A stretch of DNA of 64,000 nucleotides from Chryseobacterium lactis. Lineage in GTDB: Bacteria; Bacteroidota; Bacteroidia; Flavobacteriales; Weeksellaceae. The number at the start of each line of letters is the position of its first letter. Position 1 is the stretch's first letter. The notes beneath the pieces were generated by a model that made no database searches, was not told the DNA's origin, and was given only the letters and a program-made list of their open reading frames with translations. Below, piece after piece: positions 1 through 64,000 of the stretch. The DNA lies in contig NZ_CP033924.1 in assembly GCF_003815875.1 (NCBI RefSeq), forward strand, positions 2,294,001 to 2,358,000, given 5' to 3'. The position numbers and the translations under genes were made by a program.

Positions 1-679
1 TATCCTGATTTCCAATCCAGAATCTATACAATATATTTTGAGGATATAATTCAGTCAATGAATTCACAAAGTGACTTTTACCTACACCTGGCTTACCTTC
101 TATTAGAAGTATCTTTTCAAACTCTAGCAGCTTGTGGCTAATATTAACAGAGGTCTCTTGTAGGTCTATATTAAATGTTTTTAATATCGGTAAACTAATT
201 CTGTCTATTTTCCATATTCTTTCATCTAGGAGCTCATTTAAAAAGGCTTCAATTTCATATCTTCTGTTTAGGTTCCCATTATATAAATCATCAATATAAA
301 TATCAACATCTCTGCGACTCATAGAGACTATGTAAATATCATCTAATTTATAACAATCAAAATCCAAGATTTTGGAGTTTGGAATAATATCGATATGTTT
401 AAAGAATAAAATATTCTTATATGTAGAAAGTTTGTGTGGTTTACCTTTAATTAAAAGCTCTCCACTTTTTATAATTAGGTCAGTTATATTAATATTTTCA
501 AAGTCTTTGATCTGAAAGTACAGTATATCATTATTAATAGATACTGTAAGGTCGTCAAATTTGTTATCAACTTTAGCTTCAATTTCAATACGAGAGATAT
601 TTCTTTCAGCATCCATAATAGATAATAAAAGTAATGTTATATGTTTCTGATAAGTATAACCACTAAAGGCGTTTCTCAT
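1..679 (-). CDS. Nuclease-NTPase defence protein, 5' part only (gene runs off the left edge)
   Basis: Reading the minus strand from an ATG at 679 gives 226 residues with no stop before the window edge. The N-terminus (GYTYQ near residue 7, acidic D42-D43, then Q56-x-K58) matches the GYxYQ...D...QxK layout of Cap4/DUF4297-type PD-(D/E)XK nucleases that sit on STAND and Avs proteins. Residues 195-202 (GKPGVGKS) are a clear Walker A loop. It starts 10 bp after the stop of the 752-residue gene, so it is the last visible gene of a three-gene operon. Expected role is a nuclease effector gated by an NTPase. The NTPase class and the C-terminal sensor cannot be seen. Confidence 0.6.
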   Translation of the reverse strand, partial: MRNAFSGYTYQKHITLLLLSIMDAERNISRIEIEAKVDNKFDDLTVSINNDILYFQIKDFENINITDLIIKSGELLIKGKPHKLSTYKNILFFKHIDIIPNSKILDFDCYKLDDIYIVSMSRRDVDIYIDDLYNGNLNRRYEIEAFLNELLDERIWKIDRISLPILKTFNIDLQETSVNISHKLLEFEKILLIEGKPGVGKSHFVNSLTELYPQNILYRFWIGNQD

Positions 680-689
680 ACTAAAAGGC

Positions 690-2948
690 TTAAATACTTT
701 TTTGATATATTTTTGTTATACTTTTCTCAAAAATATTTATTACCTCATCTTGATGATTTTTTAATTCACCTATCAATATTAAATAATGAGGTTTAAATAG
801 CCTTAGTTTTCCTATTGAAAGAGCATACAAAAACTCATAAACAGCCTCTCCCTGATATTCATGTTTATGTTTTAAAAAAGTTAATAGCAAGCTTAACATT
901 TCCAAAGAAGTATTTTCACTAATGGAATAATTTAATTCCTCATCTTTTGCAGCTCTTAAAATTGAAGCTTGAATAACTCCATCGTTAAATCTATTGAATA
1001 CTAGAGGAGTAAGTAGATTTCTTACAAAACTTGTTTGATAAAGTACTTTATTTTTATCAGTCCTCATATTATTTAAAATACAAGAAATTGTAAAGTAGAT
1101 GTCCGATTGACAGATATTTTGATAGTAACTGTTGTCATTGAAAAAAGCAGAATTCTGCCTGATCCTTAGTTCTTTTCCATCAATACTATTATAAAAAATA
1201 TTATTACTTCCTCCTTTAACTTGTGAACTGGAAAACGAGTCAAGTGTACTTATTCTTTCCTTGATAACATTACAAATTTCATCACTTTCTTCTAAAATTT
1301 GCTTCAAGAAATCACTTTCTCTGATCCAGGATGTTTCTGTGTTTGTGTTGTCACAAAAAATTTTTTCTATTTCAATGAATGTACTGTTTTCAGGTCCGTA
1401 TAGCCCATATTTGATATTACTTCTTAATTCATCATATTGTTTTTGATTATTAACTCTATTAATTCCAATAAAGTATATGAGTCTTAATGATGCATAATTT
1501 CTGAAATATCTACTCAAATACAGTAGATTTTTACCATTACTTATACACGATCCTACTATCAGAATAGAGCCAACAGTATTTTCATGAATATCATATTTAG
1601 AAAGTTCAGAATGATTAACAATTGTTGGCTCAACACCAATTTGTGGTTTAATAGAATCAGAAATGTATTCTGCTAATCCTTGAGAACCTTTGTCATTTAA
1701 ATGAATAATATATTTTATGGATGCCGGTATGTATTGTTGTATGTAAGAATCTAGTTTTTCTTGATGTTTAGGATACTCCTTAAGATTGTTTATTATTTTC
1801 TCATAATCAATATATAAGTCGTATTTTTTTCTGTTTGCTGTGTCTTCAGCATAAGATACTTTTAGTGTTGTTCCTATATCATTGGTATTTTTGAACTTGA
1901 ATAATTCTACAAAATCTTTAATTTCTTTTTTTATAAAACCAACAGTAATTTGTTTTGATTCAACAATTGGTTCATCTATACTAAATGAATCTCCAATGAT
2001 ATTTATCGCTTTAGAGTGATTTTCACAAAATCTGCATTGTTTTACACTTGTATTATAGATTTCATATTCTTCAATACCATAATTCAGATCTTTGTTAAAT
2101 GTTAAATCGCATAACACTTGCTCTACTGTTACATTAGATTTCTTTTCTAATGGTAGATAAAATAGAAAACATATTGAATTTATACTAATTTCACTATGAT
2201 TTCTCTTTATATGTTCTAGTATTCCTCCTGATGTTGAAGCGGATATTAAAAAAACGGAATTAGTATTAAAGATTGTATTTTTATTATACAGTCCATCATA
2301 TGACTTAAATGATTCTATATTTATTGCTCTATCTGAATTAAATCTTTTTAAAAAATTTATTATAGAATATCCTATTACATTTATAGATAAAGTATCACAG
2401 TAAATATTTTCAAATTCATTTGAACAAATCAAATGTAGGGTGTTAATTGCAATAAAATCAATTTCTGATTTATTCAATAATACATTGGCTGTTCTTAAAA
2501 ATTTAGCAGAATGTTTTCCCGAAGGAAATTTAAAGTGGTGTGAGATTCCTTTACTTTCTACCAATCCTCCATTCTTTATAAAAATATTTACAAGTCCTTG
2601 CCGTACTATCTCTTTTATATACTTTTCAATTTTCTTTTTACTACTTGTTAGAATTTTATTCTCATTATACTTAATAAAAAATAAATTTTTAGATAAAGTT
2701 GTTTCTTCAACTTTAGGAATACTTTTAAATATTAAATCAATCTTCTCCTGTAGTTCATTTTCAAAATCACTTTTATCCTCACCATAAAAGAAAATAATAC
2801 CATCTGATTGAGCTGAATTTTTAAAAAAATCATATAACTCATCCCTTAAATTAGAGTAATTAAAATCTTTACTCGGGTTGAAGATTACAGTTACTTTCTT
2901 GAAGTCATTTAATGGTAGATTAGCATTGTATATGTAGAATTGACTCAT
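690..2948 (-). CDS. Large double PRTase-like protein (PRTase-CE type, putative conflict system)
   Basis: 752 residues. Two regions resemble phosphoribosyltransferase folds. The first has an orotate-PRTase-like HFKFPSGKHS at 138-147 and a PRPP-loop-like FLISASTSGG at 233-242, followed by CRFC at 305-308 that may bind metal. The second has ILIVGSCISNGKNL at about 462-475, where the acidic pair of a true PRPP loop is missing. That loss suggests a nucleotide-sensing or altered-substrate role rather than classic base transfer. PRTases of this kind (PRTase-CE) have been described in prokaryotic conflict systems; the assignment here is by eye. It starts 4 bp after the GHKL gene and ends 10 bp before the nuclease-NTPase gene. 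Confidence 0.5.
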   Translation of the reverse strand: MSQFYIYNANLPLNDFKKVTVIFNPSKDFNYSNLRDELYDFFKNSAQSDGIIFFYGEDKSDFENELQEKIDLIFKSIPKVEETTLSKNLFFIKYNENKILTSSKKKIEKYIKEIVRQGLVNIFIKNGGLVESKGISHHFKFPSGKHSAKFLRTANVLLNKSEIDFIAINTLHLICSNEFENIYCDTLSINVIGYSIINFLKRFNSDRAINIESFKSYDGLYNKNTIFNTNSVFLISASTSGGILEHIKRNHSEISINSICFLFYLPLEKKSNVTVEQVLCDLTFNKDLNYGIEEYEIYNTSVKQCRFCENHSKAINIIGDSFSIDEPIVESKQITVGFIKKEIKDFVELFKFKNTNDIGTTLKVSYAEDTANRKKYDLYIDYEKIINNLKEYPKHQEKLDSYIQQYIPASIKYIIHLNDKGSQGLAEYISDSIKPQIGVEPTIVNHSELSKYDIHENTVGSILIVGSCISNGKNLLYLSRYFRNYASLRLIYFIGINRVNNQKQYDELRSNIKYGLYGPENSTFIEIEKIFCDNTNTETSWIRESDFLKQILEESDEICNVIKERISTLDSFSSSQVKGGSNNIFYNSIDGKELRIRQNSAFFNDNSYYQNICQSDIYFTISCILNNMRTDKNKVLYQTSFVRNLLTPLVFNRFNDGVIQASILRAAKDEELNYSISENTSLEMLSLLLTFLKHKHEYQGEAVYEFLYALSIGKLRLFKPHYLILIGELKNHQDEVINIFEKSITKIYQKSI

Positions 2949-2952
2949 TTAC

Positions 2953-4149
2953 TTAGTTTTGATATGATGAATAGTTGAAAGGATATAAAATACTTATAAA
3001 AGTGCCAGATAATTTTTTATTACTTGTACTTCTAAAATTGTTATTATTCCAATCTTCAATAATTAAATCAGTAAGATTATTTATGTCTACTTGTGTATAC
3101 TCATCTTTAATCATATTTCTATAAGCAATATATTTATCTGTACTAATTTTCAAAAATCCCTTTTGGTCAATTGTTTTTAAGATTCTATCTAATCCCAAAC
3201 CTTTTTTAGACTTTAGATTTGTTGTAGAGGAGGTTTGATTTTTAACAAGGCATTTTTTTAATATAGTAATATCGTCTAAGTCATCTTTATCTTGAAATTT
3301 ATCTATAAAACCAATTCCAGAATCAAACACACTAATTTCTAAATAATCTATTTTCTTATAATCTGTAACGCACTTTGTTTGGATTGTTTCCTCTTTTAGA
3401 AAAACCTCAATTGGGGTGTCTTTAAAGTCTTCAATTATATTTTCATACATATTACTATGAAATCTTAGGTATAGTCCTCGTATACTTGGATTAATTGGAA
3501 CATTATCTCTATTTGTTTTACCCCATTCAAAAGTATTTTTAATTAGCTCATATATTATAGCACCAATATCTAATAAGATACTTTCAAATTCTGTAAGATT
3601 ATTAAAATTATATGTTAGTATATTTTTTTTAAGAATTTTCTTAATAACATCTATTATTTGTTCTTCATTTTCATTAAAACCATTAGAATTTTCAAAAAGC
3701 TTTACTAATCCTTTACTATTTGAAAAATGATCAATATTAATCAATAATGATTTGTTTGATTTTAGCCTTTGAAATGAATTCATTTTTATAAAAAAATCGT
3801 TTTGCAAACTTCTTAATTCATCTTTTATAGTATCTCCTTTGGAATTTGTAAACTTTGTAGAATTCCAGAATAATGATACTATAGGGTATATAAACTCTTG
3901 TTCATAAACTTTATCTAAGTCTTCGGCACTATCAATTGAGAGTTTAATTTCTTTTACAATATATTTATTATTCAGTGTTATTAAGAATTGCAACAATTCA
4001 GCCAGCACACCAAATCTATATTTTTCTATCTCTTTTGGAAGTACTATTCTAAATTCACCACTGTAATTTTTCTCATAGAGATAATCATCATATAAAGCTT
4101 TTATTTTTTTTGAAGTTAAACTTCTTTGGATTTTTATATCAATCATCAA
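2953..4149 (-). CDS. GHKL (HATPase)-domain protein of the putative defence operon
   Basis: 398 residues with a Bergerat ATP-binding fold in the C-terminal half: N box ELIKNTFEWG at 201-210, G1 box DSGIG at 276-280 and G2 box KKGLGLDRI at about 315-323. No histidine phospho-acceptor domain, membrane segment or MutL/gyrase transducer is seen, so it is not an ordinary sensor kinase. It is the first gene of the operon; only 4 bp separate it from the PRTase-like gene. Stand-alone GHKL proteins occur in several antiphage operons, where ATP binding switches an effector; that role here is inferred from the neighbours. Confidence 0.6.
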   Translation of the reverse strand: MMIDIKIQRSLTSKKIKALYDDYLYEKNYSGEFRIVLPKEIEKYRFGVLAELLQFLITLNNKYIVKEIKLSIDSAEDLDKVYEQEFIYPIVSLFWNSTKFTNSKGDTIKDELRSLQNDFFIKMNSFQRLKSNKSLLINIDHFSNSKGLVKLFENSNGFNENEEQIIDVIKKILKKNILTYNFNNLTEFESILLDIGAIIYELIKNTFEWGKTNRDNVPINPSIRGLYLRFHSNMYENIIEDFKDTPIEVFLKEETIQTKCVTDYKKIDYLEISVFDSGIGFIDKFQDKDDLDDITILKKCLVKNQTSSTTNLKSKKGLGLDRILKTIDQKGFLKISTDKYIAYRNMIKDEYTQVDINNLTDLIIEDWNNNNFRSTSNKKLSGTFISILYPFNYSSYQN

Positions 4150-4399
4150 TATTTATTATAGGAATAATTCAAAAATAAGGAATATTAAATAATTTTTTTA
4201 AAATTTTTTGAAGTCCTGCAAAAACCCACTCCTCCTCAAGACTAATGCCCCCCACGTATTTTTGGAGAAAACTCCCCCATACCTTTTTTATTAGGAAATA
4301 AAATTTCAGGCAGACTATAAATTGTTTTCTACAACTATAGTTTAATCTGAACACATCTCTTTAGAAAATGTAAAAATCTAACTCAAAAATTTAAAAACA

Positions 4400-4807
4400 A
4401 TGGTAAGAATTATCAGTTACAAAGCAAGACAAAGAGAGGATGGTACAACATTTTGTGCCTTAGAAGTTCAAGGAGGTATTGAAATGGTGTTAAGCCAAAA
4501 GACCAATCAGTATTATGCTACTGCAAAGAAAACTTTTATTTCATCTACATTTGATGAAGAAACCTGCAAGGCATTAATTGGTACTGAGCTTCATGGTAAT
4601 GTTCAGAAAGAAGAATGTGAACCTTATGAATATGTTATCAAAGAAACAGGAGAATCAATTATTATGCAACATAGGTTCGTGTATATTCCCGAAAGTATTG
4701 TTCCTTCTAGCTCAATAAAAGCTAACAGAGCTTCTTCTGATAACTTTGAGGCAGATCTGGAAAACTTTTCTACGAATGGGAAATATGACCATGTTCTAGC
4801 AGATTAA
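4400..4807 (+). CDS. Hypothetical protein preceding a RadC-like gene
   Basis: 135 residues, soluble, no signal peptide. It begins MVRIISYKARQ and has a beta-rich pattern; I do not recognise a family with confidence. It lies 122 bp upstream of a RadC-like gene on the same strand, with a strong terminator between them, an arrangement often seen in Bacteroidota genomic islands. The minus-strand defence operon diverges from it across about 250 bp. Confidence 0.5.
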   Translation: MVRIISYKARQREDGTTFCALEVQGGIEMVLSQKTNQYYATAKKTFISSTFDEETCKALIGTELHGNVQKEECEPYEYVIKETGESIIMQHRFVYIPESIVPSSSIKANRASSDNFEADLENFSTNGKYDHVLAD

Positions 4808-4837
4808 TTTTAAAGTTCTAACATAACTCTATTGTAT

Positions 4838-4898
4838 AAAACTTCCACTTTCGTATTGTATACTATAATGTGTAAATACGAGGTTGGAAGTTTTTTAT
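4838..4898 (+). terminator. Intrinsic terminator after the 135-residue gene
   Basis: An inverted repeat pairs AAAACTTCCA with TGGAAGTTTT, and CGTATT with AATACG inside it. It ends in a T-run and lies about 30 bp past the stop of the upstream gene. Confidence 0.7.
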
Positions 4899-4929
4899 TT
4901 TCTAATTACTCACTTAACCCTTTTTATTT

Positions 4930-5370
4930 ATGCAACATCATCAGGTATCAGAAATACAAGTTTCTTATTCTCCTAACATAATAGAGACTATTATCTCTAC
5001 TAGTGAATCCTCATATATGCTAGCTCTCAACAATTGGAATCTAGATACTATTGAAATGTGTGAGGAAGCTAAAGTATTGTTTCTTAATAATGCACTTAAG
5101 GTTATTGGTATTTATAATTTATCAAAGGGAGGCATATCTTCGAGTGTAGTAGATATAAGGTTAATTCTTTCTATAGCATTAAAATCTATATCCACTCATA
5201 TCATATTAATTCATAATCATCCAAGTACAAGTTTAACACCAAGTAAGGCTGACATTGATATTACAAGCAAATTGAAATTAGCTTGTGGTTTTTTAGAGAT
5301 TAAGCTGTTAGACCATCTAATTATTAACAAAGAATCTTATTATAGTTTTGCTGATGATGGGTTATTATAA
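4930..5370 (+). CDS. RadC-family JAB/MPN-domain protein (island-borne)
   Basis: 146 residues covering the JAB1/MPN metalloprotease-like domain of RadC. The metal-binding signature is visible as HNHPS at about 97-101 followed by D at about 108 (consensus HxHPSGDxxPSxxD), and the family ending DHLIINKESYYSFADDGLL is present. It lacks the N-terminal helix-hairpin-helix part of full-length RadC, as is usual for copies on Bacteroidota mobile islands. Its biochemical role is unsettled; such genes are markers of integrative elements. Confidence 0.8.
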   Translation: MQHHQVSEIQVSYSPNIIETIISTSESSYMLALNNWNLDTIEMCEEAKVLFLNNALKVIGIYNLSKGGISSSVVDIRLILSIALKSISTHIILIHNHPSTSLTPSKADIDITSKLKLACGFLEIKLLDHLIINKESYYSFADDGLL

Positions 5371-5580
5371 ATCTTTAACATTAAGCTTTAAAAGATTTCA
5401 TTTTAAACTTAAAAGATAATATTAAGGCTCTATTACAATGTAAAGATAAAGAGGAATGTATAAGATCTAAAACATCTGCTAAATCATAAGAAATTTTATG
5501 AGATGCTTAATGTTAAGATATAATATTATAGCTAATTTTTAATGCTTATGTATGGGACCAATCAAATAAAAATAAGATAG

Positions 5581-5811
5581 CTAAATATCTAAAGTTGAAA
5601 ACTTCATTAATTCTTCCATACTTATTTCAAGTCCTTCACAAACTTCCATTAAGTATAAATAAGTAGGATTAATTCCACCTCTTTCTAATCTGGCAATGGA
5701 CTCTCTATCTTTCCCAATCTTGTGGGCAAGTTGAGCTTGAGTTAAATCTTTAGATTCTCTTATTTGCTTAATTCTTTTTCCAAACTTTATAAGTTCTTGC
5801 TCTCTATCCAT
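5581..5811 (-). CDS. XRE-family helix-turn-helix regulator
   Basis: 76 residues: a single Cro/CI-type HTH domain (KRIKQIRESKDLTQAQLAHKI, with the recognition helix near KDRESIARLE). It is the size of a stand-alone antitoxin-like or phage-type repressor. It diverges from the secreted-protein gene at 5900 and may repress that promoter region. No toxin partner is adjacent. Confidence 0.8.
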   Translation of the reverse strand: MDREQELIKFGKRIKQIRESKDLTQAQLAHKIGKDRESIARLERGGINPTYLYLMEVCEGLEISMEELMKFSTLDI

Positions 5812-5899
5812 TAGTCAAAATTTGACCTTTGTTATGAATTTTAAAGGAACGCATACGTTACATTGTGTTTTATTTTGTATCTATGCGAAAATTTCAAAC

Positions 5900-6496
5900 A
5901 TGAAAAGAATATTATTAACACTGCTAGTAAGTTGTAATGCTGTTATTTATGCACAGCAGTATATAAATGTTGGTTCTAATAAATCAGATGTGAAAAAAGT
6001 TCAGGGAGAGCCACATAGTATTCAAGATTATGATGTTTTTGGAGAAGAGGTTTGGAGCTATGGAGAGAATGGAGTAGCTACGATCACTTTTAAAGATGGA
6101 AAAGTGAAATCATTTAGAAACTATCAACAGGTATTAAAGATAGGAAACAATTCAACTTTGGATAAAGATAATGATGAAGCTACTTCTAAAGAAAAGTTGT
6201 GGAGTGAATTAAGAGAAAAAGCTAATAGTTCAGGTAGTACAGTAATAGAGGAAACTGCAAAATCAAATACAGATTTATTTGGAAGTGGATCTCAAAATAT
6301 TAAAGCTTATCCAAGCCAGTATGAAGAAATGGCAGAAGCAAAAGGTCTTAATCCCTATGCAATGCCTGATGAAATAACTCTTCAACAGATGCAGAAAGAA
6401 TATGAAACTAAAAGGATTATCAAATGGGTATTAATTAGTCTAGGAATGATAGGGCTTCTTTTCTTGATATTCAAACTTAAAACTAAAAAGAAATGA
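5900..6496 (+). CDS. Exported hypothetical protein with C-terminal membrane anchor
   Basis: I place the start at the ATG at 5900 because a signal peptide begins there (MKRILLTLLVSCNAVIYAQ). The mature part opens with a repeat resembling SmpA/OmlA-like lipoprotein domains (VGSNKSDVKKVQGEPHS ... EVWSYG ... ITFKDGKVKSF). A linker and one C-terminal transmembrane helix (about residues 174-192, WVLISLGMIGLLFLIFKL) followed by lysines come last. The stop overlaps the next start (ATGA), so the two are translationally coupled. Function unknown. Confidence 0.6.
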   Translation: MKRILLTLLVSCNAVIYAQQYINVGSNKSDVKKVQGEPHSIQDYDVFGEEVWSYGENGVATITFKDGKVKSFRNYQQVLKIGNNSTLDKDNDEATSKEKLWSELREKANSSGSTVIEETAKSNTDLFGSGSQNIKAYPSQYEEMAEAKGLNPYAMPDEITLQQMQKEYETKRIIKWVLISLGMIGLLFLIFKLKTKKK

Positions 6497-7002
6497 AAAT
6501 CATTTTTCTAGACATAGATGGGGTACTAAATAATGCTGATTACTATAGAGGTAAAAACTTAGCCACCCATCAAAATGAAACTTCCCATTTTGATAGCAAT
6601 AATATTCATGCTCTCAATAGGATAATTGACAATACAAAAGCAGAGATAGTCTTATCATCAGCTTGGAGGCTGCTAAAGAGTATAGAAGAAATTAATGAAC
6701 TCTTTAATATAGTAGGTATTACAGGAAAAGTTATTGGTGTAACAGAATCACTTCACTACAAAACCACTTTTGAATTAGCTCCAAGAGGTTTAGAAATCTT
6801 TAAGTGGATAAGAGATTATCACAAAACATTAAAAGGAGGATTAGAGAACTTTATTATTATTGATGATGAAGATGATATTCTAGATATTCAGGAGAAACAT
6901 TTTCTTCAGATAGATGATAGAGTGGGGCTGTCAGAAAAAGATGCAGACCTAGTTATTGAGTTTTTAAACTCATATCAAGTTCCAAAAGAAAATTTACCAT
7001 AA
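6493..7002 (+). CDS. HAD-superfamily phosphatase-like protein
   Basis: 169 residues. The HAD motif I FLDIDGVLN (residues 5-13) has both catalytic aspartates, motif II is VLSSAWR near residue 55 and the C-terminal acidic motif is IIDDEDD near 117. The form resembles the small HAD domain found in Swiss-army-knife RNA repair proteins and in many phage and island genes. It overlaps the upstream exported protein by 4 bp. The substrate cannot be told from sequence. Confidence 0.75.
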   Translation: MKIIFLDIDGVLNNADYYRGKNLATHQNETSHFDSNNIHALNRIIDNTKAEIVLSSAWRLLKSIEEINELFNIVGITGKVIGVTESLHYKTTFELAPRGLEIFKWIRDYHKTLKGGLENFIIIDDEDDILDIQEKHFLQIDDRVGLSEKDADLVIEFLNSYQVPKENLP

Positions 7003-7013
7003 AATTATATATC

Positions 7014-7421
7014 ATGAAAAAAGCTACATTACTATTCTTGTTTTTTCTTACAATTCTTATTAAAGCTCAAACAGATAAAATCACCTATATGAAAGGAGAT
7101 ATCTATTTAGTAGCACAAGATGCTAAAACTAAAAAAGTTCTCTTTGAGAAACCTTATGGCAAAATTCTCTCAATAGAATATGATACTTTTTATAAAAGTT
7201 ATTATATCTTATTTCAAATGCCAGAAGGTTCTACAGGATTTGGCGTGCAATATATTAATACTACAGATAAAGGCACATTCTTGATGCAAGACATGAATAA
7301 GTCTGAAGACTTCTACTATGTTTCTGATAAGATTAAGGAAAATGGAACTTTAATACTGTTAAATAAAAAGAAGGTAGAAGACTCCTACTTGTCATATAAG
7401 ATTTTAAATATTGCTCTGTAA
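7014..7421 (+). CDS. Small exported hypothetical protein
   Basis: 135 residues with a signal peptide (MKKATLLFLFFLTILIKAQ) and a beta-rich mature part of about 115 residues. It follows the HAD gene by 11 bp, so it is the last gene of a three-gene cargo operon. No family recognised. Confidence 0.55.
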   Translation: MKKATLLFLFFLTILIKAQTDKITYMKGDIYLVAQDAKTKKVLFEKPYGKILSIEYDTFYKSYYILFQMPEGSTGFGVQYINTTDKGTFLMQDMNKSEDFYYVSDKIKENGTLILLNKKKVEDSYLSYKILNIAL

Positions 7422-7551
7422 TATTATTACAAATCCTATCATGATAATTTGATTTCTTAATTATATTCTATTATGTTAGGAGTTTTTAGATTAAAAGGCA
7501 TAGTTTTAGGCAGACCCTTAAAAGAGCACTCTTGATAATTGAATTATATAT

Positions 7552-7623
7552 ACTGTGTGCTCAGTAGGTTAGAGATACTGGGTGATAACCCAGATGTACA
7601 TGGTTCGAGCCCAGGTGGGACCA
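7552..7623 (+). pseudogene. Degenerate tRNA (Ile-GAT-like) carrying the left attachment site
   Basis: A D-arm-like part (GCTCAGTAGGTTAGAGA), an anticodon stem CTGGG/CCCAG around TGATAA (loop of six, not seven) and a T arm (TTCGAGC loop) can be traced, ending in TGGGACCAC. The 5' acceptor strand does not pair with the 3' strand, so this is not a working tRNA. Its 3' end from 7603 is repeated at 15892-15914, marking the end of an integrative element whose integrase follows. Confidence 0.6.
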
Positions 7624-7625
7624 CG
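7603..7625 (+). repeat. attL: 23-bp direct repeat of a tRNA 3' end
   Basis: The 23 bp starting TTCGAGCCCAGG and ending GGGACCACGA recur exactly at 15892-15914. The copy lies at a tRNA 3' end beside a tyrosine integrase, the standard geometry of tRNA-targeting integrative elements. The enclosed element is about 8.3 kb. Confidence 0.8.
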
Positions 7626-7657
7626 AAAGTGAAGAATAGATTTCTTCAAAAAATTAC

Positions 7658-7685
7658 AAAGCCTCTATTTTAGGGGCTTTTTTTA
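7658..7685 (+). terminator. Terminator just inside the left end of the element
   Basis: The stem AAGCCTCT/AGGGGCTT with a short loop is followed by seven T. It lies between attL and the integrase promoter region. The rest of 7686-7970 is AT-rich and presumably holds the integrase promoter; no other gene is seen there. Confidence 0.65.
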
Positions 7686-7970
7686 TGCTTTGTTTCATCA
7701 CCATTCGTCATGGTTCATCACAAAATCGTCCCCCTTTTCGCCCCCCTCTCTCTTTTTGATAAATTGTACCAGTGCAAATAAATGATAATTAATTTGTTGT
7801 ATAAATCAGATTAATTAATCACATTAACGAGAAGTTAACATATTTTAACTTTATTGTAATTAATTGAAAATCAATCAATTGATTTGATAATTCGATATTT
7901 TTATCTATCTTAGCTGATTTTTTAATTGTTACCGATGTATGAATAAGGAATAACAATTAAATATTATAAA

Positions 7971-9125
7971 ATGAGAAAGCCAATTATTAAAGCAATCATT
8001 AGAACTGATAAGGCTGATAAAAAAACGGGCGAATGTCCTATATGTATTCAAATCAGAATAGATGGAGATAAAAAAAGAATTTCAATCGGAGAAAAAATAC
8101 ATCCTTCGCATTGGGATACGGATGCAGGTCGTGCAATAGGTAAAGGATATGGAAATCTGAATAAGATGATTGATAAGCGAAAAAACGATTTAGAGGAATT
8201 TTGCGCAGATACTATTATAGCAGGGTATCAATTATCATTTTCTGATATAGATAAATTTTTAAATGGGACAAAGAATAGTAGTTTTTATGATATTTTCGAT
8301 TCAGTGATGGAAATAAAGAAACCCAAAATTTGTGATGATACTAAGTATAAGTATGATACTTTGCGTAGCAGATTAAAAGCATTTCAACCGAGAATATCTA
8401 CTTCAAATATTGATGTTGCTTTTATTACAAGATTTGATAATTATTTAAAAAACTTGAATATAGGAGATGGAGGTATTTACAATCATCATAAGTGCTTGAA
8501 ATGTATTATAAATGAAGCTAACAGATATAAGAAAGCAAAAATTGAGCAGCCGTATGGTAAAGATATGTTCACAATCAAGACTCCAAAGCATAAAACTGTC
8601 TTTTTAGATGAAGAGGAAGTCATTAAGTTTAGAGGTTTTAAAAGTGATAGTATTTTATCTAATACAGTAAGAGATATGTTTTTACTTTCCTGTTATTCAG
8701 GTTTAAGGTATTCTGACCTGTTTTCATTGAAAGTATCAGATATAGACTTTAACAAGGGAATTATATCAAAGAAGATGTTAAAAACTAAGCATAATATTGA
8801 TATTCCGATGAATAGTCAAATAAAAACATTACTCTTGAAATATATGGTAAGTCAAAAATCCAATACAAAAATCTTTAGAGAGGTTAGTAATCAAGTAGGA
8901 AATTCTATTCTGAAAGAAATAGCAAAAGAGTGTAAGATCAATAAAAATATAACATTTCATGTTGGGCGTCATACTTTTGCTTCTTATTTGGTAAACAATT
9001 GTAATATCTCACTTCCTATTGTAAGTAAGCTACTAGGACATGTAAATATTGCCAATACTTTAATTTATACGAATTCAAATATTAATAATCTTAAAAGTGT
9101 AATGAGTAATGTTCGTTTCGGATAA
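7971..9125 (+). CDS. Tyrosine recombinase / integrase
   Basis: 384 residues with the Bacteroidota-type arm-binding N-terminus (IIKAIIRTDKADKKTGECPI...), a SAM-like core-binding domain near 105-195 and a catalytic domain. Catalytic residues are visible: Arg in SGLRYSDL, Lys in KTKHNIDIP, HVGRH (HxxR), His in LLGHVNI and the Tyr in TLIYTN. It sits next to the tRNA-end repeat and is therefore the enzyme that moves the 7.6-15.9 kb element. Confidence 0.92.
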   Translation: MRKPIIKAIIRTDKADKKTGECPICIQIRIDGDKKRISIGEKIHPSHWDTDAGRAIGKGYGNLNKMIDKRKNDLEEFCADTIIAGYQLSFSDIDKFLNGTKNSSFYDIFDSVMEIKKPKICDDTKYKYDTLRSRLKAFQPRISTSNIDVAFITRFDNYLKNLNIGDGGIYNHHKCLKCIINEANRYKKAKIEQPYGKDMFTIKTPKHKTVFLDEEEVIKFRGFKSDSILSNTVRDMFLLSCYSGLRYSDLFSLKVSDIDFNKGIISKKMLKTKHNIDIPMNSQIKTLLLKYMVSQKSNTKIFREVSNQVGNSILKEIAKECKINKNITFHVGRHTFASYLVNNCNISLPIVSKLLGHVNIANTLIYTNSNINNLKSVMSNVRFG

Positions 9126-9163
9126 ATTAATAAATTTGTAAAAGATAAAAATATAATTAACAT

Positions 9164-9332
9164 AAAAGCGTAAGCTATCGTATTGGTTACAGAAAACCGC
9201 TAATCTTCTATAAACCCAAATTCGATAGGCTTACGCCCGTGTCATCTATTGGCGTGGGCGATAAGTCATATCTGGGTTTAGGGTTCTTAGCGGTACCTCT
9301 GTAACGGATTGGCTTAAAGTTCCACGCTTTTT
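9164..9332 (+). ncRNA. Long multi-helix palindrome (structured RNA or replication origin)
   Basis: Five nested complementary pairs span the region: AAAAGCG/CGCTTTT (ends), GTTACAG 9186-9192 with CTGTAAC 9299-9305, ACCGCTAA 9196-9203 with TTAGCGGT 9287-9294, TAAACCCA 9211-9218 with TGGGTTTA 9273-9280, and ACGCC/GGCGT at about 9233-9255. In addition CGTAAGCTATCG (9169-9180) can pair with CGATAGGCTTACG (9223-9235), which crosses the nest and suggests a pseudoknot or switch. It fills the gap between integrase and TM2 gene and has no ORF. Confidence 0.6.
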
Positions 9333-9379
9333 CTATGTATTAAATTACCGTTTTGGAACTGGGCGGTTGACTATTAATC

Positions 9380-10315
9380 ATGGGAAACTTTTCTTATCTG
9401 ATTCAGAAAAAATTTCGAGAGCTGAATTCAGAACAACAACGAATCTTTATTAGCGAATTTGAAAGACGAAAGAAATCTGTAGGAATATCTTACCTGCTTT
9501 GGTTTCTTTTAGGTTGGCATTACGCCTACCTTAAAAAATGGGGTTGGCTGATATTATATATCCTTACCGCAGGAGGATTTTTTATCTGGGCAATTATTGA
9601 CCTCTTCAGAATTCCTAAAATGGTTGAACAATACAATAATGATCTTGCTTTAGAGATATTACGGGATATTTCGATCATGTTTCCCGATGAAGGACATAAT
9701 TCAGATGATAATAATGTTTCTAAAAAGGCTGTAAACGACCTTTACATCACTCAAAAAATGCAATCAGGAGAAAGTTATTCATTTTATATAATCGTTGGTA
9801 TTATCATCTTGTTTAGCGTTTCTGCTTTCTTCTTGAAGCCTGATAGGGCTAAAATGCAGAATAAGATTGTTGATGAAATTATGATCTCCCAACCTCAACT
9901 CATAAAAACGGTTAAAAATATTTTTATTGGTGAAGAGCTTAGCGTAAAGGGTTCTGAGCATTTTATTACGAATAGTATTTCAAAAAAAGGATATAAAAAT
10001 ATAGGCATTTATGAAGAGGATTTAGTGATTCTCAGAAAATTGGTATTCAGAGATGAGAATACAAAAGAAAATCTCATCACGGCTTACGGAATATTGGGAT
10101 TAACAAAGGTTGTATTTGAAGATGAAAGTCTAAAATATGAGGAAATTTTTAAAGAAAGAAAACAATCATCTAAAATTAATGAATCCTATCAGCCTACTTA
10201 TGAAAATACATATAACTATTCTGCTGATAAATATAAATCGAACGAAATCTATCAGGATGAATTCAACAATACGAAAAATGAAAAATTGGAAGAAGACTCA
10301 ATCAAAATCAATTAA
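9380..10315 (+). CDS. TM2-like membrane protein
   Basis: 311 residues. Residues 35-80 form a TM2-type pair of helices (SYLLWFLLGWHYAYLKKWGWLILYILTAGGFFIWAIIDLFRIPKMV). A third membrane helix lies near 134-152 (FYIIVGIIILFSVSAFFL). The remaining C-terminal part is charged and acidic (rich in Asn, Lys, Glu). Proteins like this are carried by many Bacteroidota integrative elements next to the integrase. Role unknown. Confidence 0.65.
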   Translation: MGNFSYLIQKKFRELNSEQQRIFISEFERRKKSVGISYLLWFLLGWHYAYLKKWGWLILYILTAGGFFIWAIIDLFRIPKMVEQYNNDLALEILRDISIMFPDEGHNSDDNNVSKKAVNDLYITQKMQSGESYSFYIIVGIIILFSVSAFFLKPDRAKMQNKIVDEIMISQPQLIKTVKNIFIGEELSVKGSEHFITNSISKKGYKNIGIYEEDLVILRKLVFRDENTKENLITAYGILGLTKVVFEDESLKYEEIFKERKQSSKINESYQPTYENTYNYSADKYKSNEIYQDEFNNTKNEKLEEDSIKIN

Positions 10316-10317
10316 TC

Positions 10318-10932
10318 ATGAAAAACTTAATCGTACTTATCAATCTGTGCATTTTCTCAGTTTTTTATTCCCAAAACTCTTATGAAAACGAACTTAAGCA
10401 GACTAAATTGTTTGTGAAAGGAGCTTTAAAAAATCAACCGTCAAAAGTTATCGAATATGTTAAACTAACTGATGGTAGAATAAAGCAAAGTAAAACCGAT
10501 AACCCCGTGGAGGAATTTGAACTTCAATGGGAAATGTTCTATAAAATTCTCAGAAAAAATAATAAAATTGTCTATATCAGTAAATCTGATGATTTATGGG
10601 GACATATTGGAGATAGCAAAACTTCTTATGATTATTACTTCAATGAAGAAGGAATCTTGGTTGGGGCTGAGAAGAACCTTGATTTCTTTTTGTTAGATAC
10701 AACGTGTGCTAACCAAGTCAAATATTATGTTTCTTATATGAATGTAAAAGCCGAAAAGTTAGAAAAAACCGAGATATATAAAGATAATAATGGAAATGTT
10801 ATTGATTTTACTTCCAGAAAGTGCAAAAATAGCAAGACGTATATTCAGAGTATTACCAATAGTTTAGATAAGATTACTTTCAGAAACTTAGAAGGCTTTA
10901 TGAAGGCTGAGAAAATCAAATATTACAAATAA
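10318..10932 (+). CDS. Exported hypothetical protein of the integrative element
   Basis: 204 residues with a signal peptide (MKNLIVLINLCIFSVFYSQ) and a soluble mature domain. It starts 2 bp after the TM2-like gene, so both are co-transcribed. No known domain recognised. Confidence 0.55.
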   Translation: MKNLIVLINLCIFSVFYSQNSYENELKQTKLFVKGALKNQPSKVIEYVKLTDGRIKQSKTDNPVEEFELQWEMFYKILRKNNKIVYISKSDDLWGHIGDSKTSYDYYFNEEGILVGAEKNLDFFLLDTTCANQVKYYVSYMNVKAEKLEKTEIYKDNNGNVIDFTSRKCKNSKTYIQSITNSLDKITFRNLEGFMKAEKIKYYK

Positions 10933-11335
10933 AGATTGAGAAGGAAAATAAAACAAGTAGAAAGCAAGTAAAAGCATGATACGTTGGCACTGAAATAATC
11001 AAGTAAAAGCATACGTCGGAATACAAGAAGAAACAAGTAATAAGGTACATGAAAAGCATTATGAAGTCCGAAGTGGAAAAAGCCTTTATACTAGGGAAAA
11101 TTACAACTTTTAAGTCTGTTAGAGATTAAGTAATACAAGTGAAAAAGTTTTAAAATAGAGTATTCGATAAGAAAAAATAAGGTATTACATGTAATCTAAG
11201 ATGGGACGGCTGATAGCCGTCTTTTTTATTGATTATTAGTGATTTATATTTTTTGTTAACAAAAGTTTAACTTTCGTTAACATTATATTAAGAATTTCCC
11301 TCAGTTACTTATATTAAATATTAAAAATTTTCATA
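10933..11335 (+). other. Non-coding stretch with iteron-like repeats and a terminator
   Basis: About 400 bp without a gene. CAAGTAAAAGCAT occurs at 10965-10977 and 11000-11012, each followed by a similar TACGT(T/C)GG; related CAAGTA/CAAGTG words occur near 10954, 11034 and 11139. A terminator (GACGGCTGATAGCCGTC then six T) lies near 11205-11227. Repeats beside a Rep operon could be Rep-binding sites, which is inference. Confidence 0.45.
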
Positions 11336-11605
11336 ATGAAACAACTAAATGAGAAGCGTTTTTTATACTTATTAAACCGCTCGAACAAACTGAGGAAAGA
11401 AGTCGCAATACTCAAAAATGAGCTTTTCAATGTTATTGAAAAACGTGATGTATTAACGGTGGATGAGGTCATTCAAAATTATAAGATTAGCAGATCAACT
11501 TTCGATAGATATGTAAAGAAAGGTTTGAAGATTAATCAGCCTTGTAGAAATGGAAGGATTTCTGTGAGTAGAGTAGAACTGGAAAAATTTTTACAAAAAA
11601 AGTAG
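11336..11605 (+). CDS. Excisionase-like helix-turn-helix protein
   Basis: 89 residues: a short coiled N-terminus followed by an HTH_17/MerR-type DNA-binding domain (LTVDEVIQNYKISRSTFDRYVKKGLKI ... GRISVSRVELEKFLQKK). Proteins of this size and layout act as excisionases or directionality factors of Bacteroidota elements. The stop is 1 bp from the next start. Confidence 0.75.
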   Translation: MKQLNEKRFLYLLNRSNKLRKEVAILKNELFNVIEKRDVLTVDEVIQNYKISRSTFDRYVKKGLKINQPCRNGRISVSRVELEKFLQKK

Positions 11606-11606
11606 T

Positions 11607-12731
11607 ATGGTAGATTTAATTAAATTTTATCTTGAAAATATCTCTTTAAGTGATTATATCTTAACGACAAAATTTATAAAAATAAGAGAGGAAGGTGGAT
11701 TTGAAATTTTTAAAGCTGATCCGGATATGATTTCTTTTTTGTCCCAAAAGGTAAAAGCTGGAAACTGTAATTTACCAAAACATGGAATTGTTGTTCAGCA
11801 AGAAAATATTATAAAAAAGCTGTCATATCAGAATAAGTTTATCAGTTTTAAAAGAAGATTGAACGCAAAATCAGGAAGATTGTCGGTTTGCCAAAATGTA
11901 AGAAAAGACTTTATTCGTATCAAAAATTTAAACCCTTTTACTGACCTAAATTATCTGAATTTTGTTGAAATAATCGAAATGTATGCACGTGAGTTCGGGA
12001 TTGAAAAAGAAAAATTCTGGAAGGCTAAAATTACTCAAGTGGAATTGGGAGTAAATATCAGGTTTAATATGAACATAGCTTCTATTATGAGCAGTGTTTC
12101 AAGAATGAAAGGAATGGAAAATACACTAAGAATAGGAAATACTGTTAACTTTAAAAATCAAAAATATGAAGTTGCGATTTATGATAAATTAGGTAGAGAA
12201 GCTCAGCAGGGTGAAGTTTTTAAAGGAACAAATAAGGTAAGAAGAAGACATTTGGTGAAAAAAATCGCTAAGAATAATAGTTTTGTTAGGATTGAGTTGA
12301 GAGTAAAGACTGTCAGTCAATTCAATCGAGCTTCAATAAAAAGCAAAATAAAAACCTTGGAATCTGTCAGAAACAATTTTCATTCGTTAGGTGAAGAACT
12401 CTACAAGCTTTTTGTTAATATATCTTTTGTTGATGAAATTTCGCCAGATATTGATCAGTACCTTGTGAAGTCACAATTAAATAGTAAAAGTGTAAAAGCG
12501 TTTAACGATTATTTGATATTTCTAGGATTGAAATATTTTGGAATCAAAAAGTTTGTTGATTTCGCTTTTCCTATTCTAAATACAAACAATAGAAATAGCT
12601 ATATTGAAAAATTGGAGAATTTGTTTAATAAATACAAAGGAGATAATGATTTTGTGAAAAAAGAGTTTCAGAGGAAATTGTCAGCAAGGATTAATAAACT
12701 GACCGTACCCGCTTTTTCAAGTAGTAACTAG
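11607..12731 (+). CDS. Replication initiation protein, filamentous-phage gene II/X-like
   Basis: 374 residues. The pattern resembles phage X / gene II replication initiators: a central beta region WKAKITQVELGVNIRF (about residue 147), then KYEVAIYDKLGRE (about 190) and a basic FVRIELRVKTV (about 229). These proteins nick one strand and drive rolling-circle replication. Pairing with an excisionase-like HTH fits an element that excises and replicates. No Zot/pI morphogenesis ATPase or coat gene is present, so this is not a complete inovirus. The catalytic tyrosine cannot be assigned with certainty. Confidence 0.55.
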   Translation: MVDLIKFYLENISLSDYILTTKFIKIREEGGFEIFKADPDMISFLSQKVKAGNCNLPKHGIVVQQENIIKKLSYQNKFISFKRRLNAKSGRLSVCQNVRKDFIRIKNLNPFTDLNYLNFVEIIEMYAREFGIEKEKFWKAKITQVELGVNIRFNMNIASIMSSVSRMKGMENTLRIGNTVNFKNQKYEVAIYDKLGREAQQGEVFKGTNKVRRRHLVKKIAKNNSFVRIELRVKTVSQFNRASIKSKIKTLESVRNNFHSLGEELYKLFVNISFVDEISPDIDQYLVKSQLNSKSVKAFNDYLIFLGLKYFGIKKFVDFAFPILNTNNRNSYIEKLENLFNKYKGDNDFVKKEFQRKLSARINKLTVPAFSSSN

Positions 12732-12985
12732 CGTTAATATATCTCTAAAAATTATTACTACTAATAATTAATATATAAGTTATAATAGAGATGCAAATCA
12801 GAGTAAAAATCATACGAAGAACCAATAGAATGTGTAATAACTGTATTTTGCAGACTTGCATTGAGAGACTAATGATAGGGAAGAAGTCTGAGGGTCTTGT
12901 AAATGTACCTTTTTAAGCTCCTAAATACTTCTCGATATAAATTTACTTATACTGAAAATTTAAAAGGAAATTTAATGATTTAAAA

Positions 12986-13074
12986 GACTGTCTCAAAAGT
13001 TACTACTTCTCTTCTGTCTGACAATTTCTGTCATTTGGAGATTTTTAGCATTAGTTAACCTTTGAGACAATCTC
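12986..13074. repeat. Short inverted-repeat element (MITE-like) or large hairpin
   Basis: GACTGTCTCAAAAGTTA at the left matches the complement of TTAACCTTTGAGACAATCT at the right, with about 45 bp between. TGTCTCAAA-type ends are common on insertion sequences. No transposase is present. The surrounding 12732-13121 gap holds no gene. Confidence 0.4.
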
Positions 13075-13121
13075 TGTTACCAATCTAATTTTAAAAGTAG
13101 CTAGCAATTCAATATTGTTAA

Positions 13122-13715
13122 CTATTTCTTTAAATAACGTATTTGTTTATTTACACCTGTTATATTAGTCCTATATCTGACCATTTCAATACTGCAATTG
13201 TAGTATTCTGCAATTTCGAGTTGAGTCATGCCCTTTTTTAAAGAATATAGTAAGGCAGGTCTTGGAAGTTGCAGACATGCCCCTAGCCATTCTGCTTCAT
13301 TTTCTTGATCTATGTCTAAGTTTCTAAGAAATCCTGAAAGTTTTGTTTTTCTTTTTTCTTCAGGTATAGTATGTTTACAAAGTATATGCGCTATTTCATG
13401 CATTAAATTACTTTGTTGTCTAGCTTCAGAATGCGTAGGGTTATGAATTATTAAATACTTATCTAGTGGTAATGGAATTGTTAGAGCAGACCAATGCGAT
13501 GAGCCATTACCAAGTAACTCATTTAAATGCTCAGTTGGTAATCCTTCAACTTGTGAAGGCTCAAAGATGGGAATATTGAGATGCTTACATAATTTAAAAG
13601 CACAAAGAGGAGATGAGGGGTACAAGCCTAACTGTTTTCTTGTATCAATAGCTATTTCATCTGCCCATTTCTTAAATCCATTTTTATATTTGATCTTCTC
13701 TTGTTGCGGAGGCAT
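13122..13715 (-). CDS. ImmA/IrrE-family metallopeptidase
   Basis: 197 residues with the zinc-peptidase signature HEIAH (in LMHEIAHILCKH, about residues 106-117) and the downstream Glu in ENEAEWLGACLQLP. The N-terminus (FKKWADEIAIDTRKQLGL) and a C-terminal helix-turn-helix-like stretch (MTQLEIAEYYNCSIEMVRYR) are as in the family. The gene overlaps the upstream XRE regulator by 32 bp. In ICEBs1-type and phage systems this protease cleaves the partner repressor to trigger excision, or it forms a toxin-antitoxin pair. Confidence 0.85.
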   Translation of the reverse strand: MPPQQEKIKYKNGFKKWADEIAIDTRKQLGLYPSSPLCAFKLCKHLNIPIFEPSQVEGLPTEHLNELLGNGSSHWSALTIPLPLDKYLIIHNPTHSEARQQSNLMHEIAHILCKHTIPEEKRKTKLSGFLRNLDIDQENEAEWLGACLQLPRPALLYSLKKGMTQLEIAEYYNCSIEMVRYRTNITGVNKQIRYLKK

Positions 13716-14022
13716 AGGCTAAATTTATCATTTGTATCAAAGCTTCAGATGTGCTTGAGGGAAGTGATTTATCAGCTCGTAAATGAGCTATAACTTCGCT
13801 TTGAACATCTTGTACAGCATTATTTGTAAAATAATCACTTGAAACGCCTAACCAATCGCATAATTTTAGATATGTATCTATATCGGGTAAATTTCCTTGT
13901 TCTACTCTAGATAGTGTAGAAGCACTCACACCTATTTCTGAAGAAAGTGTTCGTAATCCTTTACTCCCTCTTTTTGATTTAATCATTTCTGAAAATCTTA
14001 GAGTGTCTAATGAAGTGCTCAT
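13684..14022 (-). CDS. XRE-family repressor, partner of ImmA
   Basis: I start it at the ATG at 14022 (MSTSLDTLRFSEMIKSKRG), since the longer reading begins with a cysteine-rich non-conserved stretch. The HTH is GLRTLSSEIGVSASTLSRVEQG, typical of Cro/CI regulators; the C-terminus is helical. It overlaps the ImmA-like gene. Likely represses element functions and is removed by ImmA. Confidence 0.75.
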   Translation of the reverse strand: MSTSLDTLRFSEMIKSKRGSKGLRTLSSEIGVSASTLSRVEQGNLPDIDTYLKLCDWLGVSSDYFTNNAVQDVQSEVIAHLRADKSLPSSTSEALIQMINLAYASATREDQI

Positions 14023-14187
14023 TGTGGATAACTTTTTTATTTTGTTAGTAATGTTGCAGCAAAAATACAAATGTTTCTTGTATGATACAAATTTATTTTG
14101 TTTCTTTGCAGAGACAATTGTTTCTAATGTGATACGGGTTTGTTGTTTCTGTCACAAATTTACACAATTTTAAGCTATTGTCATAAT

Positions 14188-14214
14188 AAATAAAAAAGCC
14201 CTTACTTGGCGGAT
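14188..14214. terminator. Hairpin terminator
   Basis: AAAAAGCCCT pairs with AGGGCTTTT across a 10-base loop and can act in both directions. It lies in the 14071-14358 gap together with the divergent promoters of the repressor and the small basic protein. Confidence 0.6.
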
Positions 14215-14358
14215 AGGGCTTTTAAATGACTCATAGAAGAGAGAGTCTGTAATTTAGGTTTGCAAAAATAATACTTTTTACTAAATATATAAAAATTATC
14301 TCTTCTCGGATAAATCCCCTTTTCGTAATTCAAGGGGTTTAATTAAAAATTTTAGGTT

Positions 14359-14493
14359 ATGGCTAAGAAGACGACCAGCTCTAAAATCGGGACTAAAGCA
14401 TCTGCGCTTTTAAGAAGCACCAAGACTTCTGCAAAAGTTAAATCTGTTGCTGCTAGTGCTTTATCCCAAGTTGAACCGAAAAAAAGAAAGTAG
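14359..14493 (+). CDS. Very small basic Ala/Ser/Lys/Thr-rich protein (44 aa)
   Basis: The ATG at 14359 opens 44 codons rich in Ala, Ser, Lys and Thr (MAKKTTSSKIGTKASALL ... EPKKRK). It is almost free of acidic residues, resembling a histone-tail-like nucleic-acid binder. A promoter-like AT stretch precedes it, and the 418-residue gene follows after 65 bp. It is likely a real small gene because its composition is coherent, but no homologue is known to me. Confidence 0.5.
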   Translation: MAKKTTSSKIGTKASALLRSTKTSAKVKSVAASALSQVEPKKRK

Positions 14494-14558
14494 GTAAAAT
14501 TAGGTTAGCGTTCCTTTCAAAAACGCATTTTAAGTTTAATTAAAGACCGAGATTAATT

Positions 14559-15815
14559 ATGATTTTAGAAAAAAAAGAATTGTATTTTAGAGATTTTGAT
14601 ACCCAGAGTTTTGTAAAAGTTAATAAACTTTTAGATTTGGAAATAAAGGAAGGGTATAAAGAAGAGTTGAAAAATTTGTATTCCTTAGAAGAAAATAGAG
14701 AACAAATTTTAAAAATAGGTAATGCTAAGAATGTAGTAAATGCCTTACTAGAGTTAGATAGTTCTTGTGAAAAGCTAGATATTGAATCTAAGATTAGGAA
14801 TGTGCAACTGAAAAAACTATTTGAAAAAGAGGTAGCAGTATTTGAGATTCTGGAAATAGCAGATGAAAATCTTATGAATCGTATTGGAGGAGATATTTTA
14901 GATGTTGAAACAGCATATTCAGCTAAACATGATATTCTTGATTACTATTCATTAAGTAAGTTTGCAAATTATTGTCGTGATTTAGATTATGAAGATTTAG
15001 TTGAAGTAATCAAAAACTACTTAAAGGTAAAGAACGAGTTTAATGAAGATGAATGTAGCCTGAGATTGTTGTATCATAATGAACAAGATAAGTATTATCT
15101 AAGAGCTGTTACTTCTAAGGATGGATATAGAGATTATGGAATTAACTTTTCTGTCTTAGTAGCTTTAATAGCGTTAAATAAATATGTAGAAGATAATAAT
15201 GAGGAAATCTTTATAAACACTTGTGTTGTTGACGACTCTACGGTATATATATCTTTTCAGTTAACAAATAGCATTGCTTTAAACGAAAATCTTTCATTGA
15301 GATTTAGTTTAATTTTAGAAAATGATGAAATTAAAAGGAATGCAGTATCTTTTAACGGAATGTTTACTTTAACATTTAGAGATAATAACAGGGAAAGTGA
15401 AATTTTTCTAAAGCCGAAAGGTATGAAATCTGATGAAAACTCTTTTGTTTCAGACTTACTAACTTATAAACATAGTGGGGGAATTGAGAATGTCAAAGAG
15501 AAAATAGAAAAATTGCCAGAACTTATAAAGGAATATATTGAACAAGTCGGCAATGATGCAAAAAAGATTGTGGATATTGAAAACCCTAACGATGTAAAAA
15601 CTCTTATTGCTAATAAAGTTAAATATTCAAAAAAACCTGAATTTAAAATTTATAAAGAAAAAGTGTTCAATAAATTAATGAGTATTAATGTTGATAATGT
15701 TTTTGCTTTATTTGAATTGTTAAGAAATGTTGAGGACTTATTCGAGCACACGGATGTTATTTCTAAAGATTTTTGGAGAACAAAACTATATGAATCATTA
15801 ACTGAAAAAAAATAG
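14559..15815 (+). CDS. Unknown cargo protein of the integrative element
   Basis: 418 residues, soluble, acidic and lysine-rich, with no signal or membrane segment. The N-terminal half is helical and the middle (about 180-285) is beta-rich. I recognise no family. It is the last gene before attR, a common place for defence or fitness cargo, and has its own upstream gap. No catalytic motif is evident. Confidence 0.6.
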   Translation: MILEKKELYFRDFDTQSFVKVNKLLDLEIKEGYKEELKNLYSLEENREQILKIGNAKNVVNALLELDSSCEKLDIESKIRNVQLKKLFEKEVAVFEILEIADENLMNRIGGDILDVETAYSAKHDILDYYSLSKFANYCRDLDYEDLVEVIKNYLKVKNEFNEDECSLRLLYHNEQDKYYLRAVTSKDGYRDYGINFSVLVALIALNKYVEDNNEEIFINTCVVDDSTVYISFQLTNSIALNENLSLRFSLILENDEIKRNAVSFNGMFTLTFRDNNRESEIFLKPKGMKSDENSFVSDLLTYKHSGGIENVKEKIEKLPELIKEYIEQVGNDAKKIVDIENPNDVKTLIANKVKYSKKPEFKIYKEKVFNKLMSINVDNVFALFELLRNVEDLFEHTDVISKDFWRTKLYESLTEKK

Positions 15816-15891
15816 AATATTCCCTAAAACGCCCCCTTTGAAAATTGCAATGCTTGAAAGTACTATAAATAAAGGGAAAAATAAAGAATAT

Positions 15892-15914
15892 TCGAGCCCA
15901 GGTGGGACCACGAT
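15892..15914 (+). repeat. attR: second copy of the 23-bp tRNA-end repeat
   Basis: Identical to 7603-7625. It lies 77 bp after the cargo gene and marks the right end of the element. Upstream sequence does not resemble a tRNA, so only the tRNA 3' tail was captured. Confidence 0.8.
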
Positions 15915-15922
15915 AAAATTAG

Positions 15923-15954
15923 ACACTTACAGCGATGTGAGTGTCTTTTTTTAT
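15923..15954 (+). terminator. Terminator following attR
   Basis: AGACACTTACA pairs with TGTGAGTGTCT across a short loop and is followed by seven T. It is probably the terminator of the tRNA gene that was the original target. Confidence 0.6.
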
Positions 15955-16073
15955 GTTATTGCAAGAAAAGTTGTAATGATCATGATCAAATCAATATTAT
16001 ACTCTAAGGGAAGTCTTCAAAAACAGGGAAGTTTACCGATGCCCCCCATTTTATAACTTATAAATAAATATAC

Positions 16074-16775
16074 ATGAAAACCTTCGATGAAGACTTTAAT
16101 TATTTTAGACAGAATTATACATTTGAAAGAATGTTTCTTAGGGAAACATTTTCATCCAAAAGAAAAGATTGGCTTTTATTGATTCCTATGATTTGTGTGT
16201 TTGCAGGTTGTGTTTTTATTTGTTTTAATTTTTGGATTTGGGGACTGATATTAGCAATATCTAGCTTTTTGGTTTTCTTTTATTATGTTATTCTTGTAAA
16301 GACTAAACAGGCTAAGATAGAATTAGAAAAGAATAATTTACCTTTTTCAAAATCATTTTACAAATGGAAGTTACCTGATCATGATGGAATGAGAATAAGA
16401 AAAGTAGCAGAGTTTTACACAGATACCAATAATGATATTATTGTAAAAAGAATAAATATGGCGAAGGAAAAAGTGAAAGCAGATAGAAATGAAATATTCA
16501 TGGATATTCAAAGCATTGTAAGCTTTTTTGGGAAAAATTTTATAACGCTTTTTCTAGGCTTTTTCATTGGACAATACAGTAAGTCTAATTATTCTACAGA
16601 GAATTTTGAAGCACTAATGTCGATAATAAAAGTACTGTTCTTCTTTGGTTTGATGATCGCTCTGATGTGGGTGTTTTTTGTTAAAAAGAATTATACTGAT
16701 TTAAATGAAAATAATAATAAGCAGTATCACGACTATATTTTTGTAATGGAAAATGTTTTATTGATGAGGATGTAG
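16074..16775 (+). CDS. Membrane protein of unknown function
   Basis: 233 residues. Two adjacent transmembrane helices lie near 38-82 (LLLIPMICVFAGCVFICFNFWIWGLILAISSFLVFFYYVIL). A cytoplasmic loop of about 80 residues follows, then helices near 160-180 and 187-207. No family recognised. First gene outside the integrative element. Confidence 0.6.
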   Translation: MKTFDEDFNYFRQNYTFERMFLRETFSSKRKDWLLLIPMICVFAGCVFICFNFWIWGLILAISSFLVFFYYVILVKTKQAKIELEKNNLPFSKSFYKWKLPDHDGMRIRKVAEFYTDTNNDIIVKRINMAKEKVKADRNEIFMDIQSIVSFFGKNFITLFLGFFIGQYSKSNYSTENFEALMSIIKVLFFFGLMIALMWVFFVKKNYTDLNENNNKQYHDYIFVMENVLLMRM

Positions 16776-16892
16776 AACTTTTCAAGTTTTCTCAAAATAT
16801 TGCATTAAACATCCGTTTAAAAAACCATAAAAAATAATTAAAACTCAGTTAACAGTCTTCTTACTCAGATCCCGTTGCTTTGCAGAAAAGTA

Positions 16893-18647
16893 ATGATGGA
16901 AAATAACAACAAGTTCAACAGAAGAAGATTTCTTAAAAACTCACTATTAGCAGCCGGAGGGATTTTTATCGCTCCCTTGATTGAAAGCTGTAGTGACGAC
17001 TTTACCGGTGATACGGATACCGCTCCGGATGGTCTTAAAAATGCAGGGTTTGAAACCGGAGTCGCAAGTTTCGATCCCGGAGCTACAAATGTCATTATCT
17101 GGACAAGATATTCCGCTGGGGTAGATGCTGAGCTTACCTGGGAAATAAGTAAAAATAATACTTTTTCAGAAGTAATACGAAGAGGAAAAGCCAATGCAAC
17201 AATCGTTAATGATTTTACCGTTGCCGTTGATATCCAGAATATTTCGTCAAATACAAAATTCTACTATAGATTTTATAACGTTAAAACCAAAGAAACCAGT
17301 GTTGTAGGAGAAACCCTTACCCTGCCATCGAAAACAGACTCCGTAAACGAGGTGAAAATGGCGGTAGTATCGTGTTCTAATTTTCCGGCAGGACTTTTTA
17401 ATGTATATGGAGCTATCGCACAATCTGATGCCGATGTGGTAGTACATCTTGGAGATTATATTTACGAATATGCTCCCGGACAGTACGGAACCAATCCTTA
17501 TACCAATCAGCTTGGAAGAGCGCACCAACCCGCAAGAGAAATTCTTAACCTCAGCGATTACAGAGAAAGATACAGACAATACAGGGGTGATAAAAACCTT
17601 CAGTTTCTTCACCAGAAAAAGCCATTTATCTGCGTATGGGATGATCATGAATTTGCCAATGATACTTACAAATCCGGAGCAGAAAACCATCAACCCGATG
17701 AAGGAGATTTCCAGGTGAGAAAAATGGCTGCCTTTCAGGCCTACAGTGAATATATTCCTCTTAAAACAGGAAAGGACCTGAAAATTTACAGAAGTTTCAA
17801 TTTCGGAAATATTGTTTCCCTTTATATGATGGATACAAGAGTGATTGCAAGAGACAAGCAATTGGAATATTCAGATTATCTGGATAGTGCAGGGAACTTT
17901 AATCAGGTACAGTTCAAAGCGGATTTCTTAAGCACCGGCAGAAAGCTTATCGGTAACGAACAGATGACGTGGCTGGGATCACAGATTAATGCAGATACCG
18001 CAAAATGGAAAGTGTTGGGACAACAGATTTTGATGACCAAAATGATGGTTCCTGCCGAGCTTTTGATGCTTCTGAACCAGATTCTTGCCGAAATAAAAAA
18101 GCTGGGAAGTGCGCAGCCGGCTACGATGTTAGCTCTTCAAAATACAATTACTCAGCTGATTATCATTAAAACAAGACACAAACAGCAGGATCCAACCCTT
18201 ACACCGCAGGAAATTGCAAGAGTTACAACAACTTTACCTTATAATTTAGATGCCTGGGACGGATATTTCATGGAAAGAGAACAATTGTATTCTATCCTGG
18301 CGGGAAAAAATGTAATCGTATTGGCAGGAGATACCCATAATGCCTGGCTTGGTAAACTGACAAATGTACAGGGAACCTTTATAGGAACAGAACTGGCCTG
18401 CAGTTCCGTTTCGTCTCCCGGGCTTGAAGGATATCTGGGCATTACTTCCGATCCTGCAAAAGCAATAGAACTTGCTCAGGCATTTACCCTTTTGATTGAT
18501 GATCTCGATTATGCCAATCTTTATAAAAGAGGATACTTACACGTGAAGTTTACTACCGGAAGTTCGCAGGCAGAATGGAGGTTTGTAGATAATATCGTTT
18601 CAGAAACCTATAATACCAGTACAGAAAAAACATATACAATCTCATAG
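16893..18647 (+). CDS. phoD: PhoD-type alkaline phosphatase / phosphodiesterase, Tat-exported lipoprotein
   Basis: I take the ATG at 16893 rather than the upstream TTG at 16875. The protein opens with a twin-arginine signal (NRRRFLKNSLLAAGGIFIAPL) that ends in a lipobox-like IESC, so it is probably exported folded and lipid-anchored. An N-terminal beta domain (about 40-145) precedes the PhoD phosphatase domain. Metal-site motifs are CSNFPAG, HLGDYIYEY, WDDHEFAND and LAGDTHNAW. Family members hydrolyse phosphodiesters and monoesters with Ca/Fe for phosphate supply. A strong terminator follows. Confidence 0.9.
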   Translation: MMENNNKFNRRRFLKNSLLAAGGIFIAPLIESCSDDFTGDTDTAPDGLKNAGFETGVASFDPGATNVIIWTRYSAGVDAELTWEISKNNTFSEVIRRGKANATIVNDFTVAVDIQNISSNTKFYYRFYNVKTKETSVVGETLTLPSKTDSVNEVKMAVVSCSNFPAGLFNVYGAIAQSDADVVVHLGDYIYEYAPGQYGTNPYTNQLGRAHQPAREILNLSDYRERYRQYRGDKNLQFLHQKKPFICVWDDHEFANDTYKSGAENHQPDEGDFQVRKMAAFQAYSEYIPLKTGKDLKIYRSFNFGNIVSLYMMDTRVIARDKQLEYSDYLDSAGNFNQVQFKADFLSTGRKLIGNEQMTWLGSQINADTAKWKVLGQQILMTKMMVPAELLMLLNQILAEIKKLGSAQPATMLALQNTITQLIIIKTRHKQQDPTLTPQEIARVTTTLPYNLDAWDGYFMEREQLYSILAGKNVIVLAGDTHNAWLGKLTNVQGTFIGTELACSSVSSPGLEGYLGITSDPAKAIELAQAFTLLIDDLDYANLYKRGYLHVKFTTGSSQAEWRFVDNIVSETYNTSTEKTYTIS

Positions 18648-18685
18648 TTTCAAAACTCATATCTTAATTTCAATTTTGTACCAAT

Positions 18686-18720
18686 AGAGCTGCAGCGCGC
18701 CACTGTAGCTCTTTTTTTTT
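18686..18720 (+). terminator. Terminator after phoD
   Basis: AGAGCTGCAG pairs with CTGTAGCTCT and is followed by a nine-T run. Confidence 0.8.
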
Positions 18721-18753
18721 GTTTTTATGATCTGTTTTTCATATCTTGAACCT

Positions 18754-19440
18754 ATGCAAGAGGATATGAAAAACGAATTTTTACCATTAGAATCCAAACC
18801 ATGGTGGATTATGACCTGGCTGATCAGGATCTTTACACCTGCCTTTTTACTGGCTATACTTTTAGCGTTTTTAATATTTCCTTTTCTGTTGACCGGTCAT
18901 AAAGTCTTTTTTCCCATACTGGCTATATTTTATTATCCGACATTGATTTACATCGTGTATCGCCTGTTTCGGCACGGTAAAAAAGCTTTTAAAGAAAGGG
19001 TAACTAAAGTTCTGGTAGATGATAAAGGGCTCCACTATTATAAAATAGACGGAAGCACAGAAGAAATTCTTTACAGTCAGATTCAGGGATGGGCTCTCAA
19101 CGATGTATATGATGTAGGCGTAAGCCAAAAAGTTAAGACATGGTTTATCAAAGTAAGATATGACGATGATGTCATTGAAGTTAATTTTGATATGATAGAT
19201 CCAGGATTTACCTATTATGCCGGAAATACAAGAGCTCTCAGAAGAAAATTTGTTCAGGGAATAGTGTATTTCAGGCCAGATTTAAGAATAGATCCCTTTA
19301 TATTTGATGCCTTCTATATCAATCCTGAAAACTTCCGTTTCAATGCCATGCAATATTGGAAAAGCATACTGGGTACTGTTGCCGTGATGTTGGTTTTGGG
19401 CACAGCATTAGCCTTTTTCATGCTGTGGTTGGTAAGGTGA
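18754..19440 (+). CDS. Hypothetical inner-membrane protein
   Basis: About 229 residues from the ATG at 18754; starts at 18727 or 18766 are also possible. Two N-terminal membrane helices (about WIMTWLIRIFTPAFLLAILLAFLIF and VFFPILAIFYYPTLIYIVYRL) are followed by a PH-like beta domain that reads like a DUF304-type fold (TKVLVDDKGLHYYKIDGS ... IQGWALNDV). One C-terminal helix ends the protein. Function unknown. Confidence 0.55.
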   Translation: MQEDMKNEFLPLESKPWWIMTWLIRIFTPAFLLAILLAFLIFPFLLTGHKVFFPILAIFYYPTLIYIVYRLFRHGKKAFKERVTKVLVDDKGLHYYKIDGSTEEILYSQIQGWALNDVYDVGVSQKVKTWFIKVRYDDDVIEVNFDMIDPGFTYYAGNTRALRRKFVQGIVYFRPDLRIDPFIFDAFYINPENFRFNAMQYWKSILGTVAVMLVLGTALAFFMLWLVR

Positions 19441-19897
19441 GGCATTTCAAAACAATGTATCATTCATTCCTGAATTTGTTTCATAATGGATCCCTCAAAT
19501 TATGTAACAACCATAAAACACTTTTTCTGAACAAAGAAGAAGAAAGTTTTCTTTTTTCAGGAGCTTTATCCTGCTATCCACTCATACTCCTCGCGCCCAC
19601 ACATGCCAGCTCTAAAGCCCTCAAACTCTCTGACGCCAGCTGCGGGGTACCCGTTGCTATCAGGGCTATGGGAATGGTGAGTAATGAGTAATGCCGGGCT
19701 TCTGACACAGAAAATGCTTGTCATCAAAATAAAAATCTGTCTAATCCGCGAGAGAAACTCGACAAACGAAAAGAGATTTAGCCCGAAAATTATCTCAACC
19801 CAAATTGATAACAATTGCTTATATTTATTCTTCTATTGAATTTAGAACCCCAAAAAATAGCTGATTGGGTTTAAAAATTAATTGAAAACAAAAGACA
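19441..19897. other. Intergenic stretch with a dispersed Chryseobacterium-type repeat
   Basis: About 450 bp with no credible gene; the ORFs here are compositionally poor. At 19560-19660 the sequence AGGAGCTTTATCCTGCTATCCACTC ... GGTACCCGTTGC..TCAGGGCTA resembles 54894-54987 and looks like one member of a genome-dispersed repeat family. An antiporter promoter presumably lies near 19800-19890. Confidence 0.45.
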
Positions 19898-21478
19898 ATG
19901 GTGGAAAATTTTATTTATTACTTAGGACTGGTTTTGGTCATTATAGGAGCCATTATGCTGGCCAATCGTTTAAAGGTCGCATATCCTATCATCTTAGTTA
20001 TTGCTGGATTATTAATAAGCTTCATCCCCGGTTTGCCGGCCATGAAAATTGATCCCGAACTTATTTTTATCATATTTCTTCCCCCACTTCTATACGAAGC
20101 CGCTTTTGCTGTCTCCTGGAAGGAGTTGTGGAGGATGAGGCGAATTATCACCAGCTTTGCATTTATCGTCGTCTTTCTTACTGCGATATCGGTTGCTTTT
20201 ATTGCCAATTCATTTATTCCCGGATTTTCACTGGCTCTGGGTTTTGTGTTGGGTGGTATTGTTTCACCACCCGATGCCGTAAGTGCAGGAGCGATTTTGA
20301 AATTTATAAAAGTTCCCAGGAATGTATCAACCCTTCTCGAAGGAGAAAGTTTATTCAATGACGCTTCCTCACTTATTATTTTCCGGTTTGCAATGGTTGC
20401 CGTAGCTACGGGGCAATTTGTATGGCAGGAAGCTGCTTTGAGTTTCGGCTGGATGATGTTTGGAGGACTGGGAATCGGTCTGCTACTGGCTTTTGTCTTT
20501 CTCGAAATTGAAAAAATATTTCCTACCGATGTCAATATGGATGCCATACTCAGTCTTGTAGCTCCTTACGTAATGTATATCGCAGCTGAAGAAGTTCACG
20601 CTTCCGGTGTACTGGCGGTAGTAAGTGGCGGTTTGTATCTTTCGATACGAAGGCATGAAGTCTTCAGAACTTCAGAATCCAGACTGAGAGGATCCAATGT
20701 CTGGGAAAGTTTTGTTTTTCTCATCAACGGAATTGTCTTTCTTTTAATCGGATTAGACCTTCCGGAAATAATGGTAGGATTGCACAAAGAAGGAATAAGC
20801 CTGTCGGAAGCCGTTGGATATGGACTTCTCATTACAGCGGTACTCATTATTGTCCGTTTTCTGGCTTCATTTGGCGCTTTATTTACCACCCTGATCATGC
20901 GGAATTTTATCAACGTTGCAGACAGAGATCCCGGGATGAAAGTTCCTGTGCTTTTGGGCTGGACAGGAATGCGCGGGGTTGTTTCCCTGGCTGCCGCATT
21001 ATCTATTCCTGTCATTATGGAAAACGGACAGCCTTTTCCACATCGTGACCTTATTCTGTTCATTACCTTTATCGTGATTCTCGTGACCTTAATCCTTCAG
21101 GGGCTTACCTTACCGGGATTGATAAAACAGCTGGATTTACCAGAATCTCAGGGCAAATTGATGTCCGAAGAAGAATCAGAACATTTCCTGAGAAGAGGAA
21201 TGCGCCATGTAGCCTTCAGCTATCTTAATGAAAATTATAAAGATAGAAGAAGTGAAAATGAATATTTTAATAAACTCATGGATCGCTGGGAACAGGAAGA
21301 TAAAGAAGATTCCGGTCACATAATGTCTGCCGAAGCCAAAGAAATTTATTTTGAAACCCTGGAACAACAAAGAATCTGGCTCCGGGAAGAAAACAGACGA
21401 AACCCGGATATTGATGAGGAATTCATAAGACATTATTTAACAAGACTGGATCTGGAAGAGGAAAGACTTAGAATATAA
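19898..21478 (+). CDS. Na+/H+ antiporter, CPA1 family
   Basis: 526 residues with about twelve membrane helices from the start. The ion-binding motif is LLEGESLFNDASSLIIFR (about residues 147-164; ND pair of CPA1). Other conserved stretches are GGIVSPPDAVSAGAIL and WTGMRGVVSLAAALSIP. A hydrophilic C-terminal tail of about 110 residues may regulate activity. It exchanges Na+ (or K+) for H+ across the inner membrane for pH and salt homeostasis. The MBL-fold gene follows 11 bp later, so they are probably co-transcribed. Confidence 0.92.
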   Translation: MVENFIYYLGLVLVIIGAIMLANRLKVAYPIILVIAGLLISFIPGLPAMKIDPELIFIIFLPPLLYEAAFAVSWKELWRMRRIITSFAFIVVFLTAISVAFIANSFIPGFSLALGFVLGGIVSPPDAVSAGAILKFIKVPRNVSTLLEGESLFNDASSLIIFRFAMVAVATGQFVWQEAALSFGWMMFGGLGIGLLLAFVFLEIEKIFPTDVNMDAILSLVAPYVMYIAAEEVHASGVLAVVSGGLYLSIRRHEVFRTSESRLRGSNVWESFVFLINGIVFLLIGLDLPEIMVGLHKEGISLSEAVGYGLLITAVLIIVRFLASFGALFTTLIMRNFINVADRDPGMKVPVLLGWTGMRGVVSLAAALSIPVIMENGQPFPHRDLILFITFIVILVTLILQGLTLPGLIKQLDLPESQGKLMSEEESEHFLRRGMRHVAFSYLNENYKDRRSENEYFNKLMDRWEQEDKEDSGHIMSAEAKEIYFETLEQQRIWLREENRRNPDIDEEFIRHYLTRLDLEEERLRI

Positions 21479-21489
21479 AAAACCGAAGC

Positions 21490-22536
21490 ATGAATTTAGT
21501 AAAACAACTCGGGCAGTTTCCCGATGAAAAAAGAAAAGAATACTTCAATACCCTTCCCAACTATGCCAATGGGAAATTTCAGAATATATTGAATACTCCT
21601 GCTTTACTGGAAGGAGAAAGCATGACCAAGGCACTTCTTGGAAGTCTTTGTAAAATAGAAAATACCTCACCAGAATCCGAACTTCCGTTTGTCATCACAG
21701 ACTTGAAGAATCTTGCTCCGGAAGAAAATGTACTGGTGTGGTTTGGACACAGTTCTTACCTGATACAGGTCGATGGCAAACGATTCCTGATAGATCCCGT
21801 TTTTAGCGGTAATGCTTCACCTATGCCCGGTTCTATAAAAGCATTTCCTGGTGCAGATTATTACAAACCGGAACATATGCCCGATATTGATTTCCTAATT
21901 ATTTCACACGATCATTGGGATCATCTGGACTATAAAACCGTACAGGCTTTAAAAGATAAGGTAGGTAAAGTCATTTGTGGCTGCGGAACAGGCCAGCATT
22001 TTGAATATTGGGAATGGAATCCAGATAAAATTATAGAAAAAAACTGGTGGGAAACCGTAGAGCTGGGAGATGGCTTTACCCTTACCTTAACTCCGGCCAG
22101 ACATTTTTCGGGAAGATTATTGAACAGAAATATCTCACTATGGACTTCCTTTGTATTAAAAACACCCACTAAAAATCTGTTTTTGGGTGGAGACAGCGGA
22201 TATGGAAATCATTTTGTTGAAATCGGAAATAAATACGGCCCTTTCGATCTTGCTATCATGGAATGCGGGCAATACAACGAGAAATGGCCTTATATTCATA
22301 CCCTGCCGGATCAGTTAATACAAGAAGTACAGGAACTGAAAGCGAAAAACTTTATGCCTGTACACAATTCGAAGTTTAAACTGGCACAACATGTCTGGTA
22401 TGAACCTCTGGAACTGGCATCAAAAAATGCAGAAGCTCATCAGCAGGCTGTCACAATGCCTGTCATAGGTGAAAAAGTGGATCTGAACAACTTAGGTCAT
22501 GTTTTCTGGAAAAAATGGTGGGAACCATTCATGTAA
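21490..22536 (+). CDS. MBL-fold metallohydrolase (NAPE-PLD/UlaG-like)
   Basis: 348 residues. Metallo-beta-lactamase motifs are visible: VWFGHSSYLIQVDGKRFLIDPV, then HDHWDH (HxHxDH, residues about 140-145), RHFSGR (third metal ligand), GGDSGYG and a late H. The form resembles the branch that includes NAPE-type phospholipase D. Substrate unknown. Second gene of a likely two-gene unit with the antiporter. Confidence 0.85.
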   Translation: MNLVKQLGQFPDEKRKEYFNTLPNYANGKFQNILNTPALLEGESMTKALLGSLCKIENTSPESELPFVITDLKNLAPEENVLVWFGHSSYLIQVDGKRFLIDPVFSGNASPMPGSIKAFPGADYYKPEHMPDIDFLIISHDHWDHLDYKTVQALKDKVGKVICGCGTGQHFEYWEWNPDKIIEKNWWETVELGDGFTLTLTPARHFSGRLLNRNISLWTSFVLKTPTKNLFLGGDSGYGNHFVEIGNKYGPFDLAIMECGQYNEKWPYIHTLPDQLIQEVQELKAKNFMPVHNSKFKLAQHVWYEPLELASKNAEAHQQAVTMPVIGEKVDLNNLGHVFWKKWWEPFM

Positions 22537-22569
22537 TTTCCCAATAGTAAGAGTTTATTAAAAAAATAA

Positions 22570-22602
22570 AAACCTGCCCATAAGAGCAGGTTTTTCCTTA
22601 TT
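22570..22602. terminator. Bidirectional terminator between convergent genes
   Basis: AAACCTGC pairs with GCAGGTTT and is followed by T, with an A-run on the other side. It serves the MBL gene and the convergent lipoprotein gene. Confidence 0.75.
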
Positions 22603-22618
22603 ATTAAAAAAAAAATCT

Positions 22619-23458
22619 CTACAAAGGCTCATTGTGATTCACCTTAGTATGGATAATATCATAAAATACAGCCGGATTAGTTGCATCTGGTGTAATTCTG
22701 TACGTAAATGTGGTTTCGTTCAGAACAAGAATATCAACAACCCTTGTAAAAGTTGGGGTAGTCAAAGTTCTCTTTTTACCATCCGGAGAAATAGACCATG
22801 TTCCTTCAGAGCGCAAAACATCGTTTAATCCGAAAATTTTGAAAGTTCCATTAGCTTTAAAGTAAGAATATCCCACATAACCGGCGACACTGCTGTTATC
22901 TAACGCTACGCTATTTCCATCTTTATCTTTAGCTCCTGTCGTTTCCCATGGAGTAGAAGCTAAAGTAATTTGTCCGTTACCAGGCTCTGCATGAGAAGTT
23001 CTTGTATGGATAATGTCATAATAAATGGAAGGATCAGCTGAATTAGGGCGGATTCTATAAGTGAATTCATTTTTGTTTAAAACGAGAATTTCAACATCAC
23101 GGGTGAAGATCGTTGTTCCATCCGGGTTCAGAGAGGCGATGCTTCTGGTTTTTCCCTGAGCATCTACAGACCAGGTTCCTCTGGATCTTAAAACATCGTT
23201 CAATCCATAAATAGCAAAATTTCCATTTGCTCTGAAGTAAGCAAAACCTACATATCCTGCTACGTTGGCATCCGTTAATACTACATTATTTCCATTTTTA
23301 TCTTTAGCTCCCGTTGTTTCCCATGGAGTAGCAGATAAAGTCTGCGAGGGAGTCTGTTGTTCTATAATCGTTTCGTTATCATTATCAGAGCATGATACAA
23401 AAGATGCTGATAACAGTACTGCCGCTGACAGGTAACATAATTTTTTCAGTGTATTCAT
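22619..23458 (-). CDS. Lipoprotein with a duplicated DUF4822-like domain
   Basis: I place the start at 23458 (MNTLKKLCYLSAAVLLSASFVSC), a lipoprotein signal with lipobox SFVSC. The mature protein is two tandem copies of a domain of about 110 residues. Each begins TPWETTGAKDK(N/D)G and ends YYDIIHT/FYDIIHT, with internal GLNDVLRS(R/E)GTWS in both. The copies are about 60 percent alike by eye, so the duplication is internal and fairly recent. The fold is probably lipocalin-like. Cell-envelope protein of unknown role. Confidence 0.75.
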   Translation of the reverse strand: MNTLKKLCYLSAAVLLSASFVSCSDNDNETIIEQQTPSQTLSATPWETTGAKDKNGNNVVLTDANVAGYVGFAYFRANGNFAIYGLNDVLRSRGTWSVDAQGKTRSIASLNPDGTTIFTRDVEILVLNKNEFTYRIRPNSADPSIYYDIIHTRTSHAEPGNGQITLASTPWETTGAKDKDGNSVALDNSSVAGYVGYSYFKANGTFKIFGLNDVLRSEGTWSISPDGKKRTLTTPTFTRVVDILVLNETTFTYRITPDATNPAVFYDIIHTKVNHNEPL

Positions 23459-23653
23459 AAGGGTATTTTTAAGTCTTTGCAAACATATCCCTTATGGCTG
23501 TTAAAACTTTGTATAAAATATCTCTTTTGTTGTAGAAAATATAACTTTAGCTTTTTAAAGTATTCAAATCAATAAAATATGATTTTCCAACAACTCTTTC
23601 AACCTTGCTGAATTTAGTTTTCATCATATCTTGCTAAAAAACTATTTTTGAGT

Positions 23654-24367
23654 ATGAATAACAGGAACCGTGGAAAAAATACAGGAGATGATGTGCTGTT
23701 TGGCTCAGAGAAGCAGATTGACAAACTGAAACTGGCCGTTCAGGATATGCAATATTTGCTGACAAGAGGTTACGCAGAAAAAGCAGGTTCTGAACTCGTA
23801 GGAAATAGATACAGATTAAAAACAAGACAGATACAGGCTTTACGGGGAGCTTCAGCCTCTGATATACAAGTACAGAACAGACAAATGAAGCAGAGAAATG
23901 CGTCGGATTTAAAAGATAAAATACTATATCTTGACGGATTCAATGTGTTGATCCTACTAGAAAGTCTCTTGTCGGAAGCTTATATTTTTGAAGGATTGGA
24001 TGGCTGTTTCCGCGATCTTTCAGGAGTGCACGGTACTTATAAGCGGGTCAATCAGACGTTGAGAGCTATTGAACTGGTGGGACGATTCTTTACAAAAAAT
24101 CATATTCATCAATTAATCTGGATTTTTGATCAACCAGTCTCCAACAGTGGAAGAATCAAGCAGATTGTTCTTGATTTTGCAGAAGAAAATAAACTTAATT
24201 GGGACGCCGAACTGCAATTCAGCCCGGATAAATTTTTAGCAGAAAGTTCAGCAATATCAATATCTTCCGACGCCTGGATTTTGGATCATTGTAAAGAATG
24301 GTTTAATCTTATCGGATATTTGATCAAAGAAGAAGATCTGCCTGTTAATCTGGTAAAAACATTTTAA
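23654..24367 (+). CDS. DUF434 / PIN-like protein
   Basis: The ATG at 23654 is preferred over the TTG at 23648. The N-terminus (about 10-70, DDVLFGSEKQIDKLKLAVQDMQYLLTRGY) is a DUF434-type region. The C-terminus (about 95-225) begins LYLDGFNVLILLESLL with a PIN/NYN-like aspartate and has a later aspartate in WIFDQPVSNSGR. This suggests a nuclease-like fold acting on RNA, which is inference. It is 3 bp upstream of the next gene. Confidence 0.65.
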   Translation: MNNRNRGKNTGDDVLFGSEKQIDKLKLAVQDMQYLLTRGYAEKAGSELVGNRYRLKTRQIQALRGASASDIQVQNRQMKQRNASDLKDKILYLDGFNVLILLESLLSEAYIFEGLDGCFRDLSGVHGTYKRVNQTLRAIELVGRFFTKNHIHQLIWIFDQPVSNSGRIKQIVLDFAEENKLNWDAELQFSPDKFLAESSAISISSDAWILDHCKEWFNLIGYLIKEEDLPVNLVKTF

Positions 24368-24370
24368 AAG

Positions 24371-25021
24371 ATGAATTTGTTTAAAAAATATATTCCATTA
24401 TTTTCAGATTCCTGGAAAGAAAAATATCAGGATATTTTAGCAGAAGAACATTTGGAAAACCTTGAAAAGAATATCCAAAAATTCAAAGATGATAGTCTGG
24501 AATTTAATCTCCCTTATTTTAATGAAGAAGTAAAAGTAAGCCGTCATGAAATTTTCCGAAAGTTTATTGAGGTATTCGAAGCTGATGAATCAGATGAGGT
24601 GATTGCAAGTCTTTTGGAACAAATCCCGTTTGAAGATTGGCTGATTATTCTTGGGCAAAGATTAACTTCCGCAAGCATTAGGAATGAAAATGCGATTCCT
24701 CCTCTTCATTCGGCTTTGATGAAAGCATGCCGGGAACCATTTAATGATGAGATAACAATTGCGCAGAGAGCCTGGGAAAAGCATATCGGGAGAATGGATG
24801 ATGAATTTTGGGGTAAGATCAAAGGAAATAATCAGGAGAAACAGGAAAAAGTGATGGCTAAAATCAATTACATTCTTGATCAGGCAACCTGGTGGAATGT
24901 TTTCTATCATTATAAACATGAACTGGTTTTTGAAGTCAGAGAAAAAGAAGGACACGGTATCCGTTGGGCGCACAGGGGAACAAAACTGATAGGCTTCCTT
25001 GAGAAGTTTATCAATGATTAA
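24371..25021 (+). CDS. Hypothetical protein
   Basis: 216 residues, soluble and helical, no signal. It is co-transcribed with the DUF434 gene (3-bp gap). I recognise no domain; a tryptophan-rich C-terminus (ATWWNVFYHYKHEL) is notable. Confidence 0.5.
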   Translation: MNLFKKYIPLFSDSWKEKYQDILAEEHLENLEKNIQKFKDDSLEFNLPYFNEEVKVSRHEIFRKFIEVFEADESDEVIASLLEQIPFEDWLIILGQRLTSASIRNENAIPPLHSALMKACREPFNDEITIAQRAWEKHIGRMDDEFWGKIKGNNQEKQEKVMAKINYILDQATWWNVFYHYKHELVFEVREKEGHGIRWAHRGTKLIGFLEKFIND

Positions 25022-25029
25022 TGTATTGA

Positions 25030-25067
25030 CGACGTAAAAAGATTGCGTAGTTGCAGGTTAGTTTTGC
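25030..25067 (+). promoter_or_regulatory. Special promoter, copy 1 (upstream of pseudogene and tatD)
   Basis: GACGTAAAAAGATTGCGTA (25031-25049) is followed by exactly 13 bp and then TTTGC. The same arrangement precedes rsr and two Y RNA groups (about 53245, 56357 and 56576), so this looks like a shared regulator or sigma-factor site. The -7 part reads TAGTTTTG. Confidence 0.65.
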
Positions 25068-25098
25068 AGAAGAAATAATACGTAATTGCAATAAGCCT

Positions 25099-25422
25099 AT
25101 GAGAAATACTTATAATAAATGACGCTTTAGAGGTAGAGAATATGGGAAGATTTCTCAGTGGCTGAGACAATACGGAAACAAAAAATGGAGAAGAACTGAG
25201 CAATCCCAAATCGAAGACGAATTACAGGAAGAAGTTAAATTCAGGAAAGCAAAGAAGATCAGAAGAAAGACCATCCAGGTGAAAATTACAAGAGAAATTA
25301 ATGGTAAGACAAAATCTGATTACCGAAGATTTTATACCGGAAAAGAATTAAAAAGCGCTGTGGAGAGCCCACATGTTATAAGATATTTTTATATGAAAAC
25401 AAACAAAACAAAAAACAAATGA
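25099..25422 (+). pseudogene. Small basic ORF interrupted by an in-frame TGA, coupled to tatD
   Basis: From the ATG at 25099 the frame reads MRNTYNK, then TGA (25120-25122). It then stays open for another 99 codons of plausible basic protein (RFRGREYGKISQWLRQ ...) to a TGA at 25420 that overlaps the tatD ATG as ATGA. The coupling and the coherent composition imply a real small gene broken by a nonsense change. Readthrough or a non-ATG start after the stop cannot be excluded. It lies just after the special promoter. Confidence 0.55.
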
Positions 25423-26204
25423 ATACCTACATCGATATTGGCATTAACCTGACCAATAAACAATTCTACAACGAACACGACGAAATTATCAACCGTGCAT
25501 TAGATCATGGAGTAGAGCACATGATTCTCACAGGAACAAGTGTACGCGGAAGCAGAGAATCTGCTGAAATAGCTGAAGATTATCCTGAAATTTTATTTTC
25601 TACGGCAGGAATTCATCCTCATGATGCTAAATCTTTTAGTCATGAAAGCATTTCAGAGCTCAAAAAGCTGTTAAAACAAGATCACGTCATCTCGGTAGGG
25701 GAGTGCGGATTAGATTTCGATCGTGATTTTTCGCCTAGGCCTGTTCAGGAAAAGTGCTATAAAGCCCAGCTCGAGCTTGCTATAGAAGTTAATAAACCTC
25801 TTTTTTTGCACGAAAGGTCTGCATTTAAAAGATTCAATGAAATTACTGATGAATATCTTTCTCAACTGCCGGAAGCTGTTGTGCACTGTTTTACAGGAAC
25901 CTTACATGAGGCAAAAACATACCTGGACAAGGGATTTTACCTCGGATTTACAGGAGCAATCAGCGATGAAAGACGATTTAAGCATTTAGAAGATGTGATT
26001 AAATATATTCCGCTCGACAGGATGATGATTGAAACCGATGCACCATTTATGCTGCCAAAGAATATGCCCAGAACCCAAAACAGAAGAAACGAACCTTCCT
26101 TTTTACCGTATGTGGCGCGAACAATTGCCCATTTGAAGAAAATCAGCATTTCTGAAGTTGCTGACGAAACCACAGAAACTGCCAGGAAATTTTTCAGACT
26201 ATAA
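25419..26204 (+). CDS. tatD: TatD-family metal-dependent hydrolase / DNase
   Basis: 261 residues, the usual TatD length. Metal and active-site motifs are all present: YIDIGINLTN at the start, AGIHPHDA, SVGECGLDFDR, PLFLHERSAF, VHCFTGT and METDAPFML near the end. These are Mg-dependent 3'-5' exonucleases acting on DNA or RNA in repair and turnover. A terminator follows. Expression from the special promoter would tie it to the Ro/Y RNA locus. Confidence 0.9.
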   Translation: MNTYIDIGINLTNKQFYNEHDEIINRALDHGVEHMILTGTSVRGSRESAEIAEDYPEILFSTAGIHPHDAKSFSHESISELKKLLKQDHVISVGECGLDFDRDFSPRPVQEKCYKAQLELAIEVNKPLFLHERSAFKRFNEITDEYLSQLPEAVVHCFTGTLHEAKTYLDKGFYLGFTGAISDERRFKHLEDVIKYIPLDRMMIETDAPFMLPKNMPRTQNRRNEPSFLPYVARTIAHLKKISISEVADETTETARKFFRL

Positions 26205-26205
26205 A

Positions 26206-26240
26206 AAAGAGCTCTACTGATAAGGTAAAGCTCTTTTTTT
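26206..26240 (+). terminator. Terminator after tatD
   Basis: AAAGAGCT pairs with AGCTCTTT and is followed by a T-run. It lies 2 bp past the stop. Confidence 0.75.
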
Positions 26241-26291
26241 TATATCGTAAAGTTGAAAAGCAAATCTATTTTTGCCGTTTTAACTTTGTTC

Positions 26292-27002
26292 TTATAAACT
26301 TTTAATTGCTGATTCCAAAGCCAGTTCCATCATTGGATTCAAAGCTTTTTCTCTCTGATCAGCAGAAATTTTCTCATGAGTCGGGATGATGTCAGTTACC
26401 GTAAGAATAGTCGCTGCATTCTTTCCCAGGTACTGCGCATTCGCAAACAATCCGAAAGCTTCCATCTCCACTGCCGGGCAATTGTGTTTTGTAGCAATAG
26501 CAGGCGTTTCAGGATCTTTTCTGTAGAAAATATCACTACTGTGGATATTGATCGTTTTAGCGTTTAATGATAATTCTTTAGAAGTCTCATTGATGGTGCT
26601 GAAAATATTTCCCTGATGAGGAAGGATTTCGTCTTCAATTCCCCATGCATACTTAGCATATGTACTTTCGCTGGCTGCATTTTCAATATTTAAAATATCA
26701 AAAAGCTTAAGATCGGTGTTATAGGCACCACAAGTTCCGATTCTGATGATGGTTTCTACTTCATATTCTGTAAATAACTCAAAAGAATAGATCCCAATAC
26801 TCGGAAACCCCATTCCACTAGCTCCTACAGTGATTTCTTTACCTTTGTAAAGACCTGTATAATAAAAGATACCTCTGGTTTTGCTTACCAGTTCTGCATT
26901 TTCTAAATAATTTTCAGCAATATACTGTGCACGAAGCGGATCCCCCGGCTGCAATACTACTTTGGCAATTTCTCCTTTGTTGGCACTGATGTGAATACTC
27001 AT
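26292..27002 (-). CDS. deoD: Purine-nucleoside phosphorylase
   Basis: 236 residues, the DeoD length. Conserved signatures are VLQPGDPLRAQYIAENYL at the N-terminus, IRIGTCGAY (phosphate site) and AVEMEAFGLFANA (nucleoside site), ending in a typical helical C-terminus. It cleaves purine (deoxy)nucleosides with phosphate in salvage. It stands alone, convergent with tatD. The 27003-27297 gap upstream has no clear gene. Confidence 0.92.
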   Translation of the reverse strand: MSIHISANKGEIAKVVLQPGDPLRAQYIAENYLENAELVSKTRGIFYYTGLYKGKEITVGASGMGFPSIGIYSFELFTEYEVETIIRIGTCGAYNTDLKLFDILNIENAASESTYAKYAWGIEDEILPHQGNIFSTINETSKELSLNAKTINIHSSDIFYRKDPETPAIATKHNCPAVEMEAFGLFANAQYLGKNAATILTVTDIIPTHEKISADQREKALNPMMELALESAIKSL

Positions 27003-27297
27003 AATTTTATTTTGAATGGCACAAAGATAATAACTTTTAGTTTGTACTTGTCATTGCAGCGAGTGAAACCACAACGCAAATTGATGTGAAAATAATATAT
27101 AAAATGTTATCAATAAGTGTATTAATTGCATTGTTATATTAAAAACCTTTTCGAAAACCTGATATTATCCTTTTTTTTCTTTTTGATTAAAAAATTTAAT
27201 AATGCCAATACAGAACAAGAAATCAATCGTCAGGAGCAAACATGCCAGGGCAAAGGCTGGTACTTTTGCAGGATTCAACAGCGTAAAAATTTAAAAA

Positions 27298-27687
27298 ATG
27301 AAAATTGAGCACATAGCCATTTGGGTGAAAGATCTTGAAAAGTCCAGAATGTTTTATCAGAAATATTTTGGAGCAACTTCTAATGAAAAATACCACAATC
27401 CCGTTAAAAACTTCCAATCCTACTTTCTGAGTTTTGATAACGGCTGCCGAATAGAAATTATGACCAGGCCGGACATTGAAACTCGTACAAGCTCTTTCGA
27501 ATCCCAGCAATTCGGGATTGTGCATCTGGCATTTTCTGCAGGAAGTAAAGAAAAAGTAGATGGACTCACAGAGAAACTAAGAAATGACGGCTACACCATT
27601 GCCGGCGAACCTCGTACGACCGGTGACGGCTATTACGAAAGTGTAATTCTCGATCCGGAAAATAATATCATTGAAATAGTTGCTTAA
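27298..27687 (+). CDS. VOC-family (glyoxalase-like) protein
   Basis: 129 residues forming one vicinal-oxygen-chelate domain: MKIEHIAIWVKDLEKSRMFYQKYFGA at the start, with the metal His in IEHIA, GIVHLAFS in the middle, GYYESVILDPENNIIEIV at the end. Small VOC proteins of this type are isomerases or lyases, or bind toxic compounds. Substrate unknown. Confidence 0.85.
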   Translation: MKIEHIAIWVKDLEKSRMFYQKYFGATSNEKYHNPVKNFQSYFLSFDNGCRIEIMTRPDIETRTSSFESQQFGIVHLAFSAGSKEKVDGLTEKLRNDGYTIAGEPRTTGDGYYESVILDPENNIIEIVA

Positions 27688-27901
27688 TCCATCTACCTTG
27701 ACAAGGTGGATTCTCGGTAATCTACAAAATCTACTGAGATAAAATCCTCGGCCTTTAAAGATATTCTCATTTAAATATACCTTGTACATACCCATAAATT
27801 CTTTATTCATCTTTCTTCAAAAATGGAATAAACCTTATTTAACACCAATACTTTGTTCAAAAATTTTATTCTCTGCGAAATAATTTTATTTTTGTTACAT
27901 C

Positions 27902-28549
27902 ATGGAAACCCGATCACCATTTTTAGACACCATCTTCCTGCTTCGTAAAGATGAATGCATTACTCTGTTCTCAAACGTACAGGAGATTTCTCCAAAAGAA
28001 GAGGATGATGCAGAAATCTATTTTGAAACAGAATTTGAAAAAGAAAGATTAGAATTTTTCTCTGACAGGATAGTCTGCAATAAAAAAGCAGCTGTTTGGG
28101 CGGCAAAAATCGTGTATCACAGTGCCCAGCTTTATCTGATCAGAAAGAATACGGAACAAAATATGAGAAGTCTTATTCCTGAATATAAAGAAACAAAAGA
28201 TATCTCTACTGTTTTGTCTGCGGATCTGGCTTTAAGATTTTTACCTCAGATTATAACAGCATTACATTCAGTGGATCCGGAAGATGTTTTAATTAAAATG
28301 TTGGAAAACATTCTCACCGAATTTCACTATTCCGGTATTGGCCATGACCTGGATCTGAAGCATATAAATTGGGGGAAAGAATTGGAAGACAAAACCTACC
28401 GGAAATTGTATCTGGAAAGAATTGTCGAAAAAAGAGATTATAAACTGGCGGAAATTCCGTTGATTAATAAACTGCTGATAGCAGAATTCGGGATGCATAA
28501 AGAAGCATTCTGGAGAGAACTAAAAATAATAACTGAAGAAAATCAATGA
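27902..28549 (+). CDS. First protein of the MoxR/vWA/bpX ternary system
   Basis: 215 residues, soluble and helical, no recognised catalytic motif. Its stop overlaps the MoxR start by 4 bp (ATGA), the first of five overlaps in this six-gene operon. By position it should be one of the small partner proteins named bpX in the MoxR-vWA-beta-propeller ternary systems; I cannot assign the number. Confidence 0.55.
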   Translation: METRSPFLDTIFLLRKDECITLFSNVQEISPKEEDDAEIYFETEFEKERLEFFSDRIVCNKKAAVWAAKIVYHSAQLYLIRKNTEQNMRSLIPEYKETKDISTVLSADLALRFLPQIITALHSVDPEDVLIKMLENILTEFHYSGIGHDLDLKHINWGKELEDKTYRKLYLERIVEKRDYKLAEIPLINKLLIAEFGMHKEAFWRELKIITEENQ

Positions 28550-29679
28550 CTCGGAATATCGATAAACTCAATACAGCCCTTACCTACGTAAAAGATACTT
28601 TTGTAGGAAAAAATGATGTAGTAGACTTGCTGGGAATTTGTCTTTTAGCAAGAGAAAATGCCTTTTTGTACGGCCCGCCGGGAACTGCAAAATCAGCCAT
28701 CGTAAGAACATTGTCAAAAACAATGAAAGACGGCAAAAACTTTGAATATCTGTTGACCCGTTTTACAGAACCTAATGAAATTTTCGGGCCTTTTGATATC
28801 CGGAAATTAAAAGAAGGAGAATTGTTGACTAATACAGAAGGGATGATGCCCGAGGCTTCGATGGTTTTTCTGGATGAGATCTTCAATGCAAACTCTGCAA
28901 TTCTGAACTCACTTCTAATGGCTCTCAACGAAAAGATTTTCAAAAGAGGAAAAGAAACAAAACATTTGCCTGCCCTGATGTTTGTAGGAGCAAGCAACGT
29001 TCTTCCTGAAGATGAGGCCTTGAATGCTTTATTTGACCGTTTTCTGGTAAGAATCAATGTTGATTATGTAAACCCTGAATTATTACATCAGGTACTGTTG
29101 GCAGGAAGAAAGCTAGAGAACGAAGAAGAAACGCAGGTGCCGGAAATTCATGCCGCAGAGATCAGAGAACTTCAGAATCTGTGCAGGACGATTGACCTGA
29201 AGCCTATTTATGAAGTATATTTAAATACCATTATGAGTCTTAGAAATACAGGAATCAGTATTTCTGACCGTAGAGCGGTTAAACTTCAGAACCTGATTGC
29301 GGCGAGTGCCCTGATCTGTGGAAGAAATGAAGCGGTACTCTCCGATCTGTGGGTGTTGAAACATATCTGGGATACAGAGGAACAAATTGAAATTCTCGAA
29401 GGAATTATCAACAGAACCATTGAAAAGGAGGATCATCCGAAATCCCATCCTCAGGCGATGCAGAATAAAACTCCAAATCCTGAAGAAGTTATGAAAGATG
29501 TGAAAATCCTTGTTGATAAGTGGAATGAGGGAACATTGAGTTTTGAAGAGCAAAATGTAATAAAGGATAAATTAAGATACCTGCAAACGCGTTGTGACTG
29601 GATCAGGAATCAGGATCAGAAACAATACATCCAGCAGGAAATTGAAAGCTTATGGCAGAAGATCCTTCAAAGTATATAA
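28546..29679 (+). CDS. MoxR-family AAA+ ATPase of a ternary conflict system
   Basis: 377 residues. The Walker A loop GPPGTAKSA is at about residues 44-52, Walker B is MVFLDEIFNANSAILNSLL, sensor 1 is LMFVGASN and an arginine-finger region is LFDRFLVRI. The fold matches the YehL/RavA-like MoxR branch. MoxR ATPases act as chaperones that load or remodel vWA partner proteins. It overlaps both neighbours, so the complex is probably made in fixed ratio. The vWA-like partner lies two genes downstream. Confidence 0.9.
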   Translation: MTRNIDKLNTALTYVKDTFVGKNDVVDLLGICLLARENAFLYGPPGTAKSAIVRTLSKTMKDGKNFEYLLTRFTEPNEIFGPFDIRKLKEGELLTNTEGMMPEASMVFLDEIFNANSAILNSLLMALNEKIFKRGKETKHLPALMFVGASNVLPEDEALNALFDRFLVRINVDYVNPELLHQVLLAGRKLENEEETQVPEIHAAEIRELQNLCRTIDLKPIYEVYLNTIMSLRNTGISISDRRAVKLQNLIAASALICGRNEAVLSDLWVLKHIWDTEEQIEILEGIINRTIEKEDHPKSHPQAMQNKTPNPEEVMKDVKILVDKWNEGTLSFEEQNVIKDKLRYLQTRCDWIRNQDQKQYIQQEIESLWQKILQSI

Positions 29680-30395
29680 AAGAATTCTGGGCAGAGTTAC
29701 CCCGGGCTGATGAAGATTTTCTGGGATCAATCCGTGACTGGAAAAATGTTCAGATCGCGGTAGATGATGAAACCATTTGGCTTAAAGGATTCACTGATGA
29801 ACAAGCTGTAGCTTCGGAGATTCATCAGTTACCCAACTTTGTGCTATACGAACTTCGTGAAGGCCTTTTATTTAAAAAGGATACGTTGGTTCCCAGCAAA
29901 AAGGTAAGAACAGGATTACTATGGACTCCCATAGATAAGGCTCTACGACTGACTTTTCCAGCCTCCAATCAAAACTATTTCGGAATCAGTGAAACAGTTC
30001 AGGTAAGGTTAAAAGAAAGCACCGAAGAACAGCCGGTAGTGGCATTATTAAGCTTTATAGCTGATAGTAAAGAAAGTATTGCAGGATTTCCAAAATTTAA
30101 ACTGGAAAAAATAAAGTGGACAATTGTAGGTGATAAAGCATTGTTCTTAGGAACTCCCTTACTAAGTCTTCCGGGGAAGGCATATTGGACAAAAGACGGC
30201 CATTTATTGCCTGCCGGTTATGATTTTGAATTTAAAAATCTAAGCCCGTTTCTGCAAAGAAAATATAATGAAAATTCTGATGGATGGCTTTTATGGGATG
30301 AAAACGGAAATTATCTTTCAATAAAACATACTGATTTCCGACCATTGTCCATAAGCTCATTCCGTCTTACAGAAAAATCAAAAGAATGGAATTAA
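29652..30395 (+). CDS. bpX-type partner protein of the MoxR system
   Basis: 247 residues, rich in beta strands and tryptophan (WLLWDENGNYL near the end), with no signal or catalytic motif. It overlaps the MoxR gene by 28 bp and the next gene by 10 bp. Its position fits a MoxR-vWA-beta-propeller partner. Domain number not assigned. Confidence 0.55.
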   Translation: MAEDPSKYIKEFWAELPRADEDFLGSIRDWKNVQIAVDDETIWLKGFTDEQAVASEIHQLPNFVLYELREGLLFKKDTLVPSKKVRTGLLWTPIDKALRLTFPASNQNYFGISETVQVRLKESTEEQPVVALLSFIADSKESIAGFPKFKLEKIKWTIVGDKALFLGTPLLSLPGKAYWTKDGHLLPAGYDFEFKNLSPFLQRKYNENSDGWLLWDENGNYLSIKHTDFRPLSISSFRLTEKSKEWN

Positions 30396-32764
30396 AGGCT
30401 TATTTCCAATCCTATGAAAACTATTTCTGGGAATGGAGAACCGATGAAGATGTTCCCGGTGACTCCGGGTATCATGACAATAACCTCCTCTCGATTCCGG
30501 GAGTAGGAGCTATCGCTTACAGGCCTTATATAATGGAGATTCTGAAAGAACTTCAACCACAGGGGTGGCCGTCATTCGGAGCTTTGCTGATGGTTTTATA
30601 TGCCATGCAGGAAGGATATACAGATTTTGCAGGTCCTTTAAAAAGTACCACAGAATTTTACAGCATAGGTAATTTTGAATTTAATGCTAAAAGAGAAATT
30701 GAATTTCTTGACAAAATAAAATCACTGCCCAATGTCTATAAACAAAAGCAAAACAGAATTGTACTTTTACAAATACTGTTTCAAAACGGGCATAACAGAA
30801 TCTCTTCAGGTACTGCTGAGAATTATATAAGAATTTATTACAAAAGACCACAGGAGCTTTCTGCAAGTGCAGAAAAACAACATGCAGGGCCTTCAGTTTT
30901 AAACAGAGATTTAAATGCATTAGATCTTAACGAAAGATTTCCTACCGTACAATCCATCATCGATGCCATGAAAGGATTTGTAGAAGAACCTGAACTGAAT
31001 GATGACGTGCTACAGGAAGAAACTACAGCAGATAGCGGTAAAGATTTTATCAAAGAACTGATAGAGGAGCCAAAGACCTTTCAGGTAGGAAGCCTTATCA
31101 AAAGAATCTGGAGCGGACTGAAGATTCCCATGCGTCATCTTTCCCCGGGAGAACAACCGATCGGAGGAATTTCTGATATGACCAATAAGGGAGACTTTCA
31201 CAGAATGCTTCTCTCCGAATTTGCCAATGATGATGAGGTTTTCATGAATAGAGTGGCAAATAATGAAGCCCTTTATATTCAAAGAGAAATACCTCCAGAA
31301 GAAAATATTTTTGAAAGGATATTATTAATAGATACCTCCCTTAGAAATTGGGGAACCCCGAAAGTATTGGCCTTTGCATCTGCGATAGCCGTTATCAAAC
31401 ATCCAAAGGCACACTCAGAGTGCAAAGTTTTTGCTTTAGGCCAGGCAGGAGTTCCGGTTTCTCTTGATAAAGTGGAAGATGTTGTTGAAAACCTTAACCA
31501 GGTGAGCCCTGTTTTGGAAGTTTCAGAAGCTTTGGAAACATTCTTTAACGAGCAACATACTGAAAAAGATATTGAAGTTTTTTTCATCACCCATCAGGAA
31601 AATATGGCTGATGAGAAAGTTCAGCGGGTTGTTCATCAGAATAGAGACCGACTGAAATTTCTTGTGACCACTACTTCAGATGGAGAAATCAATTTTTATA
31701 AACATCATCAGGGGGCAAGAAAACACATTCAGAAAATAAAACTTCCCCTTCAGGAATTGTGGGCAAATCCTCCAAAACAAAAACAGAAATCAGATCATAC
31801 TAACGGAAAGAAGACAGAGCTTCCGCAAAATTATCCTATTTTATTCCCGACACCGGTTAATAAAATAACTCAGTTTTTGTACGAGGGAGAATTTTTTATC
31901 CTGAGTTCAAAAAAGCAGCTGTTGAAAACCTATCTTTCAGACAATTATTATGACAGACATTCATATGATTACTATAAAACCTATCATGGATGTGAAGTCT
32001 TGTTTGAAGACATTTCTGTAAAGCCGAGAGGAAAATTTGCTTTGGCCAAAAATAAACAACAACATTTTATAATCTGCCAATATCAGCACGATAAAAAGTT
32101 GATTTCCAAGCTGAATTTAAATACAAAAGAATATTCGGAGCAGAATGTCACCGGATTACATATTCCTGAATCTTATGAACTGATTTACTTTGGTAAAAGC
32201 TTTTATTTACATCAGACTGACCATTCCACACTGTACAAAATCAACATTGAGGGCAATATCTCTGTAGAAATGATTTCCACTAAAGATAAGGAGATCGAAA
32301 AAAATAATACCAAAGCCGAAGCTGAAGTAGCAAAATTGAACAGAAGCGGTCTGAAGATTATCAACAGTTTTAATAAGATCGGCATCAATAAGTATGAGAA
32401 TCTTGTGATATCAGGACATGAATTATACAGTGCTTCCGAAAACACCTTGGATTTCTCCAAAAATAAATACGATATTAAAATTTTTGCCGAGCAGAATAAA
32501 AATAAATTTACCTTTCCGGACGGGAGCGAAATCATCACAGACTCCCGGGGAATATTGACTTTCAGAAGCAGCAATAAAAGTATTGAAGAATTTTTTATTC
32601 CATCCACAGCCAATGGATTTCTGTCTTTGGCAACCTATACTGAATTTGGTGGATCAGAATATTACCTTCCGGAACACTCCCTATTGAAAGTAAAAACAAT
32701 GGATGAGATGTGTGACCGGTTTTTAAAAGCATTTATAGAGCAGATTTTGGATTATGGAGCTTAG
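30386..32764 (+). CDS. vWA-like plus beta-propeller protein of the MoxR system
   Basis: 792 residues. The N-terminus (1-160) is helical. The centre (about 310-460) reads as a vWA fold with a degenerate MIDAS: RILLIDTSLRNWGTPK instead of DxSxS, followed by AFASAIAVI and FFITHQEN. The C-terminal 300 residues are repeated beta units (CEVLFEDISVKPRGKFALAK, CQYQHDKKLIS, YFGKSFYLHQTDHSTLYKI) consistent with a beta-propeller. The pairing with a MoxR ATPase defines the ternary system. It overlaps the next gene by 11 bp. Confidence 0.65.
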   Translation: MELKAYFQSYENYFWEWRTDEDVPGDSGYHDNNLLSIPGVGAIAYRPYIMEILKELQPQGWPSFGALLMVLYAMQEGYTDFAGPLKSTTEFYSIGNFEFNAKREIEFLDKIKSLPNVYKQKQNRIVLLQILFQNGHNRISSGTAENYIRIYYKRPQELSASAEKQHAGPSVLNRDLNALDLNERFPTVQSIIDAMKGFVEEPELNDDVLQEETTADSGKDFIKELIEEPKTFQVGSLIKRIWSGLKIPMRHLSPGEQPIGGISDMTNKGDFHRMLLSEFANDDEVFMNRVANNEALYIQREIPPEENIFERILLIDTSLRNWGTPKVLAFASAIAVIKHPKAHSECKVFALGQAGVPVSLDKVEDVVENLNQVSPVLEVSEALETFFNEQHTEKDIEVFFITHQENMADEKVQRVVHQNRDRLKFLVTTTSDGEINFYKHHQGARKHIQKIKLPLQELWANPPKQKQKSDHTNGKKTELPQNYPILFPTPVNKITQFLYEGEFFILSSKKQLLKTYLSDNYYDRHSYDYYKTYHGCEVLFEDISVKPRGKFALAKNKQQHFIICQYQHDKKLISKLNLNTKEYSEQNVTGLHIPESYELIYFGKSFYLHQTDHSTLYKINIEGNISVEMISTKDKEIEKNNTKAEAEVAKLNRSGLKIINSFNKIGINKYENLVISGHELYSASENTLDFSKNKYDIKIFAEQNKNKFTFPDGSEIITDSRGILTFRSSNKSIEEFFIPSTANGFLSLATYTEFGGSEYYLPEHSLLKVKTMDEMCDRFLKAFIEQILDYGA

Positions 32765-34454
32765 AATAAAACCTTTCCCGAAAAATAGTTATCCTAAAAA
32801 AGGGCTTTTGATCAAAGGCTCTTCACCCGTGGTATGGCTTCAGGAAATGGAAATACTTGAGATCGATCTTACTCAGGTACAATCTTTTGCTGTTCCGGCG
32901 AATACCCCGAATGAGCTGTACGGATGCTTTCTTGTTTTTAACGATCATGCCCCACAGGAAATAGGGAAGAATGCTTACTTTCAATGTATAGCCGACCGAT
33001 TTTTTATTCCGGAAAATACCCTATTTTATCCTAAAATGAATCCCGAAGACTGGCAACAGGTTGAGGCTTCTTTTCTGTTGATGCATCCTGAATTTGGCTT
33101 GGTGAAACTTTCTGAACAAATAGATTGGATAACACTGATTCATGAACCGGGAAAAATTAGTGAAACAGTCCGTAAACCCTTAAACGGAGTTCAGATTCCT
33201 CAGACTATCCAACGTTATACGGTTGAAATGGATGATGAAAAGATTTTGGAAGCACTTCAGTCCAAGCAAAGCGAAGAAGAGTGGATGAATAACCTGCCAT
33301 TTGACCTTAAAAAAGTAATGGCCGGAAATAAAAAAGAAATTGAAAAATATCTGAAATATATTGAAAAATATCCTGAAAGAGCAATAGAACTGGGAGTTCC
33401 CTTAGATATTATGGGAACATCCAGAGGCGATGGCTTTGGGAAATTTACCTGGTTCGAAGGATTACTAGGTGGGAATTCTGACGGAAAACCTCAAACCGGC
33501 AGATCCAAAAATTTACGTAAAATATTTTTTGCGGTTATTGCGATAGCCATTGTTTTAAGAATTGTATTCCCTCCGGAAAAAAATAAATCTACTGAGGAAG
33601 TTCAGCGTAATTCTTCGGGAACTATTTTAACAGATGCTGTAAAAGCTCCTTCAGATATGGTGGCTTTCCAATCCGGAATTTCTGAGATTGATCAGAAAAT
33701 AGATTCGATGTACTTTCATAAAAGGAGAGGTTTATCTAATGAACTTCTGACTGCCGGAATGATGGAAGCCAAAAATGAAAAAGAAAAGAAAGAATACAAA
33801 AAATCCGGAGGCCGGGAAGTTAAAGAAATAGGACATGATATTGAAAAGCTTGGAAGTAAAGAACAACAAAGCAGGGATTCTCTTAAAATAATCTATACAA
33901 AGAGAATCAAAAAACATGTAGAACAAAAAACAGAAAATCTGAAACGCAAAATTTCGGATTCTCTAAAACAATATACCAAAGGAAAACCGGTAAATGGAGA
34001 GGTTGTAAAATTCCTTTTAAAGAAAAAACAGGTTTTGATGGAGGATTCTCTTGGCAGGCTGTACGGAACTGTCGATCTTTCTGATCTCTCTCAGTTGCAG
34101 GCTAAAAGTGGAAGGGTAAAAGGTATCGATACTAAAGGTGGAAATAATGTACAAGAAGAACCACCCGTTTCAGATGTTCTTTATTTGGTGATAATCATGA
34201 TAGGAGCAGTTGGGTTATTTTCTTTCATTTTTAAAGGTAAATTTTTCAATCTTGGAGGCGATAACGTTCCGGGTTGGATCAAAATTCTTTTAATAGGAAT
34301 ATTGGTGGCTATGTTGGTGTATCTGTTTTATCCTTTAGTGAAAATGTTTGGCTACAACTGGTTTGTATGGGCTCTTGTGATTGGTGTAATGCTGCTTCTT
34401 TACCGTTTATTCAGAGAAGATAAAACCATTTTAAACTCAGAAGATGATGAATAG
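32754..34454 (+). CDS. Membrane-anchored bpX-type protein of the MoxR system
   Basis: 566 residues. The first 180 residues are a soluble beta domain. Helices lie near 257-272 (IFFAVIAIAIVLRIVFP) and as a C-terminal cluster (about 472-560; LYLVIIMIGAVGLFSFIF, WIKILLIGILVAMLVYLFYP, NWFVWALVIGVMLLLYRLF). A charged coiled-coil segment (about 345-410) sits between. The system is therefore probably tethered to the inner membrane. Overlaps the TPR gene by 11 bp. Confidence 0.6.
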   Translation: MELRIKPFPKNSYPKKGLLIKGSSPVVWLQEMEILEIDLTQVQSFAVPANTPNELYGCFLVFNDHAPQEIGKNAYFQCIADRFFIPENTLFYPKMNPEDWQQVEASFLLMHPEFGLVKLSEQIDWITLIHEPGKISETVRKPLNGVQIPQTIQRYTVEMDDEKILEALQSKQSEEEWMNNLPFDLKKVMAGNKKEIEKYLKYIEKYPERAIELGVPLDIMGTSRGDGFGKFTWFEGLLGGNSDGKPQTGRSKNLRKIFFAVIAIAIVLRIVFPPEKNKSTEEVQRNSSGTILTDAVKAPSDMVAFQSGISEIDQKIDSMYFHKRRGLSNELLTAGMMEAKNEKEKKEYKKSGGREVKEIGHDIEKLGSKEQQSRDSLKIIYTKRIKKHVEQKTENLKRKISDSLKQYTKGKPVNGEVVKFLLKKKQVLMEDSLGRLYGTVDLSDLSQLQAKSGRVKGIDTKGGNNVQEEPPVSDVLYLVIIMIGAVGLFSFIFKGKFFNLGGDNVPGWIKILLIGILVAMLVYLFYPLVKMFGYNWFVWALVIGVMLLLYRLFREDKTILNSEDDE

Positions 34455-35469
34455 ACAGAAGTTTATAGACAAATTTATGGCGGCTTTCGTATTGCTGGCC
34501 ATGTTTAAGATCATCGGAATCGTAGCTCAGCTGTTCCATGAAAGCTTCTGGAGTGTAGTTGGAACCTTGATTCTTTTTTTAATTGTAGCTTTTATCATTC
34601 TGATGGTTATTGCAGCCTTGAAAGATAAAGAACAAAATGAAAGAAACTCAAAAAGAAGAGCTGCCGGAGGTGGAGGGAATTTTTATCTGGAAACATCATT
34701 ATTTGACAGGATCCGAAGTAAATATGAGGAACTTGCTGAAAAATATATCGCTGAAAACGATTATAAAAAAGCGGCAAAAGTCTACATGAACCTGCTTCAG
34801 GATAATTACAGAGGAGCAAAAACACTGGAAGATGGTGGATTTTACAATGAAGCCGCCGCAGTATATCTTAAAAAATTAAAAAATAAATCTGATGCTGCCA
34901 TCTGCTATGAGAAGGCAAAGCAGTATACAAAAGCCATTGAACTGTACAAAGAAATGGAGCAGAAAGAGAAAGTAGGTGATCTTTACAAACAAATCAATGA
35001 TTTTAAAAATGCCAATACCTATTATCAAATGGTTGCCGATGATTATACAGGAAATAACCAAATGGTAAAGGCTTCTCTGATCTACCGAAAAAAAATGGAA
35101 AAAACAGAAGAGGCCCAAAAAGTCCTACTGAAGGGATGGGAAGAAGATAAAGATGCCTTCAACTGTCTGAATAACTATTTTACTAATATCTCTGATGTTA
35201 AAGAATTGGAAGTTGAAATACAGGAACTCTATGCAAAAACACCGGATTACAAGAAAATAATCTATCTGGATGCCATGAAGCATGAGTTTAAAAAAGACCC
35301 GAAGTTGCAGACAACGACCAGAAACATTGCCTACAAAATTATTGCTGAAAAAGTATCAACCCGCTCAGAGATTGTGAATGAGCTGAAATATTTCAATCCG
35401 GATGACGAGGTAATTCTGAAAGATATTTCAAGGTTTAAGACCGGAAGAAATAAAATGTTCAGGAATTGA
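34444..35469 (+). CDS. Membrane-anchored TPR protein, last gene of the MoxR operon
   Basis: 341 residues. Two N-terminal helices (about 12-60) are followed by at least five tetratricopeptide-like repeats (KYIAENDYKKAAKVYMNLL, GFYNEAAAVYLKKL, KQYTKAIELYKEM, NDFKNANTYYQMV, NQMVKASLIYRKKM). TPR arrays bind partner proteins; here probably the vWA or bpX components at the membrane. The operon ends here. Confidence 0.7.
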   Translation: MMNRQKFIDKFMAAFVLLAMFKIIGIVAQLFHESFWSVVGTLILFLIVAFIILMVIAALKDKEQNERNSKRRAAGGGGNFYLETSLFDRIRSKYEELAEKYIAENDYKKAAKVYMNLLQDNYRGAKTLEDGGFYNEAAAVYLKKLKNKSDAAICYEKAKQYTKAIELYKEMEQKEKVGDLYKQINDFKNANTYYQMVADDYTGNNQMVKASLIYRKKMEKTEEAQKVLLKGWEEDKDAFNCLNNYFTNISDVKELEVEIQELYAKTPDYKKIIYLDAMKHEFKKDPKLQTTTRNIAYKIIAEKVSTRSEIVNELKYFNPDDEVILKDISRFKTGRNKMFRN

Positions 35470-35772
35470 TAAAAGATAAAAGATGTTGACACTACATTTC
35501 AATATTGCTTGGCTACATCAATAGGGGTGGGCTTTAGCCCACCTCACCCAAACACCCAAACAAACAAAATCATCAAATAATTCCATCGGCTTTAGCCAAA
35601 ACCTAATATTTTCAGCCACGATTGAAACCTGTAATTTATCCGATCAATTCTAGCCGGTTACTTTATGTCTGTTTATCTCTAAAAAGGCCTATCAAACGGT
35701 CATTTCATTCTTTCCATCTTGTGGAATTTATTATTTAAACGCAAAAAAGATTTATCTTTGCACCAGAAAATT
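35470..35772. other. Intergenic stretch with a palindromic repeat and a promoter
   Basis: A hairpin GGTGGGCTTTAGCCCACC (35526-35543) is typical of dispersed palindromes in this group, and a related GGCTTTAGCC half occurs near 35588. At 35742-35757 the sequence ATTTATCTTTGC matches the Bacteroidota -7 box and should start the short transcript that follows. Confidence 0.5.
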
Positions 35773-35901
35773 ATGACAATACAAAGAGCACATATCAATG
35801 CAGAACTATGCGAAAGCCCTTCTACAAAGGGGTTATTCGGATATGATGAGATGATATGGAATGAGGCGAAATGTGCTGACTTTGGAAATTATTTACTGTA
35901 A
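35773..35901 (+). CDS. Short ORF (42 aa) in its own transcript
   Basis: ATG at 35773, 15 bp after a TATCTTTGC promoter, with a perfect terminator at 35935. It encodes 42 residues (MTIQRAHINAELCESPST ...). It could be a small protein or the leader of a regulatory RNA; promoter and terminator show that a discrete short transcript is made. No homologue known to me. Confidence 0.4.
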   Translation: MTIQRAHINAELCESPSTKGLFGYDEMIWNEAKCADFGNYLL

Positions 35902-35934
35902 ACTCGTAAAAATTTAATCAAAATACAACAGAAG

Positions 35935-35962
35935 CGCCTCGATTTTTCGAGGCGTTTTTTGT
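35935..35962 (+). terminator. Terminator of the short transcript
   Basis: CGCCTCG and CGAGGCG pair across an ATTTTT loop, followed by six T. Confidence 0.85.
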
Positions 35963-36189
35963 TTTTTAGGTCAGAAATTATTTAGAATGAAAAAAAATAA
36001 CCATAAACATGAAAATTTTTTAATAAACAATGAAACTTTAAAACGATAAAATAGAGTGATAAGTAACCCAATGAGAGACAGTCATTTAGGTATTTTAGAG
36101 ATCTGCAAAGTATTGCAGACCGGGATTTCTTGTTCTAAAAATAAGGCATAACTATTTGATTATCAATTATTTGATTTGAAAATTTATTT

Positions 36190-36225
36190 GTGAGTTTCAA
36201 AAATTCATATTTACTTTGCAACCGA
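36190..36225 (+). promoter_or_regulatory. Promoter of the second short transcript and tRNA array
   Basis: TTTGTGAG ... TATTTACTTTGCAAC: a -33 TTTG and a -7 TAnnTTTG-like box (ATTTACTTTGC), the standard Bacteroidota sigma pattern. Confidence 0.5.
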
Positions 36226-36289
36226 AAATTGAAAGCAACAGGTTTTCAGGATTCAACAAAAAAATAATTTAAAGACAAACAAAAATAAA

Positions 36290-36415
36290 ATGAAGCAATT
36301 ACATAACATATTCAATTCATATTCAAGACTATTCGGCATGGAGCCGACAGGGAATCTGTGTATTTTTGATCGTGAAATTGTGGATAAAAGGTGCTTATAT
36401 ACGTGGGTCAGTTAA
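36290..36415 (+). CDS. Short ORF (41 aa) upstream of the tRNA array
   Basis: ATG at 36290 to TAA, 41 residues (MKQLHNIFNSYSRLFGME ...). A promoter lies about 70 bp upstream and a strong terminator 27 bp downstream. As with the ORF at 35773 (42 aa) it is a discrete small transcript; the two proteins share only a few residues. It may be a leader peptide controlling readthrough into the tRNA array. Confidence 0.4.
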   Translation: MKQLHNIFNSYSRLFGMEPTGNLCIFDREIVDKRCLYTWVS

Positions 36416-36442
36416 TGATCTCTTACGTTAAAAATATATGAA

Positions 36443-36469
36443 GCGCCTCCCAAAAAGAGGCGCTTTTTT
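36443..36469 (+). terminator. Terminator/attenuator directly before the tRNA array
   Basis: GCGCCTC pairs with GAGGCGC, with seven T following. Only four bases then separate it from the first tRNA, so any transcription of the array from upstream must read through it. Confidence 0.8.
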
Positions 36470-36472
36470 TAT

Positions 36473-36544
36473 GGTTTCTTTAGCTTATTTGGTAAAGCGC
36501 CGGTCTGTGGAACCGGAGAACAGGGTTCGATCCCCGAAGATACC
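36473..36544 (+). tRNA. tRNA-His (GTG)
   Basis: Cloverleaf with anticodon loop CTGTGGA on a CCGGT/ACCGG stem. G-1 and C73, the histidine identity pair, are encoded. The acceptor stem has a T:T mismatch at position 3-70, and the T stem has one A:C mismatch. CCA is not encoded. Confidence 0.75.
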
Positions 36545-36549
36545 CAAAG

Positions 36550-36626
36550 AATCTCATAGCTCAAATGGTTAGAGCACCGGTCTTTTAAACCGGAGGTTGA
36601 AAGTTCAAATCTTTCTGGGATTACCA
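36550..36626 (+). tRNA. tRNA-Lys (TTT)
   Basis: Anticodon loop CTTTTAA on CCGGT/ACCGG. Acceptor AATCTCA/TGGGATT pairs throughout with one wobble. CCA is encoded. The T loop reads TTCAAAT. Confidence 0.85.
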
Positions 36627-36628
36627 AT

Positions 36629-36702
36629 GGTTCCGTAGCTCAATTGGATAGAGCATGGGTTTTCTAAACCCAGGGTTAGAGGTTCGAGCCCTCTCGGAAT
36701 CA
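36629..36702 (+). tRNA. tRNA-Arg (TCT)
   Basis: Anticodon loop TTTCTAA on TGGGT/ACCCA. Acceptor GGTTCCG/CGGAATC pairs with one wobble; discriminator A. CCA is not encoded. Confidence 0.85.
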
Positions 36703-36709
36703 CAAAAAA

Positions 36710-36781
36710 GGTCTATTGAGGTAATGGCTAACCTGCCCGACTGTCTCTTGGGCACTGCGAGTTCGATTCTCGCATAGACCG
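36710..36781 (+). tRNA. tRNA-Asp-like (GTC)
   Basis: Perfect acceptor stem GGTCTAT/ATAGACC. The anticodon loop CTGTCTC on CCCGA/TTGGG gives GTC, but position 37 is T where a purine is normal. The stem could extend to an 11-base loop (TGCCC/GGGCA). T arm CGAGTTCGATTCTCG. Unusual but folds. Confidence 0.65.
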
Positions 36782-36784
36782 CAA

Positions 36785-36847
36785 AGGTTCATGGAAATTT
36801 CAGCTCCGACTGTCTCTCGGAAAAGAAGCTTGAAGTGAATCTGCAAA
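36785..36847 (+). ncRNA. Mini-tRNA-like RNA with reduced D and T arms (Asp-type anticodon arm)
   Basis: An acceptor-like helix pairs GGTTCAT with GTGAATC (two wobbles). Between them lie a tiny GAA/TTC hairpin, an intact anticodon arm CCGACTGTCTCTCGG matching the preceding Asp-like tRNA, and a tiny AAG/CTT hairpin. Total about 63 nt, without normal D or T arms. It could be a decayed tRNA or a functional mimic. Confidence 0.45.
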
Positions 36848-36848
36848 G

Positions 36849-36920
36849 CTGGAAAGATAACGGTGGTTGTTTACCCGTCTTGGACGCGGGAGGTCGCAAG
36901 TTCGAATCTTGCTTTCCAGA
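36849..36920 (+). tRNA. tRNA-Pro (TGG)
   Basis: Perfect acceptor CTGGAAA/TTTCCAG. Anticodon loop CTTGGAC on CCCGT/GCGGG. The D arm (ATAACGGTGGTTGTTTA) is atypical. Discriminator A. Confidence 0.75.
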
Positions 36921-36924
36921 CAAT

Positions 36925-37010
36925 AAAATGAATAAGTCAATGGTGAATTTGCTTACCAGTGAATTTGAAAATTGACCGCAAAGCGGATTGACCATTTATT
37001 ATTCATCAGT
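36925..37010 (+). repeat. Hairpin-forming spacer between tRNAs
   Basis: ATGAATAA...ATGGT pairs with ACCAT...ATTCAT over about 85 bp. Similar long inverted repeats fill most spacers of the array (37942-38034, 38275-38355, 38445-38520, 38757-38840). Confidence 0.5.
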
Positions 37011-37015
37011 TAAAT

Positions 37016-37089
37016 GATTTCGTAGCTCAAATGGTTAGAGTATCGGTCTGATATACCGAAGGTTGAAGGTTCGAGTCCTTCCGGAATTA
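37016..37089 (+). tRNA. tRNA-Ile (GAT)
   Basis: Anticodon loop CTGATAT on TCGGT/ACCGA. Acceptor GATTTCG/CGGAATT pairs with G:T wobbles at 1-72 and 5-68; G1:U72 is unusual for Ile. Confidence 0.8.
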
Positions 37090-37094
37090 CAAAG

Positions 37095-37168
37095 GGTTTC
37101 GTAGCTCAAGTGGCTAGAGTATCGGTTTCATAAGCCGGAGGTTGAAGGTTCGAGTCCTTCCGAAACTA
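37095..37168 (+). tRNA. tRNA-Met (CAT), elongator-like or Ile2
   Basis: Anticodon loop TTCATAA on TCGGT/GCCGG. Acceptor GGTTTCG/CGAAACT has a G1:U72 wobble. It has no initiator features (no three G:C pairs in the anticodon stem). Confidence 0.8.
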
Positions 37169-37173
37169 CAAAG

Positions 37174-37245
37174 GATTTTGTAGCTCAATGGTAGAGCACC
37201 GGTCTGTTAAACCGGAAGTTGAAAGTTCGAGTCTTTCCAAAATCG
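37174..37245 (+). tRNA. tRNA-Asn (GTT)
   Basis: Perfect acceptor GATTTTG/CAAAATC, anticodon loop CTGTTAA on CCGGT/ACCGG, discriminator G. Confidence 0.88.
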
Positions 37246-37271
37246 CAGCTAACTAAATGTTAATTGTTTCA

Positions 37272-37351
37272 GGAGAAAAAGTAAAAGTTTGTCAAGAGCA
37301 GAAGATCTTTACGCCAAACACAAAAAATGAGAACAAACTTTTTCTTTCTCC
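37272..37351 (+). ncRNA. Array hairpin RNA, copy 1 (GCAGAAG family)
   Basis: GGAGAAA...AGTTTGTC pairs with GAACAAACT...TTTCTCC. The loop begins AAGAGCAGAAGATCTT, shared with copies at 37523 and 38039. The shared loop and conserved closing stem argue for an RNA family rather than a passive spacer. Confidence 0.5.
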
Positions 37352-37414
37352 AAAGTATAATAAGCAAAAGGGAAATTAATCATTACCCATTACTTATTAT
37401 TTATATCTAGATCT

Positions 37415-37496
37415 GATGGTTCGCCGAAGTGGAAGAGTCGGGGCGGTCTGCAAAACCGTTGCATAAGCTGAGTGGGTTTGGATCCCATAGCCATCT
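37415..37496 (+). tRNA. tRNA-Cys (GCA) with enlarged variable region
   Basis: Acceptor GATGGTT/AGCCATC with one wobble, anticodon loop CTGCAAA on GCGGT/ACCGT, discriminator T as expected for Cys. The variable region of about 12 nt is longer than normal for Cys. Confidence 0.75.
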
Positions 37497-37522
37497 CAAA
37501 TAACTAAAATGAGATTAGTTCA

Positions 37523-37590
37523 GGAGAAAAATAAAAGTTTGTCGAGCGCAGAAGTTCTTGTATCAAAAAAAGACAAACTTTTTTAACTCC
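37523..37590 (+). ncRNA. Array hairpin RNA, copy 2 (GCAGAAG family)
   Basis: AAAGTTTGTC pairs with GACAAACTTT, and GGAG with CTCC at the ends. The loop starts GAGCGCAGAAGTTCTTG. Same design as copies 1 and 3. Confidence 0.5.
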
Positions 37591-37650
37591 ACCGGGAAAT
37601 AAGTGACATGGGAAATTATTTATTACTCATTGCTAATTACTCATAAAAAT

Positions 37651-37790
37651 GGAAGTACGCCGAAGTTGGAGAGTCGGGGGCAGACTGACATGAGGAACGA
37701 ATTGAACGATTCCTTTAAAAGAATGAAAAATACAGAGTTAAAATCTGTTGCTTCATTGCTGAGTAGGTTCGAATCCTGCTACTTCTACCA
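37651..37790 (+). tRNA. Oversized tRNA-Leu-like (TAA) with an inserted hairpin
   Basis: Acceptor GGAAGTA/TACTTCT plus encoded CCA, and a good T arm (GTAGG TTCGAAT CCTGC). The best anticodon arm is ACAGA-GTTAAAA-TCTGT, giving TAA. Between the D arm and this arm lie about 45 extra nt including a hairpin AGGAA..ATTCCT. The 140-nt length is far beyond a normal tRNA. The insert is not in the anticodon loop, so it is not a typical group I intron. Confidence 0.45.
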
Positions 37791-37791
37791 A

Positions 37792-37864
37792 ACCGCTGAT
37801 AATGTAACGGCAGCATGCAGGAAATGTACTCTTGTTGTTTAGGTTCGATTCCTAGTCGGTGGTT
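37792..37864 (+). tRNA. tRNA-like (Thr-TGT reading) with non-canonical anticodon loop
   Basis: Acceptor ACCGCTG/CGGTGGT pairs with two wobbles and the T arm is good (TTAGG TTCGATT CCTAG). The only 5-bp anticodon stem is CAGGA/TCTTG with loop AATGTAC, putting A at the invariant U33 position. Decoding ability is doubtful. Confidence 0.45.
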
Positions 37865-37869
37865 ATATT

Positions 37870-37941
37870 GCTCTATTCGTCTAACGGTGAGGACGCCTGC
37901 CTTTCGAGCAGAAAACAAGGGTTCGATTCCCTTATAGAGTA
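37870..37941 (+). tRNA. tRNA-Glu (TTC)
   Basis: Acceptor GCTCTAT/ATAGAGT with a wobble at 1-72; anticodon loop CTTTCGA on CTGC/GCAG; D arm as in Glu/Gln tRNAs. Confidence 0.8.
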
Positions 37942-38038
37942 CAAAATGTGAATCAACTGGTCAATCCTGAATTGATAATAATACCATGAAAGTTCAAATG
38001 GAGAAATATTGGCCAGTTATCATTCACACAAAATAAGA

Positions 38039-38106
38039 AAAGAGAAAAGGCTGTCGAGCGCAGAAGATCTTTAATCAAATATAAACAAAGACGGCCTTAC
38101 CTTTTT
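38039..38106 (+). ncRNA. Array hairpin RNA, copy 3 (GCAGAAG family)
   Basis: AAAAGGCTGTC pairs with GACGGCCTT. The loop starts GAGCGCAGAAGATCTTTA. Compensatory changes in the stem (GTTTGTC/GACAAAC in the other copies, GGCTGTC/GACGGCC here) support a real fold. Confidence 0.5.
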
Positions 38107-38188
38107 ATGAGCAATGAATAATGAGCAATGAGTAATCAGTACAGGTAGGTAATTACTCATCACCGATTGCTCATAACTTATAAAACTC

Positions 38189-38264
38189 GCGGGAATGGTG
38201 GAATGGTAGACACACTTGATTTAGGATCAAGCAGCTGGGGGTTCGAATCCCTCTTCCCGTACCA
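38189..38264 (+). tRNA. tRNA-Leu (TAG), copy 1
   Basis: Anticodon loop TTTAGGA on CTTGA/TCAAG; acceptor GCGGGAA/TTCCCGT; encoded ACCA. The variable region is shorter than a typical Leu long arm. Confidence 0.8.
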
Positions 38265-38359
38265 AAGATATGAATGATAAGTAATGAGCAATGAGTAATC
38301 ATTACAATCGTGTGGTTGTCAAATTACTCATTACCGATTACTCATTACTTATAAAACTC

Positions 38360-38435
38360 GCGGGAATGGTGGAATGGTAGACACACTTGATTTAGGATCA
38401 AGCAGCTGGGGGTTCGAATCCCTCTTCCCGTTCCA
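38360..38435 (+). tRNA. tRNA-Leu (TAG), copy 2 with altered discriminator
   Basis: Sequence-identical to copy 1 except that the discriminator A73 is T (TCCA end). A73 is a major leucine identity base, so charging may be impaired. The flanking spacer is also duplicated. Confidence 0.75.
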
Positions 38436-38525
38436 AAAACATGAAAGATAAGTAATAAGCAATGAGTAATCATTACAATCGGGTAGTTATCAAAATTACT
38501 TATTACTCATTACTTATAAAATAAG

Positions 38526-38599
38526 GGAAGAGTGGTGTACAAGGTGTTGCACGCTAGTCTGAAAAACTAGAGGTACAGGTTCAATTCCTGTCTGTTCCA
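38526..38599 (+). tRNA. tRNA-Phe (GAA)
   Basis: Anticodon arm CTAGT-CTGAAAA-ACTAG is perfect. Acceptor GGAAGAG/CTGTTCC has one G:G mismatch at 5-68. T arm good. The D arm (GTGTACAAGGTGTTGCAC) is unusual. Confidence 0.7.
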
Positions 38600-38679
38600 C
38601 AAAACATGAATGATAAGTAATGAGCAATGAATAATCATTACAGGTAGGTAGTTACTTATTACCGATTACTCATGGCATT

Positions 38680-38750
38680 ACTCTGATATTGTAATGGTAG
38701 CATCTCAGTCTCCAAAACTGATGGTACTGGTTCGAGTCCGGTTCGGAGTG
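38680..38750 (+). tRNA. tRNA-Trp (CCA)
   Basis: Anticodon loop CTCCAAA on TCAGT/ACTGA; acceptor ACTCTGA/TCGGAGT; discriminator G, the Trp identity base. Last tRNA of the array. Confidence 0.8.
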
Positions 38751-38882
38751 CAAAAATGATGAATAGTCAATTCATTTTGCTGGCAATTTTAAAATTCATT
38801 GATAAGCAAAATTTCTATTGACCATTCACAAATTAATTATCAATAATCATTTATTAATTATCAATTAAAGTATGTAGAAAAA

Positions 38883-39368
38883 ATGGAAACGCAACAACAA
38901 ACATGGCAGAACATGAACGGAAAGATCTTCCAGGACTCTATCACACAGCTGGTAGAACAAGCCATCATTCGCGAATTGGCAAACGGACATCGTCTGAAGG
39001 TATGTGTGGGATCAGACTCCCATGTATATGGTGATGTCATCAATTATGCTACGGCAGTAGTATTTATTCGTGAGGGAAAAGGAGCGTTTACCTTTATTAG
39101 AAAAGAAAGAGAAATACAGAGTATCAGTATTAAAGAGCGAATGCTAAATGAGGTGAACAAATCCGTAGAAATTGCCTACGCTATTTGCTCTGTGTTGGAT
39201 ACTTATGGTGTGGAAATGGAGGTACACGCAGACATTAATACCGATCCGGATTTTAAATCCAACGTAGCATTGAAAGATGCAATGGGGTACATTCTGGGAA
39301 TGGGATATGTGTTTAAAGCAAAACCCTTTGCATTCGCAAGTTCCAACTGTGCCGATATGATGGTATAA
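38883..39368 (+). CDS. RNase H-like nuclease, YkuK/DUF458 family
   Basis: 161 residues. The core KVCVGSDSHVYGDVINYATAVVFI (about 39-62) is the first strand and Asp of an RNase H fold as in YkuK-type proteins, and further acidic residues fall in VEMEVHADINTDPDF. It directly follows the tRNA array and heads the RNA-processing gene block, so a role in trimming tRNA or other structured RNA is likely (inference). Confidence 0.75.
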   Translation: METQQQTWQNMNGKIFQDSITQLVEQAIIRELANGHRLKVCVGSDSHVYGDVINYATAVVFIREGKGAFTFIRKEREIQSISIKERMLNEVNKSVEIAYAICSVLDTYGVEMEVHADINTDPDFKSNVALKDAMGYILGMGYVFKAKPFAFASSNCADMMV

Positions 39369-39439
39369 GATAGCTGGAAAATGGAGGTCTGAAGAGGTAA
39401 GACTTCTAACTTTCATTCTCCGGTTTTAAAACAATAAGA

Positions 39440-39805
39440 ATGACAAAAAGATTATTATTTCTGGATGATATAAGATATCCGATTGAGGCATATCCGTATA
39501 CCAAACAGGATGTTTTCCTTAGAAATGACTGGTATATTGTTCGAAATTATGAACAGTTTATCAAAAGAATTCTGGAAAAGGGACTTCCGGAAATGATTTC
39601 TTTTGACCATGATCTTGGAGATGAGTACTGTGCGAAATCCGGCTCTCACGAATGTATCGAGAAAACAGGTTATGATTGTGCTAAATGGCTTATAGAATAT
39701 TGCATGGATAATTTGTTACCCTTACCAAAATTCTACTGTCACTCTATGAATCCGGTTGGAAAGATGAATATTGAAAGCCTTTTAAAAAACTTTAAAAAAT
39801 TGTAA
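39440..39805 (+). CDS. Cyclic-phosphate-processing receiver-like (cREC) protein
   Basis: 121 residues with a receiver-like fold: LLFLDDIRYP (5-14), SFDHDLGDEY (about 53-62) and FYCHSMNPVGKMNI (about 98-111). These match the cREC domain described from RNA repair operons, which is thought to process 2',3'-cyclic phosphate ends, rather than a phospho-accepting response regulator. The stop overlaps the next start by 1 bp. Its neighbour is an RNA ligase, as expected for such a system. Confidence 0.8.
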   Translation: MTKRLLFLDDIRYPIEAYPYTKQDVFLRNDWYIVRNYEQFIKRILEKGLPEMISFDHDLGDEYCAKSGSHECIEKTGYDCAKWLIEYCMDNLLPLPKFYCHSMNPVGKMNIESLLKNFKKL

Positions 39806-40377
39806 TGGACATTTTTAGATTAATTCAGGATATAAAAACACATTTGAAACTCAATTTTGATGAGGTTGACAGATGGTTTGAAAAAGATAAAAATATATTG
39901 AATGATCAGCCTTTAAACAAAGGATGGACGGTTCAGCAGATTTTGGAACACATTTATCTTACCAATTTTTATTTGCTGATTCTTATTGAAAAAGGAACAA
40001 AAAAAGCAATGCGAAATTATAAAGATCTTGATTTACAATCGGAAATAAAGAATTACAGTTTCAATAAAGAACACTTTGGAAGAGTAGGTGAATACGGAGC
40101 TTTTGAGTGGATCAGACCGGAGCATATGGAGCCCAAGGGAGAATTGAATCTGCCTGAAATAAGACGCTTAATTTCTCAGCAGTATCATCAATGTTTAGAT
40201 TATCTGGACCTGATGAAAAATGGGGAAGGGCTCCTTTGTAAAACTACAATGACCGTAGATGGGCTGGGAAAAATCAATGTCTATGAATACATTTATTTTC
40301 TCTCACTTCATGCCCGGAGACACATTACTCAGATGAAGAATAATGAATTAGAAACAATTAAAAAACTAAAACAATGA
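39805..40377 (+). CDS. DinB-like four-helix protein
   Basis: 190 residues in a DinB/YfiT-type bundle: metal-binding His in LEHIYLTNFYLL near residue 50 and in LSLHARRHITQM near 172. Members often act as thiol-dependent transferases or hydrolases of unknown substrate. Embedded between the cREC and RNA ligase genes with overlapping ends, so co-translated with them. Confidence 0.75.
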   Translation: MDIFRLIQDIKTHLKLNFDEVDRWFEKDKNILNDQPLNKGWTVQQILEHIYLTNFYLLILIEKGTKKAMRNYKDLDLQSEIKNYSFNKEHFGRVGEYGAFEWIRPEHMEPKGELNLPEIRRLISQQYHQCLDYLDLMKNGEGLLCKTTMTVDGLGKINVYEYIYFLSLHARRHITQMKNNELETIKKLKQ

Positions 40378-41387
40378 TTTTCAAAACATATAACTCTATA
40401 GAAAATGCTTACCAAACCCGCGTGATCGATCAGATCAGATTGCAGGGTTTTGGGGATGAGATTTTCATCGTGCAGGAAAAAGTTCACGGTGCTAATTTTT
40501 CTTTCTTTACCGACGGAAAGGAAATTAAAATCGCGAAAAGAACTGCCTTCATTGAAAAGGATGAAAAATTTTTCAATGCCCATCAAATATTGGAACGTTA
40601 CGGAAAAAATGTAATGAAAGCGTTTCAGAAAGTAAAAGTGATCCACCCGAATGTTGAAACAATAGTTATCTATGGTGAATTGTTCGGTGGAGGTTACAAC
40701 CATAAGGAGGTAGAACCCGTAAAAGATGCTGTACGAGTGCAAAAAGGTATTGAATATGCACCTTACAACGAATTTTATGCATTCGATATCAAGTTGAATG
40801 GAACTACTTATCTGGATACGGAACTAGTCAATCAGGTTTTTGAAGAAACCGGCTTTTTCTATGCTAAAATTTTGTTTCAGGGAACTTTGGAAGAAGCTTT
40901 GAGGTTTCCCAATGTTTTTAATTCTAAAATTCCTGCTTGGCTGGGATTGCCTGAATTGAACAATATGTGTGAAGGAACGATTATCAAAACTTTGAAAACC
41001 AGATATTTTGGTAATGGTGCAAGAATCATTCTGAAGAATAAAAATGAAAAATGGATTGAAAAATCCAAAATGGTTAAAAAACAGGCGAAAGTGGTTCATA
41101 AAACGGTTCATTTTAGCGAAATCGCCGAGCATATTTGGGAAGAAATCCAGAAATATGTAACAGTAAACCGTTTGAATAATGTTATGAGCAAAATTGGCGA
41201 ATTCGAGCCCAAAATGATAGGGAAAGTAATCGGTCTTTTTGCGAAGGATATCTTGGAAGATTTTGAAAAAGATTTTCCTGTAGCTTTTACAACCATTGAA
41301 AAAGAAGAACAAAAAAGGATCAACAAAAAATTGAATTCTTTAGTCATTGATTTTGTTAAAGAAGAATTAATGACGATTAAAGTCTAA
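40374..41387 (+). CDS. RNA ligase, Rnl2 family
   Basis: 337 residues. Nucleotidyltransferase motifs in order: I EKVHGAN (adenylated Lys at about 36), III YGELFGG, IIIa FYAFDIK, IV CEGTIIK (about 199-205), V ILKNKNEKW. A helical C-terminal domain of about 110 residues follows. The enzyme would seal 3'-OH/5'-P RNA nicks, such as cleaved tRNA, after end-healing. It overlaps the DinB-like gene by 4 bp. The linked phosphoesterase and cREC genes supply the healing steps in the proposed pathway. Confidence 0.9.
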   Translation: MIFKTYNSIENAYQTRVIDQIRLQGFGDEIFIVQEKVHGANFSFFTDGKEIKIAKRTAFIEKDEKFFNAHQILERYGKNVMKAFQKVKVIHPNVETIVIYGELFGGGYNHKEVEPVKDAVRVQKGIEYAPYNEFYAFDIKLNGTTYLDTELVNQVFEETGFFYAKILFQGTLEEALRFPNVFNSKIPAWLGLPELNNMCEGTIIKTLKTRYFGNGARIILKNKNEKWIEKSKMVKKQAKVVHKTVHFSEIAEHIWEEIQKYVTVNRLNNVMSKIGEFEPKMIGKVIGLFAKDILEDFEKDFPVAFTTIEKEEQKRINKKLNSLVIDFVKEELMTIKV

Positions 41388-41417
41388 GTTTCGGTAAATT
41401 TTTATCGAAACTTTTTT
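41386..41417 (+). terminator. Terminator after the RNA ligase gene
   Basis: AAGTTTCG pairs with CGAAACTT across a 12-base loop, followed by T. Confidence 0.75.
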
Positions 41418-41586
41418 ATGGATAAACGTACCGTAACAGTCAAACATGGTAGTTGTTATTCTAAATAACGAAGCGAAATAAATAATCTGCTTATAATGTA
41501 AGGAAGATATTTTTCCTTCATCAGAATAACCATCATCATTGAAGCTTTTGTGGTAGAAATGAGAACAATTAAAAACAATTAAAAAA

Positions 41587-42150
41587 ATGAAACCCAATAT
41601 ATTTTTCACAGCAGACCATCATTTTGGTCATGAAAATATTATAAAATTTTCCGGGAGGCCTTTTGAATCTCTGGAACATATGAATCAGGAACTTGTTAAA
41701 AGATGGAATGAAAAGATAAATCCGGATGATACCGTCTACCATTTAGGTGATATGAGTTTAGGAAAACCTGATTTTACAAAAGAAATTCTGGATCAGCTGA
41801 ATGGAAATATCCATTTGATCAAAGGCAATCATGAAGGAGCTGCCTTAACCTATCCTAAACGATTTGCTTCCATCAGAGATTATCATGAGTTGAGAATCGA
41901 TGATTCTGAAACGAGCAATGGAAAACAGAAAATAATACTTTTCCATTACGCGATGCGCACCTGGAACGGCTCGCACCGCGGAGTATGGCAATTATACGGT
42001 CACTCACACGGAACTTTACCGGATGACGAAATGGCGTTGAGCATTGATGTTGGAGTAGATTGCCACGATTTTTATCCGATTTCGTACGAGGATGTCAAAG
42101 AAATAATGAAGAAGAAAAAATGGACACCACCATTCGCTCCAAGAAATTAA
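41587..42150 (+). CDS. Calcineurin-like metallophosphoesterase
   Basis: 187 residues with the five phosphoesterase blocks: FTADHHFGHENI (residues 6-17), HLGDMSLGK, IKGNHEG, LFHYAMRTW and LYGHSHG. This short family occurs in RNA-repair neighbourhoods and could remove 2',3'-cyclic or terminal phosphates. It is 200 bp after the ligase gene, in the same orientation, past a terminator. Confidence 0.88.
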   Translation: MKPNIFFTADHHFGHENIIKFSGRPFESLEHMNQELVKRWNEKINPDDTVYHLGDMSLGKPDFTKEILDQLNGNIHLIKGNHEGAALTYPKRFASIRDYHELRIDDSETSNGKQKIILFHYAMRTWNGSHRGVWQLYGHSHGTLPDDEMALSIDVGVDCHDFYPISYEDVKEIMKKKKWTPPFAPRN

Positions 42151-42213
42151 TGCTGAGTGGAAAAGTGGGGAAGGTTGAGAGAATTTTGCCTCACTCATTT
42201 TTAATTTAAAACT

Positions 42214-42759
42214 ATGAAAACAACCAATGAAATAATAATTATCGATCTGGAAGCAACCTGTTGGGAGAATGATAGAATTCCCATCGGACAAAAGGTCGAT
42301 ATTATAGAAATAGGGATCTGTAAACTGGATCTTACATCCCATACAGTTTCCCGGAAACAAAGCATTTATGTAACGCCTGAAAGGTCAGAAATTAATAAAT
42401 TCTGTACAAACCTTACAGGAATTACCCCGCAGTTGGTAGGAGAAAAAGGAATCTATTTTGAAGAAGCCTGTGAAAGGATCAGAGATGAGTACGCTTCATT
42501 GCCTCTCACCTGGGCCGGATATGGAAATTTTGACAGAGAACAGATTATCGAACAGTGTGACTGGCTCGGAATAGAAAGTCCCTTTTCAGACCAATACCTG
42601 GATGTGATGTATGAATTCAAAAGACATTTCAGACTTCATAAATCAATAGGTCTTAAAAGAGCCCTGGATCATCTGAACATGAATTTCGAGGGAAATCATC
42701 ATAGCGGAGCAGATGATGCTTATAATACAGCCAGAATTTTAAGTAAAATTCTGAAATAA
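42214..42759 (+). CDS. ERI-1-like DEDDh 3'-5' exonuclease, copy 1
   Basis: 181 residues covering the RNase T/ERI-1 exonuclease fold: IIDLEATCWEND (DxE, about 10-21), WAGYGNFDREQ (third Asp) and HHSGADDAYNTARIL (His and last Asp). The DLEATCW form is typical of ERI-1/KapD enzymes that trim 3' ends of small structured RNA. It stands 64 bp after the phosphoesterase. Confidence 0.88.
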   Translation: MKTTNEIIIIDLEATCWENDRIPIGQKVDIIEIGICKLDLTSHTVSRKQSIYVTPERSEINKFCTNLTGITPQLVGEKGIYFEEACERIRDEYASLPLTWAGYGNFDREQIIEQCDWLGIESPFSDQYLDVMYEFKRHFRLHKSIGLKRALDHLNMNFEGNHHSGADDAYNTARILSKILK

Positions 42760-42861
42760 TAATCAGGCTGGAGTCTGAAGCAGAGAACGGAATTTTGAAA
42801 TGTATATAATGAATTCCACCTTAGTGCTTCTGGCTTTCATCCTTTAAAAAATGTAAACAAA

Positions 42862-43413
42862 GTGAAAACAACAGAAAATATATTAATTGTAGATCTGGAA
42901 GCAACGTGTTGGGATAACCGACCGCCAAGAGGCCAGGAAAGCGAGATCATTGAGATCGGTGTCTGTATTATGAATGCAAAGACCGGTAAGATCTCAAAAA
43001 ATGAAGGGATCTTAGTGAAACCCCAGTATTCAAAAGTAAGTCCGTTTTGTACGGAACTTACGACGCTTACCCAGAGTATGCTGGATAATGAAGGCATTAT
43101 GCTGGACGATGCATTCGATATTCTGAGAGCAGAATATGATTCGGAAGACCTGACGTGGGCAAGCTACGGAAACTATGACCTGAATATGCTTCAGGACCAG
43201 GCCCGAAGATTCTATACCGATTATCCGATGAGTGATGACCACATCAATGTGAAAACCTTGTTTGGTGAAATTCATCCTACAATCAGGAAAAGTGTAGGCA
43301 TGAACAGGGCTTTGGGCGAGCTGGGGCTTACATTGGAAGGCACTCACCACAGAGGAGTAGATGATGCAAAAAACATTGCAAAGATTCTACACTGGTGCCT
43401 TAAGAACTATTAG
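42862..43413 (+). CDS. ERI-1-like DEDDh 3'-5' exonuclease, copy 2 (GTG start)
   Basis: 183 residues, a paralogue of the preceding gene with all catalytic residues kept (VDLEATCWDN, WASYGNYDLN, HHRGVDDAKNIAKIL). The start is GTG at 42862, since the nearest ATG runs into a stop. Two adjacent copies suggest different RNA substrates. A terminator (43448-43475) follows. Confidence 0.88.
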   Translation: MKTTENILIVDLEATCWDNRPPRGQESEIIEIGVCIMNAKTGKISKNEGILVKPQYSKVSPFCTELTTLTQSMLDNEGIMLDDAFDILRAEYDSEDLTWASYGNYDLNMLQDQARRFYTDYPMSDDHINVKTLFGEIHPTIRKSVGMNRALGELGLTLEGTHHRGVDDAKNIAKILHWCLKNY

Positions 43414-43447
43414 AATGAGGTCATATCATCAACAATAGTAATAGCGC

Positions 43448-43475
43448 AGACTCTCTTGAAAAAGGGAGTCTTTTT
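43448..43475 (+). terminator. Terminator after the exonuclease pair
   Basis: AGACTCTC pairs with GGGAGTCT followed by five T. Confidence 0.75.
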
Positions 43476-43523
43476 ACTTCAATATAGAAGGTTGGAGACA
43501 CCTTTATTTGATAAAAAACTTCA

Positions 43524-43700
43524 GTGGTCATTGTAAAAAAGCAAACCCATTTGATCACTTTTCAGTTATTTGATGAAGGAATGCCTCCTTTTGAAATTGC
43601 AGAAAAAAGAAATATTATGCTGTCGACAGTCTACAGACATTTGGCTAAAATGGGACTGACTGAAGTGGAAAGAACGTTTAGAATGCAATATTTTTCTTAA
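43524..43700 (+). pseudogene. Remnant of a RecQ-type C-terminal HTH_40 domain
   Basis: A GTG-started frame of 58 residues (THLITFQLFDEGMPPFEIAE ... LSTVYRHLAKMGL) resembles the HTH_40 domain at the end of RecQ-like helicases. No helicase domain precedes it, so it is a fragment or an isolated HTH. Confidence 0.4.
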
Positions 43701-43715
43701 TGTCCAATTTCTAAC

Positions 43716-44609
43716 TTATTTTTGGGCTAAATCTATAATACTTTTACAAATCAATCCGTAAAGCTCTGTCGGAATAGAATGTCCCATTCCCTCAATCAAG
43801 ATCAATTCAGAGTCAGGAATCGAAGCTGCGATATCCTTACCGCAATCCGGATGAAAGATCAGATCATCGGTTCCATGAATAACCAATGTCGGGACTTTTA
43901 TTTCTTTAAGAATTTCAGGATTGTATTTCCAGGAACCTATAGCCATAAGTTGCCTGATAATACCGTTTTTAGTTTTTAACCTTTGAAGCTCTTCTTCAAT
44001 TAATGTTCTTTCACGATTGTGATCGGGCTTATACAAGGTGCCTGAAATTTTTTCAGTAAAATCTATCTTTTCCTTAATATATTGTTCTTTATCTACCACA
44101 GGATCAGTTCCGGGTTGCATCATTATTTGCATAATTTCAGGATCAGGAGGAGGCAAAGCGGGATGTAAAGAAGTAGACATAATGATCGTTAATGTTCTTA
44201 CTCTTGCAGGATAGAAAGATGCCATAAGCTGTCCGATAATTCCACCCATTGAACGACCTGCAATATGAACTTTATCTATTTTAAGATGATCAAGTAAGCC
44301 GATAACGTCATAAACCATATCCGTTAAAGAGTAAGGAATTTCATTTTCATGAAGCGTAGAAAATTGTTCTTCAATATTCTGTTTAGAATTAATTTCTTTC
44401 TGACTATTAAAAACAGAGCTTCCAGCATCTCTGTTATCAAACCGGATCACCCGAAACCCTTTACCAACAAGTAATGAGCAAAAAGAATTTTCCCAGCGGA
44501 TCATCTGGCTTCCCAGCCCCGAAATCAATATTATATCATTATTGGTTTTCATGCCAAAAATCTCATATGCAAGGTCTACCTCTCCAATTCTTACAATTTC
44601 CATTTCCAT
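43716..44609 (-). CDS. Alpha/beta hydrolase
   Basis: 297 residues. The nucleophile elbow is AGRSMGG (about 117-123), with the oxyanion region LISGLGSQMI, the acid Asp in HGTDDLIFHP and the His in GMGHSIP. Cytosolic esterase or lactonase-type enzyme of unknown substrate. Minus strand, convergent with the HTH_40 remnant. Confidence 0.85.
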   Translation of the reverse strand: MEMEIVRIGEVDLAYEIFGMKTNNDIILISGLGSQMIRWENSFCSLLVGKGFRVIRFDNRDAGSSVFNSQKEINSKQNIEEQFSTLHENEIPYSLTDMVYDVIGLLDHLKIDKVHIAGRSMGGIIGQLMASFYPARVRTLTIIMSTSLHPALPPPDPEIMQIMMQPGTDPVVDKEQYIKEKIDFTEKISGTLYKPDHNRERTLIEEELQRLKTKNGIIRQLMAIGSWKYNPEILKEIKVPTLVIHGTDDLIFHPDCGKDIAASIPDSELILIEGMGHSIPTELYGLICKSIIDLAQK

Positions 44610-44737
44610 TTTTGTAGTGTTAATAATCTTCTTCCCACCGTAGCAATCTCAAATCCTCAATTGCTTTAGTTTATTGTTCTGTAATTTTCATTTGGTCTTC
44701 ACCTGCTTTAAGGATAGACGGCATTTTTTGTTGGATT

Positions 44738-45076
44738 TTAATAGAATTCACCACCCGTTTCAGAAATAAAAGCAGCCTCTGCCTTTTTAATTTTCTGGCG
44801 GTAATTAATATATTTATTGTCCTGAGGTGCGATCACGGAGACAAATTCAAAAGTAAAAGATTCGCTTCCCTGTTGAGACCAGTCCTCCTGTAGTTGTGTA
44901 TTGGCAAACAGATTTCCATTTAAAAGAAATTTAATTTTATTGACAAGAGCCTCAAGATTCACGGAACCCTGAATGTATTGTTTTCCAGTCGTCTTATTTT
45001 TTAACGAAAGAATACCCATTGTGATTGTGTGGCTTTTTGCCTTTTCTCGCAGTTCGTGTTTTAATGCATTTTTCAT
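44738..45076 (-). CDS. GIY-YIG-like nuclease-domain protein
   Basis: I start at 45076 (MKNALKHELREKAKSH); the 45115 start would overlap MarR by 26 bp. The pattern MGILSLKNKTTGKQYIQGSVNLEALVNKIKFLLN ... LQEDWSQQGSESFTFEFV follows the GIY-YIG small-protein family, with the two tyrosines replaced (ILS, YIQ), so catalysis is doubtful. Co-transcribed with the MarR gene. Confidence 0.65.
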   Translation of the reverse strand: MKNALKHELREKAKSHTITMGILSLKNKTTGKQYIQGSVNLEALVNKIKFLLNGNLFANTQLQEDWSQQGSESFTFEFVSVIAPQDNKYINYRQKIKKAEAAFISETGGEFY

Positions 45077-45089
45077 GATATCTATTAAA

Positions 45090-45515
45090 TTATTGAATAT
45101 TTCCTCCCAACTCAAACAGAAGCTCAGTAACGACTTTTAATGACTTGCTTTTTTTTGAGGAAAGGACCTCTTTTGTAATATTTTCAGCTGTTGTTTTCGC
45201 TTCCTCAAAAATTTTCTTTCCGGTAGGAGTAATCACAACGTAACTTACTCTCGCATCTCTTTCATTCACCTCCCGGGATACCAGACCAATTTTTTCCAGC
45301 GGATTCAGCAAACGGGTAATTCCTGAAGCCGTAAGACCAATTTTTTCAGCCAGATCAATCCGCCTCATCTTGCTTTCAGAAGAAGAACTAAGGATGTACA
45401 GAATTACAAAGTCATTAAACCCTAATCCGTGTACACTTAAAGAATCAAATTTTCTCGAAATAACCGATTGAAGTTTGTTGATGTTGATTAAAAATAATAG
45501 TTCAGTGCTTATCAT
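45090..45515 (-). CDS. MarR-family transcriptional regulator
   Basis: 141 residues with the winged-helix core RIDLAEKIGLTASGITRLLNPLEKIGLVSREVNERDARVSYVVITPTGK (about 58-105). Dimerising helices lie at both ends. Probably regulates itself and the GIY-YIG-like gene; the 320-bp AT-rich gap upstream (45516-45837) is the likely operator region and shows no other gene. Confidence 0.88.
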   Translation of the reverse strand: MISTELLFLININKLQSVISRKFDSLSVHGLGFNDFVILYILSSSSESKMRRIDLAEKIGLTASGITRLLNPLEKIGLVSREVNERDARVSYVVITPTGKKIFEEAKTTAENITKEVLSSKKSKSLKVVTELLFELGGNIQ

Positions 45516-45837
45516 TGAAAAGTATTTGAGTTGTCAAGTATTTTTATGATGCAAATATATACATTTAAATAGATTACAATTTTCTTTTTTTTAATAAAAT
45601 TTTTCTTTTTTAAAAAAGACATATTTTTTCGCATCATCCTGTTATAAACTGTGAAACCATCCATTATTTTAAAATGATTTAATATAAATCAATATTTAGT
45701 GAATTTTGTATCATGTGGTATGATAAGTGATAGAAGTCTTTTCATTAACATAAATTTTTGTTAAAAAACTCACTTTTAAGGGATAATTTAATGTCTGTCT
45801 GTCTATTTTTGTTATTTTAGCCGGCAAGAATGAATTT

Positions 45838-48366
45838 ATGCTTACAGAGGAAGAGTTTAAGGCTATATATTTAAACTATAAAATCAAGGAAATTGTTCCT
45901 TTTCTCAAGAAGCTTACACCAAAAGATAAAATAGAAGTTGCCGCCATATTAAAAAAGCATATTAATAAAGAATGGGGGCACAATAATATCTCTGTGTTGG
46001 CCGCTTTGGCATGCAGCAGAACCAAAGAAGAATATGCAAAGCTAAGTCCGGGATATTATTCTCTTCCTATCGACCTTATTGAAGATCTTTTTGAATCTTT
46101 CATTCCCGAATGGATTGGAGAAAGTTATCCCTTTTTAAAAGAAATTGAGTATTTAAAAGTCATGGAGTGGGAGCAGAGTGGATATCTTACCTTAGCTGAT
46201 GAACTCAATGCTTCACTACTTTCATCTTCCTTACTTTCAGCGGATCAGTTACAATCTTATCCCGTCATATTGGATTCATATATCTGGCTTTTGTTCGAAT
46301 ATGAATGCAGTATCACAGCCCGTTACCATGATGTCAACTGGAAAGATACTTTAAAAACACTTGTTCAGGAAAATAAGATAGATCGCTTCAGGGTATTGAA
46401 ATCGAGTCTTAAAGCGATTAATTTCAATTTTTCAAAAGAAAATAATACATGGTTTCTGGAACTCTTTAATTATCTGGAACCTACTGACAGAGAAATAGTA
46501 GAATTGCAGGAAGAGCTGTTTCTGATTTTCCATTCTACTCAGCACTCATTGTTTTCTGTTGTATTGAAAATGATTACCCCGATTGCTATTCATAAAGATT
46601 TTAAAACTGGAGAGTTTTTACAGGCGGTAATGCCTTTGGTCACCCTTTCTTCCAAAACTATTATTAATCCGTTACTGCAGATTTTTGAGAAGATAGCAGG
46701 AAACAATGAAAAATACCGGGAAGAAATTTGTCTGCTTCTGATGCCGGTTTTTTTGAATAAAGATAAAGCGGTTCAAAATAAAGCAGCAAAGATTGTATTA
46801 AAATACGGAGATCCGGCATCAGAAAAATTACAGGAAGAAATGAAACTTTATGAAGGATCACTTCTTGCTGATATTCATACATTATTAGATAAATTCCTTG
46901 TTGAACAAAAGGAAAATAAAGAAGAACAAAATTACGAAGCTGTGGTGTGGCATACTTCCGCGCCTGTTTTACCAGTTCAGACAATCAGTGACTTTATTTT
47001 TTTTGCTCCTCAGGTATTTAATACAGGTGAAATGTATCATTTTGATCTTTTTCTGGATGCATTGATGAGATTTGATAATGAGTTTGAAGAAGATCATTTT
47101 CATCAGCTGGAACCAGCATTTAAAGCAGCCTTTAAACTAAAAGATACCTCAGGATTTCGTCATTTGCTGGCTACATTCCTGATCAATTATGGTTTATTCA
47201 GACAGAAAAAGAAATCACCAATTCTGTTGGAAGCAAGACTGGCATTTCCTGACCTTGAAAATTGGGTTGGGAAGAAAACACCTTTGATTTTTAAGGCCTA
47301 TCATCAATTGCTCCTGGATATTTTTGAAGCATTAAAACAAAATAAAAAAATTCCGCTTCTTTCTGTACCGGACCATTCACCTTGCTGGATCAGTGTCCAT
47401 AATCTTGTGGATAAATTAAAAATCTATCAGCAAAAAGGTGAAATGCCTGTCCCGTTTGATTTGGAGATAGCATTGCTTCGTATTGAGAAAGAAGAACTTA
47501 AACAAGGAGAAGGTTACGCAAAAGAACATCTTAACACAGAATATTTCCATCTTCTGAAACCGGTTTTCGAACAAAATTATTTCTCAGAACACTATAGAAA
47601 TGGATTTTTGGATGGAAATTTCTCCTGGAACTTAAGTTATAGAAAAATCTATAAATGGAATAAAACAGAAGAAATTCCTCAGTTCCTGGTCGATATTGAA
47701 AGTCGAAAAGAACTTCCGGAAAATGCTTCTTTTCCTGATTATGTATTCAGTTCTTATGATGGTGTTTATGACGATGATATGATTCGTATTTTGTATACGG
47801 TACCTTATTTTTCGTGTTCTGTTTTTGCCCAAAAATATAATAAAAACCTGTCAAACGCTGTTTACCAGTATGATATAAAAGAAAGCATGGCATTGCTTGA
47901 TGCCTGGATGAAGTTGAATTTACCCTTTCAACCGGTGCATTATGTATTCCTGTCTGCCGGTCTGTTTAATAAAGATAAAACCTTCTCTGGTATGGCTTTT
48001 GAAGTCCTGATAAACAGGGCGGTTTCCAATGATTTTGATATGGAGGAATTAGGAAAGCTGATTGGTAAAAAGATCAGTTTTGAATGGGCTCCGGTGAAAA
48101 GACTGACAGATGGATTATCCGGTTTTATCAATTTGAGCACCAACCATAATATTGCTTTTGAAAAATTATTAATATCCATTCTTGCAGCTATTGAAAAACC
48201 TGTATTTAACCTTAAAAAGCTGTTGGAACTTTATGATGAACTAAAAACCCGGAACCAATCTGAAACAGATAAAACAATTATTGATCTGCTTGAAGAATGG
48301 GGAAAAGAAAATAACCTGAAAAAACTATCTATCAAATTAAAAACAAATGAAAGAAAGACTTTATGA
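45838..48366 (+). CDS. Large DUF6493-like helical-repeat protein, copy 1
   Basis: 842 residues, soluble and helical throughout (HEAT-like), no catalytic motif. The N-terminus (about 1-90) and C-terminus (KKLLELYDELKTRNQSETD) align with the following gene, so the two are diverged paralogues. Its stop overlaps the next gene by 20 bp. The partner SWIM gene downstream recalls the E. coli yeh locus (MoxR, vWA, SWIM, large helical proteins). Confidence 0.65.
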   Translation: MLTEEEFKAIYLNYKIKEIVPFLKKLTPKDKIEVAAILKKHINKEWGHNNISVLAALACSRTKEEYAKLSPGYYSLPIDLIEDLFESFIPEWIGESYPFLKEIEYLKVMEWEQSGYLTLADELNASLLSSSLLSADQLQSYPVILDSYIWLLFEYECSITARYHDVNWKDTLKTLVQENKIDRFRVLKSSLKAINFNFSKENNTWFLELFNYLEPTDREIVELQEELFLIFHSTQHSLFSVVLKMITPIAIHKDFKTGEFLQAVMPLVTLSSKTIINPLLQIFEKIAGNNEKYREEICLLLMPVFLNKDKAVQNKAAKIVLKYGDPASEKLQEEMKLYEGSLLADIHTLLDKFLVEQKENKEEQNYEAVVWHTSAPVLPVQTISDFIFFAPQVFNTGEMYHFDLFLDALMRFDNEFEEDHFHQLEPAFKAAFKLKDTSGFRHLLATFLINYGLFRQKKKSPILLEARLAFPDLENWVGKKTPLIFKAYHQLLLDIFEALKQNKKIPLLSVPDHSPCWISVHNLVDKLKIYQQKGEMPVPFDLEIALLRIEKEELKQGEGYAKEHLNTEYFHLLKPVFEQNYFSEHYRNGFLDGNFSWNLSYRKIYKWNKTEEIPQFLVDIESRKELPENASFPDYVFSSYDGVYDDDMIRILYTVPYFSCSVFAQKYNKNLSNAVYQYDIKESMALLDAWMKLNLPFQPVHYVFLSAGLFNKDKTFSGMAFEVLINRAVSNDFDMEELGKLIGKKISFEWAPVKRLTDGLSGFINLSTNHNIAFEKLLISILAAIEKPVFNLKKLLELYDELKTRNQSETDKTIIDLLEEWGKENNLKKLSIKLKTNERKTL

Positions 48367-51043
48367 AATCCTTAATGAGGAGAAAGTACATGAGATCATC
48401 CCTTTTTTGAAAGAGCTTAGCCCCGAGGAAAGAAAAACATTAGTCCCAACGATTAAGAAAATGGATCGTGAGATCAGCAAGATCATAATGACCAAAAATT
48501 CTTATCATACGGCAGGTTCTGTAAATCAGCACTCCATTATTGATATTGCATCATTTGTATGTATGGATCAGAAAAACTTCGGTAAAAATTACTGGAGCCT
48601 TTTCCGGAACATAGAACAAACCGACAAAATCCTGGAATGGGGATGCCCGAACTGGTTCTCAGATTTTATCAACGAATCTGTAGATGCTGAATTTACAGCC
48701 TTTACCTATCAGGATATCCTTGGGTGGGTAGAAAAAGGCTATGTGAAACCAAAGCCTGAGTTATTGGGACATCATCTCAGTAATTACCCCTCTGATCTGG
48801 ATCAACACCCTGATACCCTGGCCACCCATTTCTGGTATTTATGTGAATTTCCATCAAAGTCGTTACCGTTCCGGAAAGAATGGTTTCCTTTGGTTCAGAA
48901 GCTGGTCACAGAACAAAAAATCGACAGGAAGAGATTTTTAAGAGAATGCTTATTAGCTTCCAATAGAAATTTTAATAAGAATGTAACCGGTTGGTTCATG
49001 GATGCCTTCACGGCGCTGAAACCAACGGATGACGAACTCATCGCTCTGCAGAACGAATTGCTTGCGGGATTGACATCTGTACAATCAAAGGCGATTAATA
49101 CCATTCTGACTCATTTAAAGAAAATAGTAGCAACTCCGGCTTTTAAAAGTGATGAATTTTCGCATTACCTTCCCAATTTATTAAGCTCGGAGGTTAAAAC
49201 AGTAGTGGTAGCCAGTCTGGCTTTAACGGAAAAGATTTTCCAGCATAAAAGACTTGATCCGGAAATGCTGGGGATGGCCTTAAGTACAGCATTTGTAAGC
49301 AAAGATGATGGCATACAATCGAAAGCTGCGAAAATTATTCTGAAATATATTCCCGTTTCTGAAAATATAAAAGAAGCACTTTCTCATTATTCAGATAATA
49401 TCCTGACGAATGTGCGTCCCGCTTTAGCAAAATACATCGAAGAAAAACAATCGGAACTGGAAGCCATTTCATCCGAAAAACTATATCTGACTTCATCTGA
49501 AAATAAGCTTAAAGAGCTTGAAAGCTTTGAAGATTTAATGTTTTTCCTTCCCTTGGCCATAGAAGATCCGTACAGCTACCATTGTGACATCGCTTTAGCC
49601 GGATTTATCCGTTTTGCTGGTGAAGTCGATGCTGAATCTGTAAAATTAATAGAACCGGTATTTTTAAAAGCTTGTAAAACTATTTCCAAATGGGAAGTTC
49701 CTTATCTGAATGTTTTACTATGCAATCTGATCATTAATTATGGATTGAATTTACTGGAGAAATTTCCGATTCAACTTAAAAATCTGGAAAAGATATATCA
49801 TAAAACCTGTGAAGAAGAAGCTGCAAGAGAAGCTTATTCAGGATACCATAAGAAAATTGGTCCGGTAGAGAAAGTTGGGGTAGAAGGCCCGGCTTCAAAA
49901 GCTTTTAAAGAATTTGCAATACTGGCCAGCCAAAAGATAAAAGAGGGAGATACTGTTCCATTGCTATTCACGATAACCCACAATCCTTGCTGGATTTCTC
50001 CCGTTACCTTAGTGGAAAGACTGGAGATTTATCAGAATAATAATATTGAGCCTCACCACCTGGATATTCAGCTGGCGTTGCAACGTTGTGCATTAGATGA
50101 TACCGCTGAAGCTATACAATGGGTAGAAAAGAGGTTGAAAGGCGAATTTAAAGACCTTTTACTTTTTTTCTTTGGTAAAAATGCTGTACCGAAAGGAAAA
50201 TTTGAACATCCTGCATGGTGGATGACAGCAGGAATTACGCGGTCACCAGGAACTGTTTTCCAGGAATTCAGTGATTTCGGGTATGATAATATTCCTGCGG
50301 AGTTCTTCTCAGGAGCCTATAGCTGGAAAACAATTGATAATAAGAAAAACTCATATTATCCGGTGGAGTTGAGCATTGTCATTCCAAAATATCATCTTGA
50401 AAAAAGGAAAAATCCTTTATTCATGGAATATTTTGTTGCCGAGCAAAAAGAGCTTTCTGAAATTCCTGCCTTGATGTGGTGTTTTCCAAATACTCCGGCA
50501 AATGCTCTGGCGAAAGTAATTAAACATTGTCTTTTTTACTCGGGAATAGCTGAGGTATATGAAAGAAACCTGGTTTTGAATACTACAAAAGCCCTTTATC
50601 AGGTCAAAAAACCTTTGGATGAAATAGGATATCTGTTTTTAGGAACTATTTTCCTGGACGGAGATAAAACCATCCGAGGAACCGCTGCTGAAATCTGGCT
50701 GGAACACGTTTCTCATCAGATGATCGATAATGCTCAACTGGGAAAAGTGATAGGGTTACATGAAAAGCTGGAGTGGGCGCCCGTTAAGCGATTAACGGAT
50801 CTTATGCAAAATCATATGCTGAATGTCAGCAAAAATCATAATTTAGCCCTGGAAAAACTAATTTCCAATATCATACTTCAAATGGAAAAACCGGTGACCA
50901 ATTTGAAGAAGCTATTGGAAGTATACCATGAAGTACTGGCTTTGAATCAATCAGAAGCTGATCCTCAAGTAAAAGAAAAACTGAACAACTGGAAAGAAAA
51001 CTCCAGTCTGAAAAAAATCTGCAATCTTCTTCTAAAAAAATAA
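48347..51043 (+). CDS. Large DUF6493-like helical-repeat protein, copy 2
   Basis: 898 residues. Shares with copy 1 the opening (YEILNEEKVHEIIPFLKELSPEE), a middle block (LFTITHNPCWISPVTLVERLEIYQ against SVPDHSPCWISVHNLVDKLKIYQ) and the end (LEVYHEVLALNQSEAD). Probably forms a complex with copy 1 and the SWIM protein. Function unknown. Confidence 0.65.
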   Translation: MKERLYEILNEEKVHEIIPFLKELSPEERKTLVPTIKKMDREISKIIMTKNSYHTAGSVNQHSIIDIASFVCMDQKNFGKNYWSLFRNIEQTDKILEWGCPNWFSDFINESVDAEFTAFTYQDILGWVEKGYVKPKPELLGHHLSNYPSDLDQHPDTLATHFWYLCEFPSKSLPFRKEWFPLVQKLVTEQKIDRKRFLRECLLASNRNFNKNVTGWFMDAFTALKPTDDELIALQNELLAGLTSVQSKAINTILTHLKKIVATPAFKSDEFSHYLPNLLSSEVKTVVVASLALTEKIFQHKRLDPEMLGMALSTAFVSKDDGIQSKAAKIILKYIPVSENIKEALSHYSDNILTNVRPALAKYIEEKQSELEAISSEKLYLTSSENKLKELESFEDLMFFLPLAIEDPYSYHCDIALAGFIRFAGEVDAESVKLIEPVFLKACKTISKWEVPYLNVLLCNLIINYGLNLLEKFPIQLKNLEKIYHKTCEEEAAREAYSGYHKKIGPVEKVGVEGPASKAFKEFAILASQKIKEGDTVPLLFTITHNPCWISPVTLVERLEIYQNNNIEPHHLDIQLALQRCALDDTAEAIQWVEKRLKGEFKDLLLFFFGKNAVPKGKFEHPAWWMTAGITRSPGTVFQEFSDFGYDNIPAEFFSGAYSWKTIDNKKNSYYPVELSIVIPKYHLEKRKNPLFMEYFVAEQKELSEIPALMWCFPNTPANALAKVIKHCLFYSGIAEVYERNLVLNTTKALYQVKKPLDEIGYLFLGTIFLDGDKTIRGTAAEIWLEHVSHQMIDNAQLGKVIGLHEKLEWAPVKRLTDLMQNHMLNVSKNHNLALEKLISNIILQMEKPVTNLKKLLEVYHEVLALNQSEADPQVKEKLNNWKENSSLKKICNLLLKK

Positions 51044-51046
51044 ATT

Positions 51047-52390
51047 ATGGAAGATACGCTTAGTTACAACTATTCAAGGTCATCATCACTGGTAAAGAAG
51101 GATGCCCTGGAGGAACTGTTTCTCGCCAAATACAGTGAGGTACAGAAAAATACTGATGTCCCTTGCTTTTTCTGGGGAAATGTGGGGCAGCCCTTTATAT
51201 TGGCACGGTGCCTGATCACCCTTTCCAATATTGTAAAATCAAGTTTTAATCTGTCACCGTTTCAGATGGCATTACTGAAAGACCCGATTGTAACAGCGGG
51301 AAATGAAAGGTTGCGTTTTGAAGGCTTTTCACATTGTGCAGGCGTTTATGCACGTGTGGATGTCCTTTCCGAAGGACTGGACGGAGAATTTTTGGAAAAT
51401 GGAACTACCAATGTAGACTTTAACCAGGCCATGATAACTGCGCTGGGAAGTATTCGTCCCAACGAAAAAATTATGCTTTCGGTGGGTGAAAAAGAAGTCG
51501 GGCTCTACAAGGACGAGAAAAAGATCGTGGAACGAAAAGTTCCATTGCCGGTAAAATGGATTAAAGGGCTGGGAACAGTTCAGGTCTACTTATCCGAATC
51601 TGAAAAACGACATACCTTTAACAAAATTCAGACCCAGCAACTCTTCAGAGGAATGCCTAAAGGCATTATAAAATCAGATTATTACCTGATTGTAAGAGGA
51701 AATAAGCCTATGTTTTCACCGGTAAAATCGGCTGATGCAATGTGTATCGGAGGCCTTCACCGACTTCGTTTACTGGAGCCTCTGCTTCCTTACATCGATA
51801 GTATGCAGGTTTTTGCACATCCCAATATGCAGTCTACAACATGGCAGCTTTATATGGGAAATATAAAATTCAGTTTTTCTTTATCCAGAGAAAGCTGGAG
51901 AGGATTTTCCGGCGAAGGCGCTGTATTGGACAGCTTAATTACGGACGTTTCTGACGAGTGGATCGATGCATTAGATAAATATGCTTATGCCAACCAATCA
52001 TTCAATGCAACGATGTTGGCTTTGGAAGAAAATATAAGCTTATCGAAAACGGATAATCTTACGGGAAGGCTCGCAGCAATGGGATTATTAGGTTACGATC
52101 TGGATGATAATGAATTTTTCTACCGTCGGTTACCTTTCAGACTTAGTCGCGTCATGGAGCTGAACCCTCGTATGAAAAATGCTGAAAAACTAATTAATGA
52201 AGGAAAGGTTGTTATTCTGAACAATAGTAAAGAACGAACAGAAGCCAGAGTTGAAGGAACAGGAGTGCATCATACTGTTATCATCGAAGATGAAAAAGAA
52301 CGTTGCACCTGTGAATGGTTTAGTAAGTATCAGGGCGAAAGAGGCCCTTGTAAGCATGTTCTGGCTGTAAAAAAACTCGTAAACAATTAA
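51047..52390 (+). CDS. SWIM zinc-finger protein
   Basis: 447 residues. The C-terminal SWIM motif CTCEWFSKYQGERGPCKHVLAV (CxCx(n)CxH, about 422-443) binds zinc and usually nucleic acid or protein. The first 400 residues are a mixed domain as in YehQ-like proteins. It follows the DUF6493-like pair by 3 bp and completes that operon; a terminator follows. Confidence 0.82.
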   Translation: MEDTLSYNYSRSSSLVKKDALEELFLAKYSEVQKNTDVPCFFWGNVGQPFILARCLITLSNIVKSSFNLSPFQMALLKDPIVTAGNERLRFEGFSHCAGVYARVDVLSEGLDGEFLENGTTNVDFNQAMITALGSIRPNEKIMLSVGEKEVGLYKDEKKIVERKVPLPVKWIKGLGTVQVYLSESEKRHTFNKIQTQQLFRGMPKGIIKSDYYLIVRGNKPMFSPVKSADAMCIGGLHRLRLLEPLLPYIDSMQVFAHPNMQSTTWQLYMGNIKFSFSLSRESWRGFSGEGAVLDSLITDVSDEWIDALDKYAYANQSFNATMLALEENISLSKTDNLTGRLAAMGLLGYDLDDNEFFYRRLPFRLSRVMELNPRMKNAEKLINEGKVVILNNSKERTEARVEGTGVHHTVIIEDEKERCTCEWFSKYQGERGPCKHVLAVKKLVNN

Positions 52391-52404
52391 AGCAGATAAT
52401 AGAA

Positions 52405-52443
52405 AATGCAAAGACCCAAAGAAAACTTGCGTCTTTGCATTTT
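52405..52443. terminator. Bidirectional terminator
   Basis: AATGCAAAGAC pairs with GTCTTTGCATT. It separates the SWIM gene from the convergent VOC gene. Confidence 0.8.
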
Positions 52444-52458
52444 CCAACAAGATCACTT

Positions 52459-52914
52459 TTATATTTCCTGGGTCTGCTTCATCCATTCCTCATAGGACAG
52501 TACGCCCAATTCCGGTTTCCCATCACCTTCTAAAATTGAAATAAACTCAAGCTGATTGCCGTCAGGGTCATTAAAATAAATAGCCAGCGCCGGCATCCAT
52601 GCAAATACCATAGGCTGAACAGAGCCGTCCTTTAGAAAATTATATGGCTGCAAGTCTTTGTTTTCGAGAAACTCCACCGAATACTTTAAAATATCTTCCG
52701 TAGTACTTGTAAATGCAAAATGCCTCGTCTGAAGATTTTCCTTTTGCTCCCATAAACCCAGCATAAATTCTTTTCCTTCACCAACCCATAAAAAGGCAAT
52801 GGGCCTTGTTCCATCTCTGTGAGCGAGCTTCAGTCCCAGCACTTTTGTATAAAAGGTGATTGCATTTTCCAAATTGCTTACCTGAACATGTGTCTCATAT
52901 AGTCCTTTAATCAT
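52459..52914 (-). CDS. VOC-family (glyoxalase/bleomycin-resistance-like) protein
   Basis: I choose the ATG at 52914 (MIKGLYETHVQVSNLENAIT); the longer reading translates a simple-sequence repeat. One VOC domain of about 150 residues with metal-site His (YETHV), H in LQTRHFAF and E in GNQLEFISI. Substrate unknown. Confidence 0.85.
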   Translation of the reverse strand: MIKGLYETHVQVSNLENAITFYTKVLGLKLAHRDGTRPIAFLWVGEGKEFMLGLWEQKENLQTRHFAFTSTTEDILKYSVEFLENKDLQPYNFLKDGSVQPMVFAWMPALAIYFNDPDGNQLEFISILEGDGKPELGVLSYEEWMKQTQEI

Positions 52915-53015
52915 AGCTTTAATTTTAATGTACACAAAGCTAGAAAACACTTGCTGAAAAGCCTGATAATCCCGATTTCTTTCGTGGAAATGAATGATAG
53001 AAGAATCGTATAATA

Positions 53016-53080
53016 TGATTGATGATTGATGATTGATGATTGATGATTGATGATTGATGATTGATGATTGATGATTGATA
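53016..53080. repeat. Tandem TGATTGA microsatellite
   Basis: About nine copies of the 7-bp unit TGATTGA. A reverse-complement run of the same unit lies at 60488-60554. Confidence 0.85.
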
Positions 53081-53244
53081 TTACTGTTAAACACCTGAGT
53101 TGATATTCTACAAATTGCGCGAAAAGATCTGAGTCCTCTTCGAAATCTGTGAGATATAACAAATTAGTTTTTCAAATACCCTTGAAACGGTCTATTTGCT
53201 ATCCTTTACAATAAAAAATTAAAAAAAATGATAAAAAAACAATC

Positions 53245-53281
53245 TACGCAAAAAGATTGCGTAATAGAGTGATTACTTTGC
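53245..53281 (+). promoter_or_regulatory. Special promoter, copy 2 (rsr)
   Basis: TACGCAAAAAGATTGCGTA (53245-53263) is followed by 13 bp and TTTGC. In this copy the two halves TACGCAA/TTGCGTA are an exact inverted repeat. Its place relative to TTTG is the same as at 25031, 56357 and 56576. Confidence 0.7.
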
Positions 53282-53337
53282 ATCAGAAATCAGAGAGAAA
53301 GACAAACTCTCCTATGTTTAACAAAAAAACAGTAACC

Positions 53338-54855
53338 ATGAAATTTAATTTTTTAAGAAAAGAAAATAAAGTTGTATTGAACTACGAAGGTGCAAAAGCA
53401 TATACAATGACACCTGCAGAAGAACTCTATAGTGCTGTTGTTACAACAGGACTGTCAGATGCAACCTATGAAAAGGGAAATGACAGATTGGCGAGAATCC
53501 AGTCTCTGATCGAAAAAAATGATCCGGAATTTGTAGCTAAGCTGGCAGTATACGCAAGGAAAGATATGTACCTGCGTTCTATTCCATTGGTTTTGACGAC
53601 TGAATTGGCAAAGCAGGTTTCCGGTACTGATCTGGTAAGCCGAACGGTAGATGGAGTTGTTCAGAGAGCAGATGAAATCACAGAACTTTTGGCTTACTAT
53701 CAGTTGGCAAATGGCAGAACAGAAACAAAGAAACTGAACAGGCTGTCTAAGCAGATCCAAAAAGGACTGGTAAAATCATTCAACAAGTTTGATGAATACC
53801 AGTTTGCAAAATACAACAGAAAAGCTGAAGTGACATTCAAAGATGCTTTGTTTCTTGTTCACCCGAAAGCGAAAGATGAAAACCAGCAAATGATCTTCAA
53901 CAAAATCGTATCCGATATGTTGGAAACGCCTTACACATGGGAAGTAGAGCTTTCAATGCTGGGTCAGACGAAATTTGCAAGTGATGCCGAAAGAAAATCA
54001 GCATTCAAAAGCAAATGGGAAGAACTGATCTTTAGCAATAAAATGGGTTATATGGCTACTTTGCGAAACCTGAGGAACATTCTGGAAGCAGATGTATCAT
54101 CTGATGCAATGAGTAAAGTTTGCCGATATTTGTCCGATGAAAAGGCGGTGTCAAACTCAAAACAGCTCCCATTTCGTTTCCTGGCGGCTTACAGAGAATT
54201 GAAAATCATTGATTCTCCTTACGTATCCTCCGTTTTGGAAGCTTTGGAAGATGCTGTTATGGTGAGTGCCAGAAATATCAAAGGTTTCGGCTTTGAAACT
54301 TCGGTGGTCATTGCCGCAGACGTTTCCGGTTCTATGCAGAAATCGGTTTCTAAGAAAAGCAAAGTATTGCTGTATGATATCGGTTTGCTGATGTCTATGA
54401 TTTTGCAGTCACAGTGTAAAAACGTGGTGACAGGTGTATTCGGTGACCGTTGGCTGCGTGTTGCGATGCCTAAAAGTGGTATTCTGAGAAACGTAGACGC
54501 TTTCTACAAACGTGAAGGTGAAGTGGGCTACTCAACAAATGGCTACCTGGTATTGGAAGACCTGATCAAAAGACAGGAAAAAGTAGACAAAGTAATGTTG
54601 TTCACCGATACTCAGATGTGGAATAGTACAGGCAGCAGAAACTCTTTTGAAGATTTGTGGAACCGATACAAAGCCATCGCTCCCAATGCCAAATTATATA
54701 TTTTTGACCTTGCGGGTTATGGCCGACAGCCCCTCGATGTCAGAAAAAATGATGTATACCTTATTGCAGGTTGGTCAGACAAAATTTTCGATGTATTGAA
54801 TGCGTTGGAAGACCACAAATCTGCAGTACAAATGATACAAAAAGTAGTGCTGTAA
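53338..54855 (+). CDS. rsr: Ro60 orthologue (TROVE-domain protein, Rsr)
   Basis: About 505 residues from the ATG at 53338 (MKFNFLRKENKVVLNYEG); the ATG at 53314 is possible, while the most upstream start lies inside the promoter. The TROVE domain is HEAT-like and ring-forming (YSAVVTTGLSDATYEK ... VQRADEITELLAYYQ). The C-terminal vWA domain has an intact MIDAS start (IAADVSGSMQKSV) and later LFTDTQMWN. Ro proteins bind misfolded RNA ends in the ring and Y RNA on its outer face. Candidate Y RNAs follow downstream, and two share its promoter motif. Confidence 0.9.
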   Translation: MKFNFLRKENKVVLNYEGAKAYTMTPAEELYSAVVTTGLSDATYEKGNDRLARIQSLIEKNDPEFVAKLAVYARKDMYLRSIPLVLTTELAKQVSGTDLVSRTVDGVVQRADEITELLAYYQLANGRTETKKLNRLSKQIQKGLVKSFNKFDEYQFAKYNRKAEVTFKDALFLVHPKAKDENQQMIFNKIVSDMLETPYTWEVELSMLGQTKFASDAERKSAFKSKWEELIFSNKMGYMATLRNLRNILEADVSSDAMSKVCRYLSDEKAVSNSKQLPFRFLAAYRELKIIDSPYVSSVLEALEDAVMVSARNIKGFGFETSVVIAADVSGSMQKSVSKKSKVLLYDIGLLMSMILQSQCKNVVTGVFGDRWLRVAMPKSGILRNVDAFYKREGEVGYSTNGYLVLEDLIKRQEKVDKVMLFTDTQMWNSTGSRNSFEDLWNRYKAIAPNAKLYIFDLAGYGRQPLDVRKNDVYLIAGWSDKIFDVLNALEDHKSAVQMIQKVVL

Positions 54856-54892
54856 CAGGCACTGCTTTTATAAAAACTGATAACCATTTTTT

Positions 54893-54990
54893 TTAGGAGC
54901 TTATTCCCGCTTTCCACTATATCTTTTTCGCAGCGCTTTTTTACAAAGCCATTTCAGAAAAAGGATGCCGTTGCAATCGGGGCTAGAGTA
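54893..54990. repeat. Second copy of a dispersed repeat (see 19560)
   Basis: AGGAGCTTATTCCCGCTTTCCACTATA...GGATGCCGTTGCAATCGGGGCTAG matches in order with 19558-19660 (GGAGCTTTATCCTGCTATCC ... CGTTGC.ATCAGGGCTA). The central segment holds a hairpin-prone AAAAAGG/TTTTTC stretch. Confidence 0.5.
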
Positions 54991-55011
54991 AATCGTTGTA
55001 AATTGTAAATT

Positions 55012-55656
55012 ATGTTGAAACTTATTAATACTATTGAAATCAGTCCATTCAAATATTCTAAAGAAGAATATGAAATGCCGGATATTTCTGATCATCCTGA
55101 TTCTGAAGAGTGGTACAATCGGTGGATAAACGCTATTTCCACTCTTGATCTGGATCTGAACGCCATTAAAGCTGGAGAATGCCTCGTTGACATGGAAAAT
55201 ATTGATGGTAAGAATTTACAGATTATTTTAGAAGTGAACTTAAAAGATTCTGACAAAGATTCAATAAGAGCTTTTGATGGAGGAATCGTTTTAACCATAG
55301 ATGATGAAATTAAAATTGCTCCCAATTGCTGTAGTGATATCGGAAATATTGCCGAATGGCAAAGAATCTTTGAAAAGGAAACTACTGGCTGGTCAGATTT
55401 ATGGATAGGACATCCCTGGATTTTTTATAAAAAAGAGAATGGGAAAATTCAGTTTTCTGATTATTCAGATGAGAATTTAAAGGATTTTAAAGACATAAAG
55501 CCTGTTTTTGAAGTAGATGAAGATCAACTAAAAACAGAATTTCAAAAAATAAAAAAACACCAAACCAATTTTAAAAATAAAATTTTAGAAATTTTAAAAA
55601 AAATGAATTTTGAAAATGCAGAAAAAATTTCAGAAGTAATAGCTGGAATTAAGTAG
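55012..55656 (+). CDS. Acidic hypothetical protein in the rsr-Y RNA locus
   Basis: 214 residues, soluble and acidic, with a C-terminal coiled helix (KTEFQKIKKHQTNFKNKILEIL). It resembles immunity-type or SMI1-like small proteins only in general character. It lies between rsr and the first Y RNA candidate on the same strand. Function unknown. Confidence 0.5.
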   Translation: MLKLINTIEISPFKYSKEEYEMPDISDHPDSEEWYNRWINAISTLDLDLNAIKAGECLVDMENIDGKNLQIILEVNLKDSDKDSIRAFDGGIVLTIDDEIKIAPNCCSDIGNIAEWQRIFEKETTGWSDLWIGHPWIFYKKENGKIQFSDYSDENLKDFKDIKPVFEVDEDQLKTEFQKIKKHQTNFKNKILEILKKMNFENAEKISEVIAGIK

Positions 55657-55722
55657 CACCTACATGTTCAGGATCTGAACTTTTGGTTCTTTTGCTTCAA
55701 GGCAAAACGAACAAAAAAATAG

Positions 55723-55800
55723 CCAATGTCGTACGTAAGAGTTCCATCATCAAACTTTTAATTTGAACAGAATCAAAAACTCTTACCCATTGTTACTTGG
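55723..55800 (+). ncRNA. Candidate Y RNA A (short type)
   Basis: Closing CCAA/TTGG, then TGTCGT, then a perfect 9-bp stem GTAAGAGTT (55735-55743) with AACTCTTAC (55778-55786). The apical part carries the CATC variant of the family core. Sits between two ORFs and is followed by T-rich DNA. Confidence 0.6.
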
Positions 55801-55819
55801 TTTAATTTAAAATAGTATT

Positions 55820-56347
55820 ATGGGTAATTTAATGTTCAGAATTGAACAGGACCTTAAAGAAGGCAGAAAGAAAAAAGCATGTGATAGGCTAAAAAATATG
55901 ATCAATCAGTTTCCAAATGATATTTCTCTGAGAAAAAAGCTAGGACAGATTTATTTTGAAGCAGGATTTATTGACGAAGCTGGAAAATTCTGGATTCTCT
56001 GCGCTCCTGAAAATAATGAAATGAAAAATGCGGTGGAGATTTATAGAAAATCATTAAGCAATTCAGGAAGTGCAATTTTAAAAGATATTGTTTTCAGAGG
56101 AAACAAGGGGCTTCTTAATGAATATGCAATGAAAGTAATGGCTGAACTTGAACAAGATAGTTTCAAAGTCACAAAACATATTCCTGTTTTTAAAGCAAAA
56201 ACAAGAGAAATAGGTAAGCATAAGGAGAGTCATACAGATCTTTTAAGTAAGATAGGAATCTTCCTCTTCATCGGATTAGTTATCTTAATTCCGGTTTTAG
56301 GAATTTTTAAGTTACTTGAACTGATATCTTCATTATTTTTCCAATAA
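55820..56347 (+). CDS. DUF6584-like TPR protein with C-terminal membrane helix
   Basis: 175 residues. The N-terminal half reads like DUF6584 (DLKEGRKKKACDRLKNMINQFPNDISLRKKLGQIYFEAGFIDEAGKFWIL), a TPR-like hairpin pair. The C-terminus is a hydrophobic helix (about 146-170). It lies between Y RNA candidates A and B1, so it may share their transcript. Role unknown. Confidence 0.6.
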   Translation: MGNLMFRIEQDLKEGRKKKACDRLKNMINQFPNDISLRKKLGQIYFEAGFIDEAGKFWILCAPENNEMKNAVEIYRKSLSNSGSAILKDIVFRGNKGLLNEYAMKVMAELEQDSFKVTKHIPVFKAKTREIGKHKESHTDLLSKIGIFLFIGLVILIPVLGIFKLLELISSLFFQ

Positions 56348-56356
56348 AAATCAAAC

Positions 56357-56393
56357 TGCGTAAAAAGAGTGCGTATTTACTACATAATTTTGC
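56357..56393 (+). promoter_or_regulatory. Special promoter, copy 3 (Y RNAs B1/B2)
   Basis: TGCGTAAAAAGAGTGCGTA (56357-56375), 13 bp, then TTTGC, with TAATTTTG as the -7 box. Candidate Y RNA B1 begins about 13 bp downstream, so its 5' end is near the start site. Confidence 0.7.
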
Positions 56394-56405
56394 AGTGTTC
56401 ATCAT

Positions 56406-56472
56406 ACTGGTGCCGTTAGAAAAGACATTCATCGAATCCAAATTGACAAAGTCTTTCCACAGATTGCCCGGT
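56406..56472 (+). ncRNA. Candidate Y RNA B1 (short type)
   Basis: Closing ACTGG/CCGGT, family core TGCCGT, stem AAAGAC/GTCTTT, apical CATCG. About 67 nt, no tRNA-like module. Confidence 0.6.
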
Positions 56473-56478
56473 ACTTAT

Positions 56479-56561
56479 AACCAATGCCGTAAATAAGAGT
56501 TTCATCGTTAACTTCCAATTGAATTATCATTTACTCTTACAATCAATTGCTTGGTTTTTTT
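56479..56561 (+). ncRNA. Candidate Y RNA B2 (short type)
   Basis: Closing AACCAA/TTGGTT running into a T7 tract, core TGCCGT, stem TAAGAGT/ACTCTTA, apical CATCG. The closing stem plus T-run would also terminate transcription. Confidence 0.65.
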
Positions 56562-56575
56562 AATAAAAAAATAAC

Positions 56576-56612
56576 TGCGTAAAAAGAATGCGTAGTAGAA
56601 ATATAAATTTGC
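56576..56612 (+). promoter_or_regulatory. Special promoter, copy 4 (Y RNA array)
   Basis: TGCGTAAAAAGAATGCGTA (56576-56594), 13 bp, then TTTGC, with TAAATTTG as the -7 box. The first array unit starts about 35 bp downstream. Confidence 0.7.
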
Positions 56613-56646
56613 AACAAGAAACTAATAACTATGAATTAATAATTAA

Positions 56647-56774
56647 AAGCAAGTGTCGTAAAATAGAGTTACTTCGTTTTCAGGGCGGCAATACAGGTTC
56701 GATTCCTGTCCTTTGGGTAGTGAAAATGGTAACACTCCGCCAGTAAGTCTCTGTTTGATTCATTTACCTTGCTT
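56647..56774 (+). ncRNA. Candidate Y RNA 1 with permuted tRNA-like module
   Basis: Closing AAGCAAG/CTTGCTT, core TGTCGT, apical ACTTCG. Inside, a T arm ACAGG-TTCGATT-CCTGT comes before a D-arm-like AGTGAAAATGGTAACAC, the reverse of normal tRNA order. Confidence 0.65.
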
Positions 56775-56780
56775 ACACAT

Positions 56781-56923
56781 AATCAAGTGTCGTTTTTGGA
56801 GTCATACTTCGATTCACACCATCCGGTCACAGGTTCGATTCCTGTCATTCTTGTTGTAAACGGGATGTAGCTCAGCAGGTGGAGCAGATGGAAAAGAAAG
56901 ACTCCGCCTTTTTAACCTTGATT
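56781..56923 (+). ncRNA. Candidate Y RNA 2 with permuted tRNA-like module
   Basis: Perfect closing AATCAAG/CTTGATT running into T6, core TGTCGT, stem GGAGTC/GACTCC, apical ACTTCG. T arm ACAGG-TTCGATT-CCTGT, a loop, an acceptor-like CATTC/GGGATG pairing, then a D arm GTAGCTCAGCAGGTGGAGC. Confidence 0.7.
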
Positions 56924-56927
56924 TTTT

Positions 56928-57035
56928 AAAGAGTGCCGTAGAGAAGGCTTACTTCGGTAAATCTTATGATATTGGTTCAACTCCAGAAAGGTCATGAAAA
57001 TGATCTGTAAAAGTCTTTTCACACTTCGCCTCTTT
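56928..57035 (+). ncRNA. Candidate Y RNA 3 (reduced tRNA-like module)
   Basis: Closing AAAGAG/CTCTTT with a T-run, core TGCCGT, stem AGAAGGCTT with AAGTCTTTT (wobbles), apical ACTTCG. Shortened T-like arm TTGG-TTCAACT-CCAG and a small hairpin GGTCA/TGATC. Confidence 0.6.
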
Positions 57036-57051
57036 TTAATTTAAAAAAACT

Positions 57052-57202
57052 AAACAAGTGCCGTAGAATAGTGTTACTTCGATCATCACGACGGGGACAC
57101 GGGTTCAAGTCCCGTCTCTTCCACTAAAATACAGATTTGCTGTGGGAAGAGTAGCTCAGTTGGTTAGAGCACGACATTACACGTTCAGTCATTGCCTTGT
57201 TT
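57052..57202 (+). ncRNA. Candidate Y RNA 4 with clearest permuted tRNA module
   Basis: Closing AAACAAG/CTTGTTT, core TGCCGT, stem GTGT/ACAC, apical ACTTCG. T arm ACGGG-TTCAAGT-CCCGT leads into TCTTCC, which pairs with GGGAAGA (57144-57150). A near-consensus D arm GTAGCTCAGTTGGTTAGAGC follows. This is a tRNA whose 3' half precedes its 5' half, with the Y stem in place of the anticodon arm. Confidence 0.72.
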
Positions 57203-57335
57203 TTACCATAACAGGAAGCTGGAAGCGGGAAATTGGAAACCATCTTTGTATATAATTTTCTACCCGGTCAGAGAGATTACTTTCAGACCTTTACAAGATC
57301 CAATCTTTCCGTTTTCGGTTTCTTTTTTCCAACAT

Positions 57336-57465
57336 AGAAGTGTCGTCAGGAAAAATTTCATCGGTACGCAATTGGGGAGGAATAGCGAAGTCGGTCATTC
57401 CGGCAAGGCTATCCGGTTCGACTCCGGCAAACCTGGACCCCGTTTTTTCCTTATCATAACCTTTT
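57336..57465 (+). ncRNA. Candidate Y RNA 5 with tRNA-like module in normal order
   Basis: Core TGTCGT, apical CATCG, Y stem AGGAAAAA (57348-57355) with TTTTTTCCT near 57443. Inside, GGGG/CCCC closes a module with an ATAGC/GCTAT arm followed by a T arm CCGG-TTCGACT-CCGG. Confidence 0.55.
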
Positions 57466-57471
57466 AATAAA

Positions 57472-57496
57472 AAAGGCCGGTACGTTATTTACCGGC
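57472..57496. terminator. Bidirectional terminator after the Y RNA array
   Basis: GCCGGTA pairs with TACCGGC, with A- and T-rich flanks. It separates the plus-strand RNA array from the convergent HTH genes. Confidence 0.7.
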
Positions 57497-57820
57497 ATTT
57501 TCTATACTTTCAAGCTCTTGCTCAAACATTACCTTCCATTTCGAAAGGGTAGTTCTGCTTATTTTATATTTCTTAGACATATAACTTGTAGAATGGCCAT
57601 GCTTCTTTTGGTACTGAAGCAGTTTTAGCATGGTTTTTTTATCATATGTTTTAAGCTTTTGATTTTCCCTGGAAGGTTTAAAAAGCCTGTCATTAAATTT
57701 CAGAACATCCTCCGTTGTATTAAGCTTATCCAAAAGTTCCCGTACTTTCGGATCTTTTAATTTTTCCGGATATTCCATTTTCAGCATATCCTGGTAAATT
57801 TTTTTATAATTGGGACGCAT
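57485..57820 (-). CDS. Helix-turn-helix protein, transposase-like (second of a pair)
   Basis: 111 residues with an HTH of the transposase or response-regulator kind (TMLKLLQYQKKHGHSTSYMSKKYKISRTTLSKWKVMFEQEL). No DDE catalytic domain. Its start overlaps the previous stop by one base. This pair is familiar from Chryseobacterium-type genomes in many copies; its function is unknown. Confidence 0.6.
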   Translation of the reverse strand: MRPNYKKIYQDMLKMEYPEKLKDPKVRELLDKLNTTEDVLKFNDRLFKPSRENQKLKTYDKKTMLKLLQYQKKHGHSTSYMSKKYKISRTTLSKWKVMFEQELESIENAGK

Positions 57821-58260
57821 CAGCTATTATTTTCTCCGTTAGTATTATCTGTCTTTTGAAGCCATCTGTGGAGGGTACTTTTCGGAATAGAATATTCTTT
57901 AATCACTTCACTTTGGGTCATCTCACCGGAAAGAATTCTTTTCATAATAAAATCTTTAATTTCCTGAGTGTAAATATTCTTCCTGAAATAAGGAATTTTA
58001 TCAGATTTCTGTTGATTTTTATTAACTGCTGCCGGTGGAGCGTATAATATTAAATGTGAACTATAGAGTCTGAAAAAATCGTATTCCAATAACTTACTCC
58101 ATCTCAGGAGAAGATCAGCATCTAAAGATCTGCTTTTAAACATGTTTTCTACAGATTCTTCGTCTTTGCCTAAGAATTTACATATCCTTTCCATTGGTAT
58201 TTCATTCTCCTCAACCCTCTCCTTTATAAACTTTCCAATATGGATTTCTTTATATAACAT
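57820..58260 (-). CDS. Helix-turn-helix protein, XRE-plus-HTH (first of a pair)
   Basis: 146 residues: an XRE-like N-terminus (GKFIKERVEENEIPMERICKFLGKDEESVENMF ... DLLLRWSKLLEYDFFRLY) and a C-terminal transposase-type HTH (MTQSEVIKEYSIPKSTLHRWLQKT). Co-transcribed with the next gene. A DNA-binding regulator rather than a mobile element, since nothing resembling a DDE nuclease is present. Confidence 0.65.
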   Translation of the reverse strand: MLYKEIHIGKFIKERVEENEIPMERICKFLGKDEESVENMFKSRSLDADLLLRWSKLLEYDFFRLYSSHLILYAPPAAVNKNQQKSDKIPYFRKNIYTQEIKDFIMKRILSGEMTQSEVIKEYSIPKSTLHRWLQKTDNTNGENNS

Positions 58261-58290
58261 TTTATTGAATATTATCTTTTGTTAAAACTT

Positions 58291-58425
58291 ATGCAGCAAA
58301 AAACGAAAAAAGGTAGTATATTATTATATAATGAGGGGTGTGATCCACATATTGTGAAAAATGAAAGTCATTATTCAAGAATATTAAATACATTGAATGA
58401 CGCCGGACACTTCCAAAAAAATTAG
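58291..58425 (+). CDS. Possible small protein (44 aa) divergent from the HTH pair
   Basis: ATG at 58291 to TAG, 44 residues (MQQKTKKGSILLYNEGCD ...). Composition is protein-like, but there is no homologue I know. It shares the upstream region with the HTH pair. Confidence 0.3.
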   Translation: MQQKTKKGSILLYNEGCDPHIVKNESHYSRILNTLNDAGHFQKN

Positions 58426-58883
58426 AATAGCTGGTATCTTAAAAAGAATGTATTTATTGTTACTTTAATATGATTTGAGGTATATTCCTTATTTTTCAAT
58501 GGGCTTATAACTTTTCTCCTTCCAACTTCTTTTTCTTACCATCTGTGCAAATAATATAACCTATTAAAGTTTTTTCATGCAATCCTATTTGTGTTAAGCA
58601 TTTACTTGTTATTACTGGTTATGTGTTGATAACTAGCGTTTTACATTCTTTATTTTTTAATTCAATAACAAATGAACTGCTTAATGGGTTTCAAATTTAA
58701 ACAAAAATTGAAAACGAGAATACGAATAAATACAAAAAAGTCTACATATCATCTAATTTTAATTAAAATTAACATATTATATAAACAGATGTGTGAATTA
58801 TCTTAAAAAATTGAAATGATATTAAAAAACGGGAAAATAAAAAAATTGTGTAGCATTGAGCAAGTCCATAACTTTGCAATGCA
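58426..58883. other. Intergenic stretch, nothing recognised
   Basis: About 460 bp, very AT-rich, no ORF of note or clear hairpin. Near 58848 GTGTAGCATTGAGC...CTTTGCA forms a -7 box (AACTTTGC) for the SulP gene. Confidence 0.5.
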
Positions 58884-60422
58884 ATGAAAAATACACTAAG
58901 CTTATTCGACTTTTCGAAAAAAATAAATTATAAAAATGAGCTTTTGGCCGGGTTTACCGTAGCCATGACCATGATCCCGGAATCTCTTTCATTCGCTATT
59001 CTGGCTGGTCTTTCACCACTTACAGGATTGTATGCTGCCTTTATGATGGGATTGGTAACAGCTGTTTTAGGCGGTCGCCCGGGAATGGTATCCGGTGGAG
59101 CCGGTGCAACGATTGTAGTTTTGATTGCTCTGATACAATCTCATGGGATAGAATATCTTTTTGCCACAGTAGTACTTGCGGGAATTCTCCAGATGCTTGT
59201 CGGAATCTTTAAACTGGGAAAGTTTGTACGACTGATTCCGCAACCTGTTATGTACGGATTTTTGAACGGATTAGCCATTATCATTTTCATGGCACAGATT
59301 GAACAATTTAAAATTACAGATAGTCACGGAGCGGTAAGCTGGCTTCAGGGAGTTCCTTTGTATATCATGGGTGGGCTCACGGCCATGACTATTGCCATTG
59401 TATATTTCTTTCCTAAAATCACAAAGGCTGTGCCGGCATCTTTGGTTGCTATTATGATCGTCTTTGCCGTTGTTTTAGGTTTTAATATCAATACTAAAAC
59501 AGTAGTTGATATCGCCCATATCAGTGGAAATCTTCCAAGTTTTCATATTCCTCAGATTCCTTTTTCTTTGGAAACACTGCAGATTATTTTCCCCTATGCC
59601 CTGATTATGGCCGGAGTTGGTTTGATTGAATCTCTTCTGACGTTATCAATGGTAGATGAGATTACCAATTCTAAAGGAAATACGAACAGAGAATCAATCG
59701 CTCAGGGTCTTGCCAATATGACGAACGGATTTTTCGGCGGAATGGGCGGCTGTGCGATGGTTGCACAAACTCTGGTAAACCTGAATGCAGGGTCAAGAGC
59801 CAGACTTTCAGGAATTATTGCTTCTTTGATGATCTTAGTGATTATTTTATTCGGAGCACCCGTTATTGAGAAAATTCCAATGGCAGCGTTGGTTGGAGTG
59901 ATGATGATGGTTGCGCTCAGTACTTTTCAATGGGTATCCATCAGAGTTATCAACAAAATGCCAAAGTCGGATATATTTGTCGGCATTACGGTAGCACTGA
60001 TAACGGTCATTTTGCACAATCTTGCGTTGGCTGTTTTGGTAGGAGTAATTATTTCAGCACTTGTTTTTGCCTGGGATAATGCCAAAAGAATCCGTGCAAA
60101 AAAATATACAGATGAAAACGGAATAAAACATTATGAAATATCAGGTCCATTATTCTTTGGTTCTGTAACTGCATTTGCTGATAAATTTGATCCGATGAAC
60201 GATCCGGACGAAGTCGTTGTAGATTTCAAAGAAAGCCGGATTGTGGATATGAGTGCTATTGATACGTTGGATAAATTATCAAAACGATATAAGCAACAAA
60301 ATAAAACGGTATATCTGCGTCATCTCAGCGAAGACTGCCGAAAGATGCTAAAGACTGCTGAAGCTGTTATTGAAGTAAATATTCAGGAAGATCCGACCTA
60401 TAAAGTGATGCCGGAAAGATAA
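58884..60422 (+). CDS. SulP-family anion transporter with STAS domain
   Basis: 512 residues. The first 400 form the SulP membrane domain with the signature ELLAGFTVAMTMIPESLSFAILAGLSPLTGLYAAF. The C-terminal 110 residues are a STAS domain (DEVVVDFKESRIVDMSAIDTLDKL). Probably carries sulfate, bicarbonate or similar anions. The promoter has ACTTTGCA just before the start. A simple-sequence repeat follows. Confidence 0.92.
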   Translation: MKNTLSLFDFSKKINYKNELLAGFTVAMTMIPESLSFAILAGLSPLTGLYAAFMMGLVTAVLGGRPGMVSGGAGATIVVLIALIQSHGIEYLFATVVLAGILQMLVGIFKLGKFVRLIPQPVMYGFLNGLAIIIFMAQIEQFKITDSHGAVSWLQGVPLYIMGGLTAMTIAIVYFFPKITKAVPASLVAIMIVFAVVLGFNINTKTVVDIAHISGNLPSFHIPQIPFSLETLQIIFPYALIMAGVGLIESLLTLSMVDEITNSKGNTNRESIAQGLANMTNGFFGGMGGCAMVAQTLVNLNAGSRARLSGIIASLMILVIILFGAPVIEKIPMAALVGVMMMVALSTFQWVSIRVINKMPKSDIFVGITVALITVILHNLALAVLVGVIISALVFAWDNAKRIRAKKYTDENGIKHYEISGPLFFGSVTAFADKFDPMNDPDEVVVDFKESRIVDMSAIDTLDKLSKRYKQQNKTVYLRHLSEDCRKMLKTAEAVIEVNIQEDPTYKVMPER

Positions 60423-60487
60423 AAAGAGATATTTAAATGAGAGATGAAGAGATAATAGATATGAAATGAAAGGTTTAAACTAATTTT

Positions 60488-60554
60488 ATCATCAATCATC
60501 AATCATCAATCATCAATTATCAATCATCAATTATCAATTATCAATTATCAATTA
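60488..60554. repeat. Tandem TCAATCA/TCAATTA microsatellite
   Basis: About nine 7-bp units, mostly (A)TCAATCA and ATCAATT, the reverse complement of the repeat at 53016. Confidence 0.8.
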
Positions 60555-60578
60555 TAAAAGATAATACCCATAACCAGA

Positions 60579-60614
60579 CAAGGACTGTAATTCTATTTAC
60601 AGTCCTTGCTTTTT
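60579..60614. terminator. Terminator between SulP and EF-G genes
   Basis: AAGGACTGTAA pairs with TTACAGTCCTT; it serves the EF-G gene and the convergent SulP transcript. Confidence 0.8.
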
Positions 60615-62679
60615 AGATTATCAATGTATTAGCAATGAAATCAGGCACTAAAGCATAGTGTGATAATTTCATGCTTATGGAAGCTCTTCCACTGGTCAGC
60701 GTTCTCAGATCAGAAATATATCCAAAAGTTGAAGCTAACGGAATTTCTGCTGTAAAAAGCTTTCTTCCCGATCTTTCCTCAATTGAAGTAATGATCCCTC
60801 TTCTTCGGTTGATATCAGCGGTAATTGCACCGGTGTATTCTTCAATACTCTGAATTTCAACCTGCATTACAGGTTCCATAAGTTTCGGACTACATCCTTT
60901 AGCGGCAGCTTTGAATCCGTCCCTCGCAGCAATTTCAAAATCAAAAGCTGCAGAATCCTGAGCATGGAAAGAGCCGTCAAGAAGAGTTATCCTCATGCTT
61001 TCCAAAGGATAATTTTTCAAAGGTCCATTTTCCATGGCTTCGCGGAATCCTTTTTCAACAGAAGGAATAAATTCACCCGGAATGACACCTCCTTTGATTT
61101 GATTAATAAATTCCAATCCTTGTTCCTCATCATTTCTGGGACCAATTTCAAAACTGATGTCCGCAAATTGTCCACTACCTCCGTTTTGTTTTGAAAGTTT
61201 TTCCCTGTGAACTTTAGTAGTAGTTAAAATCTCACGATACGAAACTTTAGGTTGTCCCTGATTAATCTCAATGCCATGATTCAATCTGATTTTTTCTAAA
61301 GTGACCTCAAGATGAAGCTCTCCAAGCCCGCTTAGCAAAGTTTCTCCTGTTTGCCGATCTTTTTCGAGCACCAAAGAAGGATCTTCTTCCTGAATTTTTG
61401 CTAAGACCAAACCGAAAGATTTTTCATCATGATTGGTTTTAGGCTCAATAGAAACTCTGATAACAGGTGCCGGAATCATAATTGTTTCCAATAATACAGG
61501 CCTTTCTGCAGAGGATAAAGAATCTCCGGTTTTAGCATCTTTTATTCCTGTTAAGGCTACAATATCTCCCGCTTGTCCTTCTTCTATCGATAATGATTTG
61601 TCAGATTGCATCTGTAAAATCCTGGAAACTCTGAAACTTTCTCCGGTTCTTACATTGAGAACAGTGTCACCAGATTTTATCTTTCCTGAATAAATACGCA
61701 GCATAGCTAGTCTTCCCATGTGTTTATCAATAACAACTTTGAAGACAAGACCTGCAAAAGATTCCATTTCATTTCTCTGCAACATGATGCTTTCTTCTGT
61801 TTGAGGATCTTTTCCACATATATCAGCAATCTCATCCGGACCAGGGAAATAAGTTACCACCGCGTCAAGAAGAGGTTGTACGCCTTTATTCTTGAATGCT
61901 GAACCACAAAGAACAGGAACAGCCGCTCCCGATTTGCAGATTCTTTGTATTGCATTAATTATATTTTCAACAGTGATTTCATGTTCAGCTTCCATGAAGA
62001 GTTCAAAGAAGATTTCATCATGTCCGGCAATAGTTTCCAATAATTGCATTCTGTATTCATCAGCATCTGCCCGGTAATCTTCCGGAATTTCCTTTTCAAG
62101 AATAGTTTCTCCGTTTTCATCTGTCCAGTATAAAGCTTTCTGTTGTATCAGATCAATGATACCTTTAAAGTTATCTTCAGCTCCTATTGGAATTTGTAAA
62201 GCCATAGGAACAGCATCCAGCTTGGTTTCAATATCTTTAAGAACAGCAAAGAAATCAGCTCCGATTCTATCCATTTTGTTGATGAAACAAATCTTTGACG
62301 TTCCGTGTTTTTCAGCCTGGAACCATACATTTTCGGTTTGTGGCTGTACTCCTGAAGAAGCACAGAAAACGGCAACGACACTGTCCAATACCCTTAATGA
62401 ACGTTCTACTTCTACAGCGAAGTCAATATGTCCCGGAGTGTCAATAATATTGATATTATACACCTCATTTCCTTTTTTCCATTGAGTAGAAACAGCAGCC
62501 GATGAAATGGTAATTCCTCTGTTTTTCTCCTGAATGTCTTTATCCATCGTTGTATTTCCATCGTCTACATTACCGATTTTATGGATGAGTCCTGTGTAAT
62601 AAAGAAGTCTTTCCGATAAAGTTGTTTTTCCGGCGTCTACATGTGCTATAATCCCTATATTTCTGGTTTTGTTTTTCAT
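60613..62679 (-). CDS. Elongation factor G paralogue
   Basis: 688 residues from the ATG at 62679 (MKNKTRNIGIIAHVDAGKTTL), chosen because the longer start adds a non-conserved leader. GTPase motifs: G1 AHVDAGKTT, G3 DTPGH, G4 NKMD. Domains II to V follow with the full EF-G layout, and the tip region KTNHDEKSFGLVLAKIQEEDP is intact. It is isolated from any str operon, so it is probably the second, non-housekeeping EF-G (ribosome recycling or stress-time translocation), which is inference. Confidence 0.85.
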   Translation of the reverse strand: MKNKTRNIGIIAHVDAGKTTLSERLLYYTGLIHKIGNVDDGNTTMDKDIQEKNRGITISSAAVSTQWKKGNEVYNINIIDTPGHIDFAVEVERSLRVLDSVVAVFCASSGVQPQTENVWFQAEKHGTSKICFINKMDRIGADFFAVLKDIETKLDAVPMALQIPIGAEDNFKGIIDLIQQKALYWTDENGETILEKEIPEDYRADADEYRMQLLETIAGHDEIFFELFMEAEHEITVENIINAIQRICKSGAAVPVLCGSAFKNKGVQPLLDAVVTYFPGPDEIADICGKDPQTEESIMLQRNEMESFAGLVFKVVIDKHMGRLAMLRIYSGKIKSGDTVLNVRTGESFRVSRILQMQSDKSLSIEEGQAGDIVALTGIKDAKTGDSLSSAERPVLLETIMIPAPVIRVSIEPKTNHDEKSFGLVLAKIQEEDPSLVLEKDRQTGETLLSGLGELHLEVTLEKIRLNHGIEINQGQPKVSYREILTTTKVHREKLSKQNGGSGQFADISFEIGPRNDEEQGLEFINQIKGGVIPGEFIPSVEKGFREAMENGPLKNYPLESMRITLLDGSFHAQDSAAFDFEIAARDGFKAAAKGCSPKLMEPVMQVEIQSIEEYTGAITADINRRRGIITSIEERSGRKLFTAEIPLASTFGYISDLRTLTSGRASISMKLSHYALVPDFIANTLII

Positions 62680-63275
62680 TTTGTTTGATTTAAATTGTTG
62701 ATTTTTAATAATCTGTGTAAGCGTTGTTCTGAAAAAAGCAGACACAAAGCATAACCCGACCTGATAAAGCCGGTAAAATTTTTTGAACTTTGTGTGAATG
62801 TGATTTTTTCAGAATAATCTTAACAACAGACCTGTTGTTTGTTAAAGTCTGAAAGTAGGGCAGCAAAAAAGACCTATCCGAATAGACAGGTCTTTAGTAT
62901 ATTTTGTTGTAAAGATCTATAGAACTATTCAGATAAATATTGAGTGCTGCCAAAGAACACAGCTCTGACAGGGTTACTTAAAGTTATAATATTTATCATT
63001 TTTGTTGACATTGTTGATTGTTAATCGGTTGCGAAAATATAATAATTTTTTCATTTTCAAAGAATTTTTTCATTTTTTTTCAGTTTTACAATATGTGTGA
63101 GATCAGGGAGCAGGATTGAAAAGTCATAAAAATATCTTAAAACAGACAAGTAAAGTAATGCATTTATGATAAAAATTTTATCTTTGGGAAGAATAGAAAA
63201 GTAAACACTTGTTGATGATTAAAAAATAGTAAAAATCTTTTTCAAGAGCTAAATAAAACTTTTAACTAAAACATA
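62680..63275. other. Intergenic stretch between EF-G and HAD genes
   Basis: About 600 bp, AT-rich. A terminator hairpin AAAGACCTATCC..GACAGGTCTTT lies at 62868-62895. The EF-G promoter presumably lies near 62700-62830. No other gene seen. Confidence 0.5.
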
Positions 63276-63944
63276 TTGAAAACAGATATCGACATTCAAA
63301 ACCACTGTCATTTTTCCTTTGACCTGTGGCTCACCCTAATCAAATCTCATCCTGAATTTAAAACAAAAAGAGTTGAGCTGTTCTCCTCATTTTTTAATGT
63401 AGATGCACCAATAGAAGTAGTGGCAAGAACCGTAAAATATTATGATGATCTTTGCAATACCATTAATGAAGTAACAGGAGGAAATATTGATACTTTTGAA
63501 ATTTATCTGATGATTCTGGGAGCATTGAATGTAGATGTAAAGCTTTTAAACAAAGAAAAACTCAATGCGTTCTATGAGAAAAGTGAAGAGTTGTTTCTGG
63601 AATATAAACCGGTTGTCATTTTTGAAAATATTCATGATTTTTTTGATGAAATTAAAAATCAGGGAAAAACCATTAATATTTTAAGCAATACAGGATTTAT
63701 CAAGGGAAAAACCATGAGAAAATTTCTGATTCATGAAAATCTGGATCAGTATATTGATTTCCATATTTACTCTGATGAGATCAACTGTTCCAAACCGAAT
63801 CCTCTTATTTTTCAGGAAGTGAAGAATAATCTGAAAGATCAGGATATACCTCTGCACCAGGTTCTGCATATCGGAGATAATCCTTTTGCAGACTATAAAG
63901 GAGCAACAGACTTCGGTTTCAGTGCACATTTACTTAAACACTAA
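63276..63944 (+). CDS. HAD-superfamily hydrolase
   Basis: 222 residues, start at TTG 63276 since no ATG fits. Motif I is SFDLWLTLIKSH (catalytic Asp at about residue 16, with the second Asp replaced by W), motif II ILSNTGF, motif III Lys in CSKPNP, motif IV LHIGDNPFADYKGA. The altered motif I is seen in HAD branches linked to PRTase-type genes. The next gene begins 7 bp later. Confidence 0.8.
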   Translation: MKTDIDIQNHCHFSFDLWLTLIKSHPEFKTKRVELFSSFFNVDAPIEVVARTVKYYDDLCNTINEVTGGNIDTFEIYLMILGALNVDVKLLNKEKLNAFYEKSEELFLEYKPVVIFENIHDFFDEIKNQGKTINILSNTGFIKGKTMRKFLIHENLDQYIDFHIYSDEINCSKPNPLIFQEVKNNLKDQDIPLHQVLHIGDNPFADYKGATDFGFSAHLLKH

Positions 63945-63951
63945 TATAAAC

Positions 63952-64000
63952 ATGAATAAAAGATACAGCTTACACCACATTCATTCGGCGGATGAGTTTA
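63952..64000 (+). CDS. 5' end of a gene, probably a PRTase-family protein
   Basis: Only 16 codons are visible (MNKRYSLHHIHSADEF). This opening resembles phosphoribosyltransferase-domain proteins of Ter-type stress clusters next to HAD genes. Cut by the window edge, so uncertain. Confidence 0.35.
   Translation, partial: MNKRYSLHHIHSADEF

Follow-up and report, generated by a model that had tools for sequence, protein, structure and literature searches.

The function of bacterial Y RNAs for Ro60 has been studied in very few species. One or two Y RNAs per bacterium is the general figure, forms with tRNA-like heads are already known, and each species reportedly has at least one Y RNA with a tRNA-like domain. 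In Salmonella, PMC8394870 and PMC7790460 describe YrlA and YrlB as lying beside rsr and RNA-repair genes, with a stem formed by the paired ends and a tRNA-like domain composed of D, T, and acceptor parts. The former source gives 90–150 nt as the length of bacterial Y RNAs. For Deinococcus radiodurans, PMC4726728 states that Rsr binds the lower stem of the Y RNA.

In the window considered here, i.e., the whole 64 kb stretch of DNA that was analyzed, eight elements follow the rsr gene. It is likely that they are Y RNAs, predicted to bind Rsr through a shared core. They were compared with the units of 74 rsr loci, sampled from Chryseobacterium to Saprospiraceae.

Array and Genomic Context

The first-pass annotation had listed eight intervals, all of which were found, with starts agreeing to within 2 bases (Table 1). 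The common core that it described, TGYCGT together with CNTCG, is present in seven of the units; unit 1 lacks CNTCG because it reads CATCATC there. The closing helices proper to each unit, such as AAGCAAG/CTTGCTT, AATCAAG/CTTGATT, AAACAAG/CTTGTTT, and AACCAA/TTGGTT, are real. Five units are 108–151 nt long and three are 71–82 nt, and three of the eight (units 1–3) are plain hairpins without a tRNA-like head. The T arm of unit 4 is identical to that of tRNA-Phe in 18 of 19 nt.

Table 1. Features of the array and its surroundings (positions in the window; R1, covariance model described in the text).
Feature	Positions	Strand	TGYCGT core	Description
Second tRNA set	36473..38751	+		14 divergent genes; same island
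RNA ligase	40374..41387	+		T4 Rnl2-type; PF18043 E 1.5e-23, PF09414 E 1.2e-21
Promoter-like element	53245..53281	+		bipartite, TACGCA N7 TGCGTA ... TTTGC; before rsr
rsr	53314..54855	+		bacterial Ro60 orthologue; TROVE and Ro60-type vWA domain; start codon inferred
Unit 1	55721..55802	+	55727	~82-nt hairpin type, class E-like by eye; TGTCGT; closing AGCCAA/TTGGTT; R1 28.5 bits, E 7.7e-4
DUF6584 gene	55820..56347	+		between units 1 and 2; PF20225 E 1.4e-40
Promoter-like element	56357..56393	+		bipartite; TTTGC end 17 nt from unit 2 core
Unit 2	56404..56474	+	56411	~71-nt hairpin, class J, no tRNA-like head; R1 E 0.013
Unit 3	56479..56556	+	56485	~78-nt hairpin, class L; closing AACCAA/TTGGTT, then T run
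Promoter-like element	56576..56612	+		bipartite; TTTGC end 41 nt from unit 4 core
Unit 4	56647..56774	+	56654	class D; core stem and T-arm head; closing AAGCAAG/CTTGCTT; R1 E 7.3e-5
Unit 5	56781..56923	+	56788	class A; permuted tRNA head, T arm to acceptor-like stem to D arm; alignment A3 and fold
Unit 6	56928..57035	+	56934	class H; T-arm-like stem-loop head; R1 E 1.6e-5
Unit 7	57052..57202	+	57059	class C; permuted tRNA head, T arm, 7-bp acceptor stem CTCTTCC/GGAAGAG, D arm; alignment A1; R1 E 7e-4
Unit 8	57334..57467	+	57341	class B; GGGGAGG...CCCC head, central arm, TTCGA T-like arm; alignment A2; R1 E 1.9e-24 (in training alignment)
Terminator-like hairpin	57476..57496	+		intrinsic type, directly 3′ of unit 8; 7-bp stem, 5 GC pairs; same stem also listed for minus strand

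A strict descriptor, consisting of a 6-bp helix, a bulged T, two inner pairs, and CNTCG, has exactly seven sites in the 64 kb, every one of them inside the array, and none on the minus strand of the 64 kb or in any of 20 shuffles. When the CNTCG condition is removed, all eight units are recovered together with four scattered plus-strand sites in the 64 kb. The bare TGYCGT...CNTCG pattern was rejected as evidence, having 138 occurrences in the 5.6-Mb genome versus 223 for the reversed control. A covariance model, R1, was built from class B, the class of the last unit, with unit 8 included in the training alignment. It matches six of the eight units, missing units 3 and 5, and at E up to 1 no other site of the window is matched; in the search of the organism's own genome, both matches at E up to 0.001 are inside the array.

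The tandem cores and tRNA-like pieces might also be produced by mobile or selfish DNA repeats, or by decayed tRNA genes, that expanded after rsr by chance. However, neither the strict descriptor in the window nor R1 in the window and the own genome reveals the scatter on either strand that REP- or MITE-like elements would give, and the fixed strand, the conserved order, and the covarying closing helices (see below) speak against such an origin, which we regard as hardly credible.

The rsr product matches PF05731 (E 4.8e-30) and PF25045 (E 8.5e-7) and, among the PDB entries, the TROVE proteins 9l5y/9kop (E 7e-27) and the 60-kDa Ro protein 1yvp (E 0.004). The island contains genes for an RNA ligase, two RNase T proteins, and a phosphoesterase, and other genes nearby encode DUF6584, SWIM, and DUF6493 proteins. 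The tRNAs of the second set share 57–73% identity with the regular tRNAs; tRNA genes were looked for in 60 of the 74 rsr loci. The best reading of the island, with its Rnl2 ligase, RNase T, and second tRNA set, is that of an RNA-repair island.

Exactly three sites of the 5.6-Mb genome match a bipartite promoter-like element, one preceding rsr and the others two groups of units, while the control gives 0. The strict promoter pattern is present near rsr in only 38 of the 74 loci. A scan for sigma-70 promoters was uninformative, with 6 hits versus 6.8 in shuffles. The units are arranged head to tail, bounded by promoter-like motifs and a terminator-like hairpin, as would also be the case if they were parts of a single long transcript, namely cis-acting leaders, attenuators, or processing stems, and not free RNAs. 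The sole frame of at least 60 aa from the DUF6584 gene to the terminator, however, is a 91-aa TTG frame (57192–57467) that overlaps units 7 and 8 and is given no weight here, and a cis-acting role appears very improbable.

Linkage to rsr

The position of the array downstream of rsr is a general feature of the sampled loci: in 72 of the 74, rsr is followed on the same strand by 2–12 units. The core is linked to rsr and is not a dispersed repeat. The number of eight, which had been noted as unusual, is not so for this clade, where the 72 loci have a median of 6 units and a maximum of 12. On the plus strand, the 286,883 bp downstream of rsr contain 461 occurrences of the motif and the 812,558 bp elsewhere contain 12, and the minus strand of the rsr loci has 13 occurrences in 1,099,441 bp; the enrichment of units after rsr is ~120 times the background.

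The presence of the units also follows that of rsr. Among 59 genomes of the genus, all 43 with a main-type rsr have a match to R1 (7 of them weak), located on the rsr contig in all except one (G001), and 12 of the 14 genomes that lack TROVE have no match, the two exceptions being a contig end (G038) and the remnant of a joint deletion (G045). These many-genome searches were made with stricter filters, and the training loci of R1 come from the same genus, with species that may overlap the 59 genomes. In a search across the order, 8 of 119 genomes were matched by R1. Nine of the ten other Bacteroidota genomes with TROVE were taken in, with G221 left out.

In one further genome (G017), which has only a distant TROVE, rsr and the other units are gone and one decayed unit is left that has lost TGYCGT. 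In genomes that lost rsr by deletion, the array was lost with it, apart from remnants. G017 keeps its SWIM, DUF6493, and HTH genes, which bears on the question of whether rsr is a mere neighbor of structured RNAs whose binding partner is a different protein of the locus or a tRNA enzyme. The binding of the units by Rsr is a prediction, and the DUF6584, SWIM, and DUF6493 genes are close by. Against this reading stand the genes retained in G017, where all units but one are gone. Outside the Chryseobacterium group, moreover, the first unit starts 21–68 nt past the rsr stop in each of the 14 loci, which leaves no room for another gene, and in some phages similar units directly precede the TROVE gene. 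We therefore consider binding by such another protein to be quite improbable.

Of the 86 phage records with a TROVE match, six were examined. Just before the TROVE gene, CcrColossus has five T[AG]CTTCG units, the crAss-like phage csAssE-Sib three, and Xanthomonas phage Olaya one clear unit, the variant core being recognized by eye. Olaya additionally gives three YrlA matches of 26–50 bits, below the cut-off. The strict descriptor was also applied to nine TROVE loci of phages, plasmids, and archaea and has matches in three (two in Bambus, two in Olaya, and one in CcrColossus), which were counted as chance because four of the five are in annotated genes and none has UACUUCG.

Common Handle

The shared core, or handle, is made up of a terminal helix whose sequence is free, one bulged U, a G–C and a Y–R pair, an internal-loop segment CGU, a further helix, and UUACUUCG or one of its variants. 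A 6-bp helix (G–U allowed) is located directly 5′ of TGYCGT in 388 of 468 units, which thus have the basal stem of paired 5′ and 3′ ends. The Y–R position is paired in 371 of these 388, as C–G in 202, T–A in 154, and T–G in 15 (Fisher p 1e-79), and a helix score of at least 6 is obtained for 79% of the units versus 33% with swapped partners. The pairing-preserving changes that had been taken as the sign of a real RNA fold are borne out, in that the closing helices vary yet stay complementary and one of the two inner pairs covaries. The other 80 units are without a 6-bp helix in the expected register; 13 of them belong to class N, in which the closing arm lies beyond the 190-nt limit of the helix count and was found in 12 of the 13 when sought further out.

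Classes and Heads

About 20 classes of units can be distinguished across the loci, some with relatives in other families. Within the Chryseobacterium group, their order agrees in 1011 of 1020 pairwise comparisons, a count that leaves out six classless units, the loci outside this group, and repeated classes, and in which agreement is favored by the merging, partly by position, of classes F/J, E/L, and G/H/P beforehand.

As heads the units carry hairpins, T arms, or permuted tRNAs; an rRNA-like piece takes this place in 13 relatives. An intact T arm is present in 298 of the 468 units. Classes A and C combine a T arm, an acceptor stem, and a D arm in circularly permuted order without an anticodon arm, and thereby possess the tRNA-like domain of Y RNAs. 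Detection of D arms by simple regular expressions gave contradictory orders for class A and was dropped. In alignment A1 of class C, 36 cells are changed on both sides versus 7.0 in shuffled alignments, and in A2 of class B 140 versus 40.9; both values exceed those of all 500 shuffles and all slid controls. The alignments comprise 29 of 49 sequences for class C, 33 of 52 for class B, and 34 of 69 for class A, with the helix in register and picked for length and spread.

The rRNA-like head is that of class N, which is ~217–222 nt long and absent from the present array. In all 13 members it contains 19–33 nt that match 23S rRNA around H69–H70; beyond this stretch, local alignments of class N with 23S are not significant. 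In a windowed comparison, the 13 members sum to 634 at the collinear place and only one of 1020 overlapping windows is higher (641, starting 1–2 nt away), although the comparison is weak, with 630 at an unrelated window (start 6125) and single members ranked from 1st to about 98th. No other class was accepted as an rRNA mimic: the matches of classes C, A, and K near 3960–4150 correspond to tRNA genes in the rRNA spacer, and the remaining matches span 12–21 nt, with 16 matches given by shuffled units.

Heads that copy the T, D, and acceptor parts of tRNA, or in relatives part of 23S rRNA, in an island with an RNA ligase and divergent tRNAs, could also be decoys. Held by Rsr, the Y RNAs would occupy ribonucleases or phage or toxin factors, and the spare tRNAs and the ligase would replace or repair the real ones; a role as competitive inhibitor is raised for the tRNA-like domain of YrlA in PMC7790460. 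On the other hand, the permuted heads have no anticodon arm, so that anticodon nucleases should not cut them, even if they could still bind competitively, and the hairpin units copy nothing that was recognized. A decoy function is thus rather unlikely.

Proposed Role of the Array

The assignment of the candidate units as Y RNAs, made in the first-pass annotation, gains support from their linkage to rsr, their presence following that of rsr, and two permuted tRNA-like heads as in YrlA. Taken as a whole, the most probable explanation is, with good though not full confidence, that the candidate Y RNAs share a common Rsr handle and carry differing mimic heads, the head choosing the partner. The expression of rsr and of the two unit groups would be switched on jointly from common promoters, and the polycistronic RNA would be cut into units, each of which Rsr would grip by its handle. 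The head would then select a partner at the Rsr ring; we infer for the individual heads that it may be PNPase as in RYPER, enzymes acting on tRNA or rRNA, or the ligase and exonucleases of the island. The outcome would be a set of Ro particles that survey and repair translation RNAs, including 23S rRNA in the relatives with the rRNA-like head. The private promoter-like motif, together with the ligase, exonucleases, and spare tRNAs, suggests a response of the whole island to damaged translation RNAs.

More tentatively, and with somewhat less than an even chance in our estimate, the Ro60 of Bacteroidota may be a programmable ring that is loaded with an ordered library of co-regulated Y RNAs; their heads would imitate tRNA and 23S H69–H70, and after RNA damage each would steer the ring to a repair, modification, or decay enzyme of its own. 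Diversified Y RNAs would let one Ro60 protein serve many partners. The arrays constitute a natural series in which a single Rsr and a single conserved handle go with as many as a dozen heads, kept in fixed order over the genus. Every head hints at a partner, and a 23S rRNA-like head on a Y RNA would link Ro60 directly to ribosome quality control.

Comparison with Known Systems

The array resembles YrlA (RF02553) and YrlB of Salmonella (rsr-yrlBA-rtcBA operon) in the neighboring rsr, the stem of the 5′ and 3′ ends, the D, T, and acceptor parts, and the RNA-repair genes. Both YrlA and the window units have a URCUU element on the 5′ side, which is AUGCUU in the YrlA consensus and UUACUUCG here. 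The gathering cut-off of RF02553, 69 bits, is not reached by units 5 and 7, which score 34 and 32 bits. Such sub-threshold matches were rejected as evidence, since tandem tRNA genes of the same genome reach 34–35 bits and the YrlA match thus lends no support. The differences are that the units number eight here and as many as 12 in relatives, with heads split into many classes, that the window units have an outer helix with a bulged U and GYCGU, and that this window encodes an Rnl2-type ligase.

With tmRNA and other tRNA mimics the units have in common a T arm and acceptor joined in permuted order. They differ from tmRNA in that no tag reading frame was recognized, and the weak tmRNA matches are below the cut-off. 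The phage Y-like RNAs are similar in having T[AG]CTTCG units beside a TROVE gene; they differ in a 5′ part like GUGGYGUAG or GUGGUGAUG instead of UGYCGU, in their location before rsr, and in their smaller number. The Y RNA of D. radiodurans in RYPER (Rsr–Y RNA–PNPase) offers the same pair of Rsr and Y RNA, with exonuclease tethering as a model mechanism; the present case differs in its set of different heads, for which contact with PNPase is conjectural. Compared with these systems, the array, in being large and ordered, looks new, as does the rRNA-like head.

The Eight Units Downstream of rsr

The product of rsr, the bacterial Ro60 orthologue, contains TROVE and Ro60-type vWA domains, and its gene is followed by eight elements with a TGYCGT core, all on the same strand. 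These candidate Y RNA units consist of a common stem-bulge core (the handle) and a variable remainder (the head). The first-pass annotation had described eight intervals with both TGYCGT and CNTCG; the former is present in all eight and the latter in seven, unit 1 having CATCATC in its place.

The bare TGYCGT...CNTCG motif was ruled out as evidence because it is frequent by chance, and the evidence therefore comes from structure and clustering rather than from the motif. A strict descriptor, which requires CNTCG together with a closing helix of 6 bp, a bulged T, and two inner pairs, matches exactly the seven CNTCG units in the 64-kb window, with zero matches on the minus strand of the window and zero in 20 shuffles. 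When the CNTCG condition is dropped, all eight units are matched in the window, together with four scattered plus-strand sites.

Coordinates of the units and related features (L numbers denote rsr/TROVE loci)
Feature	Position	Strand	Description
Unit 1	55721-55802	+	TGYCGT core; CATCATC where others have CNTCG
Unit 2	56404-56474	+	TGYCGT + CNTCG
Unit 3	56479-56556	+	TGYCGT + CNTCG
Unit 4	56647-56774	+	TGYCGT + CNTCG
Unit 5	56781-56923	+	TGYCGT + CNTCG
Unit 6	56928-57035	+	TGYCGT + CNTCG
Unit 7	57052-57202	+	TGYCGT + CNTCG
Unit 8	57334-57467	+	TGYCGT + CNTCG
Class N unit	L010, about 11609-11830		length about 217-222 nt
Further class N loci (12)	L015, L024, L029, L032, L036, L038, L045-L048, L068, L073		
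Second tRNA set, 14 genes	window 36473-38751	+	57-73% identical to regular same-anticodon tRNAs

Spread across Bacteroidota

When GTDB genomes were scanned with Rsr, 74 loci came up. Downstream of rsr these hold 461 motif matches (286,883 bp), compared with 12 on the rsr strand outside that region (812,558 bp) and 13 on the opposite strand (1,099,441 bp). At least two units are found at 72 of the 74 loci, the downstream sequence of the other two being just 195 and 1,663 bp long; the number per locus is 2-12, with a median of 6. The unit array beside rsr is a family-wide feature. The 468 units, which include the seven of the window, fall into about 20 sequence classes, and pairwise comparison of the order of the single-copy classes in the Chryseobacterium group, made after merging F/J, E/L, and G/H/P, shows agreement in 1011 of 1020 cases. 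Class B, to which the last window unit belongs, extends to Sphingobacteriaceae, Chitinophagales, and Saprospiraceae.

TROVE occurs in 11 of the 148 genomes of a phylum sample, that of C. lactis counted in, and nine of the other ten were examined. Strict descriptor matches of the expected kind lie beside rsr in five (G103, G263, G281, G206, and G202). In G296 and G242 the units have TACTTCG and a 5′ part of the TGYTGT type, and their heads, judged by eye, are of class B-like and permuted-tRNA type; related units are present in G237, and the single descriptor match in G258 is not unit-like in appearance.

Y-like units are also seen just before the TROVE gene of phages, with five in Caulobacter phage CcrColossus (L220, 1831-2809), three in the crAss-like csAssE-Sib (L217, 2510-2798), and one clear unit in Xanthomonas phage Olaya (L218, 2845). 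In csAssE-Sib, the starts of two annotated tRNA genes fall within the TACTTCG of such a unit or exactly at it.

Pairing and Covariation in the Handle

The 6 nt preceding TGYCGT pair with a downstream arm in 388 of the 468 units (G-U allowed). In these 388, the G after the bulged U lies opposite C in 361 units and opposite T in another 22; the Y position has a pairing partner in 371 (202 C-G, 154 T-A, and 15 T-G; Fisher p 1e-79). A helix score of at least 6 is reached by 79% of the units, compared with 33% when the downstream part is exchanged between units.

In the class alignments, both sides change in 14 of 34 predicted pairs for class C, 19 of 31 for class B, and 12 of 31 for class A. The counts for C and B, the two classes covered by the shuffle and slid controls, are higher than in any of the 500 shuffles or any slid control. 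The shuffles leave relatedness among the sequences in place, and the 140 class B cells changed on both sides, compared with at most 14 when slid, represent a large difference despite this caveat.

The Heads

The heads of classes A and C (units 5 and 7 in the window) are, as modeled, circularly permuted tRNA bodies, with the order T arm, acceptor stem, and D arm, the anticodon arm being absent. The class C acceptor stem is CTCTTCC/GGAAGAG, and parts of unit 7 are exact 18-21 nt matches to tRNAs of the C. lactis genome. An intact T arm is present in 298 of the 468 units, with none in the short classes E, F, I, J, L, and T or in M and N.

Class N is found at 13 of the 74 loci and is absent from the window. 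The heads of all 13 members contain 19-33 nt matching C. lactis 23S rRNA at one place, which we take to be H69-H70 in helix numbering; the best match is 33 nt long (97%, E 2.5e-12). In 12 of these 13 members the closing arm was located 205-210 nt past the core, and the remaining head bears a weak likeness to the following 23S region.

Co-occurrence and Co-loss with rsr

TROVE is present in 45 of 59 genus genomes; 43 of these carry the main type and two a distant paralogue alone. The covariance model of class B finds a match in each of the 43 main-type genomes, weak in 7 cases, as well as in G017, one of the paralogue-only genomes, and in 2 of the 14 without TROVE, G038 and G045; across the order it matches in 8 of 119 genomes (3 of 54 genera). 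In G038, rsr runs off the contig end and is followed by 11 motif matches.

In G045 (L161:7080-7460), the 5′ part of rsr is fused without a gap to the end of a class B unit, and the junction looks like the product of one natural joint deletion. G017 still has the SWIM, DUF6493, and HTH genes of the flanks; rsr and the array are missing at that place, and one class B unit is retained without TGYCGT. These two remnants indicate that rsr and the units were lost together.

L163 (G017:C6), G019:C1, G022:C4, and G033:C18 each encode a distant TROVE protein, about 462-464 aa long; the G017 locus, the one examined of these four, gave no match to the motif.

Promoter-like Motif and Genomic Context

The bipartite motif TRCGYA-N7-TGCGTA-N8-22-TTTGC has three matches in the 5.6-Mb genome (control 0), one each before rsr, unit 2, and unit 4, with TTTGC ending 17 nt and 41 nt ahead of the core of units 2 and 4, respectively. 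The strict motif has 60 forward and 2 reverse-strand matches in the 74 loci (1.10 Mb); 49 of the former are near rsr or within the array (38 loci), and the other 11 are outlying, at 3.9-6.3 kb from the rsr stop on its upstream side. Bacteroidota promoters have a -7 box, and because the motif resembles it, we infer that the motif is a promoter. In L017 the outlying matches, at 2463 and 4043, precede an RNase T-type gene pair and a slipin-like gene (genes assigned by eye), and the regulon of the motif may be wider in relatives. A terminator-like hairpin directly follows unit 8.

Upstream, the rsr strand encodes a MoxR-vWA-beta-propeller system (MoxR-vWA systems are described in PMC7159879) and the second set of 14 tRNA genes. 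It also carries an RNase H-like gene and encodes a cyclic-phosphate receiver domain, an RNA ligase of the Rnl2 type, a phosphoesterase, two exonucleases of the RNase T type, two DUF6493 proteins, and a SWIM protein. We read this neighborhood as a putative RNA-repair island. The island idea comes from Burroughs and Aravind, who reportedly described such islands in 2016. At 8 of the 60 loci scanned, the 7 kb preceding rsr contain at least two tRNA genes on its strand.

A tRNA-Tyr-like gene uncalled by ARAGORN, with, by eye, an anticodon-loop insert of about 50 nt, is seen at about 37650-37790 of the window. A Flavo-1 RNA (RF01705, 64 bits) lies directly after rsr on the minus strand (54899-54988).

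Interpretation and Comparison with Known Systems

The present analysis establishes the position of the units, their predicted structure with covariation, their order, their co-loss with rsr, and their common motif. We commit to reading them as putative Y RNAs that combine one Rsr handle with many heads, and they are predicted to be Y RNAs in the sense of Rsr-bound RNAs. The units would be transcribed, Rsr would bind the handle, and each head would have its own partner.

The titles and abstract openings found name neither a Bacteroidota Y RNA array nor an rRNA-like Y RNA; the main bacterial Y RNA papers lie outside this coverage, and absence from print is not claimed. The units score below the family cut-off of Rfam YrlA (RF02553). 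The likeness that we propose is functional, in that the units may act like the Salmonella Y RNA YrlA (PMC8394870 and PMC7790460) and in the manner of the RYPER idea, the Rsr-Y RNA-PNPase complex of Deinococcus radiodurans (PMC4726728).
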